From positions 1,505,005-1,569,004 of the forward strand of contig NZ_KQ955208.1 in NCBI RefSeq assembly GCF_001546115.1: a stretch of 64,000 nucleotides of DNA, read 5' to 3'. The notes beneath the pieces were generated by a model. The model was not told the DNA's origin and did no database searches. It saw only the letters and a program-made list of their open reading frames with translations. Below are positions 1 to 64,000 of this stretch, piece after piece. Position 1 is the stretch's first letter. Each line of letters opens with the position of its first letter. Source of the DNA: Paracoccus aminovorans. GTDB taxonomy: Bacteria > Pseudomonadota > Alphaproteobacteria > Rhodobacterales > Rhodobacteraceae. A program made the translations under genes and the position numbers.

Positions 1-924
1 TTCGAGCAGCAATACAGCGATCGCAAGCTTCGATCGCGGCACTGAGCCAGGAGTTTGGGATCAATCCGAAGACCGTGGCGAAATGGCGTAACCGCGAGAC
101 GGTCGAGGATTTGAAGACTGGGCCCAAGGAGCCCCGATCCTCCGTGCTCAGCAAGGCTGAGGAAGCAATGTTCGTTGCCTTTCGGCGTCACACGCTCTTG
201 CCGCTGGACGACTGTCTCTATGCTCTACAGCCTTCGATCCCTCGCCTGACACGGTCAGCGCTGCATCGGTGCCTTCAGCGGCACGGCATCTCGCGCCTGC
301 CTGAGATCGGCGGCGACAAGCCGAAGCGTCAGCGGTTCAAGCGCTATCCCATCGGTTTCTTCCACATGGATATCGCCGAAGTGCAGACGGCCGAGGGCAA
401 GCTCTATCTCTTCGTGGCCATCGACCGAACGAGCAAGTTCGCGGTCACCCAACTCGTCGAAAAGGCTGACAGGAAGACCGCTTGGGAGTTCCTGGAGCAT
501 CTACTGGAAGCCGTGCCCTATCGCATCCATACGATCCTGACGGACAACGGCATCCAGTTTGCCGAGCAGCCCAGGAACCGAAACACTGCCTACTCCTGGC
601 CGATGCGCTTCGACATGATTTGCGAAGCCAACGGGATCGAACACAGGCTTACCAAGCCCAACCATCCTTGGACCAATGGCCAGGTCGAGCGGATGAACCG
701 AACGATCAAGGAGGCTACCGTCAAACGCTTCCACTACGACACCCACGACCAACTCCGCACACATCTCATGGACTTCATGGCTGCCTACAACTTCGCTCGC
801 AGGCTGAAGACGCTCAGCGGTCTCACGCCCTACGAATACATCTGCAAAGTCTGGACTTCAGAGCCGGACAGATTCATCGTCGATCCGATCCACCAGATGC
901 CGGGACTGAACACTGACGGTGACA
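1..924 (+). mobile_element. IS481-type insertion sequence, right part
   Basis: The window begins inside this element, so its left end is not visible. The transposase frame is open from the first bases, and the right boundary is placed where TGACGGTGACA is read (914-924). Read outward on the opposite strand this starts TGTCACCGTCA, which looks like an IS terminal repeat, and transposase similarity also ends here. The other repeat and the target duplication cannot be checked. The flank on the right is the truncated 3' end of a sorbitol-dehydrogenase-like gene, so the insertion or a later rearrangement cut that gene. The family call rests on the transposase; the exact end is an inference. Confidence 0.75.
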
Positions 925-1151
925 GCCGAGGTCATCCGTTATTCCGAGGAAACTCGGCATCTCTTCGAAGAGGCCGAAATTCTGGTCTATTACACCGAAG
1001 GCGGGGCGGCGCTGGGGGTTCGCCGCGGCGCCAGGCCTGGGACGCCATGTTGATGATCTTGCCGCCCTTGCCGCCCGCGATCATGTGTTTCGCGGCCGCT
1101 TGCATGCAGAAGAAGACCCCGGTCATGTTCACGGCGATGACGCGGTCGTAA
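3..1151 (+). CDS. IS481-family transposase, 5' partial, reads through its normal end
   Basis: DDE transposase. The frame is already open at base 3, where a helix-turn-helix region can be read (ALSQEFGINPKTVAKW), so the GTG at 75 is only an internal codon and the true start is upstream of the window. The catalytic core contains DIAEV (first Asp), LTDNG (second Asp) and NGQVERMNRTIKEA (Glu), as expected of the rve-type fold. Family-like sequence ends at PIHQMPGLNT near base 914, where many relatives stop. Here the codon after Thr is GAC, so translation runs about 79 more codons into flanking DNA, ending at 1151. That tail is low-complexity and antisense to the SDR remnant, hence probably meaningless. 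The element may still be functional because the core is intact. Confidence 0.8.
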   Translation, partial: RAAIQRSQASIAALSQEFGINPKTVAKWRNRETVEDLKTGPKEPRSSVLSKAEEAMFVAFRRHTLLPLDDCLYALQPSIPRLTRSALHRCLQRHGISRLPEIGGDKPKRQRFKRYPIGFFHMDIAEVQTAEGKLYLFVAIDRTSKFAVTQLVEKADRKTAWEFLEHLLEAVPYRIHTILTDNGIQFAEQPRNRNTAYSWPMRFDMICEANGIEHRLTKPNHPWTNGQVERMNRTIKEATVKRFHYDTHDQLRTHLMDFMAAYNFARRLKTLSGLTPYEYICKVWTSEPDRFIVDPIHQMPGLNTDGDSRGHPLFRGNSASLRRGRNSGLLHRRRGGAGGSPRRQAWDAMLMILPPLPPAIMCFAAACMQKKTPVMFTAMTRS

Positions 1152-1451
1152 TCGGCGCGGGTCACTTCCTCGACCGGGGCGGCGGTGAACAGCGCCGCGT
1201 TGTTGATGAGGATGTCGAGATGGCCGAACCGAGCCACGACCTCGGCGAAGCCCGCGTCGATGCTGTCCTGTTTCGTGACATCCGTCTGCACCGCGATGGC
1301 CTGCGGGCCAAGGCTTTCGGCGGCAGCGCGCACGGAATCGGCTTTGATGTCGGCCAAGGCCACACGGGCGCCCTCGGCGATATAGGTGCGGGCGAATTCC
1401 AGCCCGATGCCGCGTGCGGCGCCGGTGATGAGGGCGGTTTGCCTTGCAGTC

Positions 1452-1455
<4 letters not shown>
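1035..1455 (-). pseudogene. smoS: Sorbitol dehydrogenase-like SDR, frameshifted and truncated
   Basis: Remnant of a short-chain dehydrogenase most like the SmoS/PolS polyol dehydrogenases (NAD-dependent oxidation of sorbitol to fructose). From the ATG at 1455 the peptide begins MRLQGK, then a one-base deletion near 1440 shifts the frame. In the other frame the Rossmann region, an NNAALF motif (the usual NNAG-type element) and IINMASQ (the catalytic Ser region) are readable. Similarity stops after WRRGE near base 1035, before the YxxxK active site, so the protein cannot work. The start overlaps the stop of the upstream ATPase remnant (ATGA), as in the smo operon order permease-ATPase-dehydrogenase. 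The smo assignment is from remembered family sequences, not a search. Confidence 0.75.
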
Positions 1456-2169
<714 letters not shown>

Positions 2170-2525
2170 CAGGATCGGGGCAATGCCCATGGTCGAGGCC
2201 GCCGAGAGTTTCGCATAGAACAGCCCCTCGGGCGAGGAATAGCTGGCGAAGGCCGTCAGCGGCGCCGCTTTCGAGGTGCTCAGCTGCAGGGTCCAGAACG
2301 CCTCGTTCCAGGCCAGGATGACGTTCAGCAGCAAGGTCGAGGCGATGCCGGGCACCGCCATCGGCGTCAGCACGTAAAGGTTTTCCTTGCCAAGGCTGGC
2401 GCCGTCCATCCGTGCCGCCTCGAGGACGGGATCTCGCGGAAATAGGTGTAGAGCATCCAGATCACGATCGGCAGGCTGATCAGCGTCATCACCACCGTCA
2501 GCCCGATCCGCGTATCCAGCGCCTG
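2170..2525 (-). pseudogene. smoG: Polyol ABC transporter permease remnant
   Basis: Fragment of the second inner-membrane permease (SmoG/MalG type) of a sugar-alcohol ABC transporter. Readable pieces are a transmembrane stretch beginning [12 protein letters not shown] and ending [11 protein letters not shown], then the EAA-loop region [12 protein letters not shown], and a later helix with AWNEAFW. An apparent seven-base deletion near 2430 (two bases remain where about nine are expected between the codons for IP and LE) puts the two parts in different frames. The N-terminal half is missing upstream of about 2525, and the C-terminus is fused in frame to the ATPase remnant. The breakpoints are estimated from remembered family sequence. 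Confidence 0.75.
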
Positions 2526-2748
2526 AGATATGCCGGCAATCGACCCGGGGGCGATCATCCGTCAGCCCAACAGGCCGCTCGCAAGACGGTCCTCTTGCGA
2601 AGACCGGATCATGCCGCTGCCGCAGGATCAATGGACCCCGATCCTGGGCCGGATGGGTCGACAGCCTGGCCGTCCTGCGACCGATTTTCCGTTGACGAAT
2701 GTCCGAACGCGCCCCATCAGACCGCAAGCCCAATTTCAAGGTCGCGTC
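2526..2748. other. Unassigned sequence between permease remnant and TonB-like gene
   Basis: This 223-base stretch lies between the lost N-terminus of the permease and the next intact gene. No frame on either strand gives a peptide I recognise, and the permease homology stops abruptly at its left edge, suggesting a rearrangement junction. The promoter of the downstream TonB-like gene must lie here, but I see no clear -35/-10 pair. Confidence 0.4.
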
Positions 2749-3147
2749 ATGCTGCGCATCATCGTTCTTTTCCTTGGCCTCGTCATACCGGTACAGATTT
2801 CCGGCACGGCTTTCGCAGAGCAGAAAAGCTGGTCGGGAATTGCCGAACCCAAGAACCGGAAGGAATGGGTTCGAGCGGTCCAGGTCCGTGTGCGGGCCAA
2901 TCTGGAAAACATATTCCGGACGAGCAGAGTGGCGGGCACCGGAAAGATCAGCGGCAAGGGCTTGCTGACGATGAGGATCGACTCGGATGGCCGCATCACG
3001 GGGGTCGCCATTCGCCAGGGCAGCGGGTCGGAAAAGCTCGATGAAAGCATGGTTCGGGGTATGGCGGGCCTGCCGCAAATGCCCCGGTTCACGCCGGATA
3101 TGCCTGACGATGCCATATTGGTAAACCTGCCCATCAACGTCGAGTGA
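2749..3147 (+). CDS. Small exported protein with TonB C-terminal-like domain
   Basis: A 132-residue protein. The open frame extends further upstream, but the start at 2749 places a classic Sec signal peptide at the N-terminus ([19 protein letters not shown], cleavage near AFA-EQ). The rest resembles a lone TonB/TolA C-terminal domain: a strand with [15 protein letters not shown], the typical [15 protein letters not shown] helix, and PQMPRF followed by a last strand ILVNLPINV. There is no N-terminal transmembrane anchor with a proline-rich arm, so it is not a classic energy-transducing TonB. Stand-alone periplasmic TonB-C proteins are common in alphaproteobacteria and mostly uncharacterised. 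It sits beside a degraded operon but appears intact. Confidence 0.65.
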
Positions 3148-3237
3148 TAGGCGGATGGGACTCGGCGGCACATTGCGAACTGTCGCGGCAGGGAGGATCG
3201 CCCGCTCTGGACCAAGCCCGCCCCGCCTTCGGTCGCC

Positions 3238-3630
3238 TCACCCCGTCAAGGCATCGCTACCCTCGCGATCCCGCGCATAGCACCGCTGCACCGGAAACGC
3301 CGGCAGCCAGGCCTCGCGGCGGATGGTCCAGGCTTCATACTCCGGCACCAGCTGGTCCGGCGCATCCAGCGCGCCCAGGTGGACCTCGATCTCCTCGCCG
3401 CTGCGGGCAAAGACCGACGAGCCGCAGGTCGGGCAGAAGCAGCGCCCGCGCCAGTCGCGCGCCTCGCCCGTGACCGTCACCGCTTCGCGCGGAAAGATCG
3501 CGGCGGCATAGAACAGCGCGCCGTGATGCTTGCGGCAATCCAGGCAATGACAGATAGCGACCCGGTCCGGCCGGCCCCGCGCCACCACCCGCAAGGCGCC
3601 GCACAGGCAGCCGCCGTTGAATTCCTCCAT
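3238..3630 (-). CDS. GFA / CENP-V family zinc protein
   Basis: 130 residues from the ATG at 3630. An upstream in-frame extension is possible, but relatives start just before the first Cys pair. The Cys set of the GFA fold is complete: C8-x-C10 (CLCGAL), C27-H-C29-xx-C32 (CHCLDC) and C66-xx-C69 (CPTCG), which bind two zinc ions. The family is named for a glutathione-dependent formaldehyde-activating enzyme. Most single-domain members have no proven reaction, and spontaneous glutathione-formaldehyde adduct formation has been reported for the namesake. It stands alone on the minus strand between the TonB-like gene and the CAP lipoprotein. Family call is firm, function is not. Confidence 0.85.
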   Translation of the reverse strand: MEEFNGGCLCGALRVVARGRPDRVAICHCLDCRKHHGALFYAAAIFPREAVTVTGEARDWRGRCFCPTCGSSVFARSGEEIEVHLGALDAPDQLVPEYEAWTIRREAWLPAFPVQRCYARDREGSDALTG

Positions 3631-3795
3631 GCCGCGTCCCTCCCCCGGCCATCCTGGCACGACCCGCAGCCGGCTGCACGCGCCCTGCACGGCCGGTGTA
3701 CGCGCGGTGTACGGCTGTCACACCCGGTTTTCCGGCGGAATCAAGGACATGCGGCCCGCGTTGCACGAGCGGCGCACGCCCCTGTTGCGGACATG

Positions 3796-3831
3796 AAAAA
3801 GGCGCGCGGCCGGTCCCCCGGCACCGCGCAC
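3796..3831 (-). terminator. Hairpin terminator of the CAP lipoprotein gene
   Basis: On the minus strand an imperfect GC-rich stem (GCGCGGTGCCGG pairing with CCGGCCGCGCGC across a short loop) is followed by TTTTT. It lies 20 bases beyond the stop codon of the upstream minus-strand gene. Confidence 0.6.
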
Positions 3832-3850
3832 CCGAATCATGTGACGGCCG

Positions 3851-4432
3851 TCAGAGCGTGCTGACGCCCACCGGCGCCGGCGCATAGCCGCCCGCCATCG
3901 GCATCGCCATGCCGCCGCCCGCGCCGCCGGTGATCAGCACCCACCAGATCTTGCCCGAGGGCTCTTGATACCAGCCGACGCCGAACTCGCTCGCCTTCGG
4001 ATCCATGACGACGTCGCGGGTGTCGCGGTTCTGCATCCAGGCGTTCAAGGTGGTGATTTCGTTCTCGTAGGTCTCCGAGATGTTCTCGCCGACCAGGTGG
4101 CCCGAATAGCCTTGGCGCCGCACCCGGTCCAGCGGCGACGAGCCGTCCGAGCCGAAATGCCAGGCCCGGTTCTGCGCCGCCATGTCGCGCGCATGCACCT
4201 TGGCCGCGGCGTCCAGCATCGGGTTCTGCACCAGCCCGACGGCGCCGGAATTGGCGCGCAGCGCGTTGATCTGGCCGACCAGCCGGGCCGGGATCTGCGC
4301 CTCTTCCTTCGGGGTGATCTTGTAGGCCACCGGCAGCGGCTGCCCGTCGGGGCCCAGCTGCTGCTGCGGCGCCCGCTGGCAAGCGGTCAGCGCCAGCACC
4401 GAAACCAGCGCCAAGGTCGTGAATTTCAGCAT
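3851..4432 (-). CDS. CAP (SCP/PR-1) domain lipoprotein
   Basis: 193 residues from the ATG at 4432. The N-terminus MLKFTTLALVSVLALTAC is a lipoprotein signal with the lipobox LTAC, so Cys18 should be lipidated and the protein anchored in the envelope. The mature part is a bacterial CAP domain: INALRANSG (first helix), a KVHARDM segment with the first His, WHFG, a GENI motif and a WMQNRDTRDVVMDP segment, then a GVGWY strand. The C-terminal tail is Gly/Ala/Pro/Met rich. Bacterial CAP proteins are secreted or envelope proteins of generally unknown activity. The next gene upstream, divergent, is an L,D-transpeptidase, so a cell-wall context is plausible but unproven. Confidence 0.85.
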   Translation of the reverse strand: MLKFTTLALVSVLALTACQRAPQQQLGPDGQPLPVAYKITPKEEAQIPARLVGQINALRANSGAVGLVQNPMLDAAAKVHARDMAAQNRAWHFGSDGSSPLDRVRRQGYSGHLVGENISETYENEITTLNAWMQNRDTRDVVMDPKASEFGVGWYQEPSGKIWWVLITGGAGGGMAMPMAGGYAPAPVGVSTL

Positions 4433-4657
4433 GATGTCCTGTCCCAGATATTTTGCGCCAGCCATACAAAAGCCCGGGCCCCGCTTCAAACCCAAGATTG
4501 CGTGAGCGCCACAGTCTGCGACTCTGTTGCGACAATGACGCTTGTTTGAATTGCAAGCCACCCGCCCCGGGCGTAAGCCCCGCCTTGTAACGACTTCTCG
4601 CAAAACTCGGGCAGAGAAGGCCGCGTCAAGCGGCCCGTCATATATCAGGAGCGACAG

Positions 4658-5314
4658 ATGATGACGCCGAAGAATCCGATCTCGCGTCGGACATTCCTAT
4701 CCACCTCGGTGGCGCTGGGGGCTGCGGGCCTTGCCGCCCCGGCCATCGCCCAGCAGATCGACCCCTATACCGGCCAGGTGCTGCAGGGCAGCGGCGGCGG
4801 CGCCACGCCCGATGCCGGCATGGTGCAATACGACGCCAACCAGGATTCGCGCCGCAATATCTCCAGCTTCCGCATGCAGGACTGGCAGCCCTATTTCAGC
4901 ACGCTGACCAATGGCGCCATCCTCGTGGACCTGCCCTCGCGCTGCCTGCATTTCTGGTCCGAGGACCAGTCGGTCTACAAGCTGTTCCCGACCTCGGTCC
5001 CGGTCAGCCCCGACCTGACCCGGACCGGCCGGACCGAGATCATCAAGAAGGTCGAAGGTCCCAGCTGGGCGCCGACGCCCGAGATGCGCAAGCGCAACCC
5101 GGAATGGCCGGAATTCGTCAAGCCGGGCGACCCGCTGAACCCGATGGGCACCCATGCGCTGTGGCTGTCCTGGCAATATTACCGCATCCACGGCACCCAC
5201 GACACGCGCAAGATCGGCCGCAAGTCCTCGAACGGCTGCATCGGCCTCTACAACGAACACATCAAGCAGCTCTACGACCTGACCAAGGTCGGCACGCAGG
5301 TGATGCTGATCTGA
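4658..5314 (+). CDS. L,D-transpeptidase (YkuD domain), exported
   Basis: 218 residues. The N-terminus has a twin-Arg pattern (ISRRTFLST, R10-R11) followed by a hydrophobic stretch ending APAIAQ, so Tat export is likely. The YkuD catalytic signature is complete: His178 in IHGTHD, then SSNGC with Cys194, followed by an IGLYN segment. These enzymes make 3-3 peptidoglycan crosslinks or attach outer-membrane proteins to the wall. The start is preceded by AGGAGCGAC, a good ribosome binding site. It is monocistronic, with a terminator directly after the stop. It is divergent from the CAP lipoprotein gene, separated by 225 bases. Confidence 0.9.
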   Translation: MMTPKNPISRRTFLSTSVALGAAGLAAPAIAQQIDPYTGQVLQGSGGGATPDAGMVQYDANQDSRRNISSFRMQDWQPYFSTLTNGAILVDLPSRCLHFWSEDQSVYKLFPTSVPVSPDLTRTGRTEIIKKVEGPSWAPTPEMRKRNPEWPEFVKPGDPLNPMGTHALWLSWQYYRIHGTHDTRKIGRKSSNGCIGLYNEHIKQLYDLTKVGTQVMLI

Positions 5315-5316
5315 CG

Positions 5317-5340
5317 AAAGGCCCCGCGCGGGGCCTTCTT
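5317..5340 (+). terminator. Terminator after the L,D-transpeptidase gene
   Basis: Perfect stem AAGGCCCC/GGGGCCTT with a four-base CGCG loop, starting three bases after the stop codon and followed by a short T-rich tract. Confidence 0.75.
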
Positions 5341-5345
5341 CACAG

Positions 5346-5370
5346 CTTCTTTCTTGTGAAAATATCCCGG
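5346..5370 (-). repeat. Dispersed gene-end motif, copy 1
   Basis: Read on the minus strand: GGGATATTTTCACAAGAAAGAAG. It lies between convergent ldt and hemH. It matches the copies at 9791, 23705, 23746, 35508, 36496, 54436 and 63393. Confidence 0.6.
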
Positions 5371-5388
5371 GGGCTTTCGAGCGCCCGG

Positions 5389-5411
5389 AAAAAGGTCCGG
5401 CGGACCTTTTT
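5389..5411. terminator. Bidirectional intrinsic terminator
   Basis: A perfect palindrome: AAAAAGGTCCG (5389-5399), one central G, CGGACCTTTTT (5401-5411). It has an A run on one side and a T run on the other, so it can terminate both ldt and the convergent hemH. A second GC hairpin (CCGGGGGC, AGC, GCCCCCGG) follows at 5437-5455. Confidence 0.75.
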
Positions 5412-5468
5412 CAGCGAGAAAGGGGCCGGCAGGCCCCCGGGGGCAGCGCCCCCGGCAGCAGCGGTCCC

Positions 5469-6500
5469 TCAGACCCAGCCGCCCAGGTTCTCGGCGATCA
5501 CCGCCGCCAGCACGTCGATATGCGCCGGCTCGGCGTTCAGGCAGGGGATATAGGTGAATTCCTTGCCGCCGGCATGCTCGAAGGCCTCGCGGATCTCGCC
5601 CTGGATCTCTTCCAGCGTCTCGATGCAATCGGCCGAAAATGCCGGGGAAATCACCGCGATCTCGGTGATGCCCTGCCGCGCCAGTTCCGCCACATGCTCG
5701 ACGGTATAGGGCCGCAGCCATTCCTCGGTGCCAAAGACCGACTGGAAGCTGGTGTCGATCACGCCCTCGGGCCAGCCCAGCCGCTCGCGCAGCAGCCGCG
5801 AGGTCTTCTGGCACTGGCAATGATAGGGGTCGCCCTCCAGCAGATAGCGCCTGGGCATGCCGTGATAGCTGGCGACCAGCTTTCGCGGCACCTTGCCGCC
5901 CAGGGCCCGCTCGACCGAGCCGGCCAGCGCGTCGATATAGTCGGCGCGGTCGAAATAGGCCGGCACGGTGCGCGATGCCGGCTGCCATTTCTGCGCCATC
6001 AGCGCACGGAAGAACTGGTCGTTCGCCGTCGCCGTCGTCGCGCCCGCGTATTGCGGGTAAAGCGGAAAGAACAGGATGCGGTCGCAGCCGGCCTTGACCA
6101 TGCGCTCGACCACATCGGGGGTCGAGGGGTTGCCGTAGCGCATGCAGAAATCCACCATGACCCGGTCGCCCCATAGCGCCGAGGCCCGCTCGCGCAGCGC
6201 CGCCACCTGCGCCTTGGTGATGGTCATCAGCGGCGATTCATTGGCCTCGTTGTTCCAGATCAGCCGGTAGTTCGCGCCAGAGGTAAAGGGCCGCTTGCTC
6301 AGGATGATGGTCTGCAGCAGCGGCTGCCATTTCCAGGCCGGATAGTCGATGACGCGCTTGTCGGACAGGAACTCGCTCAGATAGCGCCGCATCGACCAGT
6401 AGTCGGTGGCATCCGGCGTGCCGAGGTTCGCGACCAGCACGCCGATCTTGCGGGCCGGGATCGAGGGGTGGCTGGCGGGGGCGTACTCGGGCAGGGTCAT
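5469..6500 (-). CDS. hemH: Ferrochelatase
   Basis: 343 residues; inserts Fe2+ into protoporphyrin IX, the last step of haem synthesis. Start taken at 6500 (MTLPEYAP), which overlaps the stop of the upstream methyltransferase by four bases. The family features are present: KIGVLVANLGTPD at the N-terminus, FCMRYGNPS, the catalytic-His region ASYHGMPRRYL, QSVFGTEEWL, and the conserved acidic segment SPAFSADCIETLEE. No C-terminal Cys cluster of the animal type is seen. Transcription probably starts upstream of the methyltransferase gene, making a two-gene operon. The convergent neighbour is the L,D-transpeptidase, with two terminator hairpins between. Confidence 0.97.
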   Translation of the reverse strand: MTLPEYAPASHPSIPARKIGVLVANLGTPDATDYWSMRRYLSEFLSDKRVIDYPAWKWQPLLQTIILSKRPFTSGANYRLIWNNEANESPLMTITKAQVAALRERASALWGDRVMVDFCMRYGNPSTPDVVERMVKAGCDRILFFPLYPQYAGATTATANDQFFRALMAQKWQPASRTVPAYFDRADYIDALAGSVERALGGKVPRKLVASYHGMPRRYLLEGDPYHCQCQKTSRLLRERLGWPEGVIDTSFQSVFGTEEWLRPYTVEHVAELARQGITEIAVISPAFSADCIETLEEIQGEIREAFEHAGGKEFTYIPCLNAEPAHIDVLAAVIAENLGGWV

Positions 6501-7333
6501 CGGGGCTTTCTCATGCTGGCAAGGGCCTCGGCCAGGGGAACCTTGGCCGAGCCCGGGCGGAGCGGTTGCTGCTGGCTGGCATCGGGCGCCCAGCCGGTCA
6601 GGAAGACCAGCTCGAACGTCGCCCGGATGCGCGTCGCGTCCTGCGGGTCGGGATGCGTTTCGGCATAGATCTGCGCCGCGCGCAACAGGACATCGCGTCG
6701 CGTCGGGCGACGCAGCCGGCCGGCCAGCGCATTGCCCTCGCCCATGGCGCGCAGGTCGCGGGCCAGGTGGAACAGGCTGCGGTAGCTGACGGTCTGGGTG
6801 ATCTGGTCGGCCACCGGCAGCGCCAGGCCGGCGCGCGACAAGAGCCCGCCCAGATCGCGGATCTCGGCCATGGGCAGGACGCGGGGCGAGAGGCCGCCCG
6901 CGACCTCGGCCTCGGCCCGGGTCAGGGCCTCGCGCAGCTCGTGCAGGCTGCGCCCGCCCGGGCAGGCGGCGACAAACAGCCCGTCGGGACGCAGCGCGCG
7001 GGCGGATTGCGCGATCTGACCGACCGGGTCCTCGGCCCAATGCAGCGCCATGGCGTGGATCACCAGGTCATGCGCGCCGGGCGCCAGGTCCAGTACCGGC
7101 GTGTCGGCGACGATGCGGGCCTCGGGCAGGACAGCACGCCAGAAATCGGCATGGCCGGTCACCACGGCGGGGGCGGTAAACCTTCTGTTAACCTCGGAGA
7201 GCCTATCCTGGATCTCGTCGGCGGTGATTCGATGCAGGAAATCCACCAGGCCCAGCGCTTCGGCCCGGGTCCGGTTCCGGTCGAGCGCGGCGCGATCTGT
7301 CAGGCTGGGAACGGGATGGGGACTGTCGGACAT
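6497..7333 (-). CDS. NDUFAF5-like degenerate methyltransferase
   Basis: About 278 residues; two ATG codons (7336, 7333) are possible and the second is used here. It resembles the BioC/NDUFAF5 branch of class I SAM-dependent methyltransferases: LHWAEDPVGQI and ALRPDGLFVA follow the post-motif I region, and the C-terminus has the GWAPDASQQQPLRPGSA segment typical of alphaproteobacterial NDUFAF5-type proteins. The glycine-rich SAM loop is not recognisable (AVVTGHADFW stands where DxGxGxG is expected), so binding may differ. Human NDUFAF5 hydroxylates an arginine of complex I; a parallel role here is only a guess. The 5' end overlaps or abuts the divergent comF gene. Confidence 0.75.
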   Translation of the reverse strand: MSDSPHPVPSLTDRAALDRNRTRAEALGLVDFLHRITADEIQDRLSEVNRRFTAPAVVTGHADFWRAVLPEARIVADTPVLDLAPGAHDLVIHAMALHWAEDPVGQIAQSARALRPDGLFVAACPGGRSLHELREALTRAEAEVAGGLSPRVLPMAEIRDLGGLLSRAGLALPVADQITQTVSYRSLFHLARDLRAMGEGNALAGRLRRPTRRDVLLRAAQIYAETHPDPQDATRIRATFELVFLTGWAPDASQQQPLRPGSAKVPLAEALASMRKPR

Positions 7334-7367
7334 CATGGGGGCGCAACATAGGGGGCTTCGCGGCCTG

Positions 7368-8105
7368 ATGAAAGGCGCATTGCGGCTGGTCTATCCGCCG
7401 CAATGCCTGTGCTGCGCCGCCCCGGTCGGGCAAGAGGGCGGGCTCTGCCCCGATTGCTGGCGCGAGGCCGAGTTCATCCAGGCCAGCTGCTGCTCGCGCT
7501 GCGGCGTGCCGCTGCCCGGCGACGGGCTCAGCGAAGAGGCGGACGCGGCGGCAGGGCTTCTGGTCTGCGACGACTGCCTTGCGGTGCAGCGGCCCTGGCT
7601 GCGCGGCCGGGCGGCGCTGGTCTATCGCGGCACCGGGCGCAAGCTGACGCTGATGCTCAAGCACGGCGACCGGCTGGACCTGGCGCCGGCCTTGGGCGAC
7701 TGGGTGGCGCGCGCCGCCCTGCCGCTGGTCCGGCCCGAGATGCTGGTGGTGCCGGTGCCGCTGCATCTGCGCCGGCTCCTGAAGCGAAAATACAACCAGG
7801 CCGAGATGCTGTCGCGCGCCGTGGCCCGCGCGCACGCCCTGCCGCACGAGCCGCGGCTGCTGCGCCGCATCCGGCATACGCCGATGCAGGACCACGGCTC
7901 GGCCGGCGACCGTTTCGCCAATCTCGACGGCGCCCTGGCGGTGCCGGCGCGGATGACGCCGCGGGTGCAGGGCCGCGCGGTGCTGCTGGTCGATGACGTC
8001 ATGGCCTCGGGCGCGACGCTGGCGGCGGCGGCCGAGGCCCTGCGGGCGGCCGGATCGGGGCCGGTCTCGGTCGTGGTGCTGGCGCGCGCGGTCAAGGATA
8101 CCTAG
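7368..8105 (+). CDS. comF: ComF family phosphoribosyltransferase-like protein
   Basis: 245 residues from the ATG at 7368; an upstream ATG at 7335 in the same frame is possible but would overlap the divergent gene. The N-terminal zinc-ribbon-like part carries Cys pairs (CLCC, CPDC, CCSRC, CDDC), followed by the double-zinc-ribbon/PRTase layout of ComF. The PRPP loop is VLLVDDVMASGAT. KYNQAEMLSRAV is another family hallmark. In naturally competent bacteria ComF helps single-stranded DNA uptake; in most proteobacteria its role is undefined. It is followed by grxC after 31 bases, so the four plus-strand genes to 9769 are probably co-transcribed. Confidence 0.9.
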   Translation: MKGALRLVYPPQCLCCAAPVGQEGGLCPDCWREAEFIQASCCSRCGVPLPGDGLSEEADAAAGLLVCDDCLAVQRPWLRGRAALVYRGTGRKLTLMLKHGDRLDLAPALGDWVARAALPLVRPEMLVVPVPLHLRRLLKRKYNQAEMLSRAVARAHALPHEPRLLRRIRHTPMQDHGSAGDRFANLDGALAVPARMTPRVQGRAVLLVDDVMASGATLAAAAEALRAAGSGPVSVVVLARAVKDT

Positions 8106-8136
8106 ATAGAGGGTCCAGACATGAACACGGGACCCC

Positions 8137-8397
8137 ATGATGGCCAAGGTCGAGATCTATACCACCCCCACCTGCCCCTATTGCATGACCGCCAAGGCGC
8201 TGCTGCGTAAGAAGGGCGTCAGCTATGAGGAAACCGACGTCAGCCGCGACCCGGACCTGCGCGCGGCGATGACCCGGCGCGCCGGCGGGCGCCGCACCGT
8301 GCCGCAGATCTTCATCGACGGCCAGCATGTCGGCGGCAGCGACGACCTGCATGCGCTGGAGCATCAGGGCAAGCTGGACGGCATGCTGGCCGCATGA
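8137..8397 (+). CDS. grxC: Glutaredoxin 3
   Basis: 86 residues, the normal size of class I glutaredoxins. The dithiol active site is CPYC (C13, C16), with TVPQIFIDG (cis-Pro) and GGSDDL (glutathione binding) following. It reduces protein and glutathione mixed disulfides in the cytoplasm. Two Met codons occur at the start. The stop overlaps the start of the nitrilase-family gene by four bases (ATGA), indicating translational coupling. The comF-grxC-nitrilase order is one I recall as common in Rhodobacterales. Confidence 0.96.
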   Translation: MMAKVEIYTTPTCPYCMTAKALLRKKGVSYEETDVSRDPDLRAAMTRRAGGRRTVPQIFIDGQHVGGSDDLHALEHQGKLDGMLAA

Positions 8398-9275
8398 CGG
8401 ACCCCGTGGGCGCCGCCTTTTCCGGGTCCGGCCCGCTGACCGCCGGGCTGGTGCAGCTGTGCGTTTCGGACGACCCGGCGCGCAATCTGCCGGTCACGCG
8501 CGACCTGGTCCGTGCCGCGGCAGCCGGCGGCGCGCAATGGGTGCTGACGCCCGAGGCCACCAACCTGCTGGGCGCCAGCCGCGAATTGCAGGACCGCATC
8601 CTGCATATCGAGGCCGAGGACCCGACACTCGCCGCGCTGCGCAACGAGGCGCGGGATCTGGGCATCTGGCTGCTGATCGGCTCGCTGTCGCTGAAGACCG
8701 GCGTTCCGGGCGAGACCCGCTTTGCCAATCGCAGCTTCCTGATCGCGCCCGATGGCGGCATCCGGGCGCGCTATGACAAGCTGCACATGTTCGACGTGAC
8801 AGTCTCGGACCGCGAATCCTATCGCGAATCGGCGGCCTTCCGTCCCGGCGACCGCGCCGTGCTGGCGCAAGGGCCGCTGCCGGTCGGCATGACGGTCTGC
8901 TACGACCTGCGCTTTCCCTATCTCTATCGCGCGCTGGCTAAGGCCGGGGCGCAGGTTCTGACCGTGCCCGCCGCCTTCAACGACACCACCGGCGCCGCGC
9001 ATTGGGAGGTGCTGTTGCGCGCCCGCGCCATCGAGACCGGCTGTTTCGTGCTGGCCCCGGCGCAATGCGGCACGCACAGGGCGCATTTCGACCCGGAGCG
9101 CCGCCCGCGGCGCAGCCACGGCCATTCGCTGGCCGTCGGTCCCTGGGGCGAGGTGCTGGCCGATGGCGGCACGGAACCCGGCGTCACCATCGTCACGCTT
9201 GACCCGGGGGCGGTCCCTGGGGCACGGTCCCGCATCCCGTCGCTGACGCATGACCAAGACTTCACCGGCCCATGA
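8394..9275 (+). CDS. Carbon-nitrogen hydrolase (Nit family)
   Basis: 293 residues with the nitrilase-superfamily catalytic triad: Glu54 (TPEATN), Lys129 (YDKLHMF) and Cys169 (CYDLRFP). The FRPGDRAV spacing and closing DPG segment fit the Nit1/Nit2 omega-amidase and deaminated-glutathione amidase branch. A role in repair of deaminated glutathione would fit its coupling to glutaredoxin, but substrate cannot be told from sequence alone. The start overlaps grxC by four bases and the stop overlaps the next gene by four bases. Confidence 0.88.
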   Translation: MTDPVGAAFSGSGPLTAGLVQLCVSDDPARNLPVTRDLVRAAAAGGAQWVLTPEATNLLGASRELQDRILHIEAEDPTLAALRNEARDLGIWLLIGSLSLKTGVPGETRFANRSFLIAPDGGIRARYDKLHMFDVTVSDRESYRESAAFRPGDRAVLAQGPLPVGMTVCYDLRFPYLYRALAKAGAQVLTVPAAFNDTTGAAHWEVLLRARAIETGCFVLAPAQCGTHRAHFDPERRPRRSHGHSLAVGPWGEVLADGGTEPGVTIVTLDPGAVPGARSRIPSLTHDQDFTGP

Positions 9276-9769
9276 TCGACAAGACCCACGACAGCCCGCA
9301 CGGCGCCGAGGCCTCGGCCGATTCGCTGGCGGCAAGCCTGTTTTCCGAGGTGTTCATCGCCGACCAGCTGGCGCGTGACCTGATCGGCAAATCGCTGCCC
9401 AAGGGCATGCAGATCTCGCATTTCTCGGTGCTCAACCTGCTGGCGCATCTGAATGTCGAGCGCACGCCGGCCGAACTGGCCGAGGCGTTCCACGTCACCC
9501 GCGGCGCCATGACCAACACGCTGTCGCGGCTGGAATGGGCCGGGCATATCCATATCCGCCCGGACTGGGACGATGCGCGGCGCAAGTTCGTGGCGATCAG
9601 CCCGGCGGGACGGGCGGCGCGGGACGCGGCGCTGGCCGCCTTCATGCCGCGAATCGCCGATGTGGTGCGCGACGTCGGCGCCGACCGGGTCCGTGCGGCG
9701 CTTCCCGTGCTGCGCATGCTGCGCAAGCAGCTGGAAGAGACGCAACGTCAGGTCACCCGCCCCCGCTGA
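9272..9769 (+). CDS. MarR family transcriptional regulator
   Basis: 165 residues with a winged helix-turn-helix: HFSVLNLLAHL, then PAELAEAFHVTRGAMTNTLSRLE (recognition region, about residues 70-90), and the wing DWDDARRKFVAI. The C-terminal helices (DRVRAALPVLRMLRKQLEE) complete the dimerisation domain. MarR proteins usually respond to small phenolic or oxidative signals. It is last in the comF-grxC-nit unit and overlaps the preceding stop, so it is unlikely to have its own promoter. Its target is unknown. Confidence 0.85.
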   Translation: MIDKTHDSPHGAEASADSLAASLFSEVFIADQLARDLIGKSLPKGMQISHFSVLNLLAHLNVERTPAELAEAFHVTRGAMTNTLSRLEWAGHIHIRPDWDDARRKFVAISPAGRAARDAALAAFMPRIADVVRDVGADRVRAALPVLRMLRKQLEETQRQVTRPR

Positions 9770-9790
9770 ACGCGCCGGTTGCGCGGTCGC

Positions 9791-9815
9791 GGGGGTATTT
9801 GCACAACAAAGAAGG
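9791..9815 (+). repeat. Dispersed gene-end motif, copy 2
   Basis: Reads GGGGGTATTTGCACAACAAA followed by GAAGG. It fills most of the gap between the convergent marR and ubiG genes. Confidence 0.6.
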
Positions 9816-10568
9816 TCAGGCGCCGCGTAGCGCGGTCATCGCGTAATTGACCGAGAGGTCGCGATGCGACAGCGACCAGCTCCAGCCCAGCGGGTTGAAG
9901 ACCATGCCGCAGCGGTCGACGACGCTCAGGCCGGTGGCCTCGGTCATCTGCGCCAGTTCGTCCGGGGTGATGAATCGGTGCCAGTCATGCGTGCCCTTGG
10001 GCAGCCAGCGCATCACCCATTCCGCGCCGACGATGGCCGCCGCAAAGCTGCGGGCGGTGCGGTTCAGCGTGGACTGGATCAGCATGCCGCCGGGCTTCAC
10101 CAGATTGCGGCAGGTGGCGATGAATTCGGACGGCTCGGCGACATGTTCGACGATCTCCAGCGCCATGACCACGTCATAGGCCCGCCCCTCGGCCGCCAGC
10201 GCCTCGGCCGTGGTGGCGCGGTAGTCGATGGGCAGATCCTGTTCCTGCGCGTGCAGGCTGGCGATGGCGATGTTGCCTTCCGCCGCGTCGGCGCCGGTCA
10301 CGGTGGCGCCCAGCCGCGCCATCGGCTCGGCCATCAGCCCGCCGCCGCAGCCGATGTCGAGCAGCGTCAGCCCCTGGAACGGCAGCGGCGCCGCCAGGTC
10401 GCGGCCGAATTGCGCCGCGATCTGGCGGGTGACATAGTCCAGCCGGGTCGGGTTGAGCATGTGCAGCGGCTTGAACTTGCCCTGCGGATCCCACCATTCC
10501 CGCGCCATGGCCTGGAACTTGGCCACTTCGGCGGGGTCGATGCTGCTGGGGGCTGCTCTTTCGGTCAT
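9816..10568 (-). CDS. ubiG: Ubiquinone biosynthesis O-methyltransferase
   Basis: 250 residues from the ATG at 10568, preferred to the ATG at 10583 because AAGGACGG precedes it at good spacing. SAM motif I is [10 protein letters not shown], followed by [17 protein letters not shown] and [14 protein letters not shown], all characteristic of UbiG. An N-terminal segment [20 protein letters not shown] is a UbiG hallmark. The enzyme carries out both O-methylations of ubiquinone synthesis. The gene is convergent with marR and starts only 51 bases from the divergent proline iminopeptidase. Confidence 0.96.
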
Positions 10569-10619
10569 CTGGCCGTCCTTCATGTGGCGGGCGCGCGCGA
10601 GGCGTTATATAGTGGGGGC

Positions 10620-11615
10620 ATGGACAGATTGGCAGGGCAAATCGGCGGCATGCCGTCGCATGGCAGGTTGCACCCGATGGTCGAGCCCTTCGACCGCCGC
10701 ATGGTCGAGGTCGGCGGCGGCCACCGCCTGCATGTCGAGCAGAGCGGCAATCCGCAGGGCGTGCCGGTCATCGTCCTGCATGGCGGCCCGGGCGGCGGTT
10801 GCAGCCCGTTCATGCGCCGCTTCTTCGATCCGGCGCATTACCGGGCGGTGCTGTTTGACCAGCGCGGCTGCGGCCGGTCCGAGCCGCATGCCTCGGTCGA
10901 GGCCAATACCACCCAGCATCTGATTGCCGACATCGAGCGGATCCGGCGCGAGCTGGGCATCGGCCGCGCCATCCTGTTCGGCGGCAGCTGGGGCGCGACC
11001 CTGGCGCTGGCCTATGCCCAGGCCCATCCCGAAGCGGTGCTGGCGCTGGCGCTGCGCGGCGTCTTCCTGGGCCGGAGGAGCGAGCTCGACTGGTTCTATG
11101 GCGGCGGCGTCGCGCGCTTCTTTCCCGACCGCTGGGCGGAATTCCAGGCCCCGATCCCCGAGGCCGAGCGCGGCGACATGATCGCCGCCTATCACAAGCG
11201 GCTGTTCAGCGGCGACCGCGGCCAGGAAGGCCGCTATGCCCTGCCCTGGCTGGTCTGGGAAAACGCCCTGGCCGGGCTGGAGATCAGCGGCCCCGGCCAT
11301 GCGCCGCCGGACTATGCCCGCGCCTTTGCTCGGCTGGAAAACCATTATTTCGTCAACGGCTGCTTCCTGGACGAGGGCCAGCTGCTGCGCGACCGCGACC
11401 GCATCGCGCATATCCCGGCGGTGATCGTGCAGGGCCGCTATGACATGGTCTGCCCGCCGGCCAGCGCCTGGGAACTGGCCCAGGGCTGGGACCGGGCCGA
11501 GCTGCGGCTGGTGCCCGCCTCGGGCCATGCGCTGAGCGAGCCGCGAATCGCCGCGGAACTGGTGCGGGTCATGGATGGTTGGCGGGATGCGGCCCGCGAG
11601 CGTGGCCGCGCCTGA
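10620..11615 (+). CDS. pip: Proline iminopeptidase
   Basis: 331 residues, an S33 alpha/beta hydrolase that removes N-terminal proline. Start at ATG 10620. The oxyanion region is HGGPGGG, the nucleophile elbow GGSWG (Ser123), and FDQRGCGRS precedes it as in all Pip enzymes. The late segment IVQGRYDMVCPP carries the catalytic Asp, and SGHALSEP the His. The open frame extends far upstream over ubiG, but that part is antisense. The last codons run into the tspO gene, which starts 13 bases downstream. Confidence 0.95.
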   Translation: MDRLAGQIGGMPSHGRLHPMVEPFDRRMVEVGGGHRLHVEQSGNPQGVPVIVLHGGPGGGCSPFMRRFFDPAHYRAVLFDQRGCGRSEPHASVEANTTQHLIADIERIRRELGIGRAILFGGSWGATLALAYAQAHPEAVLALALRGVFLGRRSELDWFYGGGVARFFPDRWAEFQAPIPEAERGDMIAAYHKRLFSGDRGQEGRYALPWLVWENALAGLEISGPGHAPPDYARAFARLENHYFVNGCFLDEGQLLRDRDRIAHIPAVIVQGRYDMVCPPASAWELAQGWDRAELRLVPASGHALSEPRIAAELVRVMDGWRDAARERGRA

Positions 11616-11628
11616 ATCCGAGGCCGCC

Positions 11629-12081
11629 ATGAATTTCGTGTTCTTCCTGCTCGCCTGCACCGCCGCCGGGGCAACGGGAATCTTTTTCCAGCCCGGCAGT
11701 TGGTATGCGGGATTGCGAAAGCCCGGCTTCACCCCGCCCGGCTGGGTGTTTCCCGCCGCCTGGACCACGCTCTACGTGCTGATGGCTTGGGCTGCGGCGC
11801 GGCTCTCGGGCCTGCCCGGCGCCGGGACGGTGCTGGCGCTGTGGGCCTTGCAGATCGCCTTGAATTCCTTGTGGACTCCGGTCTTCTTCGGCGCGCATCG
11901 GCTGGGCGCGGCCATGCTGATCCTGGCGGCGCTGTGGCTGGTGGTGGCCGTGCTGATGGTCATGGCCTGGCGGCTGGACCGGCTGGCCGGGGCGCTTCTG
12001 CTGCCCTATCTGGCCTGGCTGACGCTGGCCGGAACGCTGAATTTCAGCATCTGGCAGAACAACCCGGGCACGACCGGATAA
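11629..12081 (+). CDS. tspO: TspO/MBR family membrane protein
   Basis: 150 residues with five hydrophobic helices, the normal TspO size. Start at ATG 11629 (MNFVFFLLA). Family motifs: WYAGLRKPGFTPPGWVFP in the first loop, WALQIALNSLWTPVFFG, and the C-terminal LPYLAWLTLAGTLNFSIW. TspO binds porphyrins and sterol-like ligands in the outer or inner envelope. In Rhodobacter sphaeroides it is a negative regulator of photosynthesis genes in response to oxygen. A non-photosynthetic relative may use it in tetrapyrrole or stress handling. It is 13 bases from pip and may be co-transcribed. Confidence 0.93.
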   Translation: MNFVFFLLACTAAGATGIFFQPGSWYAGLRKPGFTPPGWVFPAAWTTLYVLMAWAAARLSGLPGAGTVLALWALQIALNSLWTPVFFGAHRLGAAMLILAALWLVVAVLMVMAWRLDRLAGALLLPYLAWLTLAGTLNFSIWQNNPGTTG

Positions 12082-12099
12082 AGGCGCGGCGGCTTTTCC

Positions 12100-12128
12100 T
12101 TGCAAATCGCCGCGACCGGGCCTATATG
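12100..12128 (+). promoter_or_regulatory. Putative sigma-70 promoter of the rimP-nusA-infB operon
   Basis: TTGCAA (12100-12105) and TATATG (12123-12128) are separated by 17 bases, predicting a start near 12135 and a leader of about 90 bases. Confidence 0.6.
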
Positions 12129-12144
12129 CAGCTTCAACAGCGGC

Positions 12145-12205
12145 GCAGGTGTCCACAACCTGCCCACCGGTAAGACGCACGGGCCGCCCAATCGGCCCGT
12201 TTTTT
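12145..12205 (+). terminator. Leader hairpins with intrinsic terminator before rimP
   Basis: The leader has a small stem GCAGGT/ACCTGC (12145-12163). It then has a strong stem ACGGGCCG/CGGCCCGT (12179-12200) followed at once by six T residues. The T run ends 19 bases before the rimP start codon, so this is placed like an attenuator rather than an end-of-gene terminator, although it could also terminate read-through from tspO. Confidence 0.65.
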
Positions 12206-12224
12206 CGTATCTGGGGTATCACCA

Positions 12225-12833
12225 ATGTCCGACCTCATCGCCAAGACCGCCATCGACCGGCGCCTGGCCGAGATCATCGCTCCGGTGATCGAGGATCTGG
12301 GCTTCGAGCTGGTCCGCATCCGCCTGCAAGGCGGCAAGACCGCCACCTTGCAGATCATGGCCGACCGCCCCGAGGGCGGCATCAATGTCGACGACTGCGC
12401 CGATATCTCGACCGCCGTCAGCGCCATCCTCGACGTCGAGGACCCGATCGAGGACAATTACCACCTCGAGGTCAGCAGCCCCGGCATCGACCGCCCGCTG
12501 ACCCGGCTGAAGGATTTCGCCACCTTCGAGGGCTACGAGGCGCGGCTGGAGACCAACCAGCCCATCGACGGCCGCAAGCGCTTCAAGGGCGTGCTGGCCG
12601 GGGTCGAGGGAGACGAGGTGCTGCTGAACATCGAGGAAGCCGGCGAGGAACAGACCATCGGGCTGAACTTCGACTGGCTCTCGGATGCCAAGCTGGTGCT
12701 GACCGACGAATTGATTGCCGAGATGCTGCGGCAGAAAAAGGACGCGGGCGTGCAGATCGACAATCTGGACGAAACCGCTTTTGACGAGATTGAAACGGAA
12801 GCCGGCGAAGACAACGCCGCCGCGAAGGAGTGA
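12225..12833 (+). CDS. rimP: Ribosome maturation factor RimP
   Basis: 202 residues. RimP assists maturation of the 30S subunit. Recognisable parts are [22 protein letters not shown], and the signature [11 protein letters not shown] near residue 85, followed by the Sm-like C-terminal domain. The C-terminus has an acidic extension ([16 protein letters not shown]) common in alphaproteobacteria. It is the first gene of the operon, three bases upstream of nusA. Confidence 0.96.
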
Positions 12834-12836
12834 GCA

Positions 12837-14513
12837 ATGGCCATCACCTCTGCCAACCAGCTTGAACTGCTGCAAACCGCCGAGGCTGTCGCGCGCGAGA
12901 AGATGATCGACCCCGATCTGGTGATCGAGGCGATGGAGGACAGCCTGGCCCGCGCCGCCAAGTCCCGCTATGGCAGCGAGATGGACATCCGCGTCCACAT
13001 CGACCGCAAGACCGGCAACGCCACCTTCACCCGCGCCCGCACCGTGGTCGAGGATGAAGAGGTCGAAAACTATCAGGCGCAATTCACCGCCGACCAGGCC
13101 CGCGCCTATTTCGAGCCCTCGAAGACCGGCAATGCGCATTGGCTGCGCGACGGCCAGGCGCTGACCGATTTCTCGGGCAAGCCGCAGCCGGGCGACGTGT
13201 TCCAGGAACAGGTGCCGCCGGTCGATCTGGGCCGCATCGCCGCGCAATCGGCGAAACAGGTCATCCTGCAGCGCGTCCGCGAAGCCGAGCGCGACCGCCA
13301 GTATGAAGAATTCAAGGACCGCGCCGGCACCATCATCAACGGCGTCGTCAAGCGCGAGGAATACGGCAATATCATCGTCGATGTCGGCCGGGGCGAGGCC
13401 ATCCTGCGCCGCAACGAAAAGATCGGCCGCGAGAGCTATCGCCCGAACGACCGCATCCGCGCCTATGTCAAGGACGTGCGCCGCGAGGCCCGCGGCCCGC
13501 AGATCTTCCTGTCGCGCACCGATCCGCAGTTCATGGCCGAGCTGTTCAAGATGGAAGTGCCGGAGATCTATGACGGCGTGATCGAAATCAAGGCCTGCGC
13601 CCGCGATCCGGGCTCGCGCGCCAAGATCGCCGTGATCTCCTATGACAACTCGATCGACCCGGTCGGCGCCTGCGTCGGCATGCGCGGCAGCCGCGTGCAG
13701 GCCGTGGTGGGCGAGCTTCAGGGCGAAAAGATCGACATCATCCCGTGGTCCGAGGATCAGGCAACCTTCCTGGTGAACGCGCTGCAACCGGCCGAGGTGG
13801 CGAAGGTCGTCTTCGACGAGGACGCGACCCGCATCGAGGTGGTGGTGCCGGACGAGCAGCTGTCGCTGGCCATCGGCCGGCGCGGCCAGAACGTGCGGCT
13901 GGCGAGCCAGCTGACTGGCCTCGACATCGACATCCTCACCGAAGAGGAAGAATCGAAGCGCCGCCAGGCCGAGTTCAACGCCCGCACCAAGCTGTTCATG
14001 GACGCGCTGGACCTGGACGAGTTCTTTGCCCAGCTGCTGGTGGCCGAGGGCTTCACCAACCTGGAAGAAGTCGCCTATGTCGACCTGGACGAGCTTCTGT
14101 CCATCGACGGCGTGGACGAATCGACCGCCGAGGAACTGCAGACCCGCGCCCGCGAGCATCTGGAGGCGGCAAACAAGGCCGCGCTGGAAAACGCCCGCGC
14201 TTTGGGTGCCGAGGACAGCCTGATCGAGTTCGAGGGCATCACGCCGCAGATGGCCGAGGCTTTGGCCAAGGACGGCGTCAAGACCCTGGAAGACTTCGCC
14301 ACCTGCGCCGATTGGGAACTGGCCGGCGGCTGGACCACGCAGAACGGCCAGCGCGTCAAGGACGACGGCTTGCTCGAGCCCTTCGGCGTCAGCCTGGAGG
14401 ATGCGCAGAACCTGGTGATGACCGCGCGCGTCATGCTGGGCTGGGTCGATCCGACCGAGCTGGAAGCGGCCGCGGCCGATGCCGGCGAAGAAGAACAGGA
14501 GGCCGGGGTGTAA
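12837..14513 (+). CDS. nusA: Transcription termination/antitermination protein NusA
   Basis: 558 residues. Domain order: N-terminal RNA-polymerase-binding domain, S1 domain ([16 protein letters not shown], about residue 165), KH1 and KH2 ([35 protein letters not shown]), then two acidic repeats in the C-terminal 150 residues (a [14 protein letters not shown] helix-hairpin-helix). It binds elongating RNA polymerase and modulates pausing, termination and antitermination. It starts three bases after rimP with AAGGAGTGAGCAATG as ribosome binding site. NusA may control its own operon through the leader terminator, which is inference. Confidence 0.98.
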
Positions 14514-14528
14514 CGCCCCGGGAGGCTG

Positions 14529-15149
14529 ATGACACGCGGGGGCCGTATCAAGGACCGCGAGACGCCCGAACGGCGCTGCATCGTCACGGGCGAAGTCCAG
14601 CCGAAGGCTGGGCTCATCCGCTTTGTCGCGGGCCCCGATGACGCGGTCGTGCCGGATCTGGCGGAAAAGCTGCCGGGGCGCGGCTTCTGGGTCGTGGCCG
14701 ACCGGCAGGCGCTGGACAAGGCGGCTGCCAAGGGCCTGTTTTCGCGCGGCGCCAAGGCGCGCGTGACGGTGCCGCCCGAGCTTCTGGCGATGATCGAGGC
14801 GGGGCTGGCGAAACGGGTGACCGACACGCTGTCCCTGGCGCGAAAGGCCGGGCTCGCGGTGGCGGGATTCGAGAAGGTCAAGGACTGGCTGGCCGGCGGC
14901 AGGGCAAAGGTGCTCCTGCAGGCCAGCGACGGGTCGGACCGAGGCAAGGGAAAGCTGTGGACGCCGCCCGGCGGACGCTGGTTCGGCTGCATGACTGCAG
15001 CAGAATTGGGTTTGTCCTTTGGGCGCGATCATGTCATACACAGCGCGCTTGCGCCGGGGGGCCTGACCGAAAAATTGATCAGGGACGCGAGCAGACTGAC
15101 GGGTCTGCGCGGGCATGACGGTGGCGCTTCGGCCGCCGGGAAGGAATGA
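14529..15149 (+). CDS. YlxR-domain RNA-binding protein with L7Ae-like part
   Basis: 206 residues. The N-terminal YlxR (DUF448) domain shows ERRCIVTGE and LIRFV, then LPGRGFWV and an SRGAKA segment. The C-terminal half ([16 protein letters not shown]) resembles the L7Ae/L30e fold of ribosome-associated proteins. Located between nusA and infB as in most bacteria. YlxR proteins bind RNA and in some species act as global regulators or with RNase P. The start at 14529 is ATG after GGGAGGCTG. Confidence 0.9.
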
Positions 15150-15156
15150 AGATCGG

Positions 15157-17703
15157 ATGAGCGATACTGACGGAAAGAAACCCCTGGGTCTTGGTGGCGG
15201 CACTGGTCGTTCGGGCCAGGTGAAGCAAAGCTTCAGCCATGGCCGGACCCATAATGTCGCGGTCGAGGTCAAGCGCAAGCGCGTCATCGTGCCGGCCAAG
15301 CCCGGCGCGGCGACGGGCGGTGCGCGCTCGGGTTCGCCCTCGGCCGTGTCGGGCGACCCGTCGAAGCGCCCGGCCGGGATCTCGGATGCGGAAATGGAGC
15401 GGCGCATGGCCGCCCTGCGTGCCGCCAAGGCCCGCGAGGTCGAAGAGGCCGCGCAGCGCATCGCCGATGAAAAGGCCCGCGAGGAAGAGCGCGAGCGTCG
15501 CCGCCTTGAGCTGGAAGCCAAGGAGCGCGAGGAGCGCGAGCGCGAGGAAGCCCTGCGCCTGAAGGCCGAGGAAGACGAGCGCCGCGCCCGCGAGGCCGAG
15601 CTGCGCGAGAAGAAGAAGGCCGAGGTCACCAAGCCCAAGGCCGATGCCCGCCCCGCCGCGCCCGCCGACCGGGCCGCCGCCGAGGCCGCGGCCGCGCGCG
15701 CCGAGACCAAGGGCGTCAGCGCCGCCGCGCCGCGCCGGACCGACCGCGACCGCGACAACCGCGGCCCGGCCGACGACCGCGACAGCCGCAAGAAGGCCGA
15801 GGACAACCGCCGCACCGGCAAGCTGTCGCTCTCGCAGGCCATGGACGGCGAAGGCGGCCGCCAGCGGTCGCTGGCCGCGATGAAGCGCAAGCAGGAAAAG
15901 GCCCGGCAAAAGGCCATGGGCGGCAGCCAGCGCGCCGAAAAGCAGGTCCGCGACGTGCAGCTGCCCGAAACCATCCTGGTTTCGGAACTGGCGAACCGGA
16001 TGGCCGAGCGCACGCCCGACGTCATCAAGTCGCTGATGCGCATGGGCCTGATGGTCACCGCGAACCAGGCCGTCGATGCCGACACCGCCGAGCTGGTGAT
16101 CGACGAATTCGGCCATCGCGCCGTCCGGGTCTCGGATGCCGACGTGGAGCAGGTCATCGACCAGGTCGAGGACAAGCCCGAGGATCTGCAGCCGCGCGCC
16201 CCGATCATCACCATCATGGGCCATGTCGACCACGGCAAGACCTCGCTTCTGGACGCGATCCGTCACGCCAATGTCGTGGCGGGCGAGGCCGGCGGCATCA
16301 CCCAGCACATCGGCGCCTATCAGGTGAAGGCCTCGAACGGCGCGCTGCTGACCTTCCTCGACACGCCCGGCCACGCGGCGTTTACCTCGATGCGGGCCCG
16401 TGGCGCGCAGGTGACGGATATCGTCGTGCTGGTGGTGGCGGCGGATGACGCCGTGATGCCGCAGACGGTCGAGGCGATCAACCACGCGAAAGCGGCGAAG
16501 GTGCCGATGATCGTGGCGATCAACAAGATCGACAAGCCGGCCGCCGACCCGCAGAAGGTCCGCACCGCCCTGCTGCAGCACGAGGTGGTCGTCGAGGCCA
16601 TGTCGGGCGACGTGCAGGACGTCGAGGTCTCGGCCAAGACCGGCCAGGGCCTGGACCAGCTGCTGGAAGCCATCGCGCTGCAGGCCGAGATCCTGGAGCT
16701 GAAGGCCAACCCCGACCGCCCGGCGCAGGGCGCGGTGATCGAGGCGCAGCTGGACGTCGGCCGCGGCCCGGTCGCGACCGTGCTGGTGCAGAACGGCACG
16801 CTGAAGCGCGGCGACATCTTCGTCGTCGGCGAACAGTGGGGCAAGGTCCGCGCGCTGATCAACGACAAGGGCGACCGCGTTGACGAGGCCGGTCCCTCGG
16901 TCCCGGTCGAGGTGCTGGGCCTGAACGGCACGCCCGAAGCCGGCGACGTGCTGAACGTGGTCTCGACCGAGGCGCAGGCGCGCGAGATCGCGGATTACCG
17001 CGAGCAGGCCGCCAAGGACAAGCGCGCCGCCGCCGGTGCCGCGATCACGCTGGACCAGATGCTGGCCAAGGCCAAGGCCGACGAGAACGTCGCCGAACTG
17101 CCCGTGGTGGTGAAGGCCGACGTGCAAGGCTCGGCCGAGGCGATCGTCCAGGCGCTGGAAAAGATCGGCAACGACGAGGTGCGCGTGCGCGTGCTGCATT
17201 ACGGCGTCGGCGCGATCACCGAATCCGACATCGGCCTGGCCGAGGCGTCGCAGGCGCCGGTGATCGGCTTCAACGTCCGGGCCAATGCCCCGGCGCGGAA
17301 CGCCGCCAACCAGAAGGGCGTCGAGATCCGCTATTACTCGATCATCTACGACCTGGTGGATGACATCAAGGCGGCGGCCTCGGGCCTGCTGTCGGCCGAG
17401 GTGCGCGAGAACTTCATCGGCTATGCCGAGATCCGCGAAGTCTTCCGCGTCACCGGCGTCGGCAATGTCGCCGGCTGCCTGGTGACCGAGGGCGTGGCCC
17501 GGCGTTCGGCCGGCGTGCGCCTGCTGCGCGACAACGTGGTGATCCACGAGGGCACGCTGAAGACGCTGAAGCGCTTCAAGGACGAGGTCAAGGAAGTGCA
17601 GTCCGGCCAGGAATGCGGCATGGCCTTCGAGAACTACGACGACATCCGCAAGGGCGACGTCATCGAGATCTTCGAGCGCGAGGAAGTGCAGCGCCAGCTG
17701 TAA
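15157..17703 (+). CDS. infB: Translation initiation factor IF-2
   Basis: 848 residues from the ATG at 15157 (MSDTDGKK), preceded by AAGGAATGAAG. The N-terminal 280 residues are a highly charged Arg/Glu/Ala-rich region typical of IF-2, followed by the IF2_N segment ([15 protein letters not shown]). The GTPase core has G1 GHVDHGKT (about residue 355), DTPGHAAF (about 403) and NKIDKP (about 455), then domains II-IV with the C-terminal initiator-tRNA-binding domain ([13 protein letters not shown]). It delivers fMet-tRNA to the 30S subunit. It ends the operon and is followed by a strong terminator. Confidence 0.98.
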
Positions 17704-17726
17704 TCTTCGCCCGCGCGGCGATCTGG

Positions 17727-17755
17727 AAAGGGCGGGTCATCGACCCGCCCTTTTG
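17727..17755 (+). terminator. Terminator of the rimP-infB operon
   Basis: Stem GGGCGGGT/ACCCGCCC with loop CATCG, then TTTT, 27 bases after the infB stop. Confidence 0.85.
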
Positions 17756-17834
17756 CGTCCGAGGTTCGCCAAAACGATAGACGGGGCCCCGATCCGGGAC
17801 CCCGTCAGTTTACTGGGCACATTTTTCTGTTCTT

Positions 17835-17966
17835 TCAGGCCAGGCCGACCGGCTTGCCCTCGTAGGTCTTGCTTCCCACGCGGACGACGATGTTTCCGTT
17901 GGCCTGCTGGCGCTCGAAGACGCCCTGGACAGAAATGCAGCTGCCGATCGTGATCGTGCGAATCAT
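17835..17966 (-). CDS. Small conserved-looking protein, 43 residues
   Basis: Starts at ATG 17966, preceded by a strong ribosome binding site (GAAGGAGGAACGAGGAC). The peptide begins MIRTITIGSCISVQGVF and ends YEGKPVGLA, with alternating hydrophobic and polar residues suggesting a small beta fold (SCISVQG, NIVVRVGSKTYEG). I recall similar short proteins in Rhodobacterales but no function. It has its own promoter and is followed by a GC hairpin (17777-17806), so it is an independent small gene and not a fragment of its neighbours. Confidence 0.7.
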   Translation of the reverse strand: MIRTITIGSCISVQGVFERQQANGNIVVRVGSKTYEGKPVGLA

Positions 17967-18010
17967 GTCCTCGTTCCTCCTTCTCCTCAGGATTTCAGAA
18001 TTGCCACAAA

Positions 18011-18039
18011 ACTGTAAAAAGTTAATTAATATTGTCCAA
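18011..18039 (-). promoter_or_regulatory. Putative promoter of the 43-residue gene
   Basis: On the minus strand TTGGAC (18034-18039) and TACAGT (18011-18016) are 17 bases apart in an unusually AT-rich stretch, predicting a start near 18004 and a leader of about 40 bases. Confidence 0.6.
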
Positions 18040-18089
18040 TAATACGGCTTATTTCCGAGGCGTGGTAACGAGGTGACGGTTCGCACCGG

Positions 18090-18488
18090 CTAGAGCCAGT
18101 CGCGCAGGATCGGGATCAGCGGCACATCCGCCGGCGGCATCGGGTATTGGCCCAGGTCGGCGGCGCGGGACCAGGCCAGCACCTGCCCCTCGCGCGGGAT
18201 CGGCACGCCCTGCCAGCGCCGGCAGGCGTAAAGCGGCATCAGCAGGTGGAAATCCTCGTAGCTGTGGCTGGCGAAAGTCAGCGGCGCCAGGCAGGATTGC
18301 CAGGTGTCGATGCCCAGCTCCTCGTGCAGCTCGCGGATCAGCGCCGTCTCGGGGGTTTCGCCCGGCTCGACCTTGCCGCCGGGGAATTCCCACAGGCCCG
18401 CGAGGGACTTGCCCTCGGGGCGCTGCGCCAGAAGCACGCGGCCGTCGGCGTCGATCAACGCCACGGCCGCGACAAGGATGATCTTCAT
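18090..18488 (-). CDS. mutT: Nudix hydrolase, MutT type
   Basis: 132 residues with a perfect Nudix box: G38-x5-E44-x7-R52-E53-x2-E56-E57-x-G59 (GGKVEPGET... RELHEELG). The LWEFPGGK sequence before it and the size match the 8-oxo-dGTP diphosphatase MutT, which cleans oxidised nucleotides from the pool. The start overlaps the argJ stop by four bases (ATGA), so it is translated from the PPIase-argJ-mutT message. MutT next to argJ is a common alphaproteobacterial arrangement in my recollection. Confidence 0.93.
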   Translation of the reverse strand: MKIILVAAVALIDADGRVLLAQRPEGKSLAGLWEFPGGKVEPGETPETALIRELHEELGIDTWQSCLAPLTFASHSYEDFHLLMPLYACRRWQGVPIPREGQVLAWSRAADLGQYPMPPADVPLIPILRDWL

Positions 18489-19894
18489 GAACGGTAATCG
18501 GCGTTGATGTCGATATAGCGATGCGTCAGGTCGCAGGTCCAGACCGTGCGCTTGCCCCTGCCCAGGCCCAGATCGACGCCCAGCACCAGGCTGTCGCGCT
18601 TCATATAGGCGCTGGCCGCGGCCTCGTCATAGCTGGGCGCGCGCCAGCCGTTCTCGGCCAGCACCATGTCGCCGAAGCGGATGGTCAGCCGGTCGCGGTC
18701 GGCCTGGGCGCCGGACTTGCCGACGGCCATGACCACGCGGCCCCAGTTGGCATCCTCGCCGGCGATGGCGGTCTTGACCAGCGGCGAATTGGCGATGGCC
18801 ATGGCGACGCGATGCGCGTCGGCATCGTCCGCCGCGCCCGTCACCCGGACCTCGACGAATTTCGTCGCACCCTCGCCGTCCTTGACCACCTGCTGCGCCA
18901 GGTCCAGCATCACCTGGTCCAGCGCCCGGCCAAAGGCCCGCGCCGGCGCCGAACGCAGGTCGGCCAGAGGCGCCGCCGGCGACTTGCCGGTCGCGGCCAG
19001 GATCAGCGCGTCCGAGGTCGAGGTGTCGCTGTCCACGGTAATGGCGTTGAAAGTCCGGTCCATGCGCGCCGACAGCATCTTCTGCAGCACGGCGGGCGCG
19101 ATCTGCGCGTCGGTGAAGATATAGACCAGCATCGTCGCCATGTCGGGCGCGATCATGCCCGAGCCCTTGGCGATGCCGACGACATTGATGGTGCCGCCGT
19201 CGCCCTGGAAACTGACCGCCGCGCCCTTGGGAAAGGTGTCGGTGGTCATGATCGCCCGCGCCGCCGCCGCCGCGCCGCCGGCGTCCAGCGCCGCCGTCAG
19301 CTCGCCGATCACGGCGGTGATGCGCTCGGCCGGCAGCGGCTCGCCGATCACCCCGGTTGACGAGGAAAACACCCGCTCGCGCGGAATCCCCAGCGCCGCG
19401 GCCACGCCGCCGGTGACCTTGTCCACCGCCTCCTGGCCGTTCCGGCCGGTGAAGGCATTGGCATTGCCCGAGTTCACGATGATCGCCGCGCCCTGCTGGT
19501 CATCCTGCTTGCCGGCAAGTTTCGCCTGGCAATCCAGCACGCAGGCCGCCCGGGTCGAGGAGCGGGTGAAGGCGCCCGCGATGGCGGTGCCCGGCGCCAG
19601 CCGCACCAGCATGACATCGGTGCGGCCCTTGTATTTCACCCCCGCCGCAGCCGAGGCGAATTCCACCCCCGCGACCACCGGCAGATCGGGAAAACCGGCC
19701 GGCGCCAGCGGCGAAACCGGGTTCTTGGGCTTGGTCGCCGCCGCCACGGCCGCCTCGGCGCCCTTCTCGACGCGCGACTCGACGCTGGCCGCCGCCTCCT
19801 TGAAGGCGGATTTCAGCTTCTTCAGCTTCTTCTCCAGCGACTTCAGCTTGTCGGCATCCGAAAGCTTGGGTTTCTTGTCCAGGGCTTTGGCCAT
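18485..19894 (-). CDS. argJ: Glutamate N-acetyltransferase with N-terminal extension
   Basis: 469 residues, against about 405-415 for typical ArgJ. The bifunctional enzyme transfers acetyl from acetylornithine to glutamate and also makes acetylglutamate, in arginine synthesis. The core starts near residue 60 ([12 protein letters not shown]). The autocleavage site is STGVIG with nucleophile Thr180, splitting alpha and beta chains. The C-terminus ends [15 protein letters not shown], as in the family. The extra first 55-60 residues are Lys/Ala/Glu-rich and predicted helical ([17 protein letters not shown]), looking like a short coiled coil. The gene starts three bases after the PPIase stop. Confidence 0.95.
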
Positions 19895-19897
19895 CGC

Positions 19898-20737
19898 TCA
19901 CTCTCCCAGGATGTCGGTCTTGTTCAGCAGGTCGGGGGCCAGCCCTTGGGTCTTTTCGATCTTGGAATCGGCCACGCGCTTCTCGATGGCGGCCTGGACC
20001 TTGTCGCGGCGCACCTGCACGGCCAGCTGCTCCTTGACCTCGTCGAAACTGGGCGGCGTCACCTCGCGCGAGTCGATCAGCTTGATGACATGCCAGCCGA
20101 ACTGCGTCTCGACCGGGGCGGAAACCTCGCCCTTCTTCAGCGTCTTCACCGCCTCGGCAAAGGGCGCGACCATCTGCTCGGGCTGGAACCAGCCCAGGTC
20201 GCCCTTGTTCGGGCCGGAATTGTCGGTCGATTTTTCCTCGGCCAGCTTGCCGAAATCGCCGCCGTCCGCGATCTCTTTGGCAATGGCCTCGGCCTCTTCC
20301 TTGGTCTTCACCAGGATATGGGCGGCATTGTATTCGGTCTTGGGCTCGGTCTGGCCGCCGAAGGCCTGGTCATAAGCGGCCTTCAGCTCGGCCTCGGTCG
20401 GCTCGGCGCTCGCGACCTTTTCCAGCACGGCCCCGGCCAGATAGGCGCGCTTCTCGATCTCGATGGCGGCCTGGTTGCGCTTGCTCAGCGGCTCGGCCTG
20501 TTGCGCGACGGCGGTCTGGCGGATCATCTGGTCCAGCATCAGGTCCCACAGCGCCGTATCCGGCAGGCCCTGCGTGGTATGCGCGTCCAGCCCCTGGCGC
20601 ATGGCGATCATCTGGCCCAGGGTGATCGTCTCGCCATTGACCGTGGCGACGACGGTATCGGCATCCTGCGCCGACGCGGGCAATCCGCCCAGCAGGACAG
20701 AGGTCAGGGCGGTTGCGGCAAGAAGCGGTCGGAGCAT
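19898..20737 (-). CDS. Parvulin-type peptidyl-prolyl isomerase, periplasmic
   Basis: 279 residues from ATG 20737 ([11 protein letters not shown]), chosen over the ATG at 20752 because AAGGGAAAACC precedes it. A Sec signal peptide ends at ASAQDA. SurA/PrsA-like N-terminal helices are followed by a parvulin domain: [49 protein letters not shown]. It should help fold exported or outer-membrane proteins. It is divergent from secA, so export and periplasmic folding genes share a 207-base control region. Confidence 0.93.
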
Positions 20738-20791
20738 GGTTTTCCCTTTCATGCGGGCGCGCATCCACGCACAGGTGAACGGGCGAAAACA

Positions 20792-20820
20792 TTGACACTC
20801 AAGCGCCCGGCGCATACATC
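20792..20820 (+). promoter_or_regulatory. Putative secA promoter
   Basis: TTGACA (20792-20797), 17 bases, then TACATC (20815-20820). The -35 is perfect. The predicted start near 20827 gives secA a leader of about 118 bases. Confidence 0.6.
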
Positions 20821-20944
20821 CGGCCCAACCGAAAATGCGCGCCCGTCGCCTTTTTCCGGCCCAAGTGATAGGGCAAGGCGAATGGTGGCGGCAAGTGGGC
20901 GGAACGTCCCGCGCACCCCCAGATACGCGATTTTGAAGGCTCAC

Positions 20945-23650
<2,706 letters not shown>

Positions 23651-23654
23651 CCTG

Positions 23655-23675
23655 GGGGCCTTCGGGCCCCTTTTT
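23655..23675 (+). terminator. secA terminator
   Basis: Stem GGGGCC/GGCCCC with a TTCG tetraloop and TTTTT, five bases after the stop codon. Confidence 0.85.
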
Positions 23676-23704
23676 CATGCGGTGGCACGGGTGGAAAGGT
23701 TCTT

Positions 23705-23770
23705 TGGGTATTTGAGAAACAGAGAAGGATGAGCGCAGCACTTCGTCCTTCTCTGTTTCTCAAATACCCA
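23705..23770. repeat. Perfect 25-bp inverted repeat of the gene-end motif (copies 3 and 4)
   Basis: Left arm 23705-23729 begins TGGGTATTTGAGAAAC and ends AGAGAAGGA. The right arm 23746-23770 is its exact reverse complement, and the loop is 16 bases. Each arm is one copy of the dispersed gene-end motif. It lies between convergent secA and petR and could act as a bidirectional transcript end, although it lacks a T run. Confidence 0.85.
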
Positions 23771-23796
23771 TACAGCGGCGACGAAGCGCGCGGTGC

Positions 23797-24513
23797 TCAG
23801 TCGGGCACCAGCATGTAACCCGTGCCGCGCACGGTCTGCAGATAGCGCGGCTCCTTCGGGTCCGGCTCGATCTTGCGGCGCAGGCGGGTGATCTGCACGT
23901 CGATGGCGCGTTCGGAGTTCTCGCCCGGTTCCTCGACCGGATTGCGGCCCAGGTCTTCGATCAGCTCGGCGCGGCTGACCGGCTGGCGCGGCGTATCGGC
24001 CAGGCGCTTCAGCAGCGCCTGTTCGGTGCCGGTCAGGCGCAGCGGCGCCTCGCCCTGCCACAATTCGCCCTTGTCGGCATCATAGCGCAGCGGCCCCAAG
24101 GACAGGAATTTCGGCCCGCGCGCCTCGGCCGTCGGCATGCGGCGCAGGATGGCGGCGATGCGCAGCAGCAGTTCGCGCGGCTCGAAGGGTTTGGGCAAGT
24201 AGTCGTCGGCACCGCTTTCAAAACCCTCGATGCGGTCGCCGGTCTCGCCCCTGGCGGTCAGCAGCAGGATCGGCGTCGCCATGCGCTGGCGCAGGTCGCG
24301 GGTCAGGGTGAATCCGTCCTCGCCCGGCATCATCACGTCGAGCACGATCAGGTCGAAGTCGAGCCCGCCCAGCAGCCGCCGGGCCTGCGCGGCATCGCGC
24401 GCCGTGGTCACCAGGAAGCCGTTGCGCATCAGGAAGCGGCGCAGCAGGCTGCGGATGCGTTCGTCATCGTCGACGACCAGGATATGGGCCGCCGGCTGCG
24501 GATCAGGGGTCAT
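23797..24513 (-). CDS. petR: OmpR-family response regulator PetR-like
   Basis: 238 residues. The receiver domain has the acidic pair DDD (residues 15-17), phospho-acceptor Asp59 (IVLDVMMPGEDG), TAR (Thr switch) and YLPKPFEPREL (Lys). The C-terminal winged helix (LTGTEQALLKRLA, SRAELIEDLGRN, VDVQITRLRRKIE-like, TVRGTGYML) binds DNA. Sequence and pairing with a MarR-type gene match PetPR of Rhodobacter capsulatus, required for normal cytochrome bc1 expression. No sensor kinase is adjacent. Its start overlaps the stop of petP by four bases. Confidence 0.88.
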   Translation of the reverse strand: MTPDPQPAAHILVVDDDERIRSLLRRFLMRNGFLVTTARDAAQARRLLGGLDFDLIVLDVMMPGEDGFTLTRDLRQRMATPILLLTARGETGDRIEGFESGADDYLPKPFEPRELLLRIAAILRRMPTAEARGPKFLSLGPLRYDADKGELWQGEAPLRLTGTEQALLKRLADTPRQPVSRAELIEDLGRNPVEEPGENSERAIDVQITRLRRKIEPDPKEPRYLQTVRGTGYMLVPD

Positions 24514-25046
24514 GGCGTCTCCGGCAGGTCTTTCAGCGCGCGATACTGGCGCAGCGTGTCGCGGTCCATCATCGCCTCGAGCACCTGGCGAAAGCCCGCG
24601 ACCGCCTGCGGCCCGGCGGCGCGATAGGCGGCGCGCATGCGGGCGCGCTGGGTCTCGGTCAGGCGCCGCTCCAGCGCCGCGCCCTGCTCGGTCAGGTAGA
24701 GCTGGCGCTCGCGCCGGTCGCGGCGACCGATGCGGCTTTCGACCAGCCCGTCCTCGATCAGCGTGCGCAGCACCCGGTTCAGCGACTGCTTGGTCACGCC
24801 CAGCACGTCCAGCAGCGCCGTCACCGTCAGCCCCGGCTCGCGGTTGATGAAATGGATCGCGCGGTGATGGGCGCGGCCATAGTCCAGCTCGGCCAGGATC
24901 AGGTCGGGATCGGCCGTGAAGGCGCGATAGGCGAAGAACATCGCCTCGATCCCGCGCCGCAGCTGGTCGTCGGTCAGAAACAGCAGGCTTTCGCCTCCCG
25001 CCCCCGATACGCTCACCTTGTTTTGCATGGCATCCCCGTAACGCAT
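24510..25046 (-). CDS. petP: MarR-family regulator PetP-like
   Basis: 178 residues from ATG 25046; an ATG at 25028 is an equally possible start and neither has a strong ribosome binding site. The MarR fold is clear: YGRAHHRAIHFI, PGLTVTALLDVLGVTKQSLNRVLRTLIEDGL (recognition helix) and the wing IGRRDRRERQLYLT. In R. capsulatus petP precedes petR and both are needed for the bc1 complex; in this window the pet structural genes are not adjacent. It is divergent from ilvE with about 130 bases between. Confidence 0.85.
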   Translation of the reverse strand: MRYGDAMQNKVSVSGAGGESLLFLTDDQLRRGIEAMFFAYRAFTADPDLILAELDYGRAHHRAIHFINREPGLTVTALLDVLGVTKQSLNRVLRTLIEDGLVESRIGRRDRRERQLYLTEQGAALERRLTETQRARMRAAYRAAGPQAVAGFRQVLEAMMDRDTLRQYRALKDLPETP

Positions 25047-25179
25047 GGCTCTTATTACGTCAGGCTTGTTGACTTTCCAACCATGAATGGATAGCCAAAG
25101 GCCCAAGTTGCGCAATTTTCTTTGCCGGATGCGACAAGGACACGCAACATTCCGAAAACAGAACCGGCCGGAGGGAAAA

Positions 25180-26049
25180 ATGGCAGGCGCGTATGACGAT
25201 CGTGACGGCAAGATCTGGATGGATGGCAAGCTGGTGGAGTGGCGCGAGGCGAATGTCCACATCCTGACCCATGCGCTGCATTATGCCAGCTCGGTCTTCG
25301 AGGGCGAGCGCTGCTACAGCGGCAAGATCTTCAAGGGCCACGAACATTCGCTGCGGCTGATCGAATCGGCCCGGCTGCTGGACATGCAGTCGCCCTATAC
25401 CGCCGATGAGATCGACGCCGCCAAGGAGGCCGTGCTGAACGCCAACGGCTTCAAGGACGCCTATGTCCGCGCGGTGATGTGGCGCGGCTCGGGCGAGGAC
25501 ATGGGGGTTTCGGCCCGCCGCAACCCGGTGCGCATGGCCGTCGCCGCCTGGGAATGGGGCAGCTATTACGGCGACGCGAAATGGCAGGGCGCCAAGCTCG
25601 ACATCGCCAAGTGGAAGCGGCCCAGCCCCGAGACCATCCCCACCGCCGCCAAGGCCGCCGGGCTTTACATGATCTGCACCATGTCCAAACACGCCGCCGA
25701 GGCGAAGGGCTGCTCGGACGCGCTGTTCATGGACTGGGAGGGCTATGTCGCCGAGGCCACCGGCGCCAATATCTTCTTCGTCAAGGACGGCGAGGTGCAC
25801 ACGCCCCTGGCCGACCGCTTCCTGAACGGCATCACCCGGCAGACCGTCATCCAGATGCTGAAGGACAATGGCACCCCGGTGCATGAGCGCCGCATCAAAC
25901 CCGAGGAACTGGACGGCTTCCAGGAATGCTTCCTGACCGGCACCGCGGCCGAGGTGACCCCGGTCGGGCAGATCGGCGACTGGCATTTCCAGGTCGGCGA
26001 CCACACCCGCAAGATCGCCGCGGATTACGAAGAGCTGGTCCGCGCCTGA
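25180..26049 (+). CDS. ilvE: Branched-chain amino acid aminotransferase
   Basis: 289 residues from ATG 25180, preceded by GGAGGGAAAA. A fold-type IV PLP enzyme: THALHYASSVFEGER at the N-terminus, IPTAAKAAGLY with the PLP Lys, GYVAEATGANIFFV and NGITRQTVI, and ECFLTGTAAEVTPV. It interconverts Leu/Ile/Val with their keto acids. A stem-loop (26077-26106, GGCCGGGC arms) follows the gene without a T run. Confidence 0.95.
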   Translation: MAGAYDDRDGKIWMDGKLVEWREANVHILTHALHYASSVFEGERCYSGKIFKGHEHSLRLIESARLLDMQSPYTADEIDAAKEAVLNANGFKDAYVRAVMWRGSGEDMGVSARRNPVRMAVAAWEWGSYYGDAKWQGAKLDIAKWKRPSPETIPTAAKAAGLYMICTMSKHAAEAKGCSDALFMDWEGYVAEATGANIFFVKDGEVHTPLADRFLNGITRQTVIQMLKDNGTPVHERRIKPEELDGFQECFLTGTAAEVTPVGQIGDWHFQVGDHTRKIAADYEELVRA

Positions 26050-26137
26050 GCGCAGGATCCCATGCCGAAAACCAAACCGGCCGGGCAGCGATGCCCGGCC
26101 GGTCTCGATTGTGCCGACGATTTCGGGGTGCCGGGTG

Positions 26138-26329
26138 TCAGGCCTGGCGCCCGCGCTCGATGCGGGCGAATTCGGCGGCCCGGCGGTTCCCCGATTCGTC
26201 GCGGGACCGCGGCCGCATGCGCAGCGCCGCGATGGCGGGATGGGTGCCGGATTCCCGTTCCTGCCGGGTGAAATTGCGGGTGCGGCTGCTGCCGCTTTCC
26301 CGCATGTGATCCGCGATATGTCTGGTCAT
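26138..26329 (-). CDS. Small basic hypothetical protein, 63 residues
   Basis: Starts at ATG 26329 behind a strong ribosome binding site (GGGAGGACTATCGC). The peptide begins MTRHIADHMRESGSSRTRN and is Arg/Glu/Ser-rich without hydrophobic segments, so it is probably a soluble, possibly disordered, nucleic-acid-like binder. I do not recognise a family. Its isolated position between ilvE and ptsN and the clear ribosome binding site argue that it is expressed. Confidence 0.5.
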   Translation of the reverse strand: MTRHIADHMRESGSSRTRNFTRQERESGTHPAIAALRMRPRSRDESGNRRAAEFARIERGRQA

Positions 26330-26391
26330 GCGATAGTCCTCCCACCGGGGACTATAGCCTGTCCGGGCGCCGATTTCACCCCCGAAGGCGG

Positions 26392-26856
26392 TCAGGCGGC
26401 CTTGATCCCCGGGGCCGCCGCCAGCATGGCATGCAGCGCCACCGGGTCGTCATTGGCGCGCAGCTTGGCGCGCAGGTCCTGGTCGCGCAGCGTCCGCGAC
26501 ACCAGCGCCAAGGCCTTGAGATGATCCACGCCCGAGCTTTTCGGCGCCAGCAGCGCAAAGATCAGGTCCACCGGCTGGCGGTCCACCGCGTCGAAATCCA
26601 GCGGCTTTTCCAGCCGCAGGAACAGCCCGACCACGCGGTCCAGCCCGTGCAGCCGGGCATGGGGCAACGCCACACCATGGCCAACGCCGGTCGGCCCCAG
26701 CGTCTCGCGCTCCTGCAAGGCGTCCAGCGTCTGCGGGGCGTCGACGCCATAGACGGCGCGCGCCTGCTCGGCGATTTCCTGGAACAGCCGCTTCTTGCTG
26801 GTGGTCTGGCTCATCGTCCGCACCGCGGCGGGAGAGAGAATGTCGCTGATCTGCAT
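26392..26856 (-). CDS. ptsN: Nitrogen PTS EIIA component
   Basis: 154 residues from ATG 26856 (MQISDILSP). PTS EIIA type-2 domain with the phosphorylated His in GHGVALPHARL and the later segment DLIFALLAP. EIIANtr receives phosphate from EINtr/NPr and regulates potassium uptake, nitrogen and stress responses rather than sugar import. It is the last gene of a minus-strand run (lptC-lptA-lptB-hpf-ptsN). This rpoN-region-like order is widespread in proteobacteria, but rpoN itself is absent here. Confidence 0.95.
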   Translation of the reverse strand: MQISDILSPAAVRTMSQTTSKKRLFQEIAEQARAVYGVDAPQTLDALQERETLGPTGVGHGVALPHARLHGLDRVVGLFLRLEKPLDFDAVDRQPVDLIFALLAPKSSGVDHLKALALVSRTLRDQDLRAKLRANDDPVALHAMLAAAPGIKAA

Positions 26857-26935
26857 GTCGCCCGAAATTGTGCTAGTCCCGGCCGCAGGTGCCACGGCCG
26901 GGACGTTTGGTTTTCTCAAGACTGTTCCGTGCAGT

Positions 26936-27511
26936 CTAGCCCAGGTTGCGGGGGTCGATCCAGCCCACGTTGCCGTCGTCGCGGCGGTGAACGACGTTCA
27001 CGCCCCCATGTTTCTCGTTGCGAAAGACCAGCAGCGGGCTGCCGGCCAGTTCCATCTGCATGACCGCCTCGCCCACCGACAGGGTGGGCACGCGGGTCTC
27101 CATCTCGGCGATGATCATGGGCTGCAGGCGGTCGTCCTGCGTTTCCCATTCGTCCTCATCAGCGGCCAGCACATACATGCCGGCGGCTTCGAAGGCAACC
27201 GGCTCGACCCGGTCCTTGTGGTGGTCCTTCAGCCGGCGCTTGTAGCGGCGCAGCTGCTTGTCCATGCGCTCGCGGCACTGCTCGAAGGCGGCGTAGACCT
27301 CGGTCGAGGCGCCCTTGGCCGAGACGTTGAGCCCGGTCGACAGATGCACCACGGCATCGCAGATGAATTCATGCGCGTTGCGGGAAAAGATAACCGTCGC
27401 ATCGGTGGGGCGCTGGGAATACTTGTCAATGGTCTCGCCCAGTTCGGTCTTCACATGCGTCGAAAGCGCGTCGCCGACGTCGATCTGTTTTCCGCTGATC
27501 TGGTAGCGCAT
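26936..27511 (-). CDS. hpf: Ribosome hibernation promoting factor, long form
   Basis: 191 residues from ATG 27511 (MRYQISGKQIDVG). The N-terminal S30AE domain (THVKTELGETIDKY, HEFICDAVVHLSTG) and a C-terminal dimerisation domain (GEAVMQMELAGSPLLVFRNEKHG, ending WIDPRN) mark the long HPF that forms 100S ribosome dimers directly. An Arg/Lys-rich linker joins them. It inactivates ribosomes in stationary phase. It lies 79 bases upstream of ptsN and 158 bases downstream of lptB. Confidence 0.96.
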   Translation of the reverse strand: MRYQISGKQIDVGDALSTHVKTELGETIDKYSQRPTDATVIFSRNAHEFICDAVVHLSTGLNVSAKGASTEVYAAFEQCRERMDKQLRRYKRRLKDHHKDRVEPVAFEAAGMYVLAADEDEWETQDDRLQPMIIAEMETRVPTLSVGEAVMQMELAGSPLLVFRNEKHGGVNVVHRRDDGNVGWIDPRNLG

Positions 27512-27669
27512 GGTTGTCCGTCCTTTCGGTTGCCCGGTGTGGTCGCGGCCCTCGCGCAGGCGCCGCCCGGGTTTGTCGGGCCGGGCGTTCTTGCCCCGCC
27601 GTCCCTTCATTTGGTGACAGCCGCGGGCCTGTGTCAACGGCTGCGCGAAGGGAACGCGCGAAGCCGCCG

Positions 27670-28407
27670 TCAGTTCATGCGGAAGGCTTCGCCCAGGTAG
27701 ACGCGGCGGACCTGCGGATCGGCCACGATCTCGGCCGTGGTGCCCGACATCAGCACATGGCCGTCATGCAGGATATAGGCGCGGTCGACGATCTCCAGCG
27801 TCTCGCGGACGTTGTGATCGGTGATCAGCACGCCGATGCCGCGGCTTTTCAGGTCGTGGACCAGGCCGCGGATCTCGCCCACGGCGATGGGATCGACGCC
27901 GGCGAATGGTTCGTCCAGAAGCAGATAGGCCGGATCGGCCGCCAGGCAGCGCGCGATCTCGACCCGGCGCCGCTCGCCCCCCGACAGCGCCATGGCCGAG
28001 GCACCGCGCAGATGCCCGATCGAGAAATCGCCCAAGAGCTCCTCGAGCCGCTCGCGGCGCTGGTGGACATGCGGCTCGACCAGTTCCAGCACGGCCATGA
28101 TGTTCTGCTCGACCGTCAATCCGCGAAAGATCGACATTTCCTGCGGCAGATAGCCGATGCCCATCTGGGCGCGGCGATACATCGGCAGCCGCGTCGCGTC
28201 CTGGCCGTCGATCAGCACCTGCCCCGAATCGGGCGCGACCAGCCCGGCGACGCAATAGAAGCAGGTCGTCTTGCCCGAGCCGTTCGGGCCCAGCAGCGCC
28301 ACCACCTCGCCCCGGTCCAGCCGCAGCGCCACGTCGCGGATCACCGGTCGGTTGCGATAGGATTTGCGCAAGCCGCTGACCCGCAGCCCCTGTTCCGGCT
28401 GGCTCAT
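27670..28407 (-). CDS. lptB: LPS export ABC transporter ATPase
   Basis: 245 residues from ATG 28407, overlapping the lptA stop by four bases. Walker A GPNGSGKTT, signature LSGGERRRVEIARCL, Walker B YLLLDEP and H-loop ITDHNVRETL are intact, and the TVEQNIMAVLEL stretch is specific to LptB. With LptFG it powers extraction of lipopolysaccharide from the inner membrane and passes it to LptC and LptA. lptF/lptG are not in this window. Confidence 0.97.
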   Translation of the reverse strand: MSQPEQGLRVSGLRKSYRNRPVIRDVALRLDRGEVVALLGPNGSGKTTCFYCVAGLVAPDSGQVLIDGQDATRLPMYRRAQMGIGYLPQEMSIFRGLTVEQNIMAVLELVEPHVHQRRERLEELLGDFSIGHLRGASAMALSGGERRRVEIARCLAADPAYLLLDEPFAGVDPIAVGEIRGLVHDLKSRGIGVLITDHNVRETLEIVDRAYILHDGHVLMSGTTAEIVADPQVRRVYLGEAFRMN

Positions 28408-28907
28408 TTCTGGCTTCCCGGTTGCAGCACGCTGCGCACCCGGCCCGAGGCCTGGGCGGTGCCGGTGGCAAGGTTCACCGTGACCTTTTCGCCCGCCAGC
28501 ACATTGCCGGCCTGGGTCAGCAGCACGTCGCCGGTCAGCACGACATTGCCCGATTCGACGTCGTAATCGGCGGCCTTGGCCTCGGCCGCGTCCTCGCCGC
28601 TGACCAGGGTGACGTTGCCCTCGGCATGCAGCGCGCTGATGCGGTTTTGCCCGCCCTGGGCATAGGTCACGGTCACGCTGTCGGCGGAAAGCCGCATCGC
28701 GCCCTGGCCGATCAGCACATTGCCGCTGAAGGTCGCCCGGCCGGTCTTCTGGTCCACCGACAGCGCGTCGGCGGTGACCTCGACCGGCTGCTTGACGTCC
28801 TGCGCATTGCCGAAGCCCGCGGTCGCCTGCGCGCCGGCCGCGCCCGTTTGCCCACACACCAGCGCAAGCGACAGGATCACGGGCAAAAGCGGTCGCAGCC
28901 GGATCAT
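28404..28907 (-). CDS. lptA: LPS transport periplasmic protein LptA
   Basis: 167 residues from ATG 28907 with AAGGAAACCC before it. A signal peptide (LLPVILSLALVCG, cleavage near AGAQA) precedes an OstA/LptA beta-jellyroll domain: QPVEVTADALSVDQKTG, FSGNVLIGQGAMRL, NVVLTGDVLLTQAGNVLAGEK. It bridges the periplasm for LPS. It is downstream of lptC, with 56 bases between. Confidence 0.93.
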   Translation of the reverse strand: MIRLRPLLPVILSLALVCGQTGAAGAQATAGFGNAQDVKQPVEVTADALSVDQKTGRATFSGNVLIGQGAMRLSADSVTVTYAQGGQNRISALHAEGNVTLVSGEDAAEAKAADYDVESGNVVLTGDVLLTQAGNVLAGEKVTVNLATGTAQASGRVRSVLQPGSQK

Positions 28908-28963
28908 CGGGTTTCCTTTCTGGCGCATGAGAAGCCCCGAAATGCGGCGGAGGGGCGCGAAAG

Positions 28964-29539
28964 TCATGGCCGGTATATCAATCGAACTCCGCCGCTCAAA
29001 TCAAGAACGTGATCGCCGCTGCCGTCGCCCAGCGGGCGCAATTCGGCCCGGCCGGCGGTCAGTTCGCCGAAGGGCGCGCGGACGTTGACCTCGTCGTCGG
29101 ACACCACGGTGCCGGCGGTGGTCGAGGCCAGGAACTCGGGCGCGGTCAGCACCCAGCCGTCGGCGGTGGTCATGCGCGCGCCCTCGCCCAGCCGGACCTG
29201 GTCGCCGGCCAGCGAGGCGGCCCCGGCGCTGACATCCGCCGCCCGGCCGTCGCGGGCGCGCAGCGTCATGCGCACCGCGGTCGCGCTGCCGCCGCCGTCC
29301 TTGCCGGGCACCGCCTCATCGCCGGTGACGTTGATCTGGGCGCCGTCCTCGGTCACGCCGGCATAGCTGGGGCTGGTCACCACCTGCCGCTCGGCCAGCT
29401 CGCGAGGGTCGACGTCGGCGTAGGGGATGCTGGCCTCGGGGTCGGGCTTGCGGCCCAAGAGGAACAGCACCGACAGGATCGCCAGCGCCGTCAGCGGCAG
29501 GATCACGCGCAGCAGGGCCACGATGCGCGAGCGGGTCAT
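28964..29539 (-). CDS. lptC: LPS export protein LptC
   Basis: 191 residues. One N-terminal transmembrane helix (VILPLTALAILSVLFLLG) anchors it in the inner membrane, with a periplasmic LptC/OstA-like domain after it. The domain is weakly conserved, and the call rests on topology, size and position between kdsD and lptA. It starts three bases after the kdsD stop. Confidence 0.88.
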   Translation of the reverse strand: MTRSRIVALLRVILPLTALAILSVLFLLGRKPDPEASIPYADVDPRELAERQVVTSPSYAGVTEDGAQINVTGDEAVPGKDGGGSATAVRMTLRARDGRAADVSAGAASLAGDQVRLGEGARMTTADGWVLTAPEFLASTTAGTVVSDDEVNVRAPFGELTAGRAELRPLGDGSGDHVLDLSGGVRLIYRP

Positions 29540-29542
29540 GGC

Positions 29543-30490
29543 CTAGACCATCCCGGTGCGCAGGAAGTCGTGGATATGGATCAGCCCGACCGGCTGGCCG
29601 TCCTCGGCCACCACGAACAGGCTGGTGATGCGGCGGTTCTGCATCTCGGCCAGCGCCGCCTCGGCCAGCTGCCCGGGGCCGATGGTGCGCGGGTTGCGCG
29701 TCATCACCTCGGCGGCGGTATGGTCCAGCAGGCCCTGCATGTGGCGCCGCAGGTCGCCGTCGGTGATGATGCCGGTCAGCCGGCCCTGCGCATCGGTCAC
29801 GCCGGTGACGCCGAAGCTTTTCTGGCTGATGGTCAGCAGCGCGTCGGCCATCGGCGCGGTTTCCGGCACCAGCGGAATATCCTGATGCATCAGGTCGGCG
29901 ACGCGCGACAGCTTGGCGCCCAGCTTGCCGCCGGGGTGGAAGGTGCGGAAATGCTCGGGCGTGAACTTGCGATGCTCCATCAGCGCCACGGCCAGCGCAT
30001 CGCCCAAGGCCATGGTCATGGTGGTCGAGGTGGTGGGCACGATGCCCGTGCCGCAGGCCTCGGCCGCGGCGGGCAGCACCAGCGCCACGTCGGCCTGGCG
30101 CAGCAGGGTCGATTCGGCCCGGCTGGCGACGCCGATCAGCGGGATCTGGAAGCGGCGGGTATGGGCGATCAGGTCGGCCAGCTCCGGCGTCTCGCCCGAG
30201 TTCGACAAGACCAGCGCCACGTCGCTTTGCGTGACCATGCCCAGGTCGCCGTGGCTCGCCTCGGCGGGGTGGACGAATTGCGCCGGCGTCCCGGTCGAGG
30301 CCAGCGTCGCCGCGATCTTGCGCCCGACATGGCCGGACTTGCCCATGCCCGAGACGACGACGCGGCCGCGCGCGACCAGGATCGCCTCGACCGCGCGGTC
30401 GAAGCTGTCGCCCAAGGCCCCGGCCAGTTGGGCCAGCCCCTCGGCCTCGGTCAGGATCACCCTGCGGGCGGTGTCGAGATATGCGCTCAT
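29543..30490 (-). CDS. kdsD: Arabinose-5-phosphate isomerase
   Basis: 315 residues from ATG 30490. N-terminal SIS domain (VVVSGMGKSGHVGRKIAATLASTGTP; NSGETPEL) and two C-terminal CBS domains (TDAQGRLTGIITDGDLRR; ITSLFVVAEDGQPVGLIHIHDFL). It converts ribulose-5-phosphate to arabinose-5-phosphate, the first step of Kdo synthesis for LPS core. It is placed directly upstream of the lptCAB genes, so LPS synthesis and transport are coupled. The rnd gene lies 10 bases upstream. Confidence 0.95.
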   Translation of the reverse strand: MSAYLDTARRVILTEAEGLAQLAGALGDSFDRAVEAILVARGRVVVSGMGKSGHVGRKIAATLASTGTPAQFVHPAEASHGDLGMVTQSDVALVLSNSGETPELADLIAHTRRFQIPLIGVASRAESTLLRQADVALVLPAAAEACGTGIVPTTSTTMTMALGDALAVALMEHRKFTPEHFRTFHPGGKLGAKLSRVADLMHQDIPLVPETAPMADALLTISQKSFGVTGVTDAQGRLTGIITDGDLRRHMQGLLDHTAAEVMTRNPRTIGPGQLAEAALAEMQNRRITSLFVVAEDGQPVGLIHIHDFLRTGMV

Positions 30491-30500
30491 GCCCGGCATC

Positions 30501-31115
30501 CTAATGGCGGAAGATGTCGTTTTCATCCCCCCAGCCCAGCAGGTCCAGATGGGCCCGGGCGGGAAGGAAGTCGAAACAGGCCTGCGCCAGGCCCATGCGA
30601 CCCTCGCGTTCCAGCCGCTTTTCCAGCTCGGCCTTCAGCGCATGCAGGTGCAGCACGTCCGAGGCGGCATATTCCAGCTGCGCGTCGGTCAGGTCGGTCG
30701 CGCCCCAGTCGCTGGTCTGCTGCTGCTTGGAAATATCCACGCCGACCAGTTCCGAGAGCAGGTATTTCAGCCCGTGCCGGTCGGTGAAGGTGCGCACCAT
30801 CTTGCTGGCGATCTTGGTGCACCAGGCGGGCTTGGTCACCACGCCCAGGTTCGCCTCCAGCGCGGCGATGTCGAAGCGGCCGAAGTGGAAGAGCTTCAGC
30901 ACCTTCGGGTCGGTCAGCATCCGGGTCAGGTTCGGCGCCTTGCGCTGGCCCCTGGCGATCTGCACCAGATGGGCGTTGCCGTCGCCGCTGCTCAGCTGCA
31001 CCAGGCACAGCCGGTCGCGGCGCGGGTCCAGCCCCATGGTTTCGGTGTCGATGGCCACGACCGGACCCAGGTCCAGGTCGTCGGGCAGGTCGTTCTGATA
31101 AAGGTTGATGCTCAT
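30501..31115 (-). CDS. Ribonuclease D-type 3'-5' exonuclease, single domain
   Basis: 204 residues, much shorter than E. coli RNase D (about 375) because it lacks the HRDC domains. The DEDDy motifs are complete: AIDTETMGL (DE), FHFGRFDI (Asp) and LEYAASDV (Tyr and Asp). Short RNase D-like proteins are typical of alphaproteobacteria. Possible roles are tRNA 3' processing or RNA turnover. It starts the rnd-kdsD-lpt run and is divergent from the TonB-dependent receptor. Confidence 0.9.
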   Translation of the reverse strand: MSINLYQNDLPDDLDLGPVVAIDTETMGLDPRRDRLCLVQLSSGDGNAHLVQIARGQRKAPNLTRMLTDPKVLKLFHFGRFDIAALEANLGVVTKPAWCTKIASKMVRTFTDRHGLKYLLSELVGVDISKQQQTSDWGATDLTDAQLEYAASDVLHLHALKAELEKRLEREGRMGLAQACFDFLPARAHLDLLGWGDENDIFRH

Positions 31116-31237
31116 CCTGCGCTTTCCGCGGTGCGAATTGCGCCTGCTCTAGCGCCTTTGCCCGGCTTTGGCAAAGCCAGGCTGCAAGGGGCGGCGCCCA
31201 GGCGACTGCGGCAGGAATGCCACAAACCCTAGCTTTT

Positions 31238-31267
31238 CTCTCACCCATTCGTGAGAATTCTTGAGAG
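31238..31267. promoter_or_regulatory. Inverted repeats upstream of the TonB-dependent receptor
   Basis: TCTCAC (31239-31244) pairs with GTGAGA (31251-31256). CTCTCA (31238-31243) also pairs with TGAGAG (31262-31267), and AGAATTCT (31254-31261) is itself palindromic. This nested arrangement about 75-100 bases before the receptor start looks like a regulator site, perhaps iron responsive; the regulator is unknown. Confidence 0.4.
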
Positions 31268-31337
31268 ATTTTATTGCCTATTCTGGCGAGCTGCCTATGA
31301 AGTCGCGGCAAAGTTCCAACTGACGAAGGCCTGGCCC

Positions 31338-33350
31338 ATGAGATTGTCGCAGCTTCTTCCCCTTGCCGGGGTCTCCACCCTTGCCCTTGCCTCGGCGCTT
31401 CACGCGCAGGATCTGGCCGGTGCCGACCAGGCCCAGACCGTGGTGCTGAACCCGATCACCCTGGTCGCCGGCGGCCAGGAGAACGTCGAGGCCACCGGCG
31501 GCGTCACGGTCACGCCCGAGGACCTGGAGGCGATGCAGCCCGCCGACGTGTCCGAGCTGTTCGCCCGCGATTCCGCCATCACCGTCTCGGGCGGCGGCGG
31601 CCCTGCGAAAAAGGTTAGTGTTTTCGGCATCGAGCAATCATTGCTCGCTGTTACAGTGGACGGAGTGCCGCAAGCACAGACAAGCTGGCACCACACCGGC
31701 TCGAACGTGATCGACCCGGCCTTCCTGAAGTCTGTCGAGGTCGAGGCGGGCGCGGCAGCAGCCGATTCCGGCTTTGCCGCCGCAGCAGGTGCGCTGCGCT
31801 ACGAGACGGTCGGCGCACTCGACATGCTGGAAGCCGGGCAGAACACCGGCGGCCGTGTTGGGCTTTCCTATGGCTCAAATGGTCGCGGTTTCTCGGGCAG
31901 CTTGGCCGGCTATGGCCGCAGCGGCGGGTTCGATTGGTTCATCATGGCCCATGGCTCGAACGGCGACAATTACGATAGCGGCGACGGCAAGGAGATTCTC
32001 GGCACCGAGCCTGCTGCGCGGAATATCTTGGCCAAGCTGGGTTATGAATTCGAAGGGCACCGGATCGAACTTGGTCTGGAACGCAGCCGCGACGACGCCG
32101 ATCGCCTGATCAAGGCGAACATGGGTCTTGCCGGCGACGAGGTCCATCCGCTCAAGGTCAGCCGCGATACGGTCAAGCTGACCTATACCTCAACCGATCC
32201 GACCGACATGTGGGATCCCGAGGTTTCGCTTTACTTCAGCCAGTACGAATACTGGCGGCCGAATTATCCGACGTTGCGAGGCGACGACTATCTCTACGTG
32301 ACGAACGGAAACGCGATCTTCAATGAGGATCAATTCGGCGGCAAGGCGCAGAACACCTTCACGGTCGGCGCCGGCAAGATCACGGCGGGGATCGATTTCA
32401 ACGAACACGACTACTCCACCGACAACTATGGCAACAACAACCGTCGTTACCGCAACTTCTCGACGAGCCAGATCGGAATCTTCGCCCAAGGGCGATTCGA
32501 GTTCGAGAACGGCCTCAGCCTTTCGACCGGCGCCCGCTACGACGCGCATCGCTTTACCGATTGGAACGGCGAGCGGTTCAGCGATTCCGGCGCCAGCGTG
32601 AACGGCACCGTCGCCTATCGCGTCAACGACAGTATCGAGGTTTTCGCCGGCGCTTCGCGCACCTGGCTGGGTTACGTCATCGGCGATTATGGCTATGTCC
32701 ATGCCCGCGACGACGGTTTCGTCACCGATCCGAGCCTGGACACGGGCACGGCCAAGAACCTCAAGGTGGGTGCGAACTTCAACGGCAGCGCCTGGCAGGG
32801 TGGCATCACCGTCTTTGACACCAAGATCGACGGGTTGCTGAGCTATGAATCCCCGACCCTGCTGACCAACCGCGCCGAGGAGTACCGCAGCAAGGGTTTC
32901 ACCCTGCACGGCACCTATGATTTTGGCAACACCCGGATCGGCGCCTCCTTCACCAAGGCGGATGTCACCGGCGACGACGAAGAAGTCGTGGCGAACAATG
33001 GCGTCTATTTCATGCCGGTGGGCGAGACCGCCGCGCTGTGGGTCGATCACGACGTGTCGGCATGGAACACTGTCCTCGGCGCTTCGGTGGAGTGGGCTGG
33101 TTCCATCGACGAGCGGATCGTCGAGGGCACGACCTATTACAAGCAGCCGTCCTATACGGTGGTTAACGCCTATGCAGAATGGACGCCCCAGGCATACGAG
33201 AAAGTGGCGGTCCGGCTCAGCGTAGACAACCTGTTCGACAAGAACTATTATGAGCGTTCGGGCTTCGGCGCGAATGATGGACGCGGGGGGATCGAACCGG
33301 TTTGGGCCCCCGGCCGCACGGTCACGCTGGGCGCGACGATGAAGTTCTGA
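31338..33350 (+). CDS. TonB-dependent outer-membrane receptor, haem/siderophore type
   Basis: 670 residues from ATG 31338. Signal peptide [20 protein letters not shown] with cleavage after LHA. A TonB-box-like TVVLNPITL precedes a plug domain ([43 protein letters not shown]). The beta-barrel follows and ends with an aromatic residue (TLGATMKF), as outer-membrane proteins do. The [15 protein letters not shown] plug pattern resembles the haemoglobin/haem receptor group, but substrate cannot be fixed. Codon use looks less GC-rich than the neighbours, suggesting later acquisition. No tonB, exbBD or permease lies nearby. A terminator follows. Confidence 0.9.
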
Positions 33351-33377
33351 CTTCTCGCCAACCCGCGCATGGCACGA

Positions 33378-33404
33378 AAGGCCCTCCTTCGCGAGGGCCT
33401 TTTT
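33378..33404 (+). terminator. Terminator after the TonB-dependent receptor
   Basis: Stem GGCCCTC/GAGGGCC with a CTTCGC loop and TTTTT, 28 bases after the stop. Confidence 0.85.
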
Positions 33405-33420
33405 CCTATGCGTAATCCTC

Positions 33421-33442
33421 TATAATGATATTTGAAATATCA
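33421..33442 (+). promoter_or_regulatory. TATAAT box overlapped by a perfect palindromic operator candidate
   Basis: TATAAT (33421-33426) is a perfect -10 element. It shares one base with the palindrome TGATATTTGAAATATCA (33426-33442), whose arms are exact reverse complements around one G. This would place a repressor right over the transcription start of the small XRE gene. No good -35 is visible. Confidence 0.6.
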
Positions 33443-33488
33443 ATATACCTATGATAGCCATGCGTCATCAAGGATTGGGAATCAGCGC

Positions 33489-33746
33489 ATGATGACCTCG
33501 GCCCAGATGCGTGCGGCGCGTGCCCTGCTTGGCATCGACCAGAAGCGGCTGGCCGAGCTTTCCGGCCTGTCGGTCCCCACGATCCAGCGCATGGAAGCCA
33601 GCGACGGCAATGTGCGCGGCGTCGTCGACAGCCTGACCCGCGTGGTCGAGGCGCTCGAGGCCGCCGGGGTCGAGCTGATCGGCGAGGGTGCGGCCAGCGC
33701 CTCGGGCGGGCGCGGCGTGCGGCTGAAATCCGGTCCGACGAGTTAA
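33489..33746 (+). CDS. Small XRE-family transcriptional regulator
   Basis: 85 residues from ATG 33489 (a second ATG follows directly). A Cro/C1-type HTH covers residues 5-55 (QMRAARALLGIDQKRLAELSG, VPTIQRMEAS), followed by a helix (DSLTRVVEALEAAGVELIGEG) common in short antitoxin-like or stand-alone XRE proteins, and a charged tail. A palindrome over its own promoter suggests autoregulation. No toxin gene is adjacent, because the next gene is a SulP transporter. A role controlling the receptor or transporter is possible. Confidence 0.85.
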   Translation: MMTSAQMRAARALLGIDQKRLAELSGLSVPTIQRMEASDGNVRGVVDSLTRVVEALEAAGVELIGEGAASASGGRGVRLKSGPTS

Positions 33747-33812
33747 TCGCGACGGCGACCGCCGACGACAGCCGACGATCCCGCCGCCTCCTTTGCGAAG
33801 GTGCGGCCCAAG

Positions 33813-35483
33813 ATGATGCAGCAAGCCCGTGCGAACCCCGGTTTCGCGCCGCTTTTCACCCCGAAACTGGTCACCGTCCTGCGCGAGGGCTATGGCGCCG
33901 GCCAGCTGCGCGCCGATGCGCTGGCCGGGCTGACCGTCGCCATCGTGGCGCTGCCGCTGTCGATGGCCATCGCGATTGCCTCGGGCGCGACCCCGGCCCA
34001 AGGGCTTTACACCGCCATTGTCGGCGGCTTCCTGGTCTCGGCGCTCGGCGGCTCGCGCTTCCAGATCGGCGGGCCGGCCGGGGCCTTCATCGTGCTGGTC
34101 GCGGGGATCGTCGCGCAATACGGCATGGAGGGGCTGATCCTCGCCACCTTCATGTCCGGGATGATGCTGGTCGCGATCGGGCTCTTGCGGTTGGGCACCT
34201 TCATCAAGTTCATCCCCTTTCCGGTGACGGTCGGCTTCACCGCCGGCATCGCCGTCATCATCTTCGCCAGCCAGCTGAAGGAAATCTTCGGCCTGGACAT
34301 GGCGCATGAGCCGGGGGAACTGCTGGAGAAGATCCCGGCGCTGTGGAGCGCGCGGGCCACGCTGACGCCCATGGCCCTGGCGCTGGCGCTGACGACCGTC
34401 GCGGTGATCCTGGGGCTGAAGCGCCTGCGGCCGCATTGGCCGGGCATGCTGATCGCCGTGGCGCTGGCGGCCGGTATCGTGGCCCTGAGCGGGGCGGATG
34501 TGGCGACCATCGGCAGCAAGTTCGGCGGCATCCCCTCGACCCTGCCCGCGCCGGCGCTGCCGGATGTTTCGTGGCAGAAGGTGCTGGCGCTGCTGCCCGC
34601 GGCGCTGTCGCTGACGCTGCTCGGCGCCATCGAATCGCTGCTCTCGGCGGTGGTCGCGGATGGCATGACCGGCCGCCGCCACCGCTCGAATTGCGAGTTG
34701 GTGGCGCAAGGGGTGGCGAACATGGGCTCGGCGCTGTTCGGCGGCATCTGCGTCACCGGCACCATAGCGCGGACCGCGACCAATGTGCGCTCGGGCGCGC
34801 ATGGGCCGGTGGCGGGCATGCTGCATGCGCTGTTTCTGCTGGCCTTCATGCTGGTGGCGGCGCCGCTCGCCGCCTATATCCCGCTGGCGGCGCTGGCCGG
34901 GGTGCTGGCGGTGGTGGCCTGGAACATGATCGAGAAGCCGGCGATCGCCATCCTGCTGCGCTCGGGCCGGGGCGAGGCGGCGGTGCTTCTGGTGACCTTT
35001 GCCCTGACCGTGTTTCGCGACCTGACCGAGGCCATCGTCACCGGCCTGGCGCTGGGATCGGTGCTGTTCATCCAGCGCATGAGCCAGGCCACCGGCATCG
35101 AGGATCAGACGCCGCTGGTCGCCCCGGACCGGCCTGACGGCGAGGCGCGGCCGGATCAGCCGCAGCCGCGCGACGTGGTGGTCTATCGCATCTCGGGGGC
35201 GCTGTTCTTCGGGGCAACGGCCAGCATCGGCTCGGTGCTGGACAATATCCACGACGGCGCGCGCCGGCTGGTGGTGGATTTCAGCGCCGTGCCCTTTCTG
35301 GACGCGACCGGCGCCAATATGATCGAAGGCCTGGCGCACAAGGCGCATCGGCGCGGGGTCGAGCTGTGGCTGACCGGCACCCGCCGCGACATGCGCCGCC
35401 TGCTGCTGACGCATGGGCTGCGCCGGCCGCTGGTGCGCTATGCCGCAAGCGTGGACGCCGCCCTTGCTCCCCGCCCTGCGTGA
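33813..35483 (+). CDS. SulP-family anion transporter with STAS domain
   Basis: About 556 residues; ATG 33813 chosen, although a GTG at 33801 is possible. Roughly 10-12 hydrophobic segments include the family signature region (ALPLSMAIAIASGATPAQGLYTAIVGGFL) and GPAGAFIVLVAGIV. A C-terminal STAS domain follows (VVVYRISGALFFGATAS, VDFSAVPFLDATGANMI). SulP proteins carry sulfate, bicarbonate or other anions; the substrate is not evident here. It is convergent with purU and separated from it by a copy of the gene-end motif. Confidence 0.9.
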   Translation: MMQQARANPGFAPLFTPKLVTVLREGYGAGQLRADALAGLTVAIVALPLSMAIAIASGATPAQGLYTAIVGGFLVSALGGSRFQIGGPAGAFIVLVAGIVAQYGMEGLILATFMSGMMLVAIGLLRLGTFIKFIPFPVTVGFTAGIAVIIFASQLKEIFGLDMAHEPGELLEKIPALWSARATLTPMALALALTTVAVILGLKRLRPHWPGMLIAVALAAGIVALSGADVATIGSKFGGIPSTLPAPALPDVSWQKVLALLPAALSLTLLGAIESLLSAVVADGMTGRRHRSNCELVAQGVANMGSALFGGICVTGTIARTATNVRSGAHGPVAGMLHALFLLAFMLVAAPLAAYIPLAALAGVLAVVAWNMIEKPAIAILLRSGRGEAAVLLVTFALTVFRDLTEAIVTGLALGSVLFIQRMSQATGIEDQTPLVAPDRPDGEARPDQPQPRDVVVYRISGALFFGATASIGSVLDNIHDGARRLVVDFSAVPFLDATGANMIEGLAHKAHRRGVELWLTGTRRDMRRLLLTHGLRRPLVRYAASVDAALAPRPA

Positions 35484-35507
35484 TCCTGGCCGTTGCCGGC
35501 CTCCGGC

Positions 35508-35532
35508 GGGGGTATTTTTGCAACGGAGAAGA
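35508..35532 (+). repeat. Dispersed gene-end motif, copy 5
   Basis: Reads GGGGGTATTTTTGCAACGGA then GAAGA, in the gap between convergent SulP and purU genes. Confidence 0.55.
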
Positions 35533-35578
35533 CATGCGCTGGGCAAGGGCGGCTCGATGGCCGCCCTGCGTGGGCTTT

Positions 35579-36463
35579 TCACCCCATGCGCTCGGAGGCA
35601 TAGGACCCCGGGGAGGGCGGGAAGACGACGGTCTTGTTGCCGTTGAGGAAGACGCGGCGGTGGATATGGGCGTGGATGGCGCGGGCCAGGACCTGGCTTT
35701 CGACGTCGCGGCCCAGCGAGACATAGTCGTCGGGCGACTGGGCATGGGTGACGCGGATGATGTCCTGCTCGATGATCGGGCCCTCGTCGAGATCCGCGGT
35801 CACGTAATGCGAGGTGGCGCCGATCAGCTTCACGCCGCGCTCGAAGGCCTGCTTGTAGGGATTGGCGCCCTTGAAGCTGGGCAGGAACGAGTGGTGGATG
35901 TTGATGATCCGCCCCGACATCGCCTTGCACATCTCGTCCGACAGGACCTGCATGTAGCGCGCCAGCACGATCAGCTCGGCGCCGGAATCGCGCACGATGC
36001 GCATCTGCTCGGCCTCGGCCTGCGGCTTGTTCTCCTTGGTGACCTTGATGCAGTGGAAGGGGATGTCGTGGTTCACCACCACCTTCTGATAGTCCATGTG
36101 GTTCGAGATCACCGCCACGATCTCGATCGGCAAGGCGCCGATGCGCCAGCGATACAGAAGGTCGTTCAGGCAATGGCCGAAGCGGCTGACCATGATCACG
36201 ACCTTCATCTTCTCGGCCTCGTCATGGAAGGCCGAGACCATGCCGAAGGCCTTGGCGGTCTCGGCGAAATCGGCGCGCAGCTCCTCGAGGCCGACGCCCT
36301 CCTCGGACAGGAAGCTGACGCGCATGAAGAACTTGTCGTTCTCCATGTCGTCGAACTGGCTCGAGTCGGTGATGTTGCAGCCCTTCTCGGCAAGATAGCC
36401 CGAGATGGCGGCAACGATGCCCCGCGTCGTCGGGCAGGCTACGGTCAGGCAGTATTTGGTCAT
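35579..36463 (-). CDS. purU: Formyltetrahydrofolate deformylase
   Basis: 294 residues from ATG 36463. An N-terminal ACT domain (LTVACPTTRGIVAAISGYLAEKG) precedes the formyltransferase-fold hydrolase domain. The catalytic Asn-His-Asp can be read in INIHHSFLPSF and DLDEGPIIEQD, and YKQAFERGVKLIGATSHYV is characteristic. It releases formate from 10-formyl-THF, balancing the one-carbon pool. folD lies upstream on the same strand, separated by 127 bases with a motif copy. Confidence 0.96.
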   Translation of the reverse strand: MTKYCLTVACPTTRGIVAAISGYLAEKGCNITDSSQFDDMENDKFFMRVSFLSEEGVGLEELRADFAETAKAFGMVSAFHDEAEKMKVVIMVSRFGHCLNDLLYRWRIGALPIEIVAVISNHMDYQKVVVNHDIPFHCIKVTKENKPQAEAEQMRIVRDSGAELIVLARYMQVLSDEMCKAMSGRIINIHHSFLPSFKGANPYKQAFERGVKLIGATSHYVTADLDEGPIIEQDIIRVTHAQSPDDYVSLGRDVESQVLARAIHAHIHRRVFLNGNKTVVFPPSPGSYASERMG

Positions 36464-36495
36464 CGTGCTCTCCACTGTGCCCGGGCGGGGCCCGG

Positions 36496-36518
36496 CTTCT
36501 TTCTTGTGCAAATATCCC
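36496..36518 (-). repeat. Dispersed gene-end motif, copy 6
   Basis: On the minus strand GGGATATTTGCACAAGAAAG then AAG. It lies downstream of folD and upstream of the purU start, that is, at the folD 3' end. Confidence 0.6.
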
Positions 36519-36590
36519 GGGGGAACGCGCCCGTGGCCCCACCCTGGGGCCGCGGGCGGGTGGGGGCAGAGCCCCCGGCCCCCGGCAATC

Positions 36591-37475
36591 TCAGCCGACC
36601 AGCTCGGGGTCGGGCAGCCCGTTCGCCCGGCAGCAGGCGGTCAGCGTATTGGCCAAGAGGCAGGCGATGGTCATCGGCCCGACGCCGCCCGGCACCGGGG
36701 TGATGGCGCCGGCGACCCGGGCCGCGCTGTCGAAGTCCACGTCGCCGACCAGCCGGGTGCGGCCGTCCTCCTCGATGCGGTTGATGCCGACGTCGATCAC
36801 CGTGGCGCCGGGCTTGACCCAGTCGCCGGGGATCATCCGCGGCCGGCCGACGGCGGCGACCAGGATGTCGGCGCTGCGGCAGACCTCGGCCAGGTTCTTC
36901 GTGCGGCTATGCGCGATGGTGACGGTGCAGCTCTCGCCCAGCAAGAGCTGCGCCATCGGCTTGCCGACGATGTTCGAGCGCCCGACCACGACCGCGTTCA
37001 GCCCCGAGAGATCGCCCAGCCGGTCGCGCAGCATCAAGAGGCAGCCCAGGGGCGTGCAGGGCACCATGCTCTTCTGCCCGGTGCCCAGAAGGCCCACGTT
37101 CAGGATGTGGAAGCCGTCGACGTCCTTTGCCGGATCGATGGCGTTGATCACCGCCTCGGCATCCATATGCGCGGGCAGCGGCAGCTGCACCAGGATGCCA
37201 TGCACCGCCGGGTCGGCGTTCAGTTTCTCGACCAGCGCCAGCAGCTCCGCCTGTCCGGTCTCGGCCGGCAGCTTGTGCTCCCAGGAGGCCATGCCGGCCT
37301 CGCGGGTCTGGATGCCCTTGTTCCGGACATAGACCTCGGAGGCCGGATCCTCGCCCACCAGCACCACCGCCAGCCCCGGCACGATCCCCCGCGCCGCCAG
37401 CCCGGCAACCGCATCGGCAACGCGACCGCGCAAAACAGACGCAAACGCCTTCCCGTCAATGATTTCTGCCGTCAT
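36591..37475 (-). CDS. folD: Bifunctional methylene-THF dehydrogenase/methenyl-THF cyclohydrolase
   Basis: 294 residues with a strong ribosome binding site (GAAGGAGGATAGTGT). The signature elements are [11 protein letters not shown] with the catalytic Lys, [12 protein letters not shown], the NADP-binding [18 protein letters not shown], and the C-terminal [16 protein letters not shown]. It interconverts 5,10-methylene-, methenyl- and 10-formyl-THF. With PurU downstream, the pair forms a one-carbon module that can turn methylene-THF into formate. Confidence 0.98.
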
Positions 37476-37694
37476 ACACTATCCTCCTTCGCTTTCCGCC
37501 CCTACCGGCCGGTTCGTTCCGACCGCCATTGCGGATAGCGCAGGCACCGAGACCTGCAAACCCATACCTTGGCTGAGGCTTGCCCGGTTCCGGCCGCGCA
37601 TGTCTTGCCATTTTCGCAACCTTTTTCAGGCCGATCCCCACCGGGGCCGGGCAGTTTTGCGACGGAAGGATGCGATTTTGCGACCCGGCCTGCG

Positions 37695-40475
37695 TCAGCC
37701 GAGCAGAGATTTTGCGACGGTGACGAGGCCGGTTGCCATCAGCCCGATGGCGATCAGCCCCAGGAACCAGCGCAGCGCCTGCGGCAGCGTGCCGCGGCCG
37801 CGCAGCCAGCGGCCGAAGCAATAGAGCACCAGCCAGACCGCCACCGACAGGACCAGCACGAGCCAGCCCGCCCGGGCAATATCCGAGCCGGTCCACCAGC
37901 CGAGAAACCCGACCAGCAGCCCGGCGAACATGGCCAGATACAAGAGCTTGTCCGCAACCATGCGCCGATAGCTGCCCGGCATGGCAAAGCGCGTGAAGCC
38001 CGAGATCAGCCCGCCGCCCGCCCGCAGCGCCGCCGCCGCCCGGGCGCCCAGCATGCCCAGGATGCCGTCGTCGGGCAGGTCGTCGATCATCCGCGACAGG
38101 ATCGCCATGCTGCGGCTGCTCCAGCCGGCGATCTGCGGCGCGCGCGGCCCGATCGGCTTCAGCTCGCTGTAATTGTCGCGAAACCGTCCCAGGTCCAGCG
38201 CCGGGGCGTCCTTGACCCCCAGCGCGCGGGCGGCGGTGTCCTCGAAGGCGTCCTCGTCGATCTGGGCGTCGCGCAGCTTGGCCTTCAGCAGCGCCAGCCG
38301 GCGGGTCTGGCCGGGCTTGTCGGCATATTCCTCGGCCAGGATGCGGTTCTGCAGCCGGTCGGTCCAGAGCTGGCGTTCCTCGGGCGTGCGGTCCGACATC
38401 AGCGCGGCGACGATGCGCTCGGCCCCGTCGAGCCGGCCCCAGAGGATGTCGTGTTCGCGCCAGTCGCGGTTCAGGAAGCCGCCGAAGGCGCCGACCGCGA
38501 TGCCGGCCAGTTTCGCGGGCCGCGGGTTCAAGGCGCTGTCGGCCGGGCTGATGCGGAACACCTCGACCTGGGCATGTTCCTGCACGTCCGAGCCTTCGAG
38601 AAAGGGATAGGTCATCACGTCGTGCCAGTGGAAATCCTCGTAATCGGCCAGGATGTCCGGCAGGTCGTGCAGCCCCTCGCGGATGCGGGCGCTGCCCTTG
38701 TCGAATTCCCGCCGCATGTCGGTGCCGAGTTGCCGCAGCGCCCGGTTGACCAGCGGCCGGATCGCCGGCAGCTCATAGACCCTGCGCGCCAGCCCGTAGC
38801 GCCGCTCCAGCGTCGGCTGCTGCATGGCCTCGCTGTAATGGGCCGCGATCTCGGCGGTCAGCCGCGCAATCTCGTCCGGGGTCAAGAGCTTCTCGGCATC
38901 GGCCCCGCGCGGGTTGGCCAAGCGGCGCACCGCGACCAGTTCGCGCTCGACCAGCTTGCGGGCCGCGCGCAGCAGCGCGGGGGATTGCGGCGCCGGCGGA
39001 CTGTCCGCGTCCAGCCTGTCGTCGATCTGCCGGCGCAGGTGGATTAGCCGCCGCAGCCGGAAGCCGATGTCATAGCGCGACAGGAAGGCGTTCTCGGTCT
39101 CCCGCCCGTCCTCGCGATAGGCCGAGAAATGCCGGTCGCGCCAGGCGCGCAGGATCTGGCGCAGATACAGCGCCTCGTCCGAATCCGGCGCATAGCCCGC
39201 CAGCCGGGCGACGATGGCGGTCAGGCTGTCGGTCGTGTCATAGACCCGCAGGTGGTGATAAAGCGCATAGCTGTCGCCGTAGTCCCGGCCCGTCAGCAGG
39301 TCGGCCAGGTCCAGTTCGGTCAGGTCGCGGGGCTTTTCGCGCAATTGCTGCTCATGCGCAGACCGATGGATATGGCCCTTGTCCTGCTTCCAGCGCGCCT
39401 GCAGGGTGCCCAGCCGTTCCAGGCGGTTGTTCATCCGGGTGATGGCGCGGATGTCGTCGCGGATCACCTCGGTCCGCGGCAGGGTCGAGGCGGCCAGCCG
39501 GGCGTTCTGCAGGAAATCCACCGGCTCGGGCGGTTGCGGCTTGACGGCGCCCGTCGCCGGGTCGCGCTCGGGTCGCGGCGCCGGGAAGGGGTCGATGAAC
39601 AGCAGCTTGCGTTCGCCCGGCAGGGTGGTGGGGCGGAACGGGATCAGGTCGATGGCATGGCTGAAGGGACGATTGTCCAGATAGCCGCCGTCGGCATAGA
39701 TGCGCTGGTCGTAATCCGCCAGCCCCTTGCGGAAGAAGCGGCTGAACGCCTGGTCCTTGGCGCCATGCGGCATGTCGGCAAAGCGCATCGGCGGAAAGGC
39801 CACCGGAAAGGACGAGGTGCAGCGCGCCGCAAAGGCCAGCATGGCGTCGTTATCCGGGGTGAAATCGTTGTGCCGCTCCTGCTCGAAGGCGAAGTGAAAG
39901 ACGGTCTTGTGGACCTTTTCCTCAAGCCGCGCGCCGGTCAGGTGGATTGGCGCCGGCACGCCGCGCAGGTCGGTGGCGGTCACGAACAGGTCGACCATTT
40001 CCGCCAGCGGCTGATCGTCGCCGCGGATCGCCGCGATGGTTTCCAGCAGCACGTCATACATATGCGCGCCGTCCAGAAGCGACTCGGTCGGGGCAAAGGG
40101 GTTCAGCGTCCCGGCGCCGTCGTTCAGCAGCTTGTCGATGTCGGCATCGACGGTCCAGGCCTTGCGCAGCACCGCCATGTCGCGGCTGCCGACCACCAGC
40201 GCCTTGGCCAACGCCACGCCGTTGATGCCGCCGGCCGAGGTGCCCGAGATGATGTCGATGACGAAGCGCTTGCGCCCGCCGCGCGGGCCGGCCAGGGCGC
40301 GCGACAGATCGCGATAGATCCTCTCGCCCTCGTCCAGCGCCGTATCGGGCAGGTTCGAGCTGCCGCGCACCATGCGCAGCAGTTCCTGTGCGATGCCGTT
40401 CATGTAGATGGCAAGCGAGACGCCGCCGTAAAGCACGACGGCGAAACGCACCTCGCCGGTGGCCTCTTCAACCAT
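37695..40475 (-). CDS. Large patatin-like protein with DUF3376 and C-terminal membrane helices
   Basis: 926 residues. The N-terminal patatin domain has the oxyanion loop YGGVSLAIYMNG (residues 16-27), the nucleophile motif GTSAGG (Ser80) and the catalytic-Asp motif DGGY, so lipid acyl-hydrolase activity is likely. The middle part corresponds to the DUF3376 type of long patatin proteins. The last ~90 residues contain three hydrophobic segments (LLYLAMFAGLLVGFLGWW; LVLVLSVAVWLVLYCF; FLGLIAIGLMATGLVTV), so it is probably inner-membrane anchored by its C-terminus. It stands alone, with folD upstream-facing and an M14-like gene on the other side. Physiological substrate unknown. Confidence 0.85.
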   Translation of the reverse strand: MVEEATGEVRFAVVLYGGVSLAIYMNGIAQELLRMVRGSSNLPDTALDEGERIYRDLSRALAGPRGGRKRFVIDIISGTSAGGINGVALAKALVVGSRDMAVLRKAWTVDADIDKLLNDGAGTLNPFAPTESLLDGAHMYDVLLETIAAIRGDDQPLAEMVDLFVTATDLRGVPAPIHLTGARLEEKVHKTVFHFAFEQERHNDFTPDNDAMLAFAARCTSSFPVAFPPMRFADMPHGAKDQAFSRFFRKGLADYDQRIYADGGYLDNRPFSHAIDLIPFRPTTLPGERKLLFIDPFPAPRPERDPATGAVKPQPPEPVDFLQNARLAASTLPRTEVIRDDIRAITRMNNRLERLGTLQARWKQDKGHIHRSAHEQQLREKPRDLTELDLADLLTGRDYGDSYALYHHLRVYDTTDSLTAIVARLAGYAPDSDEALYLRQILRAWRDRHFSAYREDGRETENAFLSRYDIGFRLRRLIHLRRQIDDRLDADSPPAPQSPALLRAARKLVERELVAVRRLANPRGADAEKLLTPDEIARLTAEIAAHYSEAMQQPTLERRYGLARRVYELPAIRPLVNRALRQLGTDMRREFDKGSARIREGLHDLPDILADYEDFHWHDVMTYPFLEGSDVQEHAQVEVFRISPADSALNPRPAKLAGIAVGAFGGFLNRDWREHDILWGRLDGAERIVAALMSDRTPEERQLWTDRLQNRILAEEYADKPGQTRRLALLKAKLRDAQIDEDAFEDTAARALGVKDAPALDLGRFRDNYSELKPIGPRAPQIAGWSSRSMAILSRMIDDLPDDGILGMLGARAAAALRAGGGLISGFTRFAMPGSYRRMVADKLLYLAMFAGLLVGFLGWWTGSDIARAGWLVLVLSVAVWLVLYCFGRWLRGRGTLPQALRWFLGLIAIGLMATGLVTVAKSLLG

Positions 40476-40581
40476 GACACGCTCTCCCGAACCAAGGCGG
40501 CCCCGGTCGGCAGTCCCGAGAGCCCTTCCGTTTCAGCAGGATAGGCGGATATGCCGCTTTTGTCTTGGCGAATTTCGCGCC

Positions 40582-42300
40582 TCAGGCGAGCGGGCGGTCG
40601 GCCAGGTCCAGCTCTTGCAGCGCGTCATAGGCGGCGATCACGGCGGCGCGCTGCGCCTCATGCGCGGCGGTGAAGGCATCGCCCAGCAGCGTCTGGTCGG
40701 GGTATTCGGTGATCAGCAGCAGCGGCGTCGCGGCGCGGGCATCCTCGGTCAGCACGCGGGCAAAGCCGCCGGGCGCCTCGGCGGTCAGGCCGTGCTGGCG
40801 GGCCAGCGCCAGCTGCGCGGCATTGCGCGCCGCAAGGCCGGGCACCTGGCGCAGCCGGGCCGCGACCGCCTCGGCCAGCCGGGCGGCGATGGCGCCCCAG
40901 CCGGGATGATGGCGCAGGATCAGGAAGAAGCCGCGCGGCATGGTCCAGCTTTCAAAGCCACGCGGGACATAGCCGCTGAACGGCCGCAGCCATTCATGCC
41001 CCGGATAGCCGTGCAGGCTGACATGCAGCAGCGCCCCCGACAGGTGATGCGCGACGGCGCGGATCTCGGCCTCGGCCCGGGGCGCATCGCGATATTCCAG
41101 ATCGTCGCCGAGCGCGGTGTAGCGCGCGGCATGCAGCAGGTGGCGCGGATTGTCGCGGGCCAGCTCCTGGCGCAGCGCATAGCCGTCGGGGTTTTCCAGC
41201 GGGCAGAGCGTGAAATGCGCGCCCTCGCGTCGCGCCAGGTCGCGCGCCGCCCGCAGGGCGCCGACCGGCCCCGAGACCTCGTTCGCATGCTGCCCGGCCG
41301 AGATCATCATCGCCCGGTCGCGCCCCGGCAGATACAGCGCCGGCACCGCCCGCCCGGCGGCCGAATGCGCCTGGAAGCGCCGGCCCGGCAGCCGCGCCAG
41401 CTCCTCGGCGATCTGCCCGGGCGACAGCGGCTCGCGCGCATCGTCCAGCGCCTGCTGGCCGGGATCGGCCGGGCCGCTGTCCCAGGGCCGGGTCGCGATG
41501 CGCAGGCTGTGGTCGGGACCATGGCGGACGCTGGGCACGATCTGGCCCGGCCGCAGGCTGCGGTCGCCCGCGGGACGCGCCAGCCGCTGCCGGAACTGCT
41601 CCAGCGCCGAGAAATACAGGTCCTCGTGCAGCGCCTCGATGACCGAGACCGCCTCGTCGCCATGCCCCAGCGCCCGGTCGCGCACCGGCAGCGTCACCGC
41701 GATGTCGAGGCGCTGGAAGAACGGCTCGGCGAGCCAGGGCTGGGTGGCCAGGCAGCGCATGGCATCGCGGAAGATCGCCTCGCAATCGGTCAGCAGCGGC
41801 CCGCCCTGCCCGTCCTGCACCAGCCAGCCGCAGGGCGACAGCGCCGGATGGCCCGACTGGTCGCGGTGCATCCGGTTCGGCGCCAGCACCGTGAGCTCGC
41901 GCCGCTCGCCCGAGACATAGCCCAGGCTGACGCGATAGGCCGGCATGGCGGCGCTGTCCGGGCCTTCGTGGAAATCGAAGGCGGTCAGCGGGAACAGCGC
42001 CGGCAGCGGATAGGCTTCCAGCAGGAAGCGGCCCGGCGCGGCCTCGGGGTGGCACGGGCAGGTGATGCTGGCCTCGGCCAGGCCGGCGGTCTCGATTTCC
42101 TCCAGGAAGGCGTGCAGCAGCGGCTTCAGCGCCGAGCGGCAGCGCGCCTTGACGCCGCGCCGGGCCAGGGCCAGCTCGGTGGCGCGGCGGGTGGGCGCGT
42201 CGTCGAAGCTCCAGATCTCGGCCCGGGTGCAGGTCAGGTCGCGGATCAGGCAGGACAGGGTGGCGGGATAGCGCGCCTGGAACAGCAGTTTCTCGGTCAT
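40582..42300 (-). CDS. M14/AstE-like metallo-carboxypeptidase or deacylase
   Basis: 572 residues. The C-terminal half has the zinc-ligand pattern of M14-like hydrolases: GQHANEVSGP (His and Glu) and HVSLHGYPGHEW (third ligand), with LCPLENPDGYALR between and LITEYPDQT later as a candidate catalytic Glu region. The N-terminal ~300 residues are an unrecognised domain. It could cleave an amide or peptide bond in a small compound. Its start shares one base with the stop of the Fe-dependent dehydrogenase gene (TGATG), so the two are translationally coupled. Substrate not predictable. Confidence 0.7.
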   Translation of the reverse strand: MTEKLLFQARYPATLSCLIRDLTCTRAEIWSFDDAPTRRATELALARRGVKARCRSALKPLLHAFLEEIETAGLAEASITCPCHPEAAPGRFLLEAYPLPALFPLTAFDFHEGPDSAAMPAYRVSLGYVSGERRELTVLAPNRMHRDQSGHPALSPCGWLVQDGQGGPLLTDCEAIFRDAMRCLATQPWLAEPFFQRLDIAVTLPVRDRALGHGDEAVSVIEALHEDLYFSALEQFRQRLARPAGDRSLRPGQIVPSVRHGPDHSLRIATRPWDSGPADPGQQALDDAREPLSPGQIAEELARLPGRRFQAHSAAGRAVPALYLPGRDRAMMISAGQHANEVSGPVGALRAARDLARREGAHFTLCPLENPDGYALRQELARDNPRHLLHAARYTALGDDLEYRDAPRAEAEIRAVAHHLSGALLHVSLHGYPGHEWLRPFSGYVPRGFESWTMPRGFFLILRHHPGWGAIAARLAEAVAARLRQVPGLAARNAAQLALARQHGLTAEAPGGFARVLTEDARAATPLLLITEYPDQTLLGDAFTAAHEAQRAAVIAAYDALQELDLADRPLA

Positions 42301-43442
42301 CAGCCGGCCTTGCGCAGAACCTCGCAAAGCTGCGCGACCGAGGGCGCGAAGGGGTTGCCCTTCATCGAGGAACTGGCCAGCGAGGCCTCGGCCACCGCCT
42401 GGTGCCGCGCCGGGTCCAGCCCCTGCGCCTGCAGGCCCGGCAGGCCGGCGGCGCGCGCCCAGCTCGCCAGGGTCTGCGGCGCATCGGCCGCCGTGCCGCC
42501 GAAGCCCTCGGCGATGGCGTGGCAGATTTCCTCGACGCGGGCGGGGTCGGGGGCGTGGTCGCGGTTCATCGCCAGCACCGGGCCCAGAGCCGCGCCGCAG
42601 ATCGCGCCATGGGGGGCGGTCGTCACGCCGCCGATCACCCCGGCAAGGCCATGCACGGCGCCAAGCCCGCCATTCGCCAGCGCGATGCCGCCGCACAGGC
42701 TGGTCCAGGCCATGGTGTCGCGCGCCTGCGCGTCCTCCTCCTCCATCAGCCGCTTCAATGCCCTCAGGCCCGGAAGGATCACCGGCCGCACCAGCGCATC
42801 GGTGAAGGGCGTGGCCTTGGCCGAGACATAAGGCTCGATCACCTGCGCCAGCGCGTCGAGGCCCGAGGCCAGCGTCACCCCGCGCGGGCAGCCGTCGGTC
42901 AGCGCCGGATCGACGATGGCGAGGCGCGGCAGCATGCGTTCGTCGCGGATCGAGACCTTGCGGCCATGTTCGGGCAGGCCGATCACCGCGTTGCGCGTCG
43001 CCTCGGCCCCGGTGCCGGCGGTGGTCGGCAGCGCGACATAGGGCAAGGGCGGCGCCGCCAGCGGCAGGCCCCTTCCCACGACCTCGAGATGGTCCATGAT
43101 GCCGCCCGGCGCCGGGATCAGCCCGGCCAGCGCCTTGCCCAGGTCCAGCACCGCGCCGCCGCCCAGACCCGCGACCCAGTCGGCGCCGAAGGTCTTGGCG
43201 CGGGCCAGCGCCTCCTCCAGCATCGGCAGCGTCGGCTCGGCGCCGCAGGCGATGGGCAGGACCTCGGCCCCGTCGGCCCGCAGCGCCTGCAAGAGCCAGG
43301 CCGCGCGGGCCGGGTTCGCGCCATGCACCAGCACGCCGCGCGGCCCAAGCGCGCGGATCGCCGCCGGCGCCTTCTGCGCCTCGCCCCGGCCAAAGGCGAT
43401 GCGGGCCGGCAGGGAAAAGGCGAAGGGCGCGATGGGGGTCAT
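42300..43442 (-). CDS. Iron-containing alcohol dehydrogenase
   Basis: 380 residues from ATG 43442. Type III dehydrogenase: GLGGGAVLDLGKALAGL (nucleotide-binding region), PTTAGTGAEATRNAVI, and metal-binding residues in GLDALAQVIEPYVS (Asp/His-type site with HGLAGVIGG and PHGAICGA carrying His). Related to maleylacetate reductase/1,3-propanediol dehydrogenase-like members, with substrate unknown. It is the first gene of a two-gene unit with the M14-like hydrolase and is divergent from a DeoR regulator, which is the most likely controller. Confidence 0.9.
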   Translation of the reverse strand: MTPIAPFAFSLPARIAFGRGEAQKAPAAIRALGPRGVLVHGANPARAAWLLQALRADGAEVLPIACGAEPTLPMLEEALARAKTFGADWVAGLGGGAVLDLGKALAGLIPAPGGIMDHLEVVGRGLPLAAPPLPYVALPTTAGTGAEATRNAVIGLPEHGRKVSIRDERMLPRLAIVDPALTDGCPRGVTLASGLDALAQVIEPYVSAKATPFTDALVRPVILPGLRALKRLMEEEDAQARDTMAWTSLCGGIALANGGLGAVHGLAGVIGGVTTAPHGAICGAALGPVLAMNRDHAPDPARVEEICHAIAEGFGGTAADAPQTLASWARAAGLPGLQAQGLDPARHQAVAEASLASSSMKGNPFAPSVAQLCEVLRKAG

Positions 43443-43614
43443 GGGGGCCTGTCCTTGAAAAACCGGCGGCAGGCTGCACCGCCCCTGCCGCGGGGTCAAG
43501 CGGCTTTCGTTTCGCCCGGGTTCCGCCCGCATCCGAACATCGGCGCCGCTGCATCGCGGCGTAGGGAACGCTTGCGCGCGCCCGCGCTTCGCCTAAGGTG
43601 AAACCGTTCCAGCC

Positions 43615-44394
43615 ATGGAGAGCCCCTTGGCCCTCAGCATCCGCCAGAGCGAAATCCTTGAGCTCGCCCGCGCCGAGGGCCGGGTGCTGGTCGACGACCT
43701 GGCCCAGCGGTTCGAGGTGACGCTGCAGACGATCCGCCGCGACCTGGGCGAAATGGCCGAGGCCGGGCTTCTGGACCGCGTCCATGGCGGCGCGGTGCCG
43801 CGCGCCGGGGCGGTGAACCTGGGCTATGAGGCGCGCCGGCGCATGCATGCCGAGGCCAAGGCCGCCATCGGCGCCGCCTGCGCCGCCGAGATTCCCGACA
43901 ATTGCAGCCTGATCCTGAACCTCGGCACCACGACCGAGGCGGTGGCCCAGGCGCTGGTGCATCATTCCAACATCACCGTCGTCACCAACAACATGAATGT
44001 CGCCAATATCCTGCTGGCCAATCCGGGCTGCGAGATCATGGTCGCGGGCGGCGCGCTGCGGCGCTCGGACGGCGGGCTGGTGGGCGAGCTGACGACACAG
44101 TTCTTCGAACAGTTCAAGGTCGATTACGCGGTGATCGGCACCTCGGCCCTGGACCATGACGGCGACCTTTTGGACTTCGACCTGGCCGAGGTGCGGGTCA
44201 GCCGCTCGATCCTGCGCCAGTCGCGCCATGCCTTCCTGGTCACCGACCATTCCAAGCTGGGCCGCCCGGCGCCCGCCCGCATCGGCAGCCTGTCCGAGCT
44301 TGACGCGGTCTTCACCGACCGCCCGCTGCCCGAGGATCTGGCCCGGCGCTGCGCCGAATGGGGCACCGAGGTCCGGGTCTGCCCGCCGGGCTGA
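43615..44394 (+). CDS. DeoR/GlpR family transcriptional regulator
   Basis: 259 residues. N-terminal winged HTH (RQSEILELARAEGRVLVDDLAQRF, LQTIRRDLGEMAEAGLL, RVHGGAV) and a C-terminal sugar-phosphate sensing domain (LNLGTTTEAVAQAL, VVTNNMNVANIL, DYAVIGTSALD, FLVTDHSKLG). Such regulators bind phosphorylated sugars or related metabolites. It is divergent from the Fe-dependent alcohol dehydrogenase and M14-like genes, with 172 bases between them, so an operator for both directions is expected there. Convergent with kynU. Confidence 0.92.
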   Translation: MESPLALSIRQSEILELARAEGRVLVDDLAQRFEVTLQTIRRDLGEMAEAGLLDRVHGGAVPRAGAVNLGYEARRRMHAEAKAAIGAACAAEIPDNCSLILNLGTTTEAVAQALVHHSNITVVTNNMNVANILLANPGCEIMVAGGALRRSDGGLVGELTTQFFEQFKVDYAVIGTSALDHDGDLLDFDLAEVRVSRSILRQSRHAFLVTDHSKLGRPAPARIGSLSELDAVFTDRPLPEDLARRCAEWGTEVRVCPPG

Positions 44395-44400
44395 GCGCGC

Positions 44401-45645
44401 TCAGGTCACCGCCGTGCGCAGCGCGAAACGCGGGTCGCGCCAGCTTTCGGTCGCCAGCACATCGGCCAGCGTCTCGGCGGCGTCCAGCACGTCGATGTGG
44501 CGCGTGTAAAGCGGCGTGAAGCCGAAGCGCAGCGTCGCGGGCGCGCGGAAATCGCCGATGACGCCGCGCGCGATCAGCGCCTGCATCACTGCGAAGGCAT
44601 GGTCGTGCCGGAACGCGACCTGGCTGCCGCGCAGCGCCGGATCGCGGGGCGATTCCAGCACCAGGCCGCGGCCTGCGCAAAGCCCCTCGACCAGCTGGAT
44701 GAACAACTCGGTCAGCGCCACGCTTTTGGCGCGCAGCGCCTGCATGTCGACCCGGTCCCAGACCTCCAGCGCGCCCTTCAGCGCCCGCATCGACAGCATG
44801 GGCTGGGTGCCGCATTGAAAGCGGCGGATGCCGGGATCGCCCTGGAAGCCGGTCTCGAAGGCGAAGGGCCGCGCGTGCCCCCACCAGCCGCTGAGCGGCT
44901 GCCGCGCCTGGTCCTGGTGCCGCGTCGCGACATAGATGAAGGCCGGCGAACCCGGCCCGCCGTTCAGGTATTTATAGGTGCAGCCGACGGCGAAATCCGC
45001 CTCGGCCGCGTCCAGCGCGACCGGCAGGGCGCCGGCGGAATGGCACAAGTCCCAGATGGCGAGGGCGCCGGCCTGATGGATTCTTGCCGTCAGCGCCGCC
45101 ATGTCGCGCAGGGCGCCGGTCTTGTAGTTCACGTGATTGACCAGCACGGCCGCCACGTCGCCGTCCAGCATGTCCTCGATCCGCGGCGCATCGACGCCCT
45201 CCAGCCGCAGCCGCGTGCCGGGCAGGGTCGAGGCCACGCCCTCGGCGATATAGAGGTTGGTCGGGAAGCTGCCGGATTCGGCGACGATGCTGCGCCGCCC
45301 CGGACGCAGCGCCAGGGCGGCATGCAGGGCCTTGTAGATATTGACCGAAGTCGTGTCCGCCACCACCACCTGCCCCGGCGCCGCGCCGACCAGCCGGCCG
45401 ATGCGGTCGCCCAGGTGCAGCGGCAGGTCGAACCAGCCGGCGCTGTTCCAGCTGCGGATCAGCCCCTGCGCCCATTCCTGCGTCGCGGCCTGGGCCAGTT
45501 CGGCTTGCGCCGCGTGGGTCGCCGGGCCCAGCGAATTGCCGTCCAGATAGACCTCGCCCTCGGGCAGGATGAAGGCGTCGCGCAAGCCGCGCATCGGGTC
45601 GCTGGCATCCATCGCCGCGATGGCGGAACGGTCCGGCAGGGTCAT
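44401..45645 (-). CDS. kynU: Kynureninase
   Basis: 414 residues, fold-type I PLP enzyme cleaving kynurenine to anthranilate and alanine. Landmarks: YLDGNSLGP near the start, ADTTSVNIYKAL, VNHVNYKTG, WDLCHSAGA (Asp of PLP binding), and the PLP-Lys region GCTYKYLNGGPG. The C-terminal RFGFTPLYTRHIDV fits the family. No other tryptophan-degradation genes (kynA, kynB) lie nearby. A carbonic anhydrase gene lies 24 bases upstream on the same strand, so the two are probably one transcript. Confidence 0.95.
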   Translation of the reverse strand: MTLPDRSAIAAMDASDPMRGLRDAFILPEGEVYLDGNSLGPATHAAQAELAQAATQEWAQGLIRSWNSAGWFDLPLHLGDRIGRLVGAAPGQVVVADTTSVNIYKALHAALALRPGRRSIVAESGSFPTNLYIAEGVASTLPGTRLRLEGVDAPRIEDMLDGDVAAVLVNHVNYKTGALRDMAALTARIHQAGALAIWDLCHSAGALPVALDAAEADFAVGCTYKYLNGGPGSPAFIYVATRHQDQARQPLSGWWGHARPFAFETGFQGDPGIRRFQCGTQPMLSMRALKGALEVWDRVDMQALRAKSVALTELFIQLVEGLCAGRGLVLESPRDPALRGSQVAFRHDHAFAVMQALIARGVIGDFRAPATLRFGFTPLYTRHIDVLDAAETLADVLATESWRDPRFALRTAVT

Positions 45646-45669
45646 GGCATGGTCCTTGCGACGGCCCGG

Positions 45670-46320
45670 TCAGACGATGTCGACGAAGGCGTCCACCGCG
45701 GGGTCGTATTGTTCGAGCAGCCCGCCGGCGATGTCATGCAGCACGCCATGCAGAGAGAGGTCGCCCGATTCCACCGCCGTCCTGATGAAGGGGAAGGTCA
45801 TCAGGTTCTCCAGCGACACCAGCACCGCCTGCCGTTCCAGAGCGCGGACCTGCTGTTCGGGCGGCAGCTCGGCCACGCGGTCGTAGCCGGGGCGCAGGAT
45901 GTCCATCCAGCGACCGACGAAGCTGGATTTCTCTTCCAGCTCCGGGGCATGGCCCGAGCACATGGCCAGGCAGCCCTGCACGCCGCCGCAGCTGGTGTGG
46001 CCCACCACCACCAGATGCGCGACCTTGAGCGTGTTCACCGCATATTCCACCGCGGCCGAGGTGCCGTGCTGCTGCCCGTCGGGCGCATAGGGCGGCACCA
46101 GATTCGCAATGTTGCGGTGAATGAAGAACTCGCCGGTATCGGCCCCGAAGATCGAGGTCACATGCACCCGCGAATCACAGCAGGCAATGACCATGGCGCG
46201 CGGATGCTGGCCGTCCTCGGCCAGGCGGCGGTACCAGACGCGGTTTTCCTGAAAGGCGGTCGCCCGCCATCCGTGATAGCGTTGCACCAGGTAATTCGGC
46301 AGTGGACGGGCTTGGTTCAT
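45670..46320 (-). CDS. Beta-class carbonic anhydrase
   Basis: 216 residues. Zinc ligands and active-site motifs of the beta class are present: ACCDSRVH (Cys-Asp-Ser-Arg) and VVVGHTSCGGVQG (His and second Cys). It hydrates CO2 reversibly. It is followed by kynU after 24 bases. The divergent gene is the Hpt-like protein 144 bases away. Confidence 0.95.
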   Translation of the reverse strand: MNQARPLPNYLVQRYHGWRATAFQENRVWYRRLAEDGQHPRAMVIACCDSRVHVTSIFGADTGEFFIHRNIANLVPPYAPDGQQHGTSAAVEYAVNTLKVAHLVVVGHTSCGGVQGCLAMCSGHAPELEEKSSFVGRWMDILRPGYDRVAELPPEQQVRALERQAVLVSLENLMTFPFIRTAVESGDLSLHGVLHDIAGGLLEQYDPAVDAFVDIV

Positions 46321-46463
46321 GGCTTCCTCATCTACCGTTCGTGCGATTTGATAACCGCTGAACCGATAAAGTTCGAGAGGTTTAGCGCACCGCCCATAAC
46401 CTTTTCTTGAGGGATTGGTGACAGATTGCGCTGACGTGACCGCCGCAGCTGCCGGAAGATGAA

Positions 46464-46841
46464 ATGTCGAAAATCGCCATCCTGTCCATGAACGACGCCA
46501 TTCGCATCGACCTGCAGCGGCTGGAACAGATCGTCCGCGAGCTGGGCGAGGATTGCGCCGCCCAGGTGATCGGCGCCGCGCTGGAGGAGCTGGCGCGGGC
46601 GCTGCGCCGCACGGTGCTGGCGGCGCAGGAACGCGACCTGGGCGCGGTGGTCAACCATGCCGACCAGCTGTCGCGGCTGGCCTGGCAGGTCGGGCTGGTG
46701 ACGCTGGCGGGCGTCGCGATCGACGTCGGCGCCTGCGCCGAACGCCGGGATGCGACGGCGCTCGGCTCGACCGTGGCGCGGCTGGAACGGATCGGCAACC
46801 GCTCGCTGACCCAGATCTGGGATCCCGGCGCGCCGTCGTGA
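46464..46841 (+). CDS. Hpt-like helical protein lacking the phospho-histidine
   Basis: 125 residues, mostly alpha-helical, without signal or membrane segments. The segment HADQLSRLAWQVGLVTLA lines up without gaps with the four-helix Hpt core (pattern AHxLKGxAxxxGLxxLA), but the phosphorylatable His is Asp and the following Lys-Gly is Ser-Arg. I therefore read it as a degenerate Hpt domain; a chance helical match is possible. Some Rhodobacterales pseudo-Hpt proteins bind kinases without phosphotransfer. Neighbours (carbonic anhydrase, aminopeptidase) do not suggest a role. Confidence 0.55.
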   Translation: MSKIAILSMNDAIRIDLQRLEQIVRELGEDCAAQVIGAALEELARALRRTVLAAQERDLGAVVNHADQLSRLAWQVGLVTLAGVAIDVGACAERRDATALGSTVARLERIGNRSLTQIWDPGAPS

Positions 46842-46904
46842 CTTGCGACCCGCGCGCCCCGAACGCTAGGCTGCGCGCAAGCAAACCCATGACGAGCCCT
46901 GCCG

Positions 46905-48299
46905 ATGATTCCCGAATTCGCCGATCCCGCCGCCCCGTCGCTGCCGCTCTGGCTGGTGCATAGCGGCGATGCCGGTCCCATGCTGCCCCCGGGGCTCGGC
47001 GCGTTCGCCGAAAGCTGGGCCCGGGCGCAGGGCTTTGCCGGCAAGCCGTGGCAGATCTGCCTGCTACCCGCGGCCGACGGCGCGCTGGCCGGCGCGCTTT
47101 TTGGTCTGGGCGCGGCAGACCAGCCGCCGGGGCGCGAGCGTTTCCCGCTGGCCCGCGCGGCCGAGGCGCTGCCGGCCGGGAACTGGCGGCTGGAAAACCT
47201 GCCCGAAGGCTTCGATGCCGGCCGTGCCGCCCTGGGCTGGCTTTTCGCGCAATACCGTTTCGACCGCTACAAGGCGGCCGAGCCGGCGCGCGCCCGGCTG
47301 GTCTGCCCCGCGGGCGTGGAGCTGCGCCGGCTGCTCGCCATGGCGGCGGGCGAATACCTGGCCCGCGACCTGATCAACACCCCGGCCTCGGACATGGGCC
47401 CTGCGGAGCTGGAAGAGGCCGCCCGCGCCCTTGCCGCCCGCCACGGCGCCACGGTCGAGGTGACGCGCGGCGCCGACCTTCTGGGCGCAAATTTCCCCAT
47501 GATCCATGCCGTCGGCCGCGCCGGCGCGCAGGAACCGCGGCTGATCGACCTGCGCTTCCCGGGCAGCGGCCCGCGCCTGACGCTGGTCGGCAAGGGCGTC
47601 TGCTTCGACACCGGCGGGCTCGACATCAAGCCGCCCGCCTCGATGGCGCTGATGAAGAAGGACATGGGCGGCGCCGCGAATGTGCTGGGCCTGGCCGAGA
47701 CCATGGCGAGCCTCGGGCTGACCCGGGGCCTGTCGCTGCGGGTGCTGATCCCGGCGGTGGAAAACGCCATTTCTGCCAATGCCTTCCGCCCCGGCGACAT
47801 TCTGACCAGCCGCAAGGGCCTCACGGTCGAGATCAACAACACCGATGCCGAGGGCCGGCTGGTGCTGGCCGATGCCCTGGCGCTGGCCGCCGAGGAAGCG
47901 CCCGCGCTGCTGATCTCGATGGCGACGCTGACCGGCGCGGCGCGGGTGGCGCTGGGGCCGGAGCTGCCGCCCTTCTTCTGCGACGACGACGCCACCGCCG
48001 CCGCGATCCAGTCGGCGGGCATGGCTGCGGCCGACCCGGTCTGGCGCCTGCCCTTCTGGGAGCCCTACGAGCCGATGATCGAGCCGGGCATCGCCGATCT
48101 CGACAACGCGCCCTCGGGCGGCTTTGCCGGCGCGATCACGGCGGCGCTGTTCCTGCGCCGCTTCGCCGCCGGCGCCGGGCGGTATGCGCATTTCGACATC
48201 TACGGCTGGCAACCCTCGGCCGCGCCCGGCCGGCCCAAGGGCGGCACCGGCCAGGGCATGCGCGCGCTGCTCGACGCGCTGCCGGAGCTTTTGGCATGA
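46905..48299 (+). CDS. M17 leucyl aminopeptidase family protein
   Basis: 464 residues. The M17 metal and active-site motifs are present: GKGVCFDTGGLDIKP (Lys and Asp ligands), KKDMGGAANVLG, and the hallmark NTDAEGRLVLADAL. An N-terminal ~150-residue domain is divergent, as in PepB-like members. Removes N-terminal residues in peptide turnover. The stop overlaps the next gene's start by four bases, coupling it to a C40 peptidase. Confidence 0.93.
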   Translation: MIPEFADPAAPSLPLWLVHSGDAGPMLPPGLGAFAESWARAQGFAGKPWQICLLPAADGALAGALFGLGAADQPPGRERFPLARAAEALPAGNWRLENLPEGFDAGRAALGWLFAQYRFDRYKAAEPARARLVCPAGVELRRLLAMAAGEYLARDLINTPASDMGPAELEEAARALAARHGATVEVTRGADLLGANFPMIHAVGRAGAQEPRLIDLRFPGSGPRLTLVGKGVCFDTGGLDIKPPASMALMKKDMGGAANVLGLAETMASLGLTRGLSLRVLIPAVENAISANAFRPGDILTSRKGLTVEINNTDAEGRLVLADALALAAEEAPALLISMATLTGAARVALGPELPPFFCDDDATAAAIQSAGMAAADPVWRLPFWEPYEPMIEPGIADLDNAPSGGFAGAITAALFLRRFAAGAGRYAHFDIYGWQPSAAPGRPKGGTGQGMRALLDALPELLA

Positions 48300-49147
48300 G
48301 CGCCGGCTTCGACCGCCGCCTGACCCCGGCGACCGAGCGGGTGGCGCTGGAATCCCTGCGCGGCCGGCTGGCCCGTCCGGCCTATACCGCCGGGCGCCCG
48401 GCGCGGCTGGCGGTGCCGGTCGCCGACCTGTGCCGCGCGCCGCAGGGCACCCGCGACCGCCAGGTGAATTTCGGCGCCGATCTGGTGGTGATCGACCAGC
48501 AGGACGGCTGGGCCTTTGTCCAGGCCATGGCCGACGGCTATTGCGGCTGGCTGCGGGCCGAGGCGCTGGAGCACGACCTGCCACAGGTCACCCATCGCGT
48601 CAGCGCGCCCGCGACGCATGTCTACAGCGGCCCCGACCTGAAGACGCCCGAGACCATGGCGCTGTCGCTGGGCGCGCGGCTTTCGGTGACCGGCGTGCAG
48701 GGCGGCTTTGCTCGGCTGGCCCGCGGCGGCTGGGTGCCGGAGCAGCATATCGCCGACCAGCCGGCGCCCGACCCGGCCGCGGTGGCCGAGACGCTGCTCG
48801 GCACGCCCTATCTCTGGGGCGGCAACAGCCGCTGCGGCATCGACTGTTCGGGGCTGGCGCAAGGCGCGCTGATGGCCTGCGCCATCGCCTGCCCCGGCGA
48901 TAGCGACATGCAGCAGGCGGGTTTCCCCCCGGTCGAGGGCGAGATCCGCCGCGGCGACCTGCTGTTCTGGCCCGGCCATGTCGCCATGGCGCTGGACGCC
49001 CTGCGCATGATCCACGCCACCGCCTTCGCCATGGCCGTCATCATCGAGCCCATCGCCGATGCCATGGCCCGCATCGACGCCGCCGGGCAGGGCCCGTTCG
49101 GGGGCGCCCGCCGCCCCCCGGCGGGCGCCTGCGCCCCCTTCCCCTGA
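48296..49147 (+). CDS. NlpC/P60 (C40) peptidase with SH3-like N-terminus
   Basis: 283 residues from ATG 48296. The N-terminal part has two SH3-like repeats (about residues 35-140, GARLSVTGVQGGFARLARGGWV). The C40 catalytic domain contains GTPYLWGG, CGIDCSGL (nucleophile Cys), GDLLFWPGHVAMALD (His). This architecture cleaves D-Glu-diaminopimelate bonds in peptidoglycan fragments. No signal peptide is seen, so it probably works in the cytoplasm on recycled muropeptides, matching its coupling to an aminopeptidase. Confidence 0.92.
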   Translation: MSAGFDRRLTPATERVALESLRGRLARPAYTAGRPARLAVPVADLCRAPQGTRDRQVNFGADLVVIDQQDGWAFVQAMADGYCGWLRAEALEHDLPQVTHRVSAPATHVYSGPDLKTPETMALSLGARLSVTGVQGGFARLARGGWVPEQHIADQPAPDPAAVAETLLGTPYLWGGNSRCGIDCSGLAQGALMACAIACPGDSDMQQAGFPPVEGEIRRGDLLFWPGHVAMALDALRMIHATAFAMAVIIEPIADAMARIDAAGQGPFGGARRPPAGACAPFP

Positions 49148-49167
49148 CGCCCGAAAGGAAGCCCGCC

Positions 49168-50223
49168 ATGGTCCATCTCTGGCTTCGCAGCGAATCGCGC
49201 GGCAACGAGCAGCGCGCCGGCCTGACGCCCGAGGGCACGCGCCACCTTCGCGCAGGCGGCTTCCGCATCACGGTCGAGGACAGCCCGCATCGCATCCTGC
49301 CCACCGCCGATTACGCCGCCGCCGGGGCCGAGATCGCCGCCCCGGGCAGCTGGTCCGAGGCCCCCGCCGATGCCATCGTCTTCGGGCTGAAGGAGCTGCC
49401 CCCGGGCGGCGCTCTGGTCCACCGCCACATCATGTTCGGCCATGCCTTCAAGGGCCAGCCGGCCGGGCAGGCGCTGCTGCGCCGGTTCCGCGACGGCGGC
49501 GGGCGGCTGCTCGATCTGGAATACCTGACCGACGACAGCGGCCGGCGGCTGGCGGCCTTTGGCCATTGGGCGGGCTTCGCCGGGGCTGCGGTCTCGCTGA
49601 AGGCCTGGGCGGCGCAGCGGCGCGGCACCATCTGCGGCCCGGTCGCGGCCTGGCCGACGCAGGAGCAGCTGAAGGCCGAGCTGCGGGCCGAGCTCGACGC
49701 GACCGGCGCGCCGCGCCCGCGCGCGCTGGTCATCGGCGCGCTCGGCCGGGTCGGCGGCGGCGCCTTGGAACTGCTGACGGCGATGGGGGTCCAGGCGACG
49801 CGCTGGGACATGGCCGAGACCGCGGGCGGCGGCCCCTTCCCGCAGGTCCTGGCGCATGAACTCTTCATCAACTGCATCCTCGCCGGGCCGCAGACGCCGG
49901 TCTTCGTCGCCCCCAACGCGGTCGAGCCCGGCCGGCTGCTGACGGTGATCGGCGACGTCGCCTGCGACCCCTCCAGCGATTTCAACCCGGTGCAGGTCTA
50001 TGACCGCGTGACCGACTGGGCGCAGCCGGTCACGCGGGTGGCCGAGGCGCCGCCGCTCGACGTGATGGCGATCGACAACCTGCCCTCGCTGCTGCCGCGC
50101 GAAAGCACGCTCGATTATGCCGCGCAACTGCTGCCAGTGCTGGGGGAACTGGACCGCGGCGGCCCGGGGCCATGGGCGCGCGCCGAGGCGACGTTCGCCG
50201 CGCATCTGGCGCGGCTCGACTGA
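49168..50223 (+). CDS. Saccharopine dehydrogenase (LYS1-type)
   Basis: 351 residues with AAAGGAAG before the ATG. Resembles the fungal-type L-lysine-forming NAD saccharopine dehydrogenase, with the alanine-dehydrogenase-like fold: WLRSESRGNEQRAGLTPEG at the N-terminus, a HIMFGHAFKGQ segment and a Rossmann GALGRVGGGALELL. In lysine degradation it would act with LYS9-type and aminoadipate enzymes, none of which are nearby. In Rhodobacterales such genes occur singly and the substrate may be saccharopine or a related opine. Confidence 0.85.
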   Translation: MVHLWLRSESRGNEQRAGLTPEGTRHLRAGGFRITVEDSPHRILPTADYAAAGAEIAAPGSWSEAPADAIVFGLKELPPGGALVHRHIMFGHAFKGQPAGQALLRRFRDGGGRLLDLEYLTDDSGRRLAAFGHWAGFAGAAVSLKAWAAQRRGTICGPVAAWPTQEQLKAELRAELDATGAPRPRALVIGALGRVGGGALELLTAMGVQATRWDMAETAGGGPFPQVLAHELFINCILAGPQTPVFVAPNAVEPGRLLTVIGDVACDPSSDFNPVQVYDRVTDWAQPVTRVAEAPPLDVMAIDNLPSLLPRESTLDYAAQLLPVLGELDRGGPGPWARAEATFAAHLARLD

Positions 50224-50301
50224 ATGGCCCGCCGGGTCGGAACAAGCCGCGCCGCCGGGGGTTGGGTCGCAGACCTGCGCCGCAGCAGAAAGGACGACGA
50301 C

Positions 50302-51504
50302 ATGACACCATTGCGACGCCCCGCGGCCCTTGCCCTGCTGGCCCTGCTGCTGGCCGCCCCGGCCGCGCGGGCCGATTTCAACGACGCACCGCCGAACGCC
50401 AAGGGCCAGACCCCGGCGTTTCAGGGCCAGACCCGGGCGCCGGTCATGCCGCAGGCCCTGCGCCTGGCCCGGACCCCGCTGGTCGAAGGGCTGCACGACC
50501 CCTGGGGCATGGCGCTGCTGCCCGACGGCAGCCTGCTGATCACCGAAAAGCCGGGCGCCATGCGGCTTTACCGCGAGGGCAAACTGTCCGCGCCGCTGAA
50601 GGGCCTGCCCGCGGTCGACGACGACGGCCAGGGCGGCCTTCTGGACGTGGCGGTGGCAGCGGATTTCGCCCGCACCCGGCAGGTCTGGTTCAGCTTCTCG
50701 CAACCGCGCCAGGGCGGCGAGAACGGCACCGCCGTCGGCACCGGCCGCTTGTCCCGGGACGGCACGGCGCTGGAAGAGGTCAAGGTGATTTTCGAAGGCC
50801 AGCCCGGCATCGATTCGCAGCAGCATTTCGGCTCGCGCCTGGTCTTCGACCGCGACGGCGCGCTGTTCGTGACCACCGGAGAGCGCGGCCTGCCGCCCGA
50901 GATGCCGGTCGCGCAGGACAAGAACAACCACCTGGGCAAGGTGCTGCGCATCGACCCCGCGACCGGCGCGGCGCTGTCGGGCAATCCCTTTGCCAAGGGC
51001 GGCGGCCAGCCGCAGATCTGGTCGTTCGGCCATCGCAACATCCAGGCGGCGGCGCTGGACCCGCAGGGCCGGCTCTGGACCGTCGAGCACGGCCCGAACG
51101 GCGGCGACGAGCTGAACCAGCCGCAGCCCGGCCGCAACTACGGCTGGCCGGTCATCAGCTATGGCCAGAACTACGACGGCAATCCCATCGGCGCCGGGCT
51201 GACCGCGCAAGAGGGGATGGAGCAGCCGGTCTATTACTGGGATCCGGTGATCGCGCCCAGCGGCATGACCTTCTACCAGGGCGCGATGTTCCCGGAATGG
51301 CAGGGCGACGCGCTGATCGGCGGCCTGCGCGCCGAGGCCGTGGTGCGGCTGAAGATCGAGAACGGCCGCGTCACCGGCGAGCAGCGCCTGGCCGAGGGCA
51401 TCGGCCGCGTCCGCGACATCGAGGTGGCGCCGGATGGCGCGCTGCTGGTGCTGATCGACGGCGATCCGGGCAGCCTGGTGCGGCTGACGCGGCGCGGCCG
51501 TTAG
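50302..51504 (+). CDS. PQQ-dependent aldose sugar dehydrogenase-like, periplasmic
   Basis: 400 residues from ATG 50302, behind AGAAAGGACGACGAC. A Sec signal peptide ([16 protein letters not shown]) precedes a six-bladed beta-propeller of the soluble glucose dehydrogenase/YliI type: DPWGMALLPDGSLLITEK, DVAVAADFARTRQVWFSFS, GSRLVFDRDGALFVTTGER, WSFGHRNIQAAALD, EHGPNGGDELNQPQPGRNYGWP. These enzymes oxidise aldoses with PQQ in the periplasm. PQQ synthesis genes are not in the window. Confidence 0.92.
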   Translation: MTPLRRPAALALLALLLAAPAARADFNDAPPNAKGQTPAFQGQTRAPVMPQALRLARTPLVEGLHDPWGMALLPDGSLLITEKPGAMRLYREGKLSAPLKGLPAVDDDGQGGLLDVAVAADFARTRQVWFSFSQPRQGGENGTAVGTGRLSRDGTALEEVKVIFEGQPGIDSQQHFGSRLVFDRDGALFVTTGERGLPPEMPVAQDKNNHLGKVLRIDPATGAALSGNPFAKGGGQPQIWSFGHRNIQAAALDPQGRLWTVEHGPNGGDELNQPQPGRNYGWPVISYGQNYDGNPIGAGLTAQEGMEQPVYYWDPVIAPSGMTFYQGAMFPEWQGDALIGGLRAEAVVRLKIENGRVTGEQRLAEGIGRVRDIEVAPDGALLVLIDGDPGSLVRLTRRGR

Positions 51505-51509
51505 CCTGG

Positions 51510-51881
51510 CTAGACCGGGCGCTGCAAGTCGTCCTCGGCCGCTTCGGGGGAAATGCCCAGCGCCTCCATCCCGGCCTCCAGATAATCGGCCAGCTGCGGT
51601 TCGCCCAGCAGGTAATCCTCGGTCGGGCTGCGGCGCTCGGCCTTGGCGGTGGCGATGGCCTCCTCCAGGTCCTCGGGGCCGAAGGTGTCGCGACCGATCC
51701 ACATCACGGCGACCAGGCTGGCCTGCTCGTCCTCGTTCAGGCTGGCGATGAACTCGGTCAGCTCGGTCTCGGTGCCGCGCCCGGTGCGCTGGCCGCTATG
51801 CGCCCAGGCGTTGACGCCGCTGTCGTATTCGCGGGCGCGGATTATGACATGGGCAAGTTTTTCGGGACTGATTTCCAGCAT
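51510..51881 (-). CDS. DUF3775 family protein
   Basis: 123 residues from ATG 51881 (MLEISPEKLAHVIIRARE). The layout is that of DUF3775: SGVNAWAHSG, then ELTEFIASLNEDEQASLVAVMWIGRDTF and a helical C-terminus rich in Ala/Glu (EEAIATAKAE, LGEPQLADYLEAGMEALG). No function known. It ends six bases from the convergent sugar dehydrogenase stop. Confidence 0.8.
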   Translation of the reverse strand: MLEISPEKLAHVIIRAREYDSGVNAWAHSGQRTGRGTETELTEFIASLNEDEQASLVAVMWIGRDTFGPEDLEEAIATAKAERRSPTEDYLLGEPQLADYLEAGMEALGISPEAAEDDLQRPV

Positions 51882-51925
51882 GGCGGCACCTCTCTTTCCC
51901 ACTGTCGCGCCATGCGCGGCCGGGG

Positions 51926-52573
51926 TCAATCGGGATCGAAGCGATAGCCGAAGCGGGCGATGTCCTCGGCCGCCAGCCGCGCCAGCAGGGCGGCGCCCGC
52001 GTCGTCATAGGCCGCGCGCCAGTCGCCTTGGCCCGAGCGATTCTCATGCGGCAAAGGGCGCAGCGAGAAACCCAGATGCGCCTCCAGCGCCGGCAGGTCG
52101 GCGTCCAGATGCTCGAGCCGCAGGCAGAGCCCCGCGACCGCGCCCGTGCTGGCGGTCAGGTAATGCCGCGCCGGCACCGCAAGCTGGCGCTGCGTCAGCG
52201 GATGGCGCAGGAAATCGCGGAATTCCAGCGCCTTGGCCAGCCGGACCGAGGCGTGGTCGAAGCCCTGCCCGCGCAGCCAGCGGTGATAGCTGACCGCCCG
52301 CGCCCAAGGGTTCCTGACCAGCGTGAACACCCGGTAATCAGCAAAAATCGCCGGATCGACCAGCCCCTCGATATCGGCCAGCGTCGAATGCTTCCACAGC
52401 CGCCCCCGCGCCGGCGCGTCCTTGACGCGGCTGCGGCGATTGCGGCCCTTGGGCGTGTCGGACAGGATGATGTCGTCCTTTCCCACCCGCGCCTCCAGCG
52501 CCAGGGTCAGCGAGGTGCCGCCGGTTTTCGGAATATGCACGAAGACATAACGATGCCGGTGCGAGACGATCAT
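51926..52573 (-). CDS. Sulfotransferase family 2 domain protein
   Basis: 215 residues from ATG 52573. PAPS-binding elements are visible: the N-terminal [11 protein letters not shown] (5' phosphosulfate loop) and [14 protein letters not shown] (3' phosphate loop, Arg and Ser). It probably sulfates a carbohydrate or other cell-surface molecule. Its start overlaps the mutL stop by four bases, an odd functional pairing. Confidence 0.85.
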
Positions 52574-54375
52574 CGCCCGAAGAGCCGCTCGATGTCCGAG
52601 AGCTTCAGCTCGATCCAGGTCGGGCGGCCGTGGTTGCACTGGCCGGATTTCGGCGTCCGTTCCATCTCGCGCAGCAGCGCGTTCATCTCGTCGCCGGACA
52701 TGCGCCGGCCCGAGCGCACCGAGCCGTGGCAGGCCATCGAGGACAGCACCGCATCGACCCGCGCCCGCAGCCGGTCCGAGGCGCCCTGGTCGGCCAGGTC
52801 GTCCAGGATGTCGCGGATCAGCCGCGCCGCATCCAGCCGCCGGACCAGCGCCGGCACCTCGCGCACCGCGACGGCGCCGCCGCCGAAGGGCTCGATCACC
52901 AGCCCCAGCCGGGCCAACTCGTCGGCGATGGACAGGATGCGCTGCGCATCGGCATCGGAAAGCTCGACGATCTCGGGGATCAGCAGCGCCTGGGATGCGA
53001 TGCCATTCGCCTCCGCCTGCGCCTTCAGCCGCTCATAGACCAACCGCTCATGCGCGGCATGCTGGTCGACGATGACGATGCCGCCGGCGGTCTGGGCGAT
53101 GATCCAGTTCTCATGCAGCTGCGCCCGGGCGGCCCCCAGCGGTGCATCCTCGGCCAGCGCTTCCGGCTCGGGCTCGACGCGGGCGGTCGGGGTTTCGGCA
53201 AAGCCCGGCGCCTGGAAGGCCAGGCTCGCCGCAATCGCCGCTGCCGAAGGACGCGCCGGGGCATAGCTTGCCTGATATTGGCGCGGCGCCGGTTCCGGCC
53301 GCGCCGCCGCCAGCGCCGCCGTGGCCACGGTGGTGGAACTGCGATGCCCGGCGCCGGCCAGCGCGTGGCGCAGGGCGCTGACCACCAGCCCGCGGGCGAT
53401 GTCGGGCTCGCGGAACCGCACCTCGGCCTTGGCGGGATGCACGTTGACATCGACCGCATGCGGCTCGCAGGTCAGAAACAGCACCGCCGCCGGATGCCGG
53501 CCCGAAGGCAGCACGTCCATATAGCCCGCCCGCAGCGCCCCGGTCAGCAGCTTGTCGCGCACCGGCCGGCCGTTCACATACAGGTGCTGCGCCACGGCGG
53601 CACCGCGCGAATAGGTCGGCAGCGCGGCGAATCCGGTCAGGCTGATGCCGTCCCGCTCGGCACCGATGGGCAGGGCATTGTCGATGAACTCGCGCCCCAT
53701 GACCCGCGCCAGCCGGGTCTGCAGGGCGCCGAACAGTTCGCCCTGCTCGGCATCGGCGCGGAACAGCAGCCTGCCCTCGTCCTCGTCGGTCAGGGTGAAG
53801 CCGACAAAGGGCTCGGCCATGGCCAGGCGGCGGATGACCTCGGCCACGGCCTGGGTCTCCGCCCGCTCGCTGCGCAGGAATTTCAGCCGGGCGGGGGTGG
53901 CGAAGAACAGGTCGCGCAGCTCGACCACGGTGCCGCGATTGCCGGCGGCGGGCCTGACCGGGCCGATGCGCCCGCCCGAGACCGCGATCTGCGCCGCCTC
54001 GAAGCCCGGCGCGCGGCTTGTGATCACAAGCCGGCCGACCGCACCCAGGCTGGGCAGCGCCTCGCCGCGAAAGCCGAAGCTGCGGATGTCCAGCAGGTCG
54101 CTGCCGTCGATCTTGCTGGTGGCGTGGCGGGCCAGCGCCAGCGGCAGGTCGTCGCCTGTCATGCCGCAGCCGTCGTCGCGGACCCGGATCAGCGCCTTGC
54201 CGCCCTTGGCGATGGCGACATCCACCCGCGTCGCGCCGGCATCCAGCGCATTCTCGACCAGCTCCTTGACCGCCGAGGCCGGACGCTCGACCACCTCGCC
54301 CGCCGCGATGCGGTTGGCGGCGGCCTCGTCCAGCTGCCGGATCACAGGGCGCATCTTGTTTGCGTGACTGTTCAT
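52570..54375 (-). CDS. mutL: DNA mismatch repair protein MutL
   Basis: 601 residues from ATG 54375; an ATG at 54354 is possible but lacks a ribosome binding site. GHKL ATPase: [14 protein letters not shown] (Glu/Asn), [17 protein letters not shown], and [12 protein letters not shown]. The C-terminus holds [12 protein letters not shown], which matches the endonuclease motif DQHA-x2-E-x4-E, and ends with a CNHGRP element, so this MutL should nick DNA itself, consistent with lack of MutH. Confidence 0.97.
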
Positions 54376-54435
54376 GCCCCCAGATCTAGCATCTCGGTCA
54401 CAGATTCGCCAGCCGCCCGCGCGCTTCGCTCCGGC

Positions 54436-54458
54436 CTTCTTTGTTGTTCAAATACCCC
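54436..54458 (-). repeat. Dispersed gene-end motif, copy 7
   Basis: On the minus strand GGGGTATTTGAACAACAAAG then AAG, in the gap between the mutL start and the M16 peptidase 3' end, and so downstream of the latter. Confidence 0.6.
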
Positions 54459-54471
54459 AACTACCGCGCCG

Positions 54472-55785
54472 TCAGTCGCTGGCGGTCACGCCCTCGGGCC
54501 GACCGACCAGCACGAAGCGGATCTGCTCGGAATGCAGCAGCCGCTTCGCCACGCGCTGCACATCGGCCGCCGTCACCGCCTCGACCTTGGCATTGCGGGT
54601 GTTGACGTAATCGGCGGGCAGGCCGATCAGCTGCATCCCGGCCAGGATGCCGGCGATCTTGCCATTGCCGTCGAAACGCAGCGGGTATTCGCCGGTCAGG
54701 TAGGTCTTGGCGTCGTTCAATTCCTTCTCGGTGACGCCGCCCTCGGCGAAGCGGTCCCATTCGCTGCGGATCAGGCCCACCGCCTCGGCCACCTTGTCAT
54801 TGGCGCTGGCCATGCCGCCCTGCCAGGTTTCGCCGTAAAGCCCGTTGGCCAGGCCGGTGCCGACGCCATAGGTCAGCCCGCGCTTCTCGCGGATCTGGTC
54901 CATCAGGCGCGAGGAAAACCCGCCGCCGCCCAGGATATGATCGGCGACATAGGCGGCGAAATAATCCGGGTCCGACATCGGCAGGCCTGCTTGCGCAAAG
55001 CTCACCACGGTCTGCGGGCTGTCCCAGTCGATCACCGTCACGCCGCCCTTCAGCGCCAGCGTGGCCGGCTGCGGCAAGGGCGCCGAGCCCTTCTCCGGCA
55101 GCCCGCCCAGCACCTTGTCGATCAGCTTGCCCAGGTCCTCGGCCGAAATGTCGCCGGCGGCGGCCACGACCACGCGGTCGCGGGCCAGCACCCGGTCCTT
55201 GGCCGCGACCAGGTCGTCGCGGGTCAGCGCCGCCACCGATTCGGCGGTGCCGTTGATCGAGGTCGCATAGGGATGCGCGCCCCAGGCCAGCCGGGCCAGT
55301 TCCTTGGTGGCGATGCTCTGCGGATCGGTCGCCTCGGAACGGATCACCGCCTGCAACTGCGCCCGCACCCGCTCGACCGCATCGGCGTCGAAGCGCGGCT
55401 CGACCAGGGCCGCGCGCAGCAGGTCGGCGGCCTGGTCGCGGTTCTCGGTCAGCATGCGGGCGTTGACGGTCAGCGCGTCGTCGCCGATGTCGAAGCGGTT
55501 CTGCGCGCCCAGCCCCTCGACCGCCTCGGCATAGGCGACCGAATCCATCGCGCCCGCGCCCTCTTCCAGCAGCGCGGTCATCAGGCTCATCTCGCCGCGC
55601 TTGCCGGGCGCGTCCAGACTGGCGCCGCCCTTGAACATCAGCGACAGCGCGGTGAAGGGGATCGAGTGATCCTCGACCAGCCAGGCCTTGATGCCGCCGG
55701 GCGAGGTGATCTGCTGGATCTCGATGGCGCTGGCGGGCAGGCCGGCCAGGGCGACGAAGACGAAGGTGACAAGCGCGCGGATCAT
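54472..55785 (-). CDS. M16 peptidase-like protein without HxxEH (partner subunit)
   Basis: 437 residues. Signal peptide MIRALVTFVFVALAG ending ASA. Pitrilysin fold, but the zinc motif HxxEH is replaced (GEMSLMTALLEEG), so it is probably the non-catalytic subunit. It retains the substrate-binding Arg-Tyr region SSRLMDQIREKRGLTYGV typical of the second subunit of M16B pairs. It overlaps the catalytic gene upstream by four bases, so both subunits should be made in equal amounts. Confidence 0.9.
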   Translation of the reverse strand: MIRALVTFVFVALAGLPASAIEIQQITSPGGIKAWLVEDHSIPFTALSLMFKGGASLDAPGKRGEMSLMTALLEEGAGAMDSVAYAEAVEGLGAQNRFDIGDDALTVNARMLTENRDQAADLLRAALVEPRFDADAVERVRAQLQAVIRSEATDPQSIATKELARLAWGAHPYATSINGTAESVAALTRDDLVAAKDRVLARDRVVVAAAGDISAEDLGKLIDKVLGGLPEKGSAPLPQPATLALKGGVTVIDWDSPQTVVSFAQAGLPMSDPDYFAAYVADHILGGGGFSSRLMDQIREKRGLTYGVGTGLANGLYGETWQGGMASANDKVAEAVGLIRSEWDRFAEGGVTEKELNDAKTYLTGEYPLRFDGNGKIAGILAGMQLIGLPADYVNTRNAKVEAVTAADVQRVAKRLLHSEQIRFVLVGRPEGVTASD

Positions 55786-57173
55786 TCGACGTCTCCGGTC
55801 TGGGCGGCGGGCAGGGGCTGGGGCGCGGCCGAGGCATCGGCGCCGGGCTGCGGCAGCAGCCAGCCGGTCACGGTGGCGGGGTTTTCCAGCACCAGCTTCG
55901 CGGCGGCGGTGATGTCCTCGGGCGTGACGGCGGCCAGCACGTCGGGCCAGTCGTTCACGTCCTCGACCGTCAAGCCGGTCGCCAGCCCCTGGCCATAGTC
56001 ATAGGCGCGGCCATGCGCCGAATCCTGGGCATAGACCCGGGCGGCGCGGATCCGGGTCTTGACCCGTTCCAGCTGCGCCGCATCCGGGCCGTCGGCCAGG
56101 AACTTCTTCAGCGCCGCATCCAGCGCCGTCTCGGCATCGGCATTCTCGACCCCCGGCGCCGGCACCAGCGACAGGCCGAAGGTGGTCGGATCGACCGAGA
56201 ACCCGTCATAGGAGGCATCGACGTAAAGCGCCTTGCCGGTCAGCACCAACTCGCGCGCCAGCACCGAGGTCTGGGACGAGCCGGCCAGCAATTCCGCCAG
56301 CACGGTCAGCGCGGCGGCGGTCTTCTGATCCTCGTGCCGGCGCTGCGGCGCGATCACCGTGCGCAGCATCACCGGCTGGGCGACGCGGGCATCGACCCGC
56401 TCCATCCGGCGGGGCGAGCGTTGCACCGGCTCCTGCGGGCGCGGCAGCCTGGTCGAATCGGGCTTGGCGGCAATGGGGCCATAATATTGTTCGGCCAGTT
56501 CGCGGGCCTTCTCGGCCGTCACGTCGCCGGCGATGACCAGCACCGCGTCGTTCGGGGCATAATGCGCGTCATACCAGGCGATGGCGTCGTCGCGGGTCAG
56601 CCCCTCCATTTCCTGTCGCCAGCCGATCACCGGCCGGCCATAGGGATGGTTGTAGAACTGCACCGCGCTGCGCTCCTCGGAGAACTGCGCGCCGGGGTCG
56701 CTGTCGGTGCGCTGCGAGCGTTCCTCCAGCACCACCTGGCGCTCGGCCTGCCAGTCGTCCTCGCCGATGCGCAGGTTCGCCATGCGGTCGGATTCCATCT
56801 CCATGACCAGCGGCAGGCGGTCGGCGGCGATGCGCTGGAAATAGGTGGTGTAGTCGTAGCTAGTAAAGGCGTTGTCCATGCCGCCGTTCGCGGTCACGGT
56901 CTTGGACAGCTCGCCCGGCCCCAGCTTGTCGGTGCCCTTGAACATCAGGTGTTCCAGGTAATGCGCGATGCCCGACTTGCCCGGCTGCTCGTCCGCCGAG
57001 CCGATCTTGTACCAGACCATCTGCACCACGACAGGCGCACGGTGATCCTCGATCACCACGGCCTCGAGGCCGTTTTCCAGGGTGAAATGGCTGATGCCTT
57101 TCGGCATTTCGGCCAGCGCGGGGCTGGCGGCCAGCACCAGCGCCAGCGGGGTCAGGCGGGCAAGGCTCGTCAT
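55782..57173 (-). CDS. M16 family zinc peptidase, catalytic subunit
   Basis: 463 residues from ATG 57173. Signal peptide (LARLTPLALVLAASPALA) then the inverted zinc motif HYLEH (HxxEH) with the downstream Glu in LEERSQRTDSD. GKSGIAHYLEHLMFKGTDKL is typical of the family. The predicted periplasmic enzyme degrades unfolded or signal peptides. Heterodimer with the following gene is likely because the pair is translationally coupled and one subunit lacks the metal site. Confidence 0.92.
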   Translation of the reverse strand: MTSLARLTPLALVLAASPALAEMPKGISHFTLENGLEAVVIEDHRAPVVVQMVWYKIGSADEQPGKSGIAHYLEHLMFKGTDKLGPGELSKTVTANGGMDNAFTSYDYTTYFQRIAADRLPLVMEMESDRMANLRIGEDDWQAERQVVLEERSQRTDSDPGAQFSEERSAVQFYNHPYGRPVIGWRQEMEGLTRDDAIAWYDAHYAPNDAVLVIAGDVTAEKARELAEQYYGPIAAKPDSTRLPRPQEPVQRSPRRMERVDARVAQPVMLRTVIAPQRRHEDQKTAAALTVLAELLAGSSQTSVLARELVLTGKALYVDASYDGFSVDPTTFGLSLVPAPGVENADAETALDAALKKFLADGPDAAQLERVKTRIRAARVYAQDSAHGRAYDYGQGLATGLTVEDVNDWPDVLAAVTPEDITAAAKLVLENPATVTGWLLPQPGADASAAPQPLPAAQTGDVE

Positions 57174-57259
57174 GGGCAGGCTCCGGTTCCGGGTCGCGCC
57201 CAGACCCTGCCCGCGAAGCCCCGGCCGCGCAAGCCCGGGCCCCGTCATCTAAGCGTGAT

Positions 57260-57832
57260 CTAGTCGAGCAGCACCGGCGCGTTGTCGGCGGGGCGCACGG
57301 CCTCGACCTTGGCCACGCCCGCGGGCGGCGCCGAGGGCAGCAGCACCCCGGTCGGGCGCCAGCGCTCCAGCTCGGCCCAGCTGTCCAGCGTCATCGGCTC
57401 ATAGGCGCGGTAATAGACATTGGTGCGCGCCAGCACCTCGAGCAGGCGGCGCGAGTGGCGGCTGCGCCAGGCGACATCCTCTTCGGCCGTGACCTGGCGG
57501 ATGCCGGCGTCGCGACCCAGCCGCGAGGCATAGGAGATCAGCGCGCCATCGGCGGCGCCCACGCCCTGCGCCGCCAACTGGCCCGGATTGCCGCCCAGCG
57601 CCGCCACCGCATCGGCCTGCGGCGTCGGATCGGTGCTATTCGCGCCGCCCGGCGTCGGGGCCGGCAGCGCCGACAGGTCGGTCGGCATGGTCAGCGGCTT
57701 GGTCGGCAGGATGGCGAATTCGTCGGGGCTGGAGCGGCCGGACGAGATGTTCATCAGGTGCGGATCGGTGCTGCAGGCCGCAACGCCCAGCACGGGGCCC
57801 AGCATGGTCATCATCAGCGCGATCGCCCGCAT
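57260..57832 (-). CDS. DUF3035 lipoprotein
   Basis: 190 residues from ATG 57832, preferred to the ATG at 57847 because AGGGAC precedes it. Lipoprotein signal (ALMMTMLGPVLGVAAC) with Cys in VAAC. The mature part (PDEFAILPTKPLTMPTDLSALPAP) is the DUF3035 signature region, followed by Ala/Gly-rich and helical segments. Unknown function. It lies next to lspA, whose product processes such lipoproteins, and just upstream of the M16 pair. Confidence 0.82.
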   Translation of the reverse strand: MRAIALMMTMLGPVLGVAACSTDPHLMNISSGRSSPDEFAILPTKPLTMPTDLSALPAPTPGGANSTDPTPQADAVAALGGNPGQLAAQGVGAADGALISYASRLGRDAGIRQVTAEEDVAWRSRHSRRLLEVLARTNVYYRAYEPMTLDSWAELERWRPTGVLLPSAPPAGVAKVEAVRPADNAPVLLD

Positions 57833-57864
57833 CTTTGCGTCCCTCATGTTCTTCTGGCGCCGTT

Positions 57865-58554
57865 CTAGCGTGAATTCCCGGCCCCGTCACGGGTCTTGTC
57901 GTCCAGCGCCAGCTCGGGCTCGTCGGGGCCGGCCGGGGCCGGGTTTTCGGCCGGCGCGGGCTTCGGCACCCGCGGCTTGGGCGGCGGGCGGCGCTTCTTC
58001 GGCTCGGGCTTCTTCTGCGGCGGCAGCAGCACCAGCCCCAGCGCGCCCGCAAAGATCGCGATGTCGGCGACGTTGAAGCTGTAGGGATTCTGCCAGCCCG
58101 GCAGCGACATGTTCAGGAAATCCGCCACGGCGCCATAGGCCAGCCGGTCGACGACATTGCCCAGCGCCCCGCCGATCAGCAGACCGGCCGAGACCTGGGC
58201 AAAGCGCGAGGGCTTGGCCCGCCCGATCCAGACCGCGACCCACAGGCAGACCGCCAGCGCGATGGCGATCAGCACCCAGCGCATCACGTCCACGTCGCTG
58301 GCGAACAGGCCGAAGTTCATGCCCTGGTTCCAGGCCATGCGCAGGTTCAGCCAGGGGTCGATCAGGTCGATCTCGCGGATGCGGTCCAGCTGCATGACAT
58401 GCACGACCAGGTATTTCAGCGCCTGGTCCAGCAGAAAGACCAGTGCCGCCGTCAGCAGGACCGGCCGCCAGACGCGCGGCGGCGGCGCCTTCCTGCTGCG
58501 CCGCTTCGGGGCCACCGGGCTTTTCCGGGGCTTCGGAGTCGCCGGCGCCGCCAT
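57865..58554 (-). CDS. lspA: Lipoprotein signal peptidase with long C-terminal tail
   Basis: 229 residues, about 60 more than usual. Start shares one base with the purH stop. Four membrane segments are visible, with catalytic Asp pair in [11 protein letters not shown] and the FNVADIAIF motif. The N-terminus has a basic segment ([16 protein letters not shown]) and the C-terminus a Pro/Lys-rich tail ([19 protein letters not shown]), both cytoplasmic in the standard topology. It removes signal peptides of prolipoproteins. Confidence 0.93.
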
Positions 58555-60143
58555 CAGTGCCGGAAGTGCCGCTGGCCGGTAAAGACCATCGCCAGCCCCA
58601 GCCGGTCGGCGGTCGCGATCACCTCGTCGTCGCGCATCGAGCCGCCGGGCTGGATCACCGCCTTGGCCCCGGCCTCGGCCAGCGCCTCGATGCCGTCCGC
58701 GAAGGGGAAGAAGGCGTCCGAGGCCACGGCCGATCCGATGGTCAGCGCCTGGGCCAGGCCCAGCACCTCGGCCATGTCCTCGGACTTGCGCTTGCCGATG
58801 CGGGTCGAATCGACCCGGCTCATCTGGCCGGCGCCGATGCCGACCGTCGCCAGGTCCCTGGCATAGACGATGGCGTTCGATTTCACATGCTTGGCCACGG
58901 TCCAGGCAAAAAGCAGGTCCTGAAGCTCGGCCTCGCTGGGCTGGCGCTGCGTCACCACCTTCAGGTCCGAGGGCAGGATCACGCCATTGTCGCGGCCCTG
59001 CACCAGGAAGCCGCCGGCGACCTGGCGGAAGCTCAGGCCCGGCGCCCTGGCATCGGGCAGCCCGCCGGTGGTCAGCAGCCGCAGGTTCTTCTTGGCCGCG
59101 AAGATCTCCTTCGCCTCGTCGGTGGCGTCGGGGGCGATCACGACCTCGGTGAAGATCTCGGTGATGGCTTTCGCCGTCTCGCCGTCGAGCCGGGTGTTCA
59201 GCGCGATGATGCCGCCGAAGGCCGAGGTGCGGTCGCAGTCGAAGGCGCGGCGATAGGCATCGACGGCGCTGTCGCCGCGGGCCACGCCGCAGGGGTTGGC
59301 GTGCTTGATGATCGCCACCGCCGGGCCTTGGCCTGGGTCGAACTCGGCCACCAGCTCGAAGGCGGCGTCGGTGTCGTTGATGTTGTTGTAGGACAGTTCC
59401 TTGCCCTGCCATTGCAGGGCGGTGGCGACGCCCGGGCGGTCCGAGCCGTCGCGATAGAAGGCCGCCGACTGATGCGGATTCTCGCCATAGCGCAGGGTCT
59501 GGGCCAGCTCGCCGGCGAAGGCGCGGCGGCGCGACGCCGCTTCGCCGATCTGCGCCGCCATCCAGGTCGAGACCGCCGCGTCATAGGCCGCCGTCCGCGC
59601 ATAGGCGATCTGCGCCTGGCGCTGCCGGAAGCCGAAGCTGGTGGTGTCGTCGTTCGCGTCCAGCTCGGCCAGCACGGCGGCGTAGTCCTGCACATCCACC
59701 ACCACGGTGACGAAGGCGTGGTTCTTGGACGCGGCGCGGATCATCGCCGGGCCGCCGATGTCGATGTTCTCGATACAGTCGTCGTAATCGGCGCCCTTGG
59801 CCACGGTGGCCTCGAACGGGTAGAGGTTCACCACCAAGAGGTCGATCATCTCGATGCCGTGGCTGCGCGCCGCCGCCATGTGCTCTTCGTTGTCGCGCAG
59901 CGCCAGCAAGCCGCCGTGGACGACCGGATGCAGCGTCTTGACGCGGCCGTCCATCATTTCCGGAAAGCCGGTGACCTCGGCCACGTCCCGGACCGTCAGC
60001 CCGGCCTCGCGCAGCGCCTTGGCGGTGCCGCCGGTCGAGAGCAGCTCGACCCCCCGCGCCGAAAGCGCCCGCGCGAAGTCCAGAAGGCCGGTCTTGTCGG
60101 AAACGGAAATCAGCGCGCGCTTCAGCGGAATGCGGTCGGTCAT
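58554..60143 (-). CDS. purH: Bifunctional purine biosynthesis protein PurH
   Basis: 529 residues. N-terminal IMP cyclohydrolase ([34 protein letters not shown]) and C-terminal AICAR formyltransferase ([32 protein letters not shown]). Catalyses the last two steps of IMP synthesis. The neighbours are a heparinase-like gene upstream and lspA downstream. Confidence 0.98.
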
Positions 60144-60182
60144 CGGTCTCGGGCCCCGTGATGGATTGGCGGATTTGGCCCG

Positions 60183-61832
60183 TCACCTAGCGCCGGAACG
60201 GGCCAAGGTCCAGCCGATCTGGATGGCGCGGCCCTGCAAGCTGGCGGAAATCACGATCTGGCGCGACGGGCGCGGCTCGGCCAGCGCCCGGTCCAGCAGG
60301 CAAGAGGCTTCGAGCCGCGCCTGCCCGACGCCGTCATGGGCAAAGACCCATGCGTCGCCGGTGGGCAGGGTCAGATGCACCTCGGCGCCGGTCATGCGGG
60401 CCTGCACCTCGGGATGCAGGTGGAAGCGGATCTCGAAACCCAGCCCTTCCTCGGGGCGGACCTGGTCCAGCCGCGCCTGGGCGCTGGCGTCCAGCGCCGC
60501 CAGCGAGTCCTCGCCCTTGAGGCCCAGCCCGTCGGGGTCGAGCCAAAGCTCGCGCAGATGGGTCAGGCCGTGGCTCGCCAGCCAGCCGTCGTGGCCGGCC
60601 AGCAGATGCGCGGGCTCGGGCGCATGGGCGGGGCCGAAATCGGGCGCGGTCAGGTTGCCCAGCGCGTCGCAATCGCCGGCCCAGACCAGGTCCGGGCGCT
60701 CGGTCAGGATGTCGGGCTCGCCCTCTTGCCGGTTCGGGTTCAGCCGCGACGACGAGAGGCCCGCAAGGCACAGCGCCGAATGGCAGGGCGTGGCCCGGCT
60801 GGCCTTGGCCCAGAGCGGGCCGAACCCGTCGCCGGGGCCGCAGTTCACGATCAGCGGCTGCCGCGCCACGGTGAGTTCAAAGGCCAACGTCGAGGCATGT
60901 GCCCGCACCGCCGCCGGGCCGCCGGGCGGCGGCGCCGCGTCCAGGATCAGCGTCGTGCGCGCCCGCGCCATGCGGGCAAACCCCATGGCAAGCCCGTGCG
61001 CGGGCAGCGCCGCGCCCTCGGCCGCACGCAGGCAGCGGTCCAGCCGCCCCGCCGCGCCGCGCCCGCCGCCGTGGAAACAGGGCAGCGCGCCATCGGCATG
61101 GCGCAGCGCCCGCAGGACCGGCGCGATCTGGCCGATGATGCCGCGCAGTTCGGCCGGCGCATCCAGCCCGGCCTCGTCCGCGACCTCCTGCGCCCAGACC
61201 AAGAGCGCCATAGCATCCAGCAGCGATTCGGGCGCCCGAGCCTCGGCCAGGGTGTCCAGCCCCATGGCGTCGGCCTCTTCGGCCAGCGCGATCAGCGCCG
61301 GCAGCGCCAGCGTCTGGCGGTCGCGCAGATACATGGCGCCGATGGCGAGCCCGGCCAGCGCCTCGAGCCGCGCCAGCCCGTCCTCGCTGTCATACCAGCT
61401 GTCGCGCAGGTGGTTCAGGTGCTGGTCGAGGGCGCGGAAATACGGCCCGGCGCCGTCGCGGTCGAGCCCGGGCAGGATCATCCCGGCATGGAAGATCCAG
61501 CGCAGCACGCGGCGGCCGGCGATCTCGGGCGCCCATTCCGGCGCATCGGGCCGGGCCTCGGGGTGGCGGCGGATCCAGCGCAGCACGTGATCCTGCGCCA
61601 CCGCGCGGGCCTTGGGCGTGCCGACCGCGGCCAGGTCGTCGAGCCAGCCGAAGCCATTCAGCTCGGCCGCGATGCTGGCGGGCAGGTCGGCGGCGAAGAA
61701 ATCGCCGCCGACGGCGATGCCGCCCAGGTGCATCTCGCCGGCGACGATATGCTCGCCCCGGCCGGGGTGTCCTATGGCCTTGGGTTCGGGGCGGCGCAAA
61801 AATCCCCTGGGCGCGGCAGCGATTTCGGTCAT
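60183..61832 (-). CDS. Heparinase II/III family-like protein
   Basis: 549 residues from ATG 61832 (an upstream TTG is a weaker choice). The N-terminal alpha-toroid half (WIRRHPEARPDAPEW, GRRVLRWIFHAGMIL) and the C-terminal beta half (CHSALCLAGLSSSRLN, ELWLDPDGLGLKGEDSL, EIRFHLHPEVQAR) fit the Heparinase II/III-like family. These occur beside purH and rsmB in many Rhodobacterales, in my recollection. A polysaccharide lyase activity has not been shown for this group. No signal peptide is visible. Confidence 0.85.
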   Translation of the reverse strand: MTEIAAAPRGFLRRPEPKAIGHPGRGEHIVAGEMHLGGIAVGGDFFAADLPASIAAELNGFGWLDDLAAVGTPKARAVAQDHVLRWIRRHPEARPDAPEWAPEIAGRRVLRWIFHAGMILPGLDRDGAGPYFRALDQHLNHLRDSWYDSEDGLARLEALAGLAIGAMYLRDRQTLALPALIALAEEADAMGLDTLAEARAPESLLDAMALLVWAQEVADEAGLDAPAELRGIIGQIAPVLRALRHADGALPCFHGGGRGAAGRLDRCLRAAEGAALPAHGLAMGFARMARARTTLILDAAPPPGGPAAVRAHASTLAFELTVARQPLIVNCGPGDGFGPLWAKASRATPCHSALCLAGLSSSRLNPNRQEGEPDILTERPDLVWAGDCDALGNLTAPDFGPAHAPEPAHLLAGHDGWLASHGLTHLRELWLDPDGLGLKGEDSLAALDASAQARLDQVRPEEGLGFEIRFHLHPEVQARMTGAEVHLTLPTGDAWVFAHDGVGQARLEASCLLDRALAEPRPSRQIVISASLQGRAIQIGWTLARSGAR

Positions 61833-61871
61833 GGGCAACGCATTGATTAGGACAGCGCAACCTTAGGGCGG

Positions 61872-63134
61872 CTAAGCGGATTTCCGCAAGCGCGCGATGA
61901 AGAAGCCGTCCATACCGCCGCGTTCCGGCCACAGGTCCGGCCGCAGCCGCAAGCCGCCCTGTTCGGTGATCCAGCCGGGCTCGATCCCCGGCGCCTGCGG
62001 CGGCTCGACGGTCAGGCCGGGGTGGCGCGTCAGGGCGGCAGCCAGTTGCTCCTCGCCCTCGGCCGGCAAGAGCGAGCAGGTGGCATAGACCAGCCGGCCG
62101 CCGGGCTTGAGCAGGGAGGCCGCGTGGTCGATCAGCTGGGCTTGCAGCGCGGTCAGGTCGGCCAGGCCGGCGCCGTCGCGGATCAGCGGCAGTTCGGGGT
62201 GGCGGCGGATGGTGCCGGTGGCCGAGCAGGGCGCATCCAGCAGCACCGCATCGAGCGGCGCCTCGGGGCGCCAGGTCAGCGCGTCACCGGCGACGATTTC
62301 GGCGGCAAGGCCACAGCGGGCAAGGTTTTCGGCCACGCGGGCCAGCCGCGATTCCGAGATGTCCAGCGCCGTGACCCGCGCCCCGGCGGCCGCCAATTGC
62401 AGCGTCTTGCCGCCCGGCGCGGCGCAGAGATCGGCCACGGTCTCGCCCGGCTGCGGGTCGAGCACCCGCACCGCCAGCGCGGCGGCGGCATCCTGCACCC
62501 ACCAGTCGCCGGCATCATAGCCCGGCAGGGCCGAGACCTGGGTGCCGGCCGGCAGCCGGTGCGAGCCGCTAGGCAGCGCCTCGCCCGGGCAATCCGCGGC
62601 CTTGGGGGTCAGGTCCAGGGGCGCGCCGGCCTCATGCGCGGCCTCGATGGCGCGGGCGGCGGGTTTGCCCCAGGCGGCGATCACCGGCTTGCGCAGCCAG
62701 CCGGGCATGTGCTGCGGCGGCAGCCCGGCCCAGGCCTCGGCCGAAGCCGACACCTTGCGCAGCACCGCGTTCACCATGCCCGAGGCCGCCTGCCCCTTGG
62801 GCCCCGAGGCGCGGGCCAGCGCCACGGCGGCATTGACCGCGCCATGCGGCGCCTCGCCCAGCGCCAGCATCTCGACGGTGGCGAGGCGCAGGATGCGCTG
62901 GATCTCGGGTCGCGGGCGGCGGGCGAGGAAGGGGGCGAGCAACGCATCGGCGCGGGCCTGGCGGCGCAGCACCTCGCGCGCGAGGCGGCGGGCGCGGGCG
63001 CGGTCGGGGGGTGCGGCGCCCTCGATCAGCGCCGCGGCCTCGTCGAGCGTCGCGCCCTCTTCCACCGCGGCGAGCAGGCGCAGCGCGCCCGAACGCGCGC
63101 CGTCCCTGCCCGATCTGTCCTGTGACTTGTCCAA
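61872..63134 (-). CDS. rsmB: 16S rRNA (cytosine-967-C5)-methyltransferase RsmB-like
   Basis: About 420 residues, starting at a TTG (63134) after AGGGG because no ATG is available in the homologous region. N-terminal NusB-like helical domain, then the SAM domain: VADLCAAPGGKTLQLA (motif I), the first Cys in DAPCSATGTIRRHPE and the second in VYATCSLLPAEGE. The two Cys are the NOL1/NOP2/Sun catalytic pair. The N-terminal helical region ALRLLAAVEEGATLDEA suits RsmB. The divergent gene is the SDHAF4-type small protein. Confidence 0.93.
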   Translation of the reverse strand: MDKSQDRSGRDGARSGALRLLAAVEEGATLDEAAALIEGAAPPDRARARRLAREVLRRQARADALLAPFLARRPRPEIQRILRLATVEMLALGEAPHGAVNAAVALARASGPKGQAASGMVNAVLRKVSASAEAWAGLPPQHMPGWLRKPVIAAWGKPAARAIEAAHEAGAPLDLTPKAADCPGEALPSGSHRLPAGTQVSALPGYDAGDWWVQDAAAALAVRVLDPQPGETVADLCAAPGGKTLQLAAAGARVTALDISESRLARVAENLARCGLAAEIVAGDALTWRPEAPLDAVLLDAPCSATGTIRRHPELPLIRDGAGLADLTALQAQLIDHAASLLKPGGRLVYATCSLLPAEGEEQLAAALTRHPGLTVEPPQAPGIEPGWITEQGGLRLRPDLWPERGGMDGFFIARLRKSA

Positions 63135-63188
63135 ACCCGACCCCTTGCCTAGATTGGCAGGGTCTAGCGCGAAGCAGGGGAAACCGCC

Positions 63189-63362
63189 ATGACCGACCGC
63201 AAGGATCTGCCGCCCGCCGCGCAACGCGCCCTGGCCGAGGCCGAGGCGCGCCGCAAGGCTGCCGCGCCGCTGGAACTGCCCGTCGAACTGGGCGGCCGCG
63301 ACGGGCCGGAGCCGGTGCGTTTCGGCGATTACGAGAAAAAGGGCCTCTGCGTCGATTTCTGA
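63189..63362 (+). CDS. DUF1674 / SDHAF4-type small protein
   Basis: 57 residues, missed by most length cut-offs. The C-terminus RFGDYEKKGLCVDF is the hallmark of DUF1674, homologous to eukaryotic succinate dehydrogenase assembly factor 4. Those proteins protect the flavoprotein SdhA during complex II assembly. It starts at ATG 63189, 54 bases from the divergent rsmB. No sdh genes are nearby. Confidence 0.8.
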   Translation: MTDRKDLPPAAQRALAEAEARRKAAAPLELPVELGGRDGPEPVRFGDYEKKGLCVDF

Positions 63363-63392
63363 ACCGTTTTCGCCCCGCCGCAAGGTCGGCAT

Positions 63393-63415
63393 GGGTATTT
63401 GGAAAACGGAAAGAA
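63393..63415 (+). repeat. Dispersed gene-end motif, copy 8, most divergent
   Basis: Reads GGGTATTTGGAAAACGGAAA then GAA. It lies just after the SDHAF4-type gene. Confidence 0.5.
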
Positions 63416-63522
63416 TCCAGCCGCTGGCGAATCCGTGATCCGCTGCGGGGTGGTCGTTTACTTGCCATTGGGATTTGGCCGCTAAACAATGCGGCAAACC
63501 ACCAAACCGCAAGGGACGGCAG

Positions 63523-64000
63523 ATGGCCTTCGGGCAAGCGATCTTGAGACAGGCGGCGCTGGCCCTGCTGCTGGCCGGGCCGGCCTTGGCCCAGCAGGGC
63601 GAGCGCGGGCCGCAGGGGCCGCGCGAGGTGGGCGTCATGGTCGCGGCCGAACAGGACGTGCCCTATACCGTCACCCTGCCCGGCCGCGCCATCGCCTTTC
63701 AGCAGACCGGCATCCGGCCGCAGGTCGGCGGCGAGGTGCTGGAGATCGCCTATGATCCCGGCAAGCCGGTCAAGGCCGGCGACGTGCTGTTCCGGCTGGA
63801 CCCCGAGACGCTGGCCGCCGCGCTGGCCGCCGCCGAGGCCGCCGTCGCCGGGGCCGAGGCCAGCCTGACCCAGGCGCAGAACACCGTCACCCGCTATCGC
63901 CGGCTGGAGGGCTCGGGCGTGTCCGCCGTGGACCGCGCCAATGCCGAGGTGGCGCTGAAACAGGCCGAGGCCGATCTGAAATCCGCCGAGGCCGCGCGCG
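63523..64000 (+). CDS. RND efflux periplasmic adaptor, 3' cut by window edge
   Basis: Begins at ATG 63523 after AAGGGACGGC. A signal peptide (ALALLLAGPALAQQ) is followed by AcrA/MexE-type adaptor sequence: TLPGRAIAFQQTGIRPQVGGEVLEIAYDP-like lipoyl half (GGEVLEI), KAGDVLFRLDPE, then a long Ala/Glu helical hairpin (AAAEAAVAGAEASLTQAQNTV). The reading frame is open to the window end, so the C-terminal half and the cognate inner-membrane pump should follow. Family is clear; the pump substrate is not. Confidence 0.92.
   Translation, partial: MAFGQAILRQAALALLLAGPALAQQGERGPQGPREVGVMVAAEQDVPYTVTLPGRAIAFQQTGIRPQVGGEVLEIAYDPGKPVKAGDVLFRLDPETLAAALAAAEAAVAGAEASLTQAQNTVTRYRRLEGSGVSAVDRANAEVALKQAEADLKSAEAAR

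Follow-up and report, generated by a model that had tools for sequence, protein, structure and literature searches.

The window, by which we mean the whole 64,000-nucleotide stretch of Paracoccus aminovorans DNA that was analysed, contains secA (20945-23650, +; NCBIfam NF009538 and TIGR00963 over cut-off, with the Pfam SecA domains) and, convergent with it, a gene for an OmpR-family response regulator (23797-24513, -; Pfam Response_reg and Trans_reg_C). The best NCBIfam model for the regulator was OmpR, which scored below its cut-off; the name petR comes from the preliminary description. As that description had stated, the gap between the ends of the two genes, at 23650 and 23797, holds an exact inverted repeat. 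The left arm, TGGGTATTTGAGAAACAGAGAAGGA (23705-23729, +), and the right arm (23746-23770, -) are reverse complements at 25 of 25 positions and flank a 16-nt loop (23730-23745); when lengthened to 28 nt each, the arms were 96% complementary. The 20-mer core of the left arm (23708-23727) is sense with secA, 57 nt past its stop, and that of the right arm (23748-23767) is sense with the regulator, 29 nt past its stop. Since 26 nt alone separate the regulator stop from the right arm, RNA that reads through this stop would contain the stem, and the minus-strand RNA from 23796 to 23690 is predicted to fold at -52.9 kcal/mol (z = -10). Rfam gave no match in the window at gathering score. At E values up to 1 the hairpin matched 11 microRNA-precursor models and 1 snoRNA model, all 12 well under gathering score, and we rejected these matches as what any long stem yields.

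secA has an intrinsic terminator of its own at about 23651-23675 (+), consisting of GGGGGCCTTCGGGCCCC followed by a T-run, upstream of the inverted repeat. A terminator scan of 23600-23850 returned two terminator-like matches, both at this site on the plus strand, and found no U-tract after the repeat stem on either strand, the feature expected of an intrinsic terminator. Consistent with this arrangement, a G-run/C-run stem with a T-rich tail was present in 25 of 25 gaps in which secA still adjoins the regulator, either preceding the repeat or alone where the repeat is absent. Because the conserved secA terminator precedes the repeat, the hairpin is not normally to be expected in the secA message, contrary to the proposal that the hairpin forms in both transcripts; the suggestion that it stops RNA polymerase likewise finds no support. 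These observations bear on the explanation adopted in the preliminary description, that the site is a plain RNA hairpin, either a bidirectional terminator or an exonuclease-blocking stem of convergent genes, selected for pairing alone. The very stable fold agrees with this explanation; the termination of secA ahead of the repeat and the missing U-tract do not.

Each arm of the inverted repeat is a unit of a repeat that is spread through the genome, and the locus holds one paired copy. The unit is about 20 nt long, approximately GTATTTG-nn-dialect-GAAG; its ends are almost constant (TATTT ... GAA), its two-base spacer varies between copies, and its inner half, the dialect, varies between species. 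Allowing up to three mismatches, the 18-mer core occurred 3 times in the window, compared with 0.02 expected from shuffles. Across the 4.59-Mb genome, a search with GTATTTGNNNAACANAGAAG that allowed one mismatch found 102 copies and a wider form of the pattern found 172, whereas the reversed control of each found 0. Analysis of 8-mer enrichment in 234 gene 3' flanks of this genome (window included), which used no preset pattern, ranked GGATATTT first and GGGTATTT third. Within the window, single copies lie at 9795-9814 (+) and 54436-54455 (-), sense and 25 and 16 nt past stop codons, and a copy of another subdialect lies at 35512-35531 (+) in a convergent gap, sense and 28 nt past a stop. The earlier remark that the motif is repeated and runs in both directions is borne out. 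We also noticed a second subfamily, about ATATTTnnnCAAGAAAGAAG, with copies 3' of genes at window positions 5346-5365 (-) and 36496-36515 (-) and more elsewhere in the genome.

The copies are found mainly at gene ends. In the biased sample formed by motif-centred loci, with gene calls (like the terminator calls of the comparison below and the calls of the secA-locus scan) from custom scripts rather than a published annotator, of 100 placed copies, convergent gaps contained 42, tandem gaps 48 and divergent gaps 5; another 2 fell within a gene, 1 overlapped a gene in part and 2 lay at a locus edge with one neighbour missing. In all, 97 were outside called genes, mostly shortly after stop codons. 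The share in convergent gaps is high, although such gaps make up 8.4 kb of about 73 kb of intergenic DNA (tandem, 53.6 kb; divergent, 11.1 kb) in a 464-kb background composed of the window and 20 stretches picked regardless of copies. All eight strict copies in this background were intergenic and seven were sense; five of the eight lie in the window itself. Orientation can be tested in tandem gaps only, because copies in convergent gaps are all sense by definition; single copies there were sense to the upstream gene in 19 cases and antisense in 6, and adding paired copies gave 30 versus 18. For the 73 copies preceded by a gene on the same strand, the median distance to its stop was 38 nt. By eye the flanks looked unrelated, save that GG is common, and ATGG frequent (29 of 100), directly before the unit. 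When 80 named secA loci (456 kb) were scanned more loosely, six copies turned up in four loci, all intergenic and sense, against 0 for the control; the secA-regulator pairs in L120 and L126 account for four of the six. One GGAAAG-dialect copy (window 63396-63413, +; C1:1568400-1568417) lies in an unusual context, between divergently called genes.

Pairing is common but far from universal among the copies. With 138 copies drawn from motif-centred and other DNA of this genome, neighbours within 110 nt formed 24 head-in pairs, 6 head-out pairs and 9 direct pairs. In 14 of the 24 head-in pairs 16-20 nt separate the units, and in 5 of the 6 head-out pairs the starts are 52-54 nt apart. Three of the 24 head-in pairs, the pair at 23705-23770 included, have identical 20-mers, so the perfect 25-nt arms are less special than they look and represent the best end of a series. 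When copies were scored for a head-in partner within 80 nt, the scores were bimodal: 36 of 98 had a complete partner, 60 were at shuffled background and 2 lay between. We therefore rejected the idea that the single copies are slowly decaying pairs. The 60 copies with no partner above background also count against a plain hairpin selected for pairing alone. Mosaics of three alternating copies, as well as head-out neighbours, give some sites a BIME-like appearance (for example, C1:1013926, 1454125 and 1928867).

This layout resembles that of REP and BIME elements, which the excerpts of two REP studies (PMC3733652, PMC2817692) describe as short extragenic repeats of high copy number, found singly, as inverted doublets or in mosaics, 3' of genes in convergent and tandem gaps. 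Like REPs, the copies are numerous, extragenic and mostly 3' of genes, with few in divergent gaps; like REPINs and BIMEs, they form inverted doublets or alternating clusters at regular spacing. The repeat differs from REPs in several respects. First, it has no GTAG/CGTC tag: within 8 nt of 100 copies we found GTAG 0 times, CTAC once, CGTC once and GACG 6 times. Second, the unit is not palindromic; 25-nt units had a mean predicted fold of -1.16 kcal/mol, compared with -1.44 for shuffled units, and 0 of 100 reached -5 or lower. Third, a fixed core is combined with species dialects across the family. Moreover, a search with the Y1_Tnp model alone (PF01797) gave 0 matches in this genome and matches in 5 of 14 control genomes, and we rejected RAYT/REPIN membership on the basis of the missing match. 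Since the layout is alike, but the tag, palindromic unit and Y1_Tnp match in its own genome are lacking, we class the repeat as a REP/BIME-like variant in layout, with a function that we infer.

The same data bear on the possibility that the repeat is a selfish dispersed element of REPIN or MITE type, mobilized by a transposase in trans, whose position at gene ends reflects tolerated insertion. The single, paired and mosaic layout, the fixed spacing of most head-out neighbours and a patchy presence across genomes would all fit, and GTAG- and CGTC-REPs likewise favour convergent and tandem gaps, according to the excerpt of PMC3733652. However, the genome has no Y1_Tnp match, the single copies in tandem gaps are biased 19:6 to sense, and copies with unrelated flanks (apart from GG or ATGG) and differing spacers do not look like recent products of transposition. 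We consider a selfish element unlikely.

We compared the secA-regulator gap across the genus. The regulator gene is present in 124 of 125 genomes, and 90 of the 124 gaps were examined; secA still adjoins the regulator in 25. Of these 25 Paracoccus-type genomes, 16 were judged by eye to have an intact pair, 4 a partial pair and 5 none. By matching identical-looking gaps by eye, we assigned the pair to P. limosus, P. halophilus and P. shanxieyensis, a partial pair to P. litorisediminis, and its absence to P. kondratievae, P. ravus and P. aestuariivivens. A recent local duplication and inversion of one arm, which had been offered to explain the perfect arms, was rejected because the pair is common to 16 of the 25 syntenic genomes. 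With anchored arms, the inter-arm distance was 15-17 nt in 11 of the 16 intact pairs and 6, 6, 6, 11 and 23 nt in the others.

The two arms change together. Across the intact gaps (n = 16), both sides had changed in 13 of the 23 stem pairs, giving 40 double-change cells, and 95.7% of cells still paired; shifting the register reduced pairing to 40-56%. On four of five covariation measures 0 of 500 shuffles scored as high, and the fifth, further pair types, was reached by 88 of 500, in a comparison that used manually anchored arms, excluded the nine non-intact gaps and ignored relatedness (the tool warns that kinship can exceed such shuffles). In L203, for example, GTATTT has become GTCTTT on both arms. 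The preliminary description had proposed arm conservation as a check on its reading, and free divergence of the arms was not seen in any of the 16 intact pairs; the pair itself is partial or gone in 9 of the 25 genomes. Because both arms change together, the pair looks maintained, wherever it is kept, rather than accidental. Exact identity of the arms is not required, given that L200, L203, L205 and L215 share an asymmetric dialect pair. The conserved pairing and the doubly changed positions are also what a plain hairpin would predict.

By contrast, the spacer positions within the stem do not covary, which a hairpin selected for pairing alone leaves unexplained. The arms have the same base at one position in 5 and at the other in 8 of the 16 pairs, and at both in 4, so that spacers differ in 12. 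Likewise, among pairs within the P. aminovorans genome, dialect similarity exceeded permutation (p = 0.0017) and spacer similarity did not (p = 0.29). The base following the spacer tracks the dialect and is identical between the arms of all 16 orthologous pairs; the spacer and this base jointly exceeded permutation (p = 0.016), and spacer letters were A or G in 62 of 64 cases in orthologous pairs and 158 of 200 in copies of this genome. Given the three-base agreement and the prevalence of A and G, the spacer is not fully free.

The matching arms could in principle be a replication artefact, in which template switching inside a quasi-palindrome homogenizes the arms and the repeat has no function. 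One gap has a structure of this kind: in L221, which is about 1% diverged from its intact relative L217, the left arm has given way to other sequence, part of which directly repeats 19 nt of the right flank, and both visual inspection and the predicted fold show a new outer stem, suggesting template switching. However, homogenization should equalize the spacers too, which differ in 12 of the 16 orthologous pairs, and it leaves unexplained the single copies that carry the same dialect. We regard an artefact as extremely improbable.

The dialect turns over between close relatives. In a tree of secA and regulator DNA, in which 12 of 22 inner branches are open, four well-supported sister pairs have the intact repeat pair in both members. 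Three of these (L199/L209, L201/L203 and L206/L208) differ in dialect on each arm, and the fourth, L207/L212, has one dialect in common. Dialect counts covering 20 genomes showed that genome-wide copies fit the local dialect for GGAAAG (39, 19 and 42 copies) and GGTGAA (83, 34 and 54 copies; three genomes each); four genomes with a local CAGAG or CGAAG type carry 8, 70, 52 and 49 GGTGAA copies and were not separated by the counts. Across the family, GGRTATTTNNNNNNANNRGAAG was found in 82 of 248 genomes, many with one or two copies, against three control matches in all, and among the matches listed the inner half was typical of the genome in copy-rich family genomes. A narrower pattern based on the P. 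aminovorans copies was found in 11 of 61 genomes, and the 11 all belong to this genus. The P. aminovorans genome itself contains 29 GGTGAA and 9 GGAAAG copies and was likewise not set apart by the dialect counts. Several dialects coexist there, a diversity that one strict factor would leave unexplained. A hairpin selected for pairing alone, for its part, has no need of sequence dialects.

Dialects are known from DNA uptake, and a further possibility is that the repeat is an uptake-type sequence whose dialect is recognized by a competence receptor, with head-in pairs doubling as hairpins, as in Neisseria DUS. According to the excerpt of PMC3630211, Neisseriaceae DUS combine a short conserved core with a species-specific remainder and also occur as dyads, as does our repeat. 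The same excerpt describes DUS as present in thousands of copies, some of them intragenic, whereas the repeat has a longer motif and about 100-200 copies here, and 3 of 100 overlapped genes fully or in part. A role in uptake is therefore very unlikely.

Loss of the pair goes together with scarcity of the repeat elsewhere in the genome. With a broad pattern that misses the GGAAAG dialect, and whose counts an unfamiliar dialect in low-copy genomes could escape, we found 6, 1, 19, 6 and 3 copies in the five genomes lacking the pair, 28-206 in the sixteen with an intact pair (the lowest count, 28, coming from a genome that is 71% complete) and 48-116 in the four with a partial pair; the reversed control gave 10 matches in total over the 25 genomes. 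The association between pair absence and copy number had p = 0.001 in a rank test uncorrected for kinship. A word count in 400 kb of the low-copy genome G333 showed no repeat-like word among the top words, with GTATTTG occurring 0 times and ATATTTG 4 times. Because copies are few in the genomes that lack the pair, the family may depend on something in trans.

The gaps that lack the pair also differ in the secA terminator. An A-run precedes the terminator stem in 5 of 5 gaps without the pair, 1 of 16 with an intact pair and 1 of 4 with a partial pair (Fisher p = 0.0003). One possible explanation is that the A-run terminator could be bidirectional, serving both genes where the pair is absent. 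The exchange counts in favour of a plain hairpin as well as of the reading that we prefer below. The correlation contains one well-supported independent contrast, so that despite its p value we take it as a hint and not as proof.

Across the genome, the repeat does not behave as a substitute for terminators. A canonical terminator was found at 17 of 83 gene ends with a sense copy and at 17 of 192 that have no copy; in 13 of the 17 cases with both, it lies ahead of the repeat. Genome-wide replacement of intrinsic terminators is thus rejected, as gene ends bearing the repeat are not short of terminators, and because these terminators mostly come first, an RNA role is doubtful for many copies. 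Like an intrinsic (Rho-independent) terminator, the secA-regulator pair places a hairpin in a convergent gene gap; unlike one, it follows a separate secA terminator, lacks a U-tract and has a primary sequence conserved genome-wide. This pattern speaks for a DNA-level site or an action on read-through RNA over an ordinary terminator. Together with the partnerless copies, the unmatched spacers and the dialects, it leaves the plain hairpin a possible but somewhat unlikely explanation. In Rhodobacter sphaeroides, the excerpt of a study of PNPase-dependent 3' ends reports that MEME found no motif there (PMC7866481), which weighs against the reading that follows.

Our preferred reading, to which we give slightly less than an even chance, is that a gene-end repeat of REP/BIME-like layout, spread through the genome, forms a head-in pair here, that its units are recognition sites and that the stem acts mainly on regulator read-through RNA; both the recognizing factor and this function are what we infer from sequence patterns. 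Because the spacer is poorly matched between arms and many partnerless single copies have the same sequence, the sequence appears to be read, and not the pairing alone. Each unit would thus be a site for a trans-acting factor, and the specificity of this factor may drift with lineage, giving rise to the dialects. In the head-in arrangement, two such sites would also fold into one long stem. As secA ends at its own terminator upstream of the repeat, the stem would act mainly on regulator (petR) RNA running past its stop, where, as a barrier or processing point at the 3' end, it may prevent regulator transcription from entering secA.

An extension of this reading, which we consider improbable, is a lineage-wide marking of gene ends, in which a fast-evolving, sequence-specific factor would read the fixed TATTT...GAA core and the species dialect after stop codons and insulate transcription units. 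Loss of the factor would then erase the sites genome-wide, with compensating changes such as bidirectional terminators taking over. If the dialects do reflect recognition, they could lead to the factor, as a gene that is present in genomes bearing the family, missing elsewhere and varying with the dialect, and the paired arms that switch together would provide a natural mutagenesis series. A large bacterial family would also gain a REP-like repeat family that is untagged and for which no RAYT-type transposase was found. In our search of the open literature, whose scope leaves subscription papers mostly outside, no title or abstract start among the matches listed described it.

Two minor features of the copies were also seen. 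A G/C-rich stem of the GGGGGCTCTGCCCCC type lies right before the repeat in several copies of the P. aminovorans genome (for example, C1:26862, C4:42755 and C2:37504). In other Paracoccus genomes, copies of a GATATTT...TGAAGAAGAA dialect lie at gene ends outside the secA-regulator gap (L127, 3712, -; L145, 5056, -).
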